From the NCBI GenBank assembly GCA_038049695.1, contig CP142458.1, positions 64,947,501 to 65,011,500 of the forward strand: a DNA stretch of 64,000 bases, written 5' to 3'. Numbering within the stretch: the first letter of the stretch is position 1; every line of letters starts with the position of its first letter. This document shows, piece after piece, positions 1 through 64,000 of the stretch. The translations under genes and the position numbers were made by a program. A model generated the notes under the pieces. The model made no database searches. It was given only the letters and a program-made list of their open reading frames with translations, and was not told the DNA's origin. The stretch comes from Cinnamomum chago. Taxonomy: Eukaryota; Streptophyta; Magnoliopsida; Laurales; Lauraceae.

Positions 1-622
1 GTCCTACTTGAAGTTATGTGATTATAGGCACATCTGCCTCATCTCCGGGATCGAAACATAAACAACGAAGCTTGGATCAGCAAAATGGGCATCTGTCCTC
101 AGGACCAGTGGTGGTATATGTGGGGAACACTCTGACCTGAGAAGATGATTGCTTTGAAACTTGAAAGTTACTTTCGTCACATTCACCTCTCCCATATCCT
201 AATTCCTATCCTTACACAAGTGGATCGATACTTCTATGGATGTAAATGGGTCAGTTTCAGTGTGGGTCTATGGTGGACCTGGACTTGTTACATATATAAA
301 TAAATATACCCGGGTGTAGACCTAACTCTGACGGACCTGGGCCTTTCTTAGCAACTAAAAAAAAAAATGTTGTATATGATGGCCTCTTGGTATCAAGACT
401 CAAACTGGTGGCCTTAGGGTTGAAACATGAAGCAGCAACCAGCTGTGTTGCAAGAGCTTATAAGCTATTTCATAGCCATAGTATCAATAATTGCTTACTT
501 GTTTATTAACATATATAGTATCATTTCAATACATGGATATTCTGATGTAGTCACCTAGGGTTGGGGCTTGCGTGGAAGTGCGGAAGCACAATAATGGTTC
601 CAAAGCACGTGTCCACAGACAC
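1..622. other. 5' flank of the EXS gene, no gene seen
   Basis: No coding exon or RNA gene is recognisable here. The stretch at about 240-340 (GGGTC/GGACC-rich, beginning near TGTAAATGGGTC) resembles the ends of the hAT-like elements found elsewhere in the window, but I could not pair it with a second end. Confidence 0.3.
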
Positions 623-627
623 TACAC

Positions 628-953
628 TATTGGGAAAATCTCAAATCCCACCTCGCCCAAGTAATGGGTTTGATAAAGTTTCATATACTTGTTTGGGCCT
701 TCCGCCTATCAGCTTAAGCTTTTGGGTTGGTACATGGTATCTTACATGGTATAAGAGCTGGTTACTGTCGTTCTTGTGTAGCTCATGTGGCAGGTCCATC
801 TATGAAATCTGTTGGGCCTGCACGTGAGGGGGAGTGTTGGGAAAGTCCCACATCCCACATCGCTCAAGTAATGGGTTTGACAGGATTTCATATACTTGGT
901 TGGGCCTTCCACCTATCAGCTTAAGCTTTTGGGTTGGTACATGGTATCTTACA
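628..953 (+). mobile_element. SMART/TRIM miniature LTR element (copy 1), structurally whole
   Basis: Two near-identical LTRs of about 119 bp (628-746 and 835-953), both ending CATGGTATCTTACA, flank an 88-bp interior. The interior starts with a tRNA-Met type primer binding site, TGGTATAAGAGC (747-758), and ends with a purine tract, GAGGGGGAG (about 826-834). The 5-bp sequence TACAC lies directly on both sides (623-627 and 954-958), as expected of a target duplication. The element carries no coding capacity, which is usual for this class. It sits about 700 bp upstream of the EXS start codon. Confidence 0.92.
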
Positions 954-1496
954 TACACGTCTCTATAGAGACCATAAACGAGGACACACTTCAAAGGGAA
1001 AACCCAATTTTATTAATCATCTTTGAAAATCCATGTCTACAATGCCATATAAATAAAGACAACTTGTGCCCTAAAGAAAACTAATTAAACTGGAAGCCTA
1101 ATCCGAATTACAACTCTTTAAATAAAATTAGAAACTAATGACACATAATTAGTGAAATAAAAAGGTCCTAAATTGACTTTGGCCCTTGTTGACCGGATGA
1201 ATGCCTAAATTGACTAGGCTTGCATCATATTCATGTCTGGAATATGGACCCGAATACCTGATTGGACCTGGATCTGGACCTGATTATCAATCTGTGGTCC
1301 AAAAAGAGGGTCCATGCCGTCGTGCCCGGTTTTTTCGGGTCAGATCCTTTGGGGAACCGGGTGATCAGAGGTGTCCATGGACATCTCTAGACACCTGATC
1401 CTAGAACAGCAATGGCATTTGATTTAACCACACAATAATGAAATTGATTAAAGCTAGCATTAGCTGTATTGCTTCCTTTGTTGAATTTAATGTGAT

Positions 1497-1555
1497 AACT
1501 TTCTCAGGCTTTTGGCTAAGATCAAGTGTAGTATACTAGTCTCTCTCTCTCTCTC
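1497..1555 (+). pseudogene. Retroposed 5' fragment of U2 snRNA
   Basis: Positions 1499-1536 match the 5' end of U2 snRNA almost base for base, including TTTTGGCTAAGATCAAGTGT followed by AGTAT, which contains the branch-point recognition sequence GUAGUA. The match stops after about 40 nt and runs into a short CT tract. The 13-bp sequence AATTTAATGTGAT occurs exactly on both sides (1484-1496 and 1556-1568), the signature of LINE-mediated insertion. The fragment is far too short to be a working U2 gene and lacks plant snRNA promoter elements at the usual spacing. It lies just upstream of EXS exon 1, in the presumed 5'UTR or its intron. Confidence 0.88.
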
Positions 1556-1607
1556 AATTTAATGTGATGTAACTTTGTAATATGATATATTGTTATTCTG
1601 TCTGCAG

Positions 1608-1658
1608 ATCCTAAATAGTGGCAATATATTTGGGCACCATTGTAGATGCTCTTTACCT
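1608..1658 (+). promoter_or_regulatory. Probable 5'UTR exon segment joined to EXS exon 1
   Basis: A good splice acceptor, TTCTGTCTGCAG, ends at 1607, about 50 nt before the EXS start codon at 1659. This suggests that a 5'UTR intron ends here and that the first exon lies further upstream. I could not identify that exon or a TATA box with confidence. Confidence 0.45.
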
Positions 1659-22196
<20,538 letters not shown>

Positions 22197-22843
22197 ACCC
22201 CTGTTATTCCATCCAGCATTTATTCATTTTTACTCATTTTCTTCATATTTTTGCCCAGGGTTACATATTTTTGTTACTCGAGTTCATCTTTCCATGGTAA
22301 ATTTTCCATCTTAAAGAAGAATATCTCAATTACTAGAAACTGATTTTTTTAGATACCCACATATCACATTATTCTTTGATTTTAGTAATACTGGTTAATA
22401 AATATCCCAAGTACTGAGATCAATGGTTGTTGGCAATACTGTTGAGATCAACTGATCCTAGCTGTTGGATTTATACAGAATTGGCAATGAGTAATTGTCT
22501 GATCACAAGTTTGATACTTTGTTCAGCAAGGTTTCTATAATTTTGGTGATACCCAGAAAGGGTTGGAAACTGAAGGCAAATTCCTAGGCCATGAATTCCT
22601 TGGAATTTGGTTGCCCTGTGAGCTCTTTACCTGCAAATCTTTTTACATGAAATTGGTTATGGCAAAGGACAAAACAAGTAAATGACTGTATTGTTCTCTA
22701 CCAACTGCCACTATTTGGCGAACATTTGGATTAGTAATTGGAGAGAGATCAAAAGGTTGAAACAACCTTAATTGATTTGCAAACATACACCTCTTGTCAA
22801 ACAATATGCTAGTTGGAGAGAAATTGGAAGTTTAAAGCTACTT
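22197..22843. other. EXS 3'UTR and downstream flank
   Basis: This is sequence downstream of the EXS stop codon. A canonical AATAAA lies at 22397-22402, about 200 nt after the stop, and could serve as poly(A) signal. Nothing else is recognised before the MITE at 22,847. Confidence 0.4.
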
Positions 22844-22846
22844 TAA

Positions 22847-23054
22847 TGCCTTGTTTCTTTATAAGCATTTCAAAATTCTAGTCACTTGAAAGGTCTCAAA
22901 TAACCGTCGGGAATTCAAGTATTTCAGCCCCTTTGCAATATTGTGGAATTCTTGGATGCTCAATAAAAAAGGCGCATCCAGGAATTCCACCTTGTATTGG
23001 AATTTAGAAATTCCCGATACAGGAATTCCTGAGTTCTAGCAAAGAAACAAGCCA
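22847..23054. mobile_element. Tourist-like (PIF/Harbinger) MITE
   Basis: A 208-bp element with inverted ends TGCCTTGTTTCTTT and AAAGAAACAAGCCA, flanked by the 3-bp target duplication TAA (22844-22846 and 23055-23057). The interior has further GGAATTC-type inverted repeats and no coding sequence. A TAA target site with G-C-rich then TTGTTT ends is typical of PIF/Harbinger MITEs. Confidence 0.8.
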
Positions 23055-23420
23055 TAAGTGATTGCTCTATCTAAAGGGTAATATCTAGTGGGCCATGACA
23101 TTTCATTCCAATGCATACAAAATACAGGGGCATGTTTTCTGGTATATTCATTGAAGCACAACTGTCCATTTAATGATGGATTAGGACTTAAGAGTTAAGA
23201 GGCTTTGACAGCTATCAAATGTCTATTCAATTATCTAAATGCACCTGACTGCCTAAAACAATGATGATGAATTGATGATGACTTAAGTGCCTAAAATGAT
23301 ATCAAACTGCATCTTAATCGCTCGCTGTCTGATGCCCTTTTTGTTTTGGAAGTCTTTAATGGAGAAGTTTCATAAAAAACTGATCTAATTTAGATGAAAT
23401 ATCAATTTTCCTCAATAAAT

Positions 23421-23500
23421 AGATCGAAATGGAGAAATATAATTCGTGTAGCCGACCCTAAAATAATTGGAACAAGGCTTTAATGATAATGATGATAATG
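23421..23500 (+). mobile_element. 5'-truncated AU-type SINE with target duplication
   Basis: It contains GTAGCCGACCCTAAAATAAT then TGGAACAAGGCTTTAATGAT, the AU SINE 3' end. It is bordered by ATCAATTTTCCTCAATAAAT (23401-23420) and ATCAATTTCTCTCGACAAAT (23501-23520), which agree at about 16 of 20 positions and so look like an aged target duplication. Confidence 0.72.
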
Positions 23501-23520
23501 ATCAATTTCTCTCGACAAAT

Positions 23521-26320
23521 CGGTTGAAGCAATCCAACCTAGCTGGTGATTGAGGGTTTGGGTTAAATTTTTTTCTTATTTAAATCTTTTGGGTTTGGGC
23601 TAGGATTAACATTCCAACTTGATCAATAAAAAGGTCGAATTAGGGTTGGTACGGGCTATTCTACCTATGAACTTGATTTGTAACTGCCCTACCTGGCTCT
23701 TTGAACTCTTACCCACCCATCTGACCTGTTTAGATTGACCTTGGTCAACTGATCTAAATGCTCTACTCAATTGCAACCCCAACTCTAATTATTTAATACT
23801 ACAGCGGAAGTCTTTTGCATTTTATTTTGACTGGTTGCTCTGAATAGGGATTTTGACTGGTTCCTATTTTGATTCTAAATAGGACTTTTTTTTTTAAGAT
23901 TAGGGTTGGGGTTTATTTAATATTATAGGATAGTGATACAAAATTTGATCTTAACCTTCTCAATTTTGATTTTGACCGCTTCCTTAATCTTGTTTTCTTA
24001 TGGAGGCCTTGTAACCTAAATGTAATTTGCAATTTCCTCTAGTTTGACTTTCAGTGGAGCCCGCTGAGCCAATTCAATTTTGTATACATCGGATTTGATA
24101 CGGGTTAGGCTAAACTCATTTCATACTAATTTAGAAGTGATGCAATGAATTTTTTATAACGAGGCTGCTCCATTCTCTCCACTCTCCAACATGTACAAGA
24201 AAAATAGAAAGACATTTAACCACAAAGGAAAAATAAGAAAAAGAAAAAACCCACTAAGAACCTCATGGTATTACAGAAAAAGAAAAAAAAAAGTCTATAT
24301 AATAGCCAAATCATGAATTATGGCCATAACATTTCTAATTTATCGTTATTAACATTGTCATCATCGTCCTCGTTTTCAACTTATATTTGTCTTATCAATC
24401 TAAAGTTGGCTTAAAGAGCTCTATTAAATAATCTGAAAGCAACTATCATTTTCTATCTCTCAGACAATTTTGATGTTCCTCTCCTCCAAGAGAGACTTTT
24501 TCTTATAGGCGGTCATCTTCTCCACATGCCCACTTCCACTCCATCCTCTTCTCTTCCTTTCCCGTGCCATTAAATCCTTCCTTCTACCAACAATGAATCG
24601 CACACACATATACTTCTCTATCAATCTCTATTCCCACCTCCTTCCAAATTCAACCTCCACTCCATTCCTTAAAAGACCCTCTTTCTCTCTCACATCCACC
24701 ATGACCACCAAACCATCTTCCCATTCAAAATCCTAGCTTCTCTCAAACCTCTTAAATCAGATCCATTCAAAGCTTCTCAAAGTCTAGGAATGAGGACACT
24801 TTACCTTTTGTTTTATATGCAACTTGAGATTTTAGCTCCTCAAATCTTGAGATTTTTTCATATGCAACTTTTAATGCACACTTTAAGAAACATTGAAGTA
24901 TAAAACAATTCTATAGTATTGGTCACCTCAGTTGATGTTTAAGGAATGTAGATAAGTTGTTGTAACTTTTTTCTTAAATAAGAGGAAATATACCTATAAA
25001 TGGATACTTCTTTTTTGTTGTGGAAGATGAATAAATTTTATAATATTTGCATTTGTTGCCGGAAAAACTGACGTAGATTTGTGTGGAAGATGTAAATAGA
25101 GGATGTTATAAATGGAGAACTTTTATAATGTTTGCATTTATTGCACACAACTATAGAATCAATTTTGTTGTGCTACGATATCATCGCCCAACAAAGATGA
25201 TTATATCTTAAAAACAATACAGTGGGCGATGATAATGTCGCTTGACAGAAACATTTGCTTATATGTAAGAAAAAAATGGGCGGAAGGGTTGATTCTGTTA
25301 CGTAAAATCTATTGGGGCCTTTTTGGTGCAGTGGATATCTAAGGTGATTTCCCGGGTAATTTCATCTAAAAATTTATAGGAGCTTCATTTAATAGATTAT
25401 TAAAGAAGTGTGAATGATATGAGGTGAGAGGTGGTGGATATAAGTGAGTAATGTAAATGAGACTTTTAACTTTTTTAGGATTTAAATTACTAAGGTAATG
25501 GCTGAGAATTCATTTCCATCTTTCACTAAGATTCGCTTTTGAACAAGGGAAAGCCTAATTATTGGATGATCATTTTTACATATTAACCTCGTATCTTCAT
25601 TTTTAACTACTTATAGCACAAATGCCTATCCATTCAATTCCTATAATTTTATATAGACAAATAGGCCCACATATGATTAATTATAAATAAGGCGTGAGGG
25701 CTAGTTTCGTAATTTTTTAACTGTTTGCTTGGAAAGGAAAGGGATGAAACCATTGCAAGAGAAATGAAAGTAGATAGTTAATTTTAATAAGAAAATAATT
25801 CTCCACTCACCCTTGCTTTAATCCATGTGTTCCAGAGAAATTTATGGTCACTATCACATCTCCACTCCTAAACCTTAACTCTTTGTTAAGGCCCCTAGTC
25901 TAAGATACAACTAGAAAATGTTATAAATCTTTTATGCAACGTTTGTTTTTTTTCCCCAAATGATAAAGTAGAATCTATGGTAAAGTAATCTTAGCTGCAT
26001 GCCACAGATTTTACTTTGCCATGTTTTGTTAATTGGTCACAATAAGTGGAAAGTAAACATTTACCTTACTTTATTGATATATAAAATAATGCCCTTATAT
26101 ATATTGGCGGGGATATCCTTCTATGGGGATCATTGGAGACTTTTAGTTAAATGTATTTAGTTTAGTAGTCCCACTTTATAATTGATGGAGATTGAAAATC
26201 TTGCACCACTCCATATAGAGACTATTTTTACGTGAAAATGTCAACTATTTTATTTTATTCATTTTATTTTATTCATTTTATTTGATATGTGGGGGGTACT
26301 GCTGGACTGGTCTACTTTAA
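23521..26320. other. Gene-poor spacer
   Basis: The stretch is AT-rich and I see no gene, RNA or well-bounded repeat in it. The segment from about 25,310 begins GGGGCCTTTTTGGTGCAG, and a similar GGCCTTTTTGGTATAG occurs at 35,343, so both may be ends of an unrecognised MITE family. Confidence 0.4.
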
Positions 26321-26323
26321 CTT

Positions 26324-27065
26324 CTTTTTTTTTTTTTTAAAGAAAAATGGCCTTTCATTCACCAAACAAAGCAACAACATACATAGAAAAACAGACTAAA
26401 AAAGAAACAAGAAACAACCCCACAAACAATACTAGAGTCAACCGTCGCTACCATTAGAACCACACGCGCCCTTTCCAGGTCTATATCCTGACTATAAGTA
26501 AAACAAAACTAAGCAATGAGTGGGCTATAGAGTTAAAGATTCTAAGAATATACGAAACCTCCACAATATCAAAATTAAGAATTAGCTTCTTAATATCAGC
26601 AATAACTGGGCATATAGCCCTATCAAAATCGCCATTAACAACCTCTTTAGCATTCAAGTATATCTTAGATCCTTGCATAATCTAATTCCCTCTCCTTTTT
26701 TAGAGCTGCGAATGTCCTCCATTTGGTTTCCTTTGATGAGGCAACTTTTGGACCAACTCAATTACCTGCATACACAATCACCCCTTTAAGCAATAGTCAC
26801 TAAACCAATTGAAGCTTTGTCATTTGCTGCCCTATAAACAACATCTGAGTACATCACGATCTACTTCTTGGAATTGATCACTCTGATGGTTTTTTCTTCC
26901 CCATCCTTCTTCTTATCCCTTAAAGAACAAGGAATATTAAGACCATTGATCAACGTTTTAACCGAGTGGATAATATTTATAGGCTCATCTGTTTTTCCTT
27001 GGCAAAGAATTCATTTCTTGTTTTCCATAAGATTCCACATGGTCAACATTAATATTCTAAAGTGA
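26324..27065 (-). mobile_element. Decayed LINE 3' end with poly(A) tail
   Basis: On the minus strand, weak matches to the plant LINE zinc-binding/RNase H tail appear in order: DHVWNLMENK near 27,030, an RNase H-like middle, and RIFNSIAHSLL near 26,520-26,550 (the R-x-x-N-x-x-AH-x-L motif at the end of L1 RNase H). A run of T at about 26,324-26,340 on + is the poly(A) tail. Several stops interrupt it. The 5' part is absent. Confidence 0.65.
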
Positions 27066-29000
27066 CCATTTTCTACATGCATATCACAACTCCAACAAAT
27101 TATCAAAAGACAGTGGAAATCTTGATTGTTAGGTACAATCGATCATGTATCACATGCAGTCAAATCACTTTCCATCAGAGTCTAGTAGTAACTGTAGTTA
27201 TTGTATATCCATGGTGATGAGTGATGGTTAAAGTTCTGATAATCAAGGAAATCCAGTTGAAAGATATGTACTTAAAATGATTAAGTACATTGAATGAAAC
27301 AGACAAATTTTGCATTTTTATCTTGTAGACAAATGGTCAGCTTAGACAGTGACAACTTCATGGTGTACAGCTTGTCTGGCATGTGGGTGGCTTGTGGACT
27401 TTTGGTTCTTGCTTTGTAATTTTCTAATATTTCTTCTCTACTCTTTGGCCCTCTCTCCTCTGTTGGTATCACTGCAGGTGGCCATATGCATTGGTATAAA
27501 TAGCTTTTGTTGCCTTGAAAGGGTGATGATACTGTTTGAGAGTGTAGGTTCTCTCATTTTGTATAGCTCATGTTTTTAATAGTAATCTTGATTTTCAGGA
27601 AAAAATCAATGAAAAAGTATTTCATGGATTGCATATGGCTTAAATGTCACCTTCATTGAGATGATCATGACCATTTCCAGAGAGACCTTTAAAATAGACA
27701 GTTTGGAACAATTCACTTCAACCATTTATTTTCCATGACCTTGGCATTAGATCATGTCATGCTAGGAATGCTCTTCCTATCTAACCATTCATCAGACTGA
27801 AATTAATGGTTTTACAGCAGTTTTTTAAATGGGTGGATTAAAAAGTAGTTAGAGCAGGTAAATGGATTAGTTAAGATTTGATACTAGCTACAAAAAAGGA
27901 TATCAACAAATCTCTCTCTCTCAATCAGACACACACACACACATCCAAATGCAGTTGCTCAAAAGTCAAGGGATTAATTTAATTTCTGATGACATTTGGA
28001 AAGAGATTGATAGTTGTTCAAACATAGCTTGCAAGACTAGATATTATATGCAATACACTATCCATTGTGGGCTGGAGATTTGGATGGTCAGGATTGGCAG
28101 TATCCCATCAAGATTGGCATGACTTGTGACCCTTGCATCTGACACCCATGATAAGAGGTGATCTATTGCTAAATCTTGTTTGGTGCAAAACGCATATAGG
28201 AATCGGAGTTCTCACTGTTACTGCAGTAAGGTCCATACCTAGATTAATTAGGTGAAGCTGGGCTGTGTTTTCAGTCAATAGGAGTGGGCCAATTCTCTTG
28301 CCCAATGGTTAAATGGGCTGAGCCTAGGTCTTTGCATGGTCAAGGATCTGGCTCGGCTTGTTAGATTTAGAACAAAAGCCAAAGGGCTATTGATACTTTT
28401 GTAAATGGACCAGGCCGGGCCCAATACCAGGTTCATGACTAGATCAAGGCCTAAACATAGGTCCTATGACTAAATGGGCTGTCCTTGGAGAATCTTCTAC
28501 CTGGTCCAGCCCATGAAGACATGGCTTTGGGCAAGCTTGGAACTCATTAGAATAATTAAGTAAAGAACTCTCCAGATAATGAATAGAATTCAAACAACAG
28601 TACTTTGTTAAATGGGGTTCAGTTCAAGTTGAGCCTATAGTTTCTATTTGACTCATTAAACTCATTAAGCAGACCCCCTTTTCCTTTTTTTTAAGGTAAG
28701 TACTCACACACCCACTCACACAAGTCGCTCACCGTCAGCGTTACAGTCAGGGATTGATACCTAGTTGTTTCTATTGTGTGAGTGGGGTGGGGAAGGATGG
28801 CAACTGGAAGGGTTTGGTAGCGATTGAGGTAAACACAAACTGGCCTCAACTAGCACTCCATCCAAACCTGGCCCAGCCTATCCTATTTTTCAGTTGTCTC
28901 TCCAATAGGTGGCATGATGGTTTTAAAAACCAGTTTGAGTAAACCATTTTAACTTCTGGGTAGAAATGATGGCTAGTGTCCAATATATAAATAAAATGGG
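27066..29000. other. Intergenic, nothing recognised
   Basis: No convincing exon, RNA gene or bounded repeat is visible. Short CT and CA microsatellites occur near 27,910-27,945. GGGCC/GGCTGAG-rich text at 28,290-28,560 may be a decayed hAT-like element. Confidence 0.35.
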
Positions 29001-29129
29001 TTTCGATTGAGCCTATTCATGTTAACCACAGTGCTCAACCTGACATGACAAATTGCCACCCATAGGAATAACACAACACATCCTCAATTGGGGACTCAGA
29101 TCCTGGGAACTGATCTGGACCAATATCCA

Positions 29130-29420
29130 GTGTCAATGTATGAAATATCTATTAAGAAGAAAAGAACAAAAGATGCAAGCAAACCACATAAGATGAAATA
29201 TAGATTTATGTGGTTTTCTTGATCTTGAGGTACGTTCATGGATCACACCGATTCTACTATGCTCAAGGTCAGAAGATGAGAATACAAGATACCACTTTTC
29301 CGGCGGCTATACTAGGGTTACATAATATCACAAGGTAATATTACAAAAATACCCCTACAAAGTTTCGCGACAGTAGACCTGAATTAACAGTTTGACCCAG
29401 GTGAAATCAGGCTCCACACA
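29130..29420. repeat. Possible LTR fragment
   Basis: The passage around 29,150-29,360 (AAGAAAAGAACAAAAGATGC, GATTTATGTGGTTTTCTTGA, CTTGAGGTACGTTCATGGAT) resembles a common plant LTR stretch coding for nothing. No partner or target duplication is visible, so this is a weak call. Confidence 0.35.
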
Positions 29421-30700
29421 TAACATTGTGCACATTCAGTCATCAGTGGCAAAATCCAAATTGAATCTAGATATGGATCAGTAGCTGCCCCAAATCCATG
29501 TGTTTGCAACAAGTCATACGATGAATGATTTGTATTGAATCACATGTGTGCCCCATATAAAATGGCTTTATGCATGTTCATTGTGTTTATCATTTTTTTT
29601 CCAGAAGGAAGATTTACATATAACCATCTATGCATTCTGACAACTACATATATACCTGCCTTTCTTATTTTTGCAAATAACATCCTCTATTAATGTAAAA
29701 AGGGTAAAAAAACTGGCTTTTGATGAATTTCAACATATTTTACCGCAGGAGGATGAAAAATCAGCCAACCACCTTAACTTGAAATCAAAAGGCCGGTTTT
29801 TGACCGTTGATGAATGTCAACATATTTTACTGCAAAAGGATGAAAACTTTCTTAGATCTAACCTAATTTAGGTTTAATTGAGAGTGCCAATCATGGCTAA
29901 TTTAACTTAAATTTAATGTTTTGAACAGTTAGTCACCCAGAATATGTTCTGAATGAGGCTTGATTGATCTAAGGTAATTTTATCCTTTTTAGGACCAAGT
30001 ACATTTTGTCAGCAAATCTTAACTTCCATTGACTTACAATCAAGGTGGTTTGCCAAGATTTCATATTAACATAGAAACTTTCAAAAAAAAAATAAAATCC
30101 CAAGGAACACTTCCAGAATAAAAATGTTCCTAGTAATTTTCAAAAAATTCAAGGGGTCTTATTATTAGACAAGTAGTTTTATGTATGACAAAGACAAACA
30201 ACATCAATATGGGAAAAAGAGGCTCACTGATGAGCAGTTATGCAGTGCATTGCAGTAGGCATTGGAGTTGATGCAATGGAACAAACAAGTCAACAAAGAG
30301 CATTGGATTTGAGTAATCTACACTGTAGATACTGTTCCTGTGCAACATGTAGCTATCTTATTTTAATATCTCATGTCATTTACTCACTCTGATGTGGATT
30401 TTATTATCCCTGGCTCCTCTTTTTGAATTCTCTTACCTCCTTGGCATTGCATTTATTTCTCCACCCAAGAAGGATGCTGGTTTCCATTTTCATTTCCTAT
30501 CTTTCTCTTCCCCCTTTGACTTGTCAGTATTTCCTTCTTTCTTTTGTTCTACCTTCTCCTCTGTGCAGTGCAAAGAAAAAAAAAGGCAACAACTGCACCA
30601 GGCCTTACTGAAGGCCTTCTGATCTTACATCACCATACCATAAACAGCAAAACTCCATTTGGGGGTTCTCTTCTGAGCTTTTATTTGAACAGAGAGGTGG
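29421..30700. other. 5' flank of the ATL gene
   Basis: A short direct repeat occurs at 29,716-29,840, where GATGAATTTCAACATATTTT and GATGAATGTCAACATATTTT recur about 92 bp apart. The pyrimidine-rich section 30,480-30,570 is plausible ATL promoter or 5'UTR sequence. I could not identify a TATA box with confidence. Confidence 0.4.
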
Positions 30701-30783
30701 GTTTTTGGAGAGGAGGTGAGCCAGATCCAATTCTACAGTCCTGGTGAGTTCTCTTTAGTTGATGTTAGAAAGAAAATAAAAAG

Positions 30784-32187
30784 ATGAATTGGGTTTTGCA
30801 TGAAAGCACAGAAGAAGACTACTCAGTCTCTCCTGTTCCATCAGTCAATCTCAATGCAATTAGCCCAAGCATCCTGCTCATCATACTCATTCTAGCAGCT
30901 ATCTTTTTCATATCTGGTTTGCTTCATCTCCTTGTGAGAATCCTCTTCAGTTCCCGTAACATAGACACACAAGATTTAGAAGATGGAACTGCCTTCCAAG
31001 GGCAGTTGCAGCAGTTATTCCACCTCCATGATGCAGGGGTGGATCAGTCATTCATAGACACTCTTCCTGTTTTCCTATACAAGGCCATCATAGGCTTGAA
31101 AAACCCATTTGATTGTGCAGTCTGTCTCTGTGAGTTTGAGCCTGATGACAAGCTGAGGTTGCTCCCACAGTGCAGCCACGCATTCCATGTTGAATGCATA
31201 GATACATGGCTCTTGTCTCACTCAACCTGCCCACTCTGCAGGGGCAGCTTGCTCCCTGATTTCTCCCCTCAAAGTGGCTTCTCTCCCATTCTTCTTGTTC
31301 TTGAATCGGGCGGCGAGAGCGCGAGAGAGATCGCCCCCGACGCCAACACATCTTCGAGAAGAAGCACATGTACTCAATTGGGAATTGTTCATGGAGAAGG
31401 TGAATTCGGGGTGTCTTGTAAAGATGAATTGCAGAAATCACATGAAATCACAATAGTTCAGGAGGCGAAAGTGGTCTCTGTTAAGCTTGGGAAGTTCAGG
31501 AATGCTGATGCTATTGTTGGAGGTGAAGGAAGTAGTAGCAACAGTACTGTGGATGGAAGGAGGTGCTTCTCTATGGGGTCATTTGAGTATGTTATGGATG
31601 ACAATTCTCTTCTACAAGTTGCTATAAAGCCCACCATCAGAAAGCAGAGTAGTACAAAGCCTTCTCTGCCTTTGGCACCCGGCCACCGGTCTGCAATGTC
31701 TGAATGTGATTGCCATTCCACCAGGGAGTTCTTCAAAGGCCTTGATATTGCAGAATGTGCAGAATTTCATGGGGGCGGTAATGTTATTAGTACTACTAAC
31801 AATAGTACTAGTGTTAGCAATTCAGCTGCTGTTGGAGGAAGTAAAAGAGAGAGCTTTTCTATATCAAAGATCTGGCTCCGGTCCAAGGAGAAGCTACCGC
31901 CGATCGCGGGTTCTTCAAGCCGGGCCTTATCGTTCCGATTGCCACTGCAACAAATTCCAGCTGATGAATTGAAGTCCAAGTGCAACTGCAAGAGCAGAAA
32001 TGCTTCAGAAGTCGATTTCGCCAGGTGGGGGAGACATGGAACTGAATTGGGGTTGGATGTTGAAGTTGAAAGCTCCAAGAGTTTGGAGTCACAGCCTAAT
32101 CCACCTTCATTTGCAAGGAGAACATTGCTTAGGATTGCAGGGAGACAGAACAAACTAGTCCATTCATCTTCCACACTCAATGTTTGA
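30784..32187 (+). CDS. ATL: ATL-family RING-H2 E3 ubiquitin ligase (ATL13/46/47-like)
   Basis: An intronless gene of 467 codons. A hydrophobic segment at residues about 29-51 (ILLIILILAAIFFISGLLHL) is a single membrane anchor. The GLD-box equivalent is GVDQSFIDTLPVF (85-97). The RING-H2 ligands are all present: C111, C114, C130, H132, H135, C138, C149, C152, in the order CAVC...CSHAFH..C...CPLC, with the ATL-typical Pro before the sixth ligand pair. DTWL (140-143) holds the Trp for E2 contact. The Ser/Lys-rich tail (160-467) is long, as in the ATL13/46/47 subgroup. The protein would transfer ubiquitin from an E2 at a membrane; substrates are unknown. The ATG at 30784 is preceded by AAAAAG and begins MNWVLHES. 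Single-exon structure is usual for ATLs. Confidence 0.96.
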   Translation: MNWVLHESTEEDYSVSPVPSVNLNAISPSILLIILILAAIFFISGLLHLLVRILFSSRNIDTQDLEDGTAFQGQLQQLFHLHDAGVDQSFIDTLPVFLYKAIIGLKNPFDCAVCLCEFEPDDKLRLLPQCSHAFHVECIDTWLLSHSTCPLCRGSLLPDFSPQSGFSPILLVLESGGESAREIAPDANTSSRRSTCTQLGIVHGEGEFGVSCKDELQKSHEITIVQEAKVVSVKLGKFRNADAIVGGEGSSSNSTVDGRRCFSMGSFEYVMDDNSLLQVAIKPTIRKQSSTKPSLPLAPGHRSAMSECDCHSTREFFKGLDIAECAEFHGGGNVISTTNNSTSVSNSAAVGGSKRESFSISKIWLRSKEKLPPIAGSSSRALSFRLPLQQIPADELKSKCNCKSRNASEVDFARWGRHGTELGLDVEVESSKSLESQPNPPSFARRTLLRIAGRQNKLVHSSSTLNV

Positions 32188-34884
32188 TCTCCATGTTGGA
32201 GTTTGATTGGATTACAAGCTCTTAGATTCCTGAAATTTGAAGTGAAACCAAAGTTTAAGAAGGGAAAAGGAAATGCAAGAATCAAAGCAGATCTTTGCAT
32301 TTTGTTGAAAAATGTTTATGTAGAATTCCATGCCTAAAATTAGCTATTTCTCAAATTTAAATCTTTGCTTTCTATCTACTATATGTGTGTTGAGTATTTT
32401 TTTCTCTCTTGAATTTTGAAATATTAATACTATATTCTTTAAAATTCATGGTATTGTTTTTATCTTTTTCATCTTCTTGTGTTGTTCTCTTTTACTTATG
32501 ATTTTTAGATTATTGCTGGTAGATTCATATGAAGTAAACTAGGAAATGAAAGAGAATGATTATTGAATTGATGTTTTCAATACTCATTTCTTCATTCCCA
32601 TTTCCTGGGTCTTGGAATTCTTAGACTAAATGCTCTCAAATCCATCAGTAAGATTTATTGGTTATGTTATATATTCATTTATGTCTTTCATGTTCAAGTT
32701 ATTCTTCCTCTTGTACTGAATTTTTTTAATGCTACGGTGGATCTGATAGATCACATGCTCTCAGATCCTTGCATTTTGTAGATAGATGAAGAAGAAATGG
32801 AAAGGAAACAAGAACCCATTGTAGTTGTTTACATTTGTTAAATAATTGCTGTGGATGATCAAAATTTCTCAGAAACAGCTGAAATATTTGTAAGCTTGGA
32901 ACAGTCTAGCTGTGAAGCTTACTTGCACCCTACTTTCGAATTAGGACAGACCCAATTAAGCCAGTTATTACAGTTGTGTAAGCTCTTTAATATTTTGCTT
33001 TTTTGGTACCTCAGCCGCGGGTGCTGGGACCCATGACAGCACACACGCTTGGAAAGAGAAGCCCACACAAAGTTGAAAGAGTGCCGCCGTACCCCCGGGC
33101 AACCCCTTTTTCTCGACACTCTTATAGTTAAAATAATGCATTTTATAACCATTAAACTTGAGAATGATGAGAGTAGTAGATCAAGGGGTTAGGATGATTT
33201 GACATACACGAAGACACACTAATCGAACTCAAGACTCTACGCCGATTTTGAAAACAGGACCCCAATCAGGAGAAGCCCACCCAAGTTTCATTTTTGGTGG
33301 TGTAACTGGTGTCGATCGAGTCTGGGTGATTCAGTCTGGCCCAACCCAAATTTCACCCCCTGATGCAACTCTCATCAAATGCCTAAGCATGATGTCATGG
33401 ACCAATTTTGTGCTGGTCATTGCATAGAAGAGCTTAGCAGAACATTGAATGTTTGGCATGGCATCCAAGCAAGCTGTTGTGTTAATTGCATAAGAAACAA
33501 ATGGTTGTGGGGTATGGATTTAAGGTTTTGAAAGAAAGGTAGTGCCGTGTTTATACAGGGATATTAATGTGGCTCACGGGTGCAGTTGATGCAGGATGGC
33601 ATGTAACATGTTGATCTTTCATTGCTGTTACCTAACACCATTGATAACACCATTGATGGTCTTTTATATCCTGAGCCTCTCTGGTCCTTAGCAGGCTACC
33701 TAGATCACTAGATTGATCTCAATTTTCAGTTTGTGGGTAGTGGGTCCTGGCTTGATTTGTGCCAGTGATCCTGATTCTTAAAAGGTAGGACGAGATAATT
33801 CATAGCAATTTTTACAGATTAGTACAACCCATGTCATGTATTGTGGGATTTTGACCCAATGATATAAATTGGTAGTTAAGAAGATTTTGAAGGAACTGAT
33901 GAGGCAATTTTGTTTTACAAAAGTTAGGCTGAGGCTGGGTTGCTAATGTGGCCTTTGCAAGGACATTGGTCTACATCAAGCCCATTTAGTAACTGGGCTG
34001 CAAAGTGGGTTCAATCTTCTCCCACAGGCCTAAAAGCCTATCAAAGGAATTATCCAGTGGAGGAATTTTTATTTTTGTTACATCGCTCATCCGTGGTGGG
34101 GTCGATCGAATGAATGGTCTGGATCATTATAATGTGGACACCAATTGTTTGAAATGCTTTGATCAAAGTAGCTAATTTTAGGGTAAAATAGGGTAGTTAA
34201 TTTTTATGCTTCCCCTCAATCTTTAAATAAACCAATCACAAATTCAGTCACTAAACTCTTTCTTTTTGTTTTTAATTGTTTGTTCTTAAATCTCTTTCTA
34301 GAGAAATCCAAGAACCTATTCATGGTGATAAAGATAAGATTATTGCATGATTTGGAATTTTATGCTTCCCACATGGGTTGTCTGGTGCTTCTTTAAGAAG
34401 AAACCATGCCTAGAAAAGGCAGTTAGAAGAATGGAATCCTGACATAAGAAACTGCACATTTGGGGCAGACTTTTGAGAAAAGGTTTGGCAACTTCCTAAT
34501 CAGTTCCTAGAGTTAACATGGAAGGAATTTTCATAGGGTGAAAAATGAAGGGGCAAAAATCTATATCCAACCATTAAAATTCTTCAGATTTAATTTCAAT
34601 AGACAAAGGTTGTTTGCAATCATTTGGATATTAGAAAATCATGTAGTATATAAGTAAATTATATTTTTTTGCCTCCAACAAAGAAGCAAATATTTTAGAA
34701 AAATGCTAGGAACATGAAGGCATTTGAAAAACAAGGAAATGAACTAATCAAATGTATAGATTCCTTCCAACGATAAGTGCAGTAATGAGTTGTGGCGTGA
34801 GGAAAAGAGGAAGGATACTTAAAAACATTCAAATTATTTTCTTACCCTCACTGACACTCATTTTCCAAAATATTCTTTAACTAT
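32188..34884. other. Intergenic, nothing recognised
   Basis: The first few hundred bases are ATL 3'UTR. No further exon, RNA gene or well-bounded repeat is visible up to the two retroposons near 34,900. Confidence 0.4.
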
Positions 34885-34896
34885 AGTGGGGGTATT

Positions 34897-34984
34897 TTTT
34901 TTTTTTTTTTTGATAACATGGGAACCTGCCGACCCCCCTTTGGGAGATCATTGGTAAACCCACGGATACATAGAACCACCCACA
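34897..34984 (-). mobile_element. Short retroposon with poly(A) tail and 12-bp target duplication
   Basis: A poly(T) run on + (34897-34911) marks a minus-strand 3' tail. AGTGGGGGTATT lies exactly on both sides (34885-34896 and 34985-34996). The body contains GATAACATGGGAACCTGCCG and CCCACGGATACATAGAACCA, which I do not recognise. It is probably a truncated SINE. It sits only about 25 bp from the next SINE. Confidence 0.75.
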
Positions 34985-35020
34985 AGTGGGGGTATTGCTG
35001 CACTGATCTACTTAAATTTA

Positions 35021-35194
35021 ACTCTCGCGGGGTAGCCCAGTTGGTTTAGGACCACGGTTTGCACCCGAAGGTTCTGGATTCGAAACCGCACTACCACACT
35101 AGGGCCACAGGGAATTTTATCCGGCTTTCTCTCCTGGGCCTATAGGGATTATTCTAGCCCAAAGGGCTGGGAACCCTGCGTTATAAAAAAAAAA
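35021..35194 (+). mobile_element. tRNA-derived SINE, full length
   Basis: A 174-bp element with a tRNA-like head carrying an A box (GGTAGCCCAGTTGG) and a B box (GGTTCTGGATTCGAAACC), then a tRNA-unrelated body with GCCCAAAGGGCTGGGAACCC and an A-rich tail. The 14-mer TCTACTTAAATTTA (35007-35020) recurs as TCTACTTAAACTTA (35195-35208), one mismatch, so the insertion looks fairly young. The head would be transcribed by RNA polymerase III. Confidence 0.9.
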
Positions 35195-35208
35195 TCTACT
35201 TAAACTTA

Positions 35209-35677
35209 TGATCATGTTTAGATAGACAAAGTGGTCATTTACCTTTTTACCAGTCTCTTTCTTAAAACCCTAAATCCTAAACCTTTAAGCCCTACAGTCC
35301 TTTCAATAATATACGGCCCACTAGATGATATCTAGATTAAAAAGGCCTTTTTGGTATAGTGTGCACCTAACGTAAATTCTTTTGGTAAAATCCTCAATTT
35401 TCAAAGAACACAAAGTGCAAACAAATTTTTGTTTTATTGATTTAATGGATGGGGTACAACGCAAAATACTTGATCAATTTGAAAATTGTCAATGTTCTTT
35501 CTTTGATTTCGCACGTTAATTGAAGTTTTGGATATGGCCAAATTAGCAAAAGGATCTCTAGAGAATTTGGCTATCTCCACACCATTTCTTATTTTACAAA
35601 AGTTGTCCAAAGTCATTATCCTGCAAATTTCTGGAATGCTGCTATTTATAGAAGTCAACCTACATGCGGGCATGCAT
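35209..35677. other. Unassigned spacer left of the nested stack
   Basis: There is a minus-strand reading frame of 79 codons (35434-35673) without a recognisable motif. The sequence before it (AAATTTTTGTTTTATTGATT) could be an old LINE tail, but I cannot support that further. Confidence 0.3.
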
Positions 35678-35936
35678 TGATGGTCACTTCTCCTACTAGT
35701 GCTCCCATGACCAGAAGCCCATTAGGGATCTAGTCCATATCCACTTGTCTATCCATTTAGGAGATCCAGTTTTACTAAAATAGGTCAATTTGCCAGCCAA
35801 CTAATGATGGGGTGAGATTAAAATGGTCAGTTGGTAGTTAGGGGTTAAGGGCTTCTTGATGGGTAGGAACCCTCTATAAAAGGACTCCTTGATTGACTCC
35901 TATGCCTAATACCGTTTTCTTGGCCACCATCACTAA

Positions 35937-36275
35937 GGTCACATTTGGCAACCAAATCTTTAGGAAAAAGATTTTCAGCTTCCCTCATAGTGTGGTAAAT
36001 CCATGTTTGACAATTGTAAATTCATGAGGATTTGGACGAATGTAAATCTTTATTTGTTAGGATTTTCAGATCCGACCACCCCCCATAAGATTTGAAAATC
36101 CTCACTTAAGTGGATTTATACACCCAACCATATTTTTCTCAGTTATACGCATCGATGTACACCAATATCAATGTAAAATCATCAACTATATAAATTCCCA
36201 GCGAAGAATCCTTGATCCAGTGACAGTGAAGAATCATCAGATCTATGGATTCCTCGCCGGTTACCAAACATGCTC
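35937..36275. mobile_element. MITE inside the left LTR, TAA target site
   Basis: The ends GGTCACATTTGGCAACC and GGTTACCAAACATGCTC are inverted repeats. TAA flanks both (35934-35936 and 36276-36278). The partner LTR shows the empty site: CATCACTAAGCAAGAAA at about 39,552, against CATCACTAAG[insert]TAAGTAAGAAA here. It is PIF/Harbinger-like and 339 bp long. Confidence 0.82.
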
Positions 36276-38092
36276 TAAGTAAGAAAGAAAAGTAAAGGAC
36301 AAAGGAGTTTAAATCCCTCAAGTGTATTCCAAGCTTCTTCCACTTCAAAGACAAAGCAATGGAGTGTGGGTATACTCTTAACACTCAAAAAATATTATTT
36401 ACATTATTGTTGTGTCATTTGGATAAGGCCCAAGGAGATCCTCTTATGGGGCATCAGAGACATCTTTGGCTATAACCAAATGACTGATTAAATTGTATTT
36501 ATTATATTTTGAGGTTTTGGGGGCACTTCCTGGGTTCTCCCAGGAATCAAATCCAAATGCCCAAAGGAAAAAGGTTTTGAGTATTTGATAAAAGAAACTC
36601 CATTTATTGGAAATAAAGGCTTAAAAAATGAGGATTATAATTTATAGTGCCCAAACCAATCTGGAAGAGATGAGAATAAAGGTTTATTTGTTGTTTATGT
36701 ATATTTTTTTGGTTTAAGAAATTACAAAGAGATTTGATCTTCTGTGGTTTTACCATTGTCATTTTATTTTTATTTTGAGTATGAAAGGATAAAATGATAA
36801 TGAAAGTTGCACTAATTTATTTTATTTTATTATGAATATTTATTTATTTTATTGAAGTTCAAATAAATAAATAAAGGGAAGGGTGCTAGACAATGCACAA
36901 TTCAGTGCATTGTGCACTGATAGCCACCGCCCTAGGCAGTGCCTTGTCTGTAAACACGGTTCTGGCTGCATCGCCCAGCTGGACGGCTGGGCCGGGCCAG
37001 CCAAATCGGGCCAACTCGACCTACACCTAGCCTAGCTGTCTAGTCCGCACACTCCTGGGTCGGATCGGGTCATGTAGTGGGTTGGATCGTAATTTCGGGC
37101 CGTCATGGGTTGGGTTTGACTAATTAAAGGCCCTTTAAGCCCGAGTCAGTTTTGCAGTTGGCATATTTAGTATATATCAAAGTGACCCATGAATGGCCCA
37201 TTGGATATGAGTTAAGAAGGTTCTGCGAAATCTTAGTGGTACTATGAATTAAAGGCTCTCATATAGAAGATTTGATCAATTAGAAGTGATCGGTCATTTA
37301 AATCCAGACTTCGCTGGATGTCTCGATAAGAGAAAGCCGACTTCATGAAACATTTTTTTGATAGCTGGCAGGGAAGTATCATGAAGAAGTGATATACAAA
37401 CCCTAGTGACTCCATCCACATTTGATACTGAATATGTGGCATGTTTCGAATAGATGGGTCACGCTTTATGGATGTGTGATTTTATCATAGGTTTACGAAT
37501 TATGGATACAATTTTTAAAGCTCTTAAATTCTTTTGTGATAATGACGTAATTAGGAGATTTGCTCAAAATGACAGTTTTCAATAGGTTTTTTTAAAGTTA
37601 AGTACTTTGTATTAAAGGAAAATGCATGATATCAATTAGTTTATTGTTGGGGCTCCAACGAGCCAAATGATAGTAGATCCGTTGTCAAAGGCATTAGCGC
37701 TAAAGGCTTATAGAGCGCATGTCAGAAATATGAGCCTTATTGATTTGCCTTATTATTGAGGACATTACTATAAGAATTATTTCGTGATTCTTATTTTGTC
37801 AAATTTTACATGTATTAAGGTAGATGAATAAATATGATGGCCATTACAAATTTCCTATTTTACCTTTATCAAGGACTTCGTTAAGTTGGAATGCTGGTGA
37901 TGTAATTATGGAAAGATTCATATAATTAAAGACATGTAACTGCCATAGTGCACATTTAGGGGTAGATCCCAAGTACAAGGGTCTGGGGACTGAAGGCCCC
38001 ACTATAAGTTCAAAACTCTACAAAATCCCCTGCAAACTCTGAAAATTAATATGACTTTTCTTTATAATTGCCCCTTCCCCTAATATTTTTTT

Positions 38093-38916
38093 GAGGAATT
38101 TACGGCACAGATCCCCGAAGGACCCCATACCACTCTTAAGGTCTCAAATGCACCGTATTTATGGATAAGGTCCTCAAGGTGCGTTTTTTTTTTTTTTTGT
38201 CGTTTAGCGATTGGTCAATATCAATCATTTTTATGGTCAATATCAACCATTCTGCGGGAACCCAAATAGAAATTGGGTTTTTTCAGGAGGGAGACGAGGT
38301 GAGGGGAGAAGGAGGGAGAAGAGGGAAGGGGTAGTGTTGTATAAGGGTTTTTCAGTACCAATCGTTGCAAAAAGTATCAGAACAAGAACAATACCCTCTG
38401 CCATTTTCTTTTCCATATCACATCAAATCTTCATTAAAATCCAATCAGTTTTCGTAGTTTAATGCGGCTCCATTGAGCTTTCTACAGATCCTTAAATGTC
38501 AATTTTATAGGGATCTGGCGATTTCATGCCCTCAACTAAGATGAATTTTTCAAAACCCACTCAACCAAAGTAGATACCCCAAATCCTGTTGCATTTTTTT
38601 TTGTTGTCGTTCCAAACAGGGCCTGCCATATCGATGTGAAGCCATTGAACCTTCTCGTCTACAAACTACAAAAGCAGTGATTTTGTTTCAATTTCAACTC
38701 ATTATTATTTTCTTGCATCAGTTTCAGCCCCTATCCTCTCCCATCTTCTCCCTCCTCTCTTCTTCCTCCTAAAAAACCCAATTTCTATTTGGGTTCCCGC
38801 AGAATGGTTGATATCAACCATTCCCCTCTTCTCCCTCCTCCCCTCACCTTTTCTCCCTCTTGAAAAATCCAATTTCTATTTGGGTTCCCACAGAATGGTC
38901 AATATCGACCAATCGC

Positions 38917-38947
<31 letters not shown>

Positions 38948-39069
38948 AAAAAAAACAAAAAAAAAAAAAAAACAAAAAGGTACCTTGAGGACCTTATCTA
39001 TAAATACGGTGTGCCTAGGACCTCAAGAGTGGCATGGGGTCCTACGGAGACATGTGCCGTAAATTCCAC
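38093..39069. mobile_element. Mutator-like element with long inverted repeats, non-autonomous
   Basis: The left end GAGGAATTTACGGCAC and the reversed right end GTGGAATTTACGGCAC match at all but one position, and similarity continues for well over 200 bp into each arm (for example CCGTATTTAT(G/A)GATAAGGTCC and AACCCAAATAGAAATTGGGT). The 9-mer TATTTTTTT flanks both ends (38084-38092 and 39070-39078), the length expected of MULEs, though it is low complexity. The right arm carries an internal duplication of the GGGTTCCC(G/A)CAGAATGGT segment and a (CAA)n tract. The roughly 400-bp centre has no transposase and no recognised gene piece. Confidence 0.78.
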
Positions 39070-39599
39070 TATTTTTTTTTTTTGACATAGAGCCCCCCTA
39101 AGGAAAATCTCCTGGGTCCGCCCCTGTTCACATTGGCAAACCAATCTAGTCGTAGTATTAAGGCTCGACATAAGAGGCACATTGACAATTATTTTTCAAA
39201 GTTGGTGCGCACCTGTCAAGGTCAATTTTATCGTATTTCAAAGTGCTGTTAGAAAATTAATTTCCTTAAATCATAATTTTTGGGTTTGTTTTCGTGGTTG
39301 TATGAGCCAAGTGGGAGAATGTTGGACCAAATGGGTGTGGCTCACATGAACACAAGCACATCGAGGATCCTGTTCATATCCACTTGTCTACCCATTTAGG
39401 AGATCCACTTAATTTTGCCAAAAGAGGTCCATTTTCCAATCAACTAATGATGGGTTGAGATTAAAAGGGTTAAGGGTTTCCTGATAGGTAGGAATCTTCT
39501 ATGAAAGGATCCCTTGGGTAACTTCTTTTGCTAATACTCTTTTCTTGGCCTGCATCACTAAGCAAGAAACAAAAGTCAAGGATAAAGGAGTAGTAAATC

Positions 39600-39770
39600 C
39601 CTCAAGTGTATTCCAACCTTCTACCACTTCAAGGACAAAGCAATGGAGTTAGGTATACTCTTAACACTCTGAGAACCTTCTACCACTTCAAGGACAAAAC
39701 AATGGAGTTAGGTATACTCTTAACACTCTGAGAACCTTCTACCACTTAAAGGACAAAGCAATGGAGTTAG
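39600..39770. repeat. 59-bp tandem array (R) at the Copia target site
   Basis: About three units of roughly 59 bp (AACCTTCTACCACTTCAAGG, then ACAAAGCAATGGAGTTAGGT, then ATACTCTTAACACTCTGAG) belong to the right LTR of the older Copia. The same units recur at 41,701-41,799, 54,127-54,225 and 55,993-56,078. A single diverged unit at about 36,325-36,390 in the left LTR shows the array arose by amplification in the right LTR. Confidence 0.88.
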
Positions 39771-40150
39771 TGTTGGAAAATAGGTGGGCCATTCAGATAG
39801 GTTTCAAAAACTTTTGACCCACTTGATGTAGGGATCAACTGTCTAGAAGGCAACAAACCCAATTCAGGATGTAATCCCTCAAACTCATAAACCATGTACA
39901 ACAACATAACCTATCTAGAAGATAGAAAATAACACATAAACATGCAGCCACGAAATCCACAACATACAAGGATGTAGATATACCTTTGGAGCTTGGTAGT
40001 GCTCTAATGGAGGCTTTGAGTTCTTTCCTTGATGATGAACACCTTCACTAATCAAATCAGAATCTCCAACACCCTTTGATCTTCCACGCTATGTCCCATA
40101 TCAGATTCTCTTTTCTTAAGAAGATGGTGGGATCTCCAAGAGAAAAACCC

Positions 40151-43100
40151 TTGGATTCCATCAACTTATTCTGGTTGAGGATGGTCGCAAGTGGATTGAA
40201 AGTATTTGAATTTATGCTTGAAATACTGTAGCACATAACCATACATTCAATTAATGAATTTAAATGCTTGAAATACTGTAGCACATAACCATACATTCAA
40301 TTAATGAATTTAAATGACATTAAGGTTTCGTATTCTACCAAATTTATATGGAATCCTCATAACCACCAAATTCAGAATACATAGGAATCTCAATCCCCGG
40401 GGTATGCCTCCTTAGGGAGTGCAAATACCAACTAGATTGGTGCGGATCAAAGTTGGTCATAATTAGGATTAAGACTAACTTTCCATGATCCTATTCATTC
40501 ATTATTATCTAGGTATCTCATACCAAATAATGAATGACTCCCGATTAGCTTCGGTTTCTAAAATAAATGAGGTAAATCCTTGGGGATACTACATCATTAT
40601 TTTAGTTAAGTGTGACCCACCAACTAGCATTGCATGACAATCGTTGCGAGCAGCTCCTCCTTGGGGAGTGGGCCCCCGCCCCGTCTCACCAACACTATCC
40701 ATAGGAGATCCATATCTAGTAACCAGACAAATAAAAGCCCTCCGTGGGGAACGGCCATTCTCAAGATGGCGCGAGGCTAATACTTTCCTTCCAATGGACC
40801 TATGGTGGAAAACCATGGGGATTTCTAAATATAAATGCCCCGCTCCCACTTAATATTTTAGAATTTGAGGATTTCTTTATAAGGTATTAGGGCCCACATG
40901 TATACATATGAACATCAAATCATCTCATGATATTATCAAAGAATAGTTCCAAGTCAAGTTATTTTAAGGAAAGTCCAGTTTCTAAATTAGTGTTACCAAT
41001 GTGTCCATCTCATGGGTCATTAACACTAATTAGAACTCTTTCCAAAAATTAATTTGATTTGACCAATTTTAGTAACTTGCTATGTTTGGATCAGATCTGG
41101 AAATTTTCTAATTTAAGCATGCATCCATAAATAGAAAGTGCTAAAAATAGAAACTAGTCATCTCCTCCACATGGCCCAAGCGGAATAGACTTCTTGGACT
41201 TCTAGACTTTCCAAAACTTCTGGAGTTCATCAAACTCTTTGGGCAACTCTAAAACACTTTTGGTAATCTTCAAACTCTTTTAGAGTCCAACATCGCTTTC
41301 CTTCTTTGTCTCGGACATCACCAGAATTTACAAATTTAGAAAAATTACATAAATTCATATGCCTCAATTATGAGACTTACATGGTAATCTAAACATGGAA
41401 ATAAAAGGGCTATAAGGAAATTCATCATGCCTTGCCCTTTCACGGGAAACCAAGGAAACCATGACGCCCTTTACATTTAGCCTTAAATAAACCAATCACC
41501 ATAAATAGAAAGCAAAAGACTTGTGGGCCATTTGGAGAGGACATTATCACCTGCAAGTTAGTATCTCATACAACAAAGCATCTCACAAAACCAGGTTACC
41601 AAACCATAATGGAAAAACAAGATGCCAAAAGTAACCACCCTTTTAATACATGCACTTCGCGGAGGGGGTCCGGGGGTGTCCCCCGGCGGTGGTCGAGTTG
41701 AGAACCTTCTACCACTTCAAGGACAAAGGAATGGAGTTAGGTATACTCTTAACACTCTGAGAACCTTCTACCACTTAAAGGACAAAGCAATGGAGTTAGT
41801 GTTGGAAAATAGGTGGGTCATTCAGATAGGTTTCAAAAACTTTTGACCCACTTGATGCAGGGATCAACTGTCTAGAAGGCAACAAACCCAATTCAGGATG
41901 TAATCCCTCAAACTCATAAACCATGTACAACAACATAACCTATCTAGAAGATAGAAAATAACACATAAACATGCAGCCACGAAATCCACAACATACAAGG
42001 AGGTACATATACCTTTGGAGCTTGGTAGTACTCTAATGGATGCTTTGAGTTCTTTCCTTGATGATGAACACCTTCACTAATCAAATCAGAATCTCCAACA
42101 CCCTTTGATCTTCCACGCTATGTCCCATATCAGATTCTCTTTTCTCAAGAAGATGGTGGGATCTCCAAGAGAAAAACCCTAAAGGAAACTAGAAGAGAAA
42201 CTATAAGAGGGAGAGGAAGAGAGGAGTGCAACTCTTGCACTATTATATGGGCTGGGCGTGAATCCCTATGTAGAGTAACATTAGGGATGTCCAAGGCTCT
42301 CTTCTTATCCTTTTATAGCATTGAAGTCACCTCCTCTTATTAATTGAAATAGAAGTCTTACTTCTACTACAATTAGTTGCTTACTACATCACAATTAGAA
42401 GTCTTACTTCAAATATGATTAGTAACTTCCTCTTTTACTAATTAAAATAGAAGTCATACTTTCATTAATAATTAGTAACTTACTATTACCACTATTAGAA
42501 GTCTCACTTCAAATAGAAATAGTAACTTTTTATTTCCTTTTAGAGTTCTACTATAATTAGTATCTTTCTAATATATTGGGCTAGCGTGGGGACCACTAGG
42601 GATTCCTTAGAAAGCTGGCTCCAACTGGGACACGCGACCCCACATCTCATGTGCAATCCGGGCCCACAATTAATTGCAAATAACTCCACTATATAAATGC
42701 AATTGTACTCCAGTCTTAGGAATATATTTCAATGAAGTCCCTAAACTTTCCAATTACCACAAGTAGGCCCCTCCATCATTATCCATGGATCAATTGGAAT
42801 AAATCTGTCTCATCCAATATTAGATCCACATTTTATTATCCTTGAACAGCAATTAGTTATAGTAATCATTTGGTACCGATCCAATTAACTCTTAATCGGA
42901 ATGGGTGCGCACTTACCAATGATAAATCCATTAATTGACATAAGGGGATAATGTAGATAGATTCCATCTTGATCATTGCATGTTCCCACAGTCCTACTAC
43001 CATATGCCCAAGACACCGAGGTGTTGACCTACAGTTGGCCTCACTCATTGGTGACTCAAAGCAAATGAATAAACATAAACTTGAGTTCATCAATGTCTCA

Positions 43101-43567
43101 GGATTGAGAGCCTATTGCTAGGAAATTATGAGAGCAATCCTTAAATCGAGACAGTATTTGATAAGGTGTTTCTCATGGTCCTTCAATACATCCAATGTAC
43201 CAGCACTATGATCCAGAATCTTATATTTTGATGATCGAGACAAATCATACTATCTCATAGTGATCAAAGTATTGCAACCTTGTCAGATGAGATGCCCAAT
43301 CTCATCACTGGTTGTGAAGATATTTTAAGTATAAGATTTATGACACATATCTCTCGTATGTGGATTTCATCCATATACATATATTACATCTAATATACTA
43401 ATGGGACCCGGTTCATCTCATTAACCATTATGTCATATATATTGGTCATGTGCATGAAGTAATAAATCACATTCATCTCATGAAAGGAAAGAATGATTAT
43501 ATTGATAAATAAAGAAATTAATCAATCTATTCATCATATACTGGTATTGAGACCATAAAATCTAACA
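40151..43567. repeat. 3.4-kb repeated block, copy A
   Basis: The block is a unique segment U (40151-41700), two units of the 59-bp array R (41701-41799) and an LTR-type unit L (41800-43567). It is nearly identical to copy B at 52627-55992. Copy A has an extra 50-bp tandem duplication (40215-40264 repeated at 40265-40314) that copy B lacks. Confidence 0.9.
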
Positions 43568-46500
43568 ATCTCCCACTTGGGCTCAATGCCAGTAAGGGTT
43601 GCATCTCATGCCCATCCCATCTACATGTTGCTCAAAAACTTTGGTAGTCAAAGGCTTAGTAAAGGGATCTCCCAGATTGTCTGCAGAGTTTATCTAGGTG
43701 ATAGCAGTATCACCTCTCTGCACAATCTTTCCGATCATGTGTAACTACCTCTGTACATGTTTTTGGCTTCTGGATTCCTTGGACTTATCGACTGCCCTGC
43801 TGTTATCACAGTAAACTGTGAGCGGCTGTCTTGCCAAAAATACCACTCCAAGTTCCATAAGGAATCTTTTGAGCCAATCTGCTTCTTTAGTTGCTTCTCA
43901 AGCAACTATAGCATAAACACATACCCAGAAGTTTATATCTTGGAATCCTTATCTGACATGAAGTCAGAATATGTGTAACCGACTGGAATCAAATCATTAT
44001 TGTCATAAATCAATATGTAATCTCTAGTCCTTCTCAAGGATTTGATAACACATCTTACAGCAGTCCAATGGTTAGGACCTGGGTTAGACTGATATCTGCT
44101 GACTAAGTCCAATGCATGACAGATATCCGGTATAGTATATAGCATAGCATACATGAGGTTACTAACACCCGAAGCGTATGATATCTACCTCATCTGCTCC
44201 TTTTCCTCAGGTGTCTTGGGACACTGATTCTTGGAAAGGTGCACTCCATGCCTGAAAGGTATAATACCCTTCTTGGAGTCTTGCATAGCAAACCGTACTA
44301 GTACCTTGTCTATGTATGCATATTGGGATGAGCCTATCATCCTATTTATCCGGTCTCAATGGAGTTTGATCCCTAGGATGTGACTAGCTTCTCCCATGTC
44401 CTTCATATCAAAAGTCTTAGCCAACTAAACCTTTTACTGTTGACAACATCCATATACCACTTTCTAGGAGAAAGATGTCGTCGACTAGAAAAATTACCTT
44501 GCCTCCTTTACTTTTCATGTACACTCATGACTCATCCGGATTTTGACAAAAATCAACTGACTTGATTTCTTAGTCAAAACGAATGTTCCTGCTTTGGGAT
44601 GCCTGCTTCAGTCCATAAATGAACATTTGCATGTTGCAAACTCTTTGCTCTTGATTGTTTAGCTATAAAACCGTCTGGCTGCATCGTATAGATGTCTTCC
44701 TCAAGATGGCCGTTGAGAAACCCATCTTGACATCCATTTGCCAAATCTCATGATCGAGATGAGCCGCAATGGATAAGAGTATCCTGATGGACTTGAGCAT
44801 GGCTACCAGCGAGAAGGTTTTCTCATAATCGATATCTTCTTTCTGAGTATATCCTTTCGTAACAAGCCTGACCTTTAAAGGTCTCAACTCTTCCATCTGG
44901 TTCTCTGTTTCTCTTGTAGACTCACTTGCACCCAATAAGTTAGATATTGGCAGGCAAGTGCACAAGTGTCCAGACCTGATTAGAGTACATAGACTCCATA
45001 TCAGCTTTCATAGTATCTTGCCAATGTCCCGAATTAATGCCATTAATTGCTTCATAATAGTTATAGGGATCTTGTTCCGGTTCTTCCGGGACTGCCTCGT
45101 AAGACTCTCCCAAGAACGAGAACCTGTCAGGGGGCCTGACTATGCTCCCACTATGACAAGGCACTGGTGTAATTACTGGGTTAGGTAAGGGCGCTTCTTC
45201 CTTAGGTTCGGTCATACTAGGATTTGGAATTGTTTGCTCTTGAATTTCTTCCAAGATCACATTTTTCTAAAAGTTTCCGGTCTATCATATAATCTTCCTA
45301 CAGAAAAACCGCATTAGTGCTCACCATCACTTTTGTTCTCTAGGATTATAGAATAACCAACCTTTAGTTCATTAGGATATCCTACAAACGTGCATACTTC
45401 CAACTTTGCTTCCAACTGATCCGTCTTAACCTTTAGCACATGTGCCGGACAACCCCAAATATGTAAATGTTGTAGACTAGACTTTCGCCCGGTCCATAAC
45501 TCCTGGGTAGTCTTAGGTATAGACTTAGATGGTACGAGGTTTAGTATGTACATCGCAGTATCCAAGGCGTATCCCTAAACGGATATAGGTAATCCTGAGA
45601 AACTCAGTATAGACTTGATCATATCTAAAAGAGTCTGGTTCCTTCTTTCTGCTGCTCCGTTCTGTTGAGGCATACCAAGAGCAGACAACTGGGATTAAAT
45701 CCCATATTCTGATAAGTACCTCATAAAATCAGCGGAGAGACATTCTCCCTCTACTCTGACATTAATGGGTCCACACACATCAGTATACACTAATTCCAAC
45801 AAATCTTTGGCCCCATTGCCCTTTGATGAAAAAGGGCCTTTTGGTCATTTTTACCTTCCAGACAGGACCCGCAGACAGGCATTGGTTCTACCACCAATGA
45901 AGGCAAGATACCATCTTTCACTAGCCTGTCAATCCTGTTTAGGTTTATATGACCTGGCCTTAAGTGCCAAAGTTTTGTTGGATCAGATGAAGGTGATTTC
46001 CTCTTTAATGATGGTCTATTAGTTGTTTCAGTATCATGTATCTCATACATTGTGGGATTAACAAATAAATTCCATTGATTACCTTGTCAGAATACATAAA
46101 AGTACCGTATCTCTTTATGACAATTTTAGTACCAAGAGTAATAGAATAACTCTTATTCACCATACTAAAAACTGAAATTGAATTCCGCCGTAAAGACGAT
46201 ACATATAACGTGTTTGACAAAATGAATTTATCATTTGAAAAACATAATGTAATAACTCCCACTGAAACATCCTCTGCCTTAGCATCAGATCCTAGGTTGT
46301 CAATGATTTCTCCGTCACTGAACCTCCTGGTTTCCCTGAACCCCTGCAACGAATTACATATGTGATCAGTTGCCCTGGAGTCCATACACCAAGATTCTGA
46401 AGTACCAGTTGTAAAACTAACTTCAGAAATAAGTGACTCAATCATACGTGAGGTCTTCTTCTTAGACAGATATTCTGGACAACTCATTTTTCAATGTCCT

Positions 46501-47499
46501 GTCTTACCACAATGAAAACACTTTCCTTTTACTCCCGTACCCTTAGCCTTGGCCATACTACAAGTAGAACCATTCTCCACCTTAGGACCCTTGATGACTG
46601 ATTTCTTTTTGCTATCTCGGTCTTTGCCTTTCGGCTTGGTCCTAGCAAATGACTTTTCTGTCATGAGGGAATTTTTCTCTTTCTTCATGATTTCCTCAGT
46701 TACTGCCAACTGGCGAGAAAGCTCAGCTATGATCATTTCCAATTTATTACAATTGATCTTGAAATGATTGAAAGAATCCGGTAGTGATTGAAGGATCATG
46801 TCGATCTGCGATTCTTTATCAATCGAAACACCCAGTGCATCTAACTCATTTAGTGCGAGACTCATTTTCAACAAATGTTTTTGTACTTGGGTTCCCTCAG
46901 TCATCTTAGTGTTTATCAGCACCTTCATAGCAGCTTGCCTAGCAGGTCTAACTTGATCCGCAAACATCTCCTTTAAGCTCGATATAATATCGTATGCTGA
47001 CTTATAAGATTGATGTTGGTGTTGTAAAACACTAGACATGGATGCTTGTATAAAACATCTGGCTACCTCATTGTCTTTTGTCCATTCGGTGTAAAGGTCA
47101 TTTTCATACTGAGGTGCATGAAGCTCAGGCTCAGGAAGGGGGGGTATGTAGGGTTGTAAACGGGTCGGTTCCGGTTCGGGTCCAGGGTGGACCCGGAACC
47201 GGAACCGTTTAGTAAGGAGAGGAACCGGACCCGGACCCGAATCGGAACCAGGAAACTGGTTCCGGAACCGGTTCTGATAATTTTAATGGGAATCGGTACC
47301 GGAACCGGAACCGTTTGCGATACGGGTCTGGTTCAGCTACTAGTTGGTTCAGCTATTAATACCATAACAGTACCCCTCACCTAAGAGCTTTCCCCCACTT
47401 TTTTAATTATCTTTTGGGTGGAGCTCATTTGAGCTTTAATAATCCTTGTAGTTCACTCTCCAGCGAGCAGATTTGGTGTGGAGTAGATTTGTCTAGTTA

Positions 47500-47710
47500 A
47501 TAACAGCTTGCATGATTTGGCGTCGGTTTCATGGGAAAACACCCCTATAGATTCTTGGGAAAAATTTCAAGATGCCCCACCATGTTTACAACAGGAAGAA
47601 ACGGTCTCCCATCTCTTTTTTTATTGTCATTTTGCTAGCAACATGTGGAAGTGGCTTCTTTCAGTTAATTTTTTTCGCTACTTGGTAAATTTGTATTAAG
47701 AGAAAGAAAA
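47500..47710 (+). mobile_element. LINE zinc-knuckle fragment inside the hAT element
   Basis: The frame contains ETVSHLFFYCHFASNMWKWL, matching the zinc-binding domain at the end of plant LINE ORF2 (C...ET-x-x-HLFF-x-C-x-F-x-x-x-x-W). It breaks off after about 60 codons, and A-rich sequence follows (47,700-48,000). This is either an insertion into the hAT or sequence captured by it. Confidence 0.65.
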
Positions 47711-47999
47711 AGGGCAAAGCCCCCAAGAGAAAGAGAAGAAAAAATACAACCAAATGAAGCAACAAGAAAGGCCAACCCTTAAACAGGGAGGGCACAAAGC
47801 AACCAAAAAACAGAGCACAAAAGCTACAGAAAAAAAAAGCTGACCGACAAGGAGAAGAAGAGATCTCCACAGCTCCACAAAGCTCAAAAATAGCTAGACA
47901 CAGCACAAGTAAGCAATAGAAAGAGGGCATCACCACAAAACGAAGCTTAGCTCAACAAAGCAAAACCCAACAGAAGCCAGCAGCAAGAAGCAACAAAGC

Positions 48000-48840
48000 G
48001 ACACATTCGCTGAGCACATAACCAACTAGTAGCTGAACAGAGAATGCTTCCCTGCAAAACAAGGCACTGCCCAAGCAACTAATCCTCAATATCAAAGTTT
48101 GATCTCCTTCAGTTCATCCATTACAAGCAACCTCCAGATCCTTTGAGAATTGCCACACTGTAAAGCATCATACCCATGTGTTGAGAACATAAAGTAATCA
48201 CCAGATGCATTTTATAAACAGAACATGCCAACAAGATAAGCCAAAACCAACTGTATGCTGTCACCCTGACCTGATAATTAACAATGATCATATTCAAATA
48301 ATAAGGCATACAGACCCATTACAGCAGAATATGTGTAAGAGAAAAAACAAAAAGGAAATACTCTCTAGGCATATTTCACTTTATCATAACCACATCACTG
48401 TCAATGTTGAATTTCCATGTTCCTCACAATGAGATAGACCATGTCACCAAAGACTGCTTCACAGAAAATCATCCTTATATGATGATTGATCAAACTACAA
48501 GTCTACATCCAATAAGACATCGCCCATAAGCTTCTTCAATTCTATTCTTCACAGCACAGTGAGTCATCACTCATCACTCATCAGTCTATGGCATGCTTCA
48601 CCTAAACAAACATGAGTTAATAAAACTCTCATTCAAAAGGACTATTCAAACCAAAATTAAAAATAAGTAAATGTGTGACTCACTAATCATTCCAAAAGGT
48701 GACTATCACTTTCATTTGATGTCCTAGTTGCAGTCTCTTCTTTATCAAACTTGGCTGCATTTGTGATTGTGTAGTGATGAGATTGAAGATCTAAAAAATA
48801 AACTTAATGTTAGACATCTTAATGAATCTAAACCCAAAAT
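48000..48840. other. hAT interior downstream of the transposase
   Basis: AT-rich sequence without a recognisable second gene. It presumably holds the transposase 3'UTR. Confidence 0.4.
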
Positions 48841-48843
48841 AAA

Positions 48844-50850
48844 TCATATAACAGTAAAAGAAAAAAAGTTACCTTTTGTTGAACTTCTCAACCAATCTTG
48901 ACAACACACCAAAGCCTCTACTGTAGCAGGGAGTAAATTGCTCCTGTAATCATCAATTGTTCTGCCACCAGTACTAAATGCTGATTCTGATGCAACGGTG
49001 GATACCGGAATGGCCAAGATATCACGAGCCATTCGAGCAACTTCTCGGTATTTGGCTACATTGGCTTTCCACCAAACTAGGATGTCAAAAGCCTCTTCAT
49101 CTTCATCGGGCCATAGTCCTTCATCCAAATACAACTCCAAATCTGACTTTCTTTCAATGGATTTATTTTCTTTGAGAAACCCTTGGAGGCCAAGTTTATA
49201 TTTATCAACATACGTGAGTGGAGAAGCAACACTTGATGCTGTCCCAGAACTATTGCTAGCACTGCCACTGGAACTTCCAACATTGGTTGAAAGTCTTCCA
49301 TCAAAAGTATTCTTGGTTGAGTCAATAGCATATTCATTGTAAAGGCTTGTCAAAGCAAGCCTAACATCCATAATCCTTGCATCAGACTCATCACCATAAA
49401 TCAATGGAAAGTAATATTCGATTACTTTAAACTTGAATCGAGGATCAAAAAATGCAGCAATTGCTAACGGTGTGGAAATGATATTCCAGTATTTTTTAAA
49501 CTTGACAATCATTTTCCCAGCCATATCTTTGATAAAAGATTCTGAACTAGTGCACCATTCTATCAAATGCAAGTGAAGCATGCTAACATCTGAGAAATAC
49601 AAGTTCGATGTTGGGTACTTAGTGCCTGAAATTTTTTCTGTCATCTCAAAAAATACTTGCAAACATTTACATATTTTTTGAACATTTTTCCATTCCTCAT
49701 TGCTTGGGGCAAATTTGTATCCACTGTCACGATCACTTAACCGTTCGAAAGCCTCCTTGAACTGTATCGTTGTTTCTAGCATCTCAAAAGTAGAGTTCCA
49801 CCTATTCAAACTATCAGGTTGAATTTTCTTTCTTGGAGCTTATACTTGCCTTGCAATTTCATTAAACCTTTGTTCTCTTAAATGTGAAGCTCTGATATAT
49901 TTTACACTTTCACGCACTTTAAAAATTACCTCACGTATGGAATCCATACCATCTTGAACTATCAAATTTAAAATATGAGTGGCACAATGCACGTGGAACA
50001 TATCTCCATTGGACAAAAGCAAGCCCTTAGCAATGAGCTTTGACTTGAGCTCCCGAACAACAACATCATTGGTAGTACAATTATCTAAAACAATGGCACA
50101 CAGTTTTTTATCGATGTTCCAACTATACAATCTGTCTAAGATGCAATTACAAATTACTTCGCCGGTGTGGGGAGCTTCAACAGAGCTAAATGCAATGATC
50201 TTCTTTTGCAAATTCCACTCATCATCAATAAAATGACATGTTAAACACATGTACCCAAGATTTTGGTTAGAGGTCCACATGTCAGTTGTCAAACTCGCCC
50301 GACATTTTAGATTTTCCAAGAGATCATAAAGCGTTTGTTTCTCCTCATTGTGAATTTTTATAATATCGTTCTTCAAAGTATTCCGTGACACGATTCTAAA
50401 CAACGGTTGAAGGCCTTTTATGAAATTTCGAAACCCCTCATATTCTACAAATCGAAATGGCAATTCATGCATTATGACCATGTGTGCAAGATCATGCCTA
50501 CTTTTTTCTTGATCAAATTTGAAATTTTGAATTGCACTAACTCCTCCATTCTCTTCCCCAATTTGTAGAATTTGTTGCTGTATATCAACTTTCCCCCGCT
50601 GCTTTAGTTTGTAAAGCACACAATGTTTTAAATGTTTAAACAAATGTGAAGTTCCGTCTTTGCTATTCCCATTCAGTAATTTCTTACAATGGTTACAACT
50701 TGCTTTTACAGCTCCATTGTGTTGTGTAATTCTTGTAAACTCAGTCCAAACCGGAGATGTTAGCTTCCTTTTTTTTTGAGATACCCTAGAAACTTCAATG
50801 GAATCATTGGTTTCGGCATTGTCAATATCAATGGGTTCTAAATCTGACAT
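48844..50850 (-). pseudogene. hAT transposase (zf-BED, RNase H-like, hAT C-terminal dimerisation), one in-frame stop
   Basis: The minus-strand frame starts MSDLEPIDIDN at 50850. Residues about 30-80 form a BED zinc finger (W-x-F... CNHCKKLL...HLFKHLKHC). RNase H-fold acid motifs follow: TTDMWTSN and AIVLDNCTTND. The C-terminal block is the hAT dimerisation region with ILAIPVSTVASESAFSTGGR and LVCCQDWL. The frame is open for 336 codons, meets a TAA at 49,840-49,842, and continues in the same frame for about 332 more codons to 48,844. So the full product would be near 670 residues, normal for plant hAT transposases, apart from that one stop. The stop lies just before NRWNSTF, between the two catalytic-region halves. 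A functional copy elsewhere could still mobilise this element. Confidence 0.93.
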
Positions 50851-52300
50851 TTTATCTGCATATAAATAATTACAAACTCTATTATAATTATATGATTACA
50901 TGTATGAGCTGTCATTCACAACGAGATCACACAAAAAAACACATTTATAAGATCAAGCAACATGCAATTACTGAGCAAATGATGGGCAAGACACAGAGGT
51001 TCTCACAAGACAAGAGTGAAAATGAAATGCTCCTTTCAGATAAAAGGCAAAGAGTCAACCCACGATCATTTTAGTGCTTGGGTGATGACATATCTCATGT
51101 TGAGACCCCTCCTCTTTTTTTTTTTCACTTGTTATCTCAGCCTATTCCATATAACTTTTCAAGACTCCCAACATTGTAATTGGCCTGTTCTCACTAACAA
51201 TCAACATGCAAGAGATTGAAACAGCTGCACTTTGGTTTTGTTTCAATCATTCTGAGTTGTTGGGGATGGACCGAACTGGCCTTTTCTTATCTTAGACAAA
51301 AAGTAAAAAGGCCAAGGACCCAAAAGAACCTTTCTTGGATGGGAAAGAGTGGTCCACAGGAATGCTTTTCCTGAGGCCACACATATGACCTAACACAACA
51401 CAAATTAAATTGATCCTGGCTGTTCCACATGTTGGATCACAATGAAATCAACAAATAAGCAGTGGGTTACATCCCTACTCAGAAAAATCTCACAATCGGT
51501 ACTGTTTAAAATAGTTCAGAACTTCAGATTCCTTATTGCATAATTTCAAAACATGCCCATCTAAATGAGTGTTTTAGATAAGGACAGATGTGAAACAAAC
51601 ATAATTTGGATCAGCACAAGACAGAGACACAGAGGTTATTCTTCTGGATTCCTTCCAGATTATCGGCATGTGGTTGAGAGATCTGTACAATTACATGAAA
51701 AGGATATTATTAATCACTTGAACTCATCATCTTATGAAAGATCAGCCTCCATTTCTCAACCTCAAACCTAACAATCTTAATATTTTGACAAGAGAAGAAG
51801 CAGCTGATCCAAATCATGAAAGACTCCATAGATCTAAAGTCAATCATGCCTATCACAACATAGATCTGATACAAATTGTTGGAAGCATAGAAATCCCCAA
51901 AACATGAGAAATAAGATCCCCTTACGAGATTTTCTTACTAAAAAGACAAACCCTAACCCTAGTTGTCGATCCTTTGCAGGTGCAGATGAAAGTAGAAGAA
52001 TAAAATCGAGAAGAGATTTCATACCTAAAAATATGTAAAGAGTATTCGGAATGAAACCCCAAATTTGTAAGATAATATGAACCCTAAAAAGTAAAAACAA
52101 GTCAAAGGAAGAAATGAAATGAACTCACATGCTTCTTCTGTAACAGCACTACAGTAGCGAAATCAAGAATGAGGAGAGAGGGCCGGAGCCGGAGCGGGAG
52201 AGAAGGCCGGAGCCGGAGCCGGAGCAGGAGAGAGAGCCGGAGACGAAATGAGTAGAGAGGGCGGCAGCTTGTGGTTTGGGGACGAAAGCTTGTGGTTCCA
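50851..52300. other. hAT interior upstream of the transposase
   Basis: Non-coding leader of the transposase gene on the minus strand. The section at 52,170-52,260 is GGCCGGAGCCGGAGC-rich and gives an Arg-rich spurious frame. No second gene is recognised. Confidence 0.4.
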
Positions 52301-52626
52301 ATCCCATACACAGTGATACAGAAACCTAAATATGTTAGAGACTTAAAGTATATTGGGTCGGGTCCAGTTCCGGGTCCACGGGTCTGAGCTACTGTGGATC
52401 CGGAACCGGACCCGTTTAGATAACGGTTCCAAAAAAAGGACCCGGAACCGGAACCATTTACTTATCGGAACCAAAATAAGGACCCAAACCCGGAACCTAA
52501 CGGGTCGGAACCTTCGGGTAATCGGATAATCGGGGACCCATTTACAACCCTAGGGGTATGGTAAGGACATATCTGCATCCTGAAGCTGTCAGGATAATAT
52601 CCAGGGTCCTTTTCCAGTCTATAAAG

Positions 52627-55600
52627 TTGGATTCCATCAACTTATTTTGGTTGAGGATGGTCGCAAGTGGATTGAAAGTATTTGAATTCATGCTTGAAAT
52701 ACTGTAGCACATAACCATACATTCAATTAATGAATTTAAATGACATTAGGGTTTAGTATTCTACCAAATTTATATGGAATCCTCATAACCACCAAATTCA
52801 GAATACATCGGAATCCCAATCCCCGGGGTATGCCTCCTTGGGGAGTGCAAACAGCACCTAGATTGGTGCGGATCAAAGTTGGTCATAATTAGGATTAAGA
52901 CTAACTTTCCATGATCCCATTCATTCATTATTATCTAGGTATCTCATACCAAATAATGAATGACTCCCGATTAGCTTCGGTTTCTAAAATAAATGAGGCA
53001 AATCCTTGGGGATACTACATCATTATTTTAGTTAAGTGTGACCCACCAACTAGCATTGCATGACAACCGTTGCGAGCAGCTCCTCCTAGGGGAGTGGGCC
53101 CCCGCCCCGTCTCACCAACACTATCCATAGGAGATCCATATCTAGTAACCAGACAAATAAAAGCCCTCCGTGGGGAACGGCCATTCTCAAGATGGCGCGA
53201 GGCTAATACTTTCCTTCCAATGGACCTATGGTGGAAAACCATGGGGATTTCTAAATATAAATGCCCCGCTCCCACTTAATATTTTAGAATTTGAGGATTT
53301 CTTTATAAGGTATTAGGGCCCACATGTATACATATGAACATCAAATCATCTCATGATATTATCAAAGAATAGTTCCAAGTCAAGTTATTTTAAAGAAAGT
53401 CCAGTTTCTAAATTAGTGTTACCAATGTGTCCATCTCATGGGTCATTAACACTAATTAGAACTCTTTCCAAAAATTAATTTGATTTGACCAATTTTAGTA
53501 ACTTGCTATGTTTGGATCAGATCTGGAAATTTTCTAATTTAAGCATGCATCCATAAATAGAAAGTGCTAAAAATAGAAACTAGTCATCTCCTCCACATGG
53601 CCCAAGCGGAATAGACTTCTTGGACTTCTAGACTTTCCAAAACTTCTGGAGTTCATCAAACTCTTTGGGCAACTCTAAAACACTTTTGGTAATCTTCAAA
53701 CTCTTTTAGAGTCCAACATCGCTTTCCTTCTTTGTCTCGGACATCACCAGAATTTACAAATTTAGAAAAATTACATAAATTCATATGCCTCAATTATGAG
53801 ACTTACATGGTAATCTAAACATGGAAATAAAAGGGCTATAAGGAAATTCATCATGCCTTGCCCTTTCACGGGAAACCAAGGAAACCATGACGCCCTTTAC
53901 ATTTAGCCTTAAATAAACCAATCACCATAAATAGAAAGCAAAAGACTTGTGGGCCATTTGGAGAGGACATTATCACCTGCAAGTTAGTATCTCATACAAC
54001 AAAGCATCTCACAAAACCAGGTTACCAAACCATAATGGAAAAACAAGATGCCAAAAGTAACCACCCTTTTAATACATGCACTTCGCGGAGGGGGTCCGGG
54101 GGTGTCCCCCGGCGGTGGTCGAGTTGAGAACCTTCTACCACTTCAAGGACAAAGCAATGGAGTTAGGTATACTCTTAACACTCTGAGAACCTTCTACCAC
54201 TTAAAGGACAAAGCAATGGAGTTAGTGTTGGAAAATAGGTGGGTCATTCATATAGGTTTCAAAAACTTTTGACCCACTTGATGCAGGGATCAACTCTCTA
54301 GAAGGCAACAAACCCAATCCAGGATGTAATCCCTCAAACTCATAAACCATGTACAGCAACATAACCTATCTAGAAGATAGAAAATAACACATAAACATGC
54401 AGCCACGAAATCCACAACATACAAGGATGTAGATATACCTTTGGAGCTTGGTAGTGCTCTAATGGAGGCTTTGAGTTCTTTCCTTGATGATGAACACCTT
54501 CACTAATCAAATCAGAATCTCCAACACCCTTTGATCTTCCACACTATGTCCCATATCACATTCTCTTTTCTCAAGAAGATGGTGGGATCTCCAAGAGAAA
54601 AACCCTAAAGGAAACTAGAAGAGAAACTAGAAGAGGGAGAGGAAGAGAGGAGTGCAACTCTTGCACTATTATATGGGCTGGGCGTGAATCCCTATGTAGA
54701 GTAACATTAGGGATGTCCAAGGCTCTCTTCTTATCCTTTTATAGCATTGAAGTCACCTCCTCTTATTAATTGAAATAGAAGTCTTACTTCTACTACAATT
54801 AGTTGCTTACTACATCACAATTAGAAGTCTTACTTAAATATGATTAGTAACTTCCTCTTTTACTAATTAAAATAGAAGTCCTACTTCCATTAATAATTAG
54901 TAACTTATTATTCCCACTATTAGAAGTCTAACTTCAAATAGAAATAGTAACTTTCTATTTCCTTTTAGAATTCTACTATAATTAGTATCTTTCTAATATA
55001 TTGGGCTAGCGTGGGGACCACTAGGGATTCCTTAGAAAGCTGGCTCCAACTGGGACACGCGACCCCTCATCTCATGTGCAATTCGGGCCTACAATTAATT
55101 GCAAATAACTCCACTATATAAATGCAATTGTACTCCAGTCTTAGGAATATATTTCAATGAAGTCCCTAAACTTCCCAATTACCACAAGTAGGCCCCTCCA
55201 TCATTATCCATGGATCAATTGGAATAAATTTGTCTCATCCAATATTAAATCCACATCTTATTATCCTTGAACCCCAATTAATTATTGTAATCATTTGGTA
55301 CCGATCCAATTAACTCTTAATCGGAATGGGTGCGCACTTACAAATGATAAATCCATTAATTGGCACAAGGGGATAATGTAGATAGATTCCATCTTGATCA
55401 TTGCATGTTCCCACAGTCCTACTACCATGTACCAAGACACCGAGGTGTTGACCTACAGTTGGCCTCACTCATTGATGACTCAAAGCAAATGAATAGACAG
55501 AAACTTGAGTTCATCAATGTCTTAGGATTGAGAGCCCATTGCTAGGGAATTATGAGAGCAATCCTTAAATCGAGACAGTATTTGATAAGGTGTTTCTCAT

Positions 55601-55992
55601 GGTCATTCAATACATCCAATGTACCAGCACTATGATCCAGAATCTTACATTCTGATGATCGAGACAAATCATACTATCTCATAGTGTTCAAAGTACTGCA
55701 ACCTTGTCAGATGAGATGCCCAATCTCATCACTGGTTGTGAAAATATTTTAAGTATAATATTTGTGACACATATCTCCCATATGTGGATTTCATCCATAT
55801 ACATATATCACATCTAATATACTAATAGGACCCGGTTCATCTCATGAACCATTATGTCATATATATTGGTCATGTGCATGAAGTAATAAATCACCATTCA
55901 TCTCATGAAAGGAAAGCATGATTATATTGATAAATAAAGAAATTAATCATTCTATTCATCATATACTGGTATTGAGACCATAAAATCTAACA
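52627..55992. repeat. 3.4-kb repeated block, copy B
   Basis: U (52627-54126), R (54127-54225) and L (54226-55992), matching copy A with a few differences per hundred bases at most. It joins gag-type sequence directly at 52,626/52,627, whereas copy A joins a truncated LTR start at 40,150/40,151. Confidence 0.9.
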
Positions 55993-56139
55993 GTTAGGTA
56001 TACTCTTAACACTCTGAGAACCTTCTACCACTTCAAGGACAAAGCAATGGAGTTAGGTATACTCTTAACACTCTGAGATTATTTCCAAATCAACTGTTAT
56101 GAACACTTTATATGCACACCCGTGTGGTTTGTGGGGCTC

Positions 56140-56165
<26 letters not shown>
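56140..56165. repeat. (AG)13 microsatellite
   Basis: An uninterrupted AG tract just past the right edge of the nested stack. Confidence 0.95.
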
Positions 56166-56170
<5 letters not shown>

Positions 56171-56916
56171 CAGGCAAAAAATAGCATTGCCAAAGTGATG
56201 GGATCATTCAAGCATTTTAGGATTACAAAATGGCAAGCCCCTCGAACCATGTTCATCAAAGTGATTACAGTTTTTGTCACATCTATCCCAAATGCCAGAA
56301 AACACCCCAATTCGACTCCCATTTCTTATCATCAAAACAATTGAAGAAAAACAGAAGAGATTAATAAAGAGAGATACTGAGAAGTGGATCATAACTTTGT
56401 TTTGAGGGCCAACCATTGGTCGTTTCACCAAGAGGGAGAGTCATTGGGCGTTTCACAGAGGGAGAGCAAGAGAAAGAGGAGGAGGTGAAGCTCTCAATTT
56501 TCTGTTTTTAGGCGATATATGAGGGGAAGAATCAAGAAAAGAGAGGAAACATCGAGAGACCCTTTTTTCTCTTGGGGCTTCAAGCAGGGGATTGAGCATG
56601 AAGGAAGCAAGCAGGTCGATAAAGAGGTGGAAGTAGGAGGTGAAACTGTGGCTTTTATATTATGGAATAGAAAGAGTGGACTTCAAACGGTTTTAAATGT
56701 GTATTGACTGCATGATTTTATATCTGTATTTCTGATGGAACAAATCTTTTGAGCAGTGCTCGACTCCAGCGGTTGGTTTTTCCTTCAAAAATTGAGTGGC
56801 CACTTGTAAAGTGTTTTCCTATAAAATCCAGGGGAAATGTCTTAAAAAGAATTTTCTTTTTATTAAAAAAAAAACTTTCAAAGAAAATAAACTTTGATTG
56901 TTATCTATATATTTAT
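56166..56916. other. Spacer between the nested stack and the LTR remnant
   Basis: Purine-rich in the middle (56,430-56,650), with a 62-codon + frame (56,519-56,707) that has no recognisable motif. No gene supported. Confidence 0.35.
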
Positions 56917-57700
56917 CCAAGTGGGAGAATGTTAGATTTTTCATGTGGATGTGGGTTTACATAGATCGGCCTCTTCAAAATCCAGATATGGACCTTGAAT
57001 TTGTTACGAGCAGGCTGAACTAGCCATTCTGGCATAATGAGGGCTATGGTACACATCAAAAAACTATTTTACCATATCTAGTTAATTGTGTTGGGAAGAC
57101 GAAAGGTTTCTTAGAGTAAAACTCTACCTCAAGGTGGAAAGGAGATTTTTTTGTAACAGCCCAACTGCATCCAACACAATATTGTCTGCTTCGGGTTAGA
57201 GGGACAGCTTCTCCTCACGGCTTTGTTTCTGAGTAAGAGGCATAACTTAACTCAAAACGCATCATGCTAGAATTGGAGAGCGCCTTCACTTATAGCCCAT
57301 TCTCTGGACAGCCTCATGAATGATGTGGGACTTCACAATCCCCCATAGTCAATACCATTTGTAACCAGCCTAACTGCATCCAACACAATATTATCCGCTT
57401 TGGGTCAGAGGCACAACTTAAACCATCACGGCTTTGTTACTGAGTTAGAGGCACAACTTCACTAAAAACGCATCATGCTAGAATTGGAAAGCGCCTTCAC
57501 TTATAGCTCAGTCTTTGGATAGCCTCATGACCAATGTGGGACTTCACACTTTTCATCTCACCTTAAGGCTATATAAAGGAGTCTTGGTCCCTATTCCCAC
57601 CACCCGAACTTATCATCTCTTCAATGAAGCTGCAGAATTGGTAGAGGGAAGAAGGTTAGCTCTTAGTGAATTTTTTGTCAAAAGCTTCAATGCAAGTATG
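56917..57700 (+). mobile_element. Copia-type LTR remnant
   Basis: A purine tract CCAAGTGGGAGAA (56917-56929) runs into TGTTAGATTTTTCATGTGG (from 56930), the PPT/LTR junction pattern of a + strand Copia. A TATA-like CTATATAAAGGAG lies at about 57,570. No interior coding survives to the left. The LTR is interrupted by a SMART-like element (57152-57548). The right end is approximate. Confidence 0.6.
57152..57548 (-). mobile_element. SMART/TRIM miniature LTR element (copy 4)
   Basis: Two LTRs (57152-57337 and 57360-57548) begin TGTAAC(A/C)(A/G)CC and end GTGGGACTTCACA in + reading. They are separated by only 22 bp containing the reversed purine tract (ATCCCCCATAG) and a reversed primer binding site core (AATACCATT). 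The flanks TTTTT and CTTTT match at four of five positions. It is inserted in a Copia LTR. Both LTRs share CATCCAACACAATATT and AAAACGCATCATGCTAGAAT. Confidence 0.82.
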
Positions 57701-58035
57701 TTTTATTTGTTTCTCAACTATTCCGTCTTACAGAAGTACATGGGTGTGGATTATATAAATTGCTTACATAATAAAAAAATGTTTCTCAAAATTTAAACTA
57801 AATTAGAACAAGAATAAATAACAGATAAAACCAACCTTACATGAGAATCATCCATGCCAAATTAATTATTAGGATTCTAAACTAAAAAAACACTACCAAT
57901 AACATAACAACAACAACAACAACAAAAATTAAGAGAGATAGAGAAGAAGAACAAAGACATGTTCCTAATCCATTCACCCTACACAGTAACAAATTTGTCT
58001 CTCTTCTATGTATCTTGGTAGTGTAGCAAACACAT

Positions 58036-60102
58036 TCAAGTCTTCTTGTTGGGCTCAAAAACATACTTGATAATTGAGTCCTTGATTGAAAGCAAACTTG
58101 GGAACTCTTGTTTTAGCTTTGATGCATCCAATTCGTTGTTACTCCTAGGGGCCACTATCACCTTTGCCTGTTCTTCCAAGTTGAAGTTCTCCCACTTGAA
58201 GTTTGGATCAATGTAGTTCCTGTACATCTCCAAAATTTCATTGTGGCTGACCACGCCTGGATTGGTGAAGTTATAGATCCCCCTCAAGTTTCTTTTCGCC
58301 ATTTCGATGGAGATTGGTAGGAGCTCGTCTAGCACAGTCATGCTATTTGGTATGTTGACGACTTTGTTGTAGCGGGATATTTTAGTGATGAAGTTGCGAG
58401 GATTGTTCAAATCAGATGAGATAGGCATCCGGACTCGGAGGGTGCACACGTTGTCATATTCCCTCAAGAGCTCCTCCACCTATGAAACCATCAAGAAAGA
58501 ACAGAATTTGATCAGTCATTTATGTGTAAAGAGTAATCATCAATGCAAGTAACTATCATTAATTATTATTACCATGGCCTTGGTCTTGGAATAGAAGGAT
58601 CCAGTGAAATTTGGCTTGTCCTCTTCCTTGAATCCAATTCCAGATCCTTCAGGATGCTCTTTGTCATACTCAAATATGCAACCAGTGGCAAAATTGATCA
58701 TGAGAAGGCCTTTTCCCTTGCAAACATCTGCAAGAGTAAGCGTCCCAACGACGTTTGCTCGAATTGTTTCAGGCTTATGAGACTCACACCAATCAACGTT
58801 TGGGCGACCGGTCACACCCGCAGCATTGAAAACATGTGTGGGCTTCACTCTCCTTATGTCCTCTGCAATGGCCTTCCTATCTTCCAACCTCCCTCTTCCA
58901 TACTCAAAATGTATCCCCCCTTTGTTACAAAGCTCCCCAAGTAGTCCACCTATCCACCCTGTCCTTCCATAGATCAAGAACTTAAGCCCCTCCTTCTCGC
59001 CTTCAGATGTGAGGCTTGCAGTACTGAGAAACTCAGCCAAGCAGGCATCATCACAGCCAAGGCCCGTCGTTGTCATTCTGGGGTGAGGGATGAGTGCACC
59101 ACTAACATCCCCCCACCAATCTGGATTTTTGGTGTACCAATCTATTGTCCTTTTAAGGCCTTCTTCCCATTGTGTGGTCTCTTGCCATCCCAAATTCTTG
59201 AGCTTTTGATCATCCAGGAAATAGCGTTTGTCATTAAATGGACGGTTCTCGACGAACTTGATCACTTTGTTTGGATCCAAATTGAAAAGTTTGCACACAT
59301 CCTGGGCCACATCGAGTACGCATCTCTCTTTCTTAGTACCAATGTTGTACACATGCCCAAGAGCTCCATGATGGAGGATCATTTCGAAGGCCTCTGCCAC
59401 ATCCTCACAGTACAAGTAGCTCCTTACATTTGATCCATCACCATGGATAGGTAGTGGCTGCCCCCTCATTGCTAGTAGGATTAATTTTGGGATTAATTTT
59501 TCAGGGAATTGATTTGGACCATAGACATTGTTTCCGCGTGTTGTGATTGTGGGCAGACCATAGGATTGGCGGTAGGCCATGACCAGCATCTCAGCACCTG
59601 CTTTAGTCGCAGAGTAGGGGTTGGTAGGGAGGAGTTGGGAGGCCTCATGGTTGCCCACATCAGCATATACATCAGTCTCTCCATAGACCTCATCTGTGCT
59701 CACATGGATGAACCGATCGATCTGGCGGGTCACCTTGCACGCCTCGAGAAGGACATGGGTCCCATAGATGTTATTGTTTGTGAATTCAAATGAGTTACCA
59801 AATGAATTATCAACATGGGTCTGTGCTGCAAAGTGCATTATGGTGTCAATATCCTCAGCCACTAGAAGGTGATTCACAAGGTCTGCACTTGCAATGTCAC
59901 CCTTGACAAACTTGAAATTTGGGGAGGACCTAGCTGGGATCAGGTTCTTCAGACTTGAACAGTAGTCAAGCTTGTCAAGTGCCACAATCTTGTAATCAGG
60001 GTAGTTCCTTATCAGACGGTTGGTCACATGGGAAGCAATGAAACCGGCTGCGCCAGTTATCAGGATGGACATTGGAGTGTACTTATCTGGTTGTTGTGAC
60101 AT
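58036..60102 (-). CDS. RHM: UDP-L-rhamnose synthase (RHM), bifunctional
   Basis: Two coding exons (60102-58573 and 58479-58036) separated by a 93-bp GT-AG intron encode 510 + 147 = 657 residues. The N-terminal half (about 10-340) is the UDP-glucose 4,6-dehydratase: NAD-binding GAAGFIA (17-23), STDEVYGE with T136-D137-E138, and Y163-x3-K167 (YSATK). The C-terminal half (about 373-657) is the 3,5-epimerase/4-reductase: NADPH-binding GRTGWIGG (379-386), TGRPNVDWCE (431-440) and Y504-x3-K508 (YSKTK). The end, FEPNKKT, is family-typical. Together they convert UDP-glucose to UDP-L-rhamnose in the cytosol for pectin RG-I and rhamnosides. The linker between domains (341-372) is shorter than in Arabidopsis RHM1. 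The first ATG (MSQQPDKYTP) adds a few residues over MxxYTPKN starts but is in frame, and no upstream ATG competes. The gene appears intact. Confidence 0.97.
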
Positions 60103-60793
60103 TCTTCTCTTTTTCCCTTGCCTTACCTTCTCCTATTTTGAACCTAAGCTGGCTTAGGAGTACTATATTTGCATACCAAGAAAAATGAGATTGTAATCTA
60201 AAGATGATGGAGCCATTGAATTAAAACTATCTCCATTCATCATAAACATAAAATTGTGAGATCCCCATATATGCAAGAAAGATTATTTCAATTCAATTGT
60301 GATCAATCCCACTAAGCCTCAATGTGATGTGGGCAAGTTGCAATCCACATGGATGAGGAAGGGGGTAGTTGAACATGGTTGATTCTTCTCACATGCACCG
60401 CTATAATTTACTATAGTGGTAGCATGTAAAATTTCCTAACAGTAGATCCTATATGGAAAACATGATCCTCAAATGTTAGGAGTAATCCATGTGTTGCCAT
60501 GCCATGTAGTATGTACATCCGGGGTCCATGGTTTTGTGATCTAGATAATGATGGGTCCCAATGGATTAACAATCCCTTAAAAGTCAAATAGAAAGGATGA
60601 CCCAATGTAGCTATCATTCGGCCTTCTTCTCCTTGTGTTTTACTCCAAAGGCCATCAAATTAATGAAGACTGTCCCATATTCCCATCTAAGATGGACCAA
60701 ATCATATCACAATATAATCACAGAAACATGACCCATAAGCACATTTGGGTTCTCAAATTTGTGAAGAGAAAATAAAACTTAGAGAGAGGAGAG

Positions 60794-60855
<62 letters not shown>

Positions 60856-60862
60856 ACTTACA
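60103..60862 (-). promoter_or_regulatory. Probable RHM 5'UTR intron with CT tract at its donor
   Basis: On the minus strand, a pyrimidine-rich, CT/CTT-rich leader (61,070-60,870) runs into ATATATGTAAGTGC, a consensus donor (GT at 60861-60860). It is followed at once by a (CT)n tract (60854-60798 pure, ragged to 60782). A possible acceptor (AGCTTAG, at about 60,145) lies some 45 nt before the ATG. A 5'UTR intron is known in RHM genes as I recall, but splicing here is inferred. Confidence 0.5.
60782..60854. repeat. (AG)n microsatellite upstream of RHM
   Basis: A pure AG tract from about 60798 to 60854, with interrupted GAGAGGAGAGAG to the left. A (GAA)n tract follows at about 60,944-60,966. 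On the transcribed strand these read CT and TTC. Confidence 0.95.
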
Positions 60863-61592
60863 TATATATTATATAGATAGATGTTGTTGGGGTGGTGGTG
60901 GGGTTGTAGGAGTTGTTTGTGGCTGAAATGGTTGGATGACGAAGAAGAAGAAGAAGAAGAAGAAGAGAAGAAAGGATCTCGTTTCCTCAAAGTGAAAGAA
61001 TTATAGGGAGTGCAAGGAAGCTGTAGAAGTCGTAGTAGTGGGTTTGTAGAGGGAGATAAGAGTAATGTGGAGAAGATCCGGAATGTGTAAAAGGTTGTTA
61101 GAAAGAAATGAGACTCGTGGTATTGAATACTTGTCCGAATAAAGAGGCATGCAAATGGGAGGACTAAATCAGTAGTAGTACATATAGATCTGACTCGTTT
61201 TTTAGCAACTGTCTTGGGAGTTATCCGAACCCTGAATTGCCTGGTTGGGACTGAGTCATGTTGGTGTGTCAAATGAGTCAGATTGGATCTAGTGCTGCTG
61301 ATCATTTTGTTTGGTCAATTGCAAGTATGATTCAGACCATACATGATTCAGACCATGCTCATCAACCCATTTTTATTTATCTGGTTGGAAATGTCACCCT
61401 GAATCCAACCCAGAAATAAAAAGAAGCCACTTGAATCATGTAATCTTGGGTTGGGTTAAGGTAGAGTTGGTGAGTCGGGTCAAGAATTGCATCCCTTTCA
61501 TTTGCCGGCTTCTGCCTACACAAAGTCTATTGTCACAGACAATTAAGAAAGACATCCTTTTTAGAGATCTGATCCAAGTGGCCTACATAATC

Positions 61593-61756
61593 ATACACTA
61601 GCTTAACGACCTGTCCTAATCACGGGCATGCACGAAGAGATAGGATTCTATGTATGTTATAAAGGGGGGAGATGATACACTAGCTTAAAGACCCGTCCTA
61701 ATTACGGGTATACATGAAGGTATATGATTCTGTGTATGTTAGAAAGAGGAAAGATG
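61593..61756. repeat. 82-bp tandem duplication
   Basis: Two adjacent units beginning ATACACTAGCTTAA(C/A)GACC (61593-61674 and 61675-61756) with about 85-90 percent agreement by eye. Confidence 0.85.
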
Positions 61757-62545
61757 AGAGTTTATAAGTAGGGGAAGTATATTAATGGAAAGTGAAGGGC
61801 GAGTATGTTAGCAGTTGTAGAAACCAAAAATAACATGTTAGTAGTAGTTGTAGAAATCGAAAATAACTTCTAGTCAAAATTAGATTCAAAACCTTCTAAC
61901 TTAATATATTATAATGGGTTGTGACATGTGTTAGTGCCTTAGGATGCAACTTGGGTGGGTTGGATTTGATATTGAGCCCAGCCAAGCCTGGCTCAAATTT
62001 TATTTTGGTGGAGTCTAGGGGTGGCAAACAGGTTCGATCGCATCAAAATCGCGGTTGGCTTGACTTGGGTTGTCTAGAGGTGAAGGTCAACCTGTATCCA
62101 ATCCATTTTTTAAAATGGGTCAAGTAGCCGAACCTGATCTTACCCAATTTATAGATTCTTTATATAATGTATATGCATCTACGTACATATCATATTGTAT
62201 ATTCAATGTATTTAAAATAATACACATACGTGTATTCACAATTCAGGTGCCATGGGTTGAAAACAAAGTACACAAGCCTGAACTTCAACCCAACTCAAAT
62301 TCCACGTGGGTTTCAAAATTCTGGCCGGAACCTGACTAAAACCCAAATAAGGTGAACCAAGAATTTCCATTTTTCAAAGGTTGGGGTTGGGCCGACCCAA
62401 GTAAGTTGCACCTTACCAAGTGCCGTGGTGGCTTAATTATTGTTGGGCCTGATAAAAGCCCTAAGCCCACAACATATAGGAATAGGCTTATGTAGTACTT
62501 TGTACGTGTTGAGCCATTCAAGGGAGTCGATTAAACTATTCTATA
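61757..62545. other. Intergenic, hAT-like GGGTC-rich text
   Basis: CTAGGGGTGGCAAACAGG at about 62,007 looks like one end of a hAT-like MITE, with GGGTTGG/CAACCC-rich text to about 62,400. I could not find the other end or a target duplication. No gene is seen. Confidence 0.35.
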
Positions 62546-62549
62546 CGCA

Positions 62550-62707
62550 TGCATGATATTGTCCGCTTTGCCCCATGGGCCTCATGATTTTGTTTCTGAT
62601 GGGCCTCAACCCATCAAAAGACCTCATGCAAGATAAGAGTGTAAGCTCTATATATAATCACATTCACTTTCCTCTCTTTATTCAATGTGGGATTTCGGAG
62701 TGTCACA
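62550..62707 (-). mobile_element. Possible solo LTR of a SMART-like element
   Basis: ATATTGTCCGCTTTG, then CTCTATATATAATCAC, then AATGTGGGATTTCGGAGTGT ending CACA follow the same order as the LTRs of copy 4 (ATATTATCCGCTTTGGG ... ATGTGGGACTTCACA). No partner or primer binding site is nearby. Confidence 0.45.
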
Positions 62708-63137
62708 TCTAAAGAAAAATATACACTTGCGCACTGTACATTAAAACTAGTCTCAAAGGTATGCGGTTGAATGTTTTCCTATATATAATAGTGTATTATA
62801 CTATTTTTTTGCAACAGATACACATGTTTTTATACATGAGTCAGGTATCTCAGGCAAACATCAATTACCTGAAATTAAAACTCAAATCCAACCTAAATTC
62901 CTAATCTGTTTCAAATTCGAGCAAGCTCAACCTAAATCTCACTTTTAATTATTACCTAGGATGGGCCATGTTGGTTCGCGTTTGGCTCATCCAAAGTTAA
63001 ACTCCTAGGGTTGGGTTGGTGAATTGTTTCACTAAAATAGGGTGAGTGTTAATCCATGTGGATTATTAAGTATGAGAGGGAAATTCAGGTAAGCTTTGGG
63101 TCGGCTAATTTGAGCTAACTCGATGGGAATAAGGCCT

Positions 63138-64000
63138 TCAAATCAACTGCAAGATTAGCATAAAACACCTAAATTGATTCTTATCAATGATAAAAATTAG
63201 ACACTTGATGATACCAAGTCTCACTTGAGAGCTAGATCCATAAGACATCTTCCCAAGCTCATGAGCAAACACATTTACATTTCTAAAAATATGGGCAAAG
63301 CAGATCTCTTTAAACTTGGAGCTTGAGTCTTTGATATCTAACAAAATAGGATGGATTGACCAATTCATCGACCCATTAATGGCTCGAATCACCTCACAGG
63401 CGTCCGACAAAAGATGGATCTTATGGAATCCCCACAAATTAGATTTGTGTAGCTTATGGAGAATTGCCCTTGCCTCAGCTTCTTTTGGAGAGTTAACCTT
63501 GGGACCATCGACGAATCATGCATGCACCCAAGAACCATCAAACCAAATAGCATAGTCAAAGCCCAATTTTCCATCCACGACTCTAAATGAGGCGTATGTA
63601 AACACCTGAGCCTTGGCCCTTGTGTACCTCAAACTCAAATCCTTGTGATTGTTTGAGGATTCTTGATGATCCTCTTTAGTCTTGCCCATTGATTCACAAA
63701 TCAAACGGCAAGCATATAGGATTGTGGAAATGGGCTTAATTTTTGTGCCCCTAAAAGTAAAATCATTTATGGTTTTCCACAAGGCCCACCAAAAAGCCAA
63801 GACCCATGATTTAATTTGAGGATGGATTGGAGGGCTCATCAATTGGTTAAACTTTATAAAAGAAATCCACCAATCCCTAATTATAGAGGACCCATGGGAT
63901 GCAAAAGATACAAACCAACCCGCCCTAGCATGATCACATAGAAAGAGAGCATGCTCCACAAATTCTTCTGATTTTATGCAAATAGGGCCGCAGGCCTAAT
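63138..64000 (-). mobile_element. LINE ORF2 3' part (zinc domain + RNase H), cut by the window edge
   Basis: The minus-strand frame reads EHALFLCDHARAGWF (end of the LINE zinc-binding domain), then an RNase H-like domain with FDGSW near 63,530, PKEAEARAILH, LLSDACEVIRAI and FRNVNVFAHELGKMS (the R/N...AH-x-L motif). A single in-frame TGA at 63,516-63,518 sits between DGSWVHA and FVDGPKV; otherwise the frame is open from 63,959 to 63,138. The upstream reverse transcriptase would lie beyond 64,000. It could also be a stand-alone RNase H-like gene derived from a LINE, but the stop argues for a decaying copy. Confidence 0.8.

Follow-up and report, generated by a model that had tools for sequence, protein, structure and literature searches.

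A truncated U2 copy between direct repeats

We analysed a window of 64,000 nucleotides (the whole stretch of DNA under study, C8:64947501-65011500 of G000, the 1.06-Gb genome of 14 contigs that we also searched). Close to its left end it carries a short insert with the 5' end of U2 snRNA, enclosed by direct repeats, and, downstream of it, the start of an EXS-family gene; close to its right end lies a domain that is perhaps a remnant of a LINE. These features are:

1484-1496, plus strand: left target-site duplication, AATTTAATGTGAT, an exact repeat whose final AT doubles as U2 nt 1-2
1495-1534, plus strand: U2 snRNA nt 1-40, from stem-loop I through GUAGUA, with mismatches C4A, G12A and C14G
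1535-1555, plus strand: 21-nt tail ACTAG(TC)8, read from the sequence between the end of U2 and the right duplication
1556-1568, plus strand: right target-site duplication, AATTTAATGTGAT, whose start AATTTAAT resembles U2 nt 52-59, AGTTTAAT
2205-4312, plus strand: start of an EXS-family gene, with coding exons at 2205-2267, 3751-3789, 3911-4003 and 4196-4312 placed by reading frame and GT-AG borders
63141-63515, minus strand: RNase-H-like (RVT_3) domain near the right window edge, perhaps a decayed LINE end

Compared with a green-alga-like U2 (the pair L003/L004, among four eukaryotic-contaminant stretches from a single contig scan), 37 of the 40 bases in the U2 part of the insert agree with U2 nt 1-40, and the second-best 40-mer on either strand of the window reaches 24/40. 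With this difference, and with reversed-pattern controls that returned 0 matches, a chance resemblance was rejected. The Rfam U2 model (RF00004) scored 42.2 bits (E = 8.2e-7 in the 1.2 kb searched); because this lies just below the gathering score of 46, an Rfam scan of the whole window at the gathering threshold was empty. A sequence-only reading of this DNA had recognised 40 nucleotides of the U2 5' end between the two copies of a perfect 13-bp direct repeat. Both parts hold: the similarity to this U2 reference is above chance, and the window holds just two instances of AATTTAATGTGAT, starting at 1484 and 1556. The extent given to the fragment needs correction, since the AT that closes the left repeat is also U2 nt 1-2 and the homology therefore starts at 1495 and not at 1497, the clear match ending at 1534 before ACTAG and eight TC units. 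The 5' end of the insert thus coincides with nt 1 of the RNA, and the end of clear identity at nt 40 represents a 3' truncation. In place of an oligo(A) tail, which is absent, the insert has a CT-rich one without counterpart in the typical tailless case.

The contig bearing L003 is labelled as a cyanobacterial MAG yet carries U1 and U2 genes, which indicates that this MAG is contaminated. An exact 29-nt piece of U2 (nt 23-51) is found on the minus strand of L003 at 767-795, where the longest flanking direct repeat is 6 nt. A search of viral contigs for exact 32-mers of U2 found none.

We rejected a functional U2 snRNA gene at this place because identity stops at nt 40 and the plant snRNA upstream-element consensus RTCCCACATCG is absent from the 100 bp 5' of the insert. 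The RNA of the insert is predicted to fold no better than its shuffles (z = 0.91). Neither result favours the suggestion, made in the same reading, that a transcribed copy could pair with U2 targets or disturb splicing, and the window copy is probably an inert scar. The EXS gene is also farther away than the roughly 100 bp that had been supposed, as 637 bp separate the end of the insert from the first placeable EXS ATG. Pfam EXS matched the joined exons (E = 3.7e-9) over residues 56-103, which are encoded by the fourth exon and the last part of the third; exons one and two were placed by frame and splice borders. An untranslated EXS exon may be encoded closer to the insert than 2205; TTCTGTCTGCAG, which resembles a 3' splice site, ends at 1607.

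The window contains other apparent mobile elements. At 623-958, a small LTR element that looks like a TRIM-type retrotransposon comprises two 118-nt copies with 91% identity (630-747 and 837-954, outer ends 628/953) and is bracketed by the 5-bp repeat TACAC; its right repeat contains, at 852, ATCCCACATCG, the consensus of the plant snRNA upstream element. At 39670-55731, direct repeats that are 96-99% identical and roughly 12.4 kb apart surround copia-type gag and RT fragments on the minus strand. Within them, at 48847-50895 on the same strand, is a transposase of hAT type that has a BED finger; the whole may be an LTR element in which a DNA transposon is nested.

Clipped U2 copies across the genome

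The sequence of the insert has seven matches in the genome, namely the insert itself and six further U2-like loci. Shorter U2 patterns gave many more: nt 3-29 occurred at 138 places when 3 mismatches were allowed and nt 20-40 at 23 when 2 were allowed (of which, by our own arithmetic, about one is expected by chance at 2 mismatches), with 0 matches for both reversed controls. Sequence reaching to nt 40 is therefore found at far fewer places than the first 29 nucleotides. With the Rfam U2 model, at least 31 matches were obtained in the genome, at least 24 of them above the cut-off, the window copy not being one of those; these are lower bounds, as the scoring covered 46 of 53341 first-look candidates. 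A comparison scan for U6 yielded 21 places, every one at 2 or 3 mismatches.

We compiled 109 records, of which 23 came from the nt 20-40 scan, 30 from the nt 3-29 scan and 56 were fetched separately. Among the 138 matches to nt 3-29, 100 were listed: 30 as loci, 56 as fetched records, 5 that also came from the nt 20-40 scan, and 9 that were left out (eight members of repeated clusters and C2:66144325). After removal of four records that each repeated a place already included, the records represent 105 places, a partial catalogue in that it draws, for nt 3-29, on the 100 listed of the 138, less the 9 left out. Left flanks divide these 105 places into 88 groups, 76 of which begin at U2 nt 1-4. 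The breakpoint lies at nt 25-36 in 62 of these 76, a range whose lower edge is not fixed because our patterns miss copies ending before about nt 25. Substitutions in the copies peak at the CpG of U2 nt 11-12, as expected of old methylated DNA, and the G12A change of the window copy falls there.

Exact GGCTAAGATCAAGTGTAGTAT has three occurrences among the matches in the assembly, none of which is a complete U2 by eye, and the top match to the U2 model (L065, 145 bits) has an altered branch-site-recognition region, GTGGAGTAT. The standard U6 5' end has no exact occurrence among the matches in this genome. The assembly, or the version of it that was searched, may lack the true snRNA genes.

Target-site duplications and 3' junctions

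Direct repeats with a score of 9 or more flank 46 of the 109 records; mismatched pairs of flanks reach this score in 1.1% of trials. Eleven of the 46 were artefacts in which a stretch had matched itself (L019, L020, L023-L027, L031-L033 and L147), and four of the remaining 35 were duplicates (L050, L055, L140 and L141), leaving 31 copies or, since L042 and L106 sit in one duplicated cluster, about 30 independent events. Their duplications measure 10-22 bp (median 15), and the copies start at U2 nt 1 (23 copies), nt 2 (four) or nt 3 (four). T is the most frequent base just before the cut (18 of 31 sites) and A just after it (15/31); the nick site of the window copy, TTG/AATTT, resembles TT/AAAA only loosely.

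Of the 31 copies, 23 have a duplication that adjoins or overlaps U2. At these 3' junctions, U2 and the duplication have a mean of 2.52 nt in common (n = 23), as against 0.76 nt at random flank sites and 0.48 nt when the same duplications are set against random U2 breakpoints. At least 3 nt are common in 12 of the 23 copies versus 6.2% of random sites; if the remaining eight copies are counted as zero, our arithmetic gives a mean of 1.87 nt, with 3 nt or more in 12/31. The window copy stands apart by its 21-nt gap between U2 and the duplication, which is 6 nt or less in the other 30.

Origin of the insert

We consider it highly probable that the window copy is a 3'-truncated ('tailless') U2 retropseudogene, made by an L1-type enzyme primed inside the U2 RNA and most likely inert. 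Retroposition of a 3'-truncated U2 without poly(A) had already been proposed in the sequence-only reading. The duplication and the genome-wide catalogue uphold that part, the catalogue making the mechanism firmer than the window locus alone could; the LINE named there as the agent is a likely one. In the mechanism that we propose, an L1-type LINE enzyme would nick the target, and the freed DNA end would anneal to an internal segment of U2 and not to poly(A). Reverse transcription would then proceed up to U2 nt 1, and staggered joining of the second strand would produce the 13-bp duplication.

An L1-type enzyme is the likely agent because the class shows the published signs of target-primed reverse transcription inside snRNAs. 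In Doucet 2015 (PMC4476161), human 3'-truncated snRNA copies have target-site duplications, breakpoints in single-stranded segments and complementarity at the 3' junction, and Luo 2015 (PMC5322556) argues for internal priming. Some plant L1 lineages have been proposed to have a relaxed choice of template, according to a review (PMC3747384). Within the window, the one LINE-like trace that we met is the RNase-H-like domain listed above.

The tail admits several explanations. For the window copy, priming may have taken place at about U2 nt 52, followed by distortion and dinucleotide expansion of nt 41-51 into ACTAG(TC)8, an account that we hold tentatively, with rather more doubt than conviction. 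Priming near nt 52-60 does happen in this genome, since L017 breaks at U2 nt 56 and has a 15-bp duplication. Among 76, the window copy and L021 alone have A12 and G14 in common, and the two may descend from one U2 variant; as L021 reads on as U2 beyond nt 50, a longer U2 origin of the window copy is slightly favoured. The tail itself resembles U2 nt 41-51 no better than chance, 886 of 5000 random 5-mers followed by (TC)8 and 1410 of 5000 shuffles doing as well. That the right duplication matches U2 nt 52 was observed post hoc, and a match as good is reached by 899 of 20000 random window sites when nt 41-72 are allowed, by 2235 with nt 41-110 and by 3174 with nt 41-190 (42, 128 and 185, respectively, of 1091 nearby sites).

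A variant of the same explanation, differing from it as to the tail, is a template switch: the enzyme would have started on another, CU-rich RNA and copied ACTAG(CU)8 before moving to U2 near nt 40 and continuing to nt 1. This would account for all 21 nucleotides of the tail, and insertions that combine an snRNA with poly(A) or L1, attributed to template switching, are on record (PMC4476161 and PMC13174262). L022 likewise breaks at U2 nt 40 and, near 1480-1560, passes from U2 nt 1-40 into an A-rich stretch and poly(A), so that it looks like a U2/poly(A) chimera. We nevertheless regard such a switch at the window locus as possible but unlikely, because the donor RNA is hypothetical and such a tail is seen in none of the other 30 copies; moreover, almost all flowering-plant L1 elements are reported to have poly(A) at their ends, and RTE elements to have TTG-type repeats there, rather than (CT)n (PMC3747384). 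A more particular version takes TACTAGT(CT)n after GTAGTA as the copied 3' end of an intron, with branch site and polypyrimidine tract, from which the enzyme would have switched to U2 at the U2:branch-site helix. If true, the insert would record, as a fossil, two RNAs paired in the spliceosome. It predicts the palindrome TAGTATACTA at the junction, which is present and was noticed post hoc, one of equal length lying within 2 nt of 406 of the 64000 window positions; we give this version hardly any credence.

We weighed two further explanations. U2-gene DNA, duplicated or used as filler, could have been joined at a staggered break, and three loci (L008, L010 and L011) do resemble DNA duplicates, with AGTCCCACATTG-type sequence upstream. 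The window copy, on the other hand, begins exactly at the RNA 5' end and lacks the snRNA upstream element in its 100 bp of upstream DNA; the 105 places fall into 88 distinct left-flank groups and 31 copies have duplications. On these grounds (start at RNA nt 1, distinct flanks, duplications) DNA duplication was rejected as very improbable. A SINE family with a U2-derived head would explain why many dispersed copies have the U2 5' end in common, and SINEs with snRNA-derived heads have reportedly been published. Against it, the sequence 3' of the U2 part varies between groups (by eye, in 30 records), and 23 of 31 copies have their duplication immediately next to U2, so that a common body would have no place between the two. 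With no common body or tail after the U2 part in the records read, this candidate was rejected too, as highly improbable. The 3'-truncated retropseudogene remains our preferred reading of the insert.

Taken together, the catalogue suggests that U2 retropseudogenes of some 30 nt, bearing the signature of internal priming known from mammals, can build up in large numbers in a plant genome. If so, the choice of RNA by plant LINE enzymes could be read from breakpoints and junctions.

Comparison with known systems

Tailless snRNA retropseudogenes were reportedly treated by Schmitz 2004. The abundance of clipped U2 copies in a plant appears mildly new, the window copy itself being ordinary: the open-access literature, in the portions available, contained no account that we recognised of so many U2 copies in a plant, subscription papers lying outside this scope. 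Such truncated snRNA copies have already been described in mammals and maize (PMC4476161 and PMC5322556).

Two published groups come close to the window copy. Chimeras of snRNA with poly(A) or L1 (PMC4476161 and PMC13174262) are alike in that an snRNA is fused to another 3' part within one pair of duplications; the 3' part here is ACTAG(TC)8, neither poly(A) nor a recognised LINE. The other group is that of the tailless snRNA retropseudogenes, which in Luo 2015 (PMC5322556) and Doucet 2015 (PMC4476161) have the same start at nt 1, 3' truncation, lack of poly(A) and target-site duplications; taken as a whole, the class described here is also like them in the clustering of its breakpoints and in the bases common to U2 and the duplication where the 3' part of the copy ends. 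The window copy differs from them by its additional 21-nt CT-rich tail. Luo 2015 (PMC5322556) gives only eight U2-derived tailless cases in maize. The class described here differs in belonging to a plant genome and in that most of its copies end at U2 nt 25-36.
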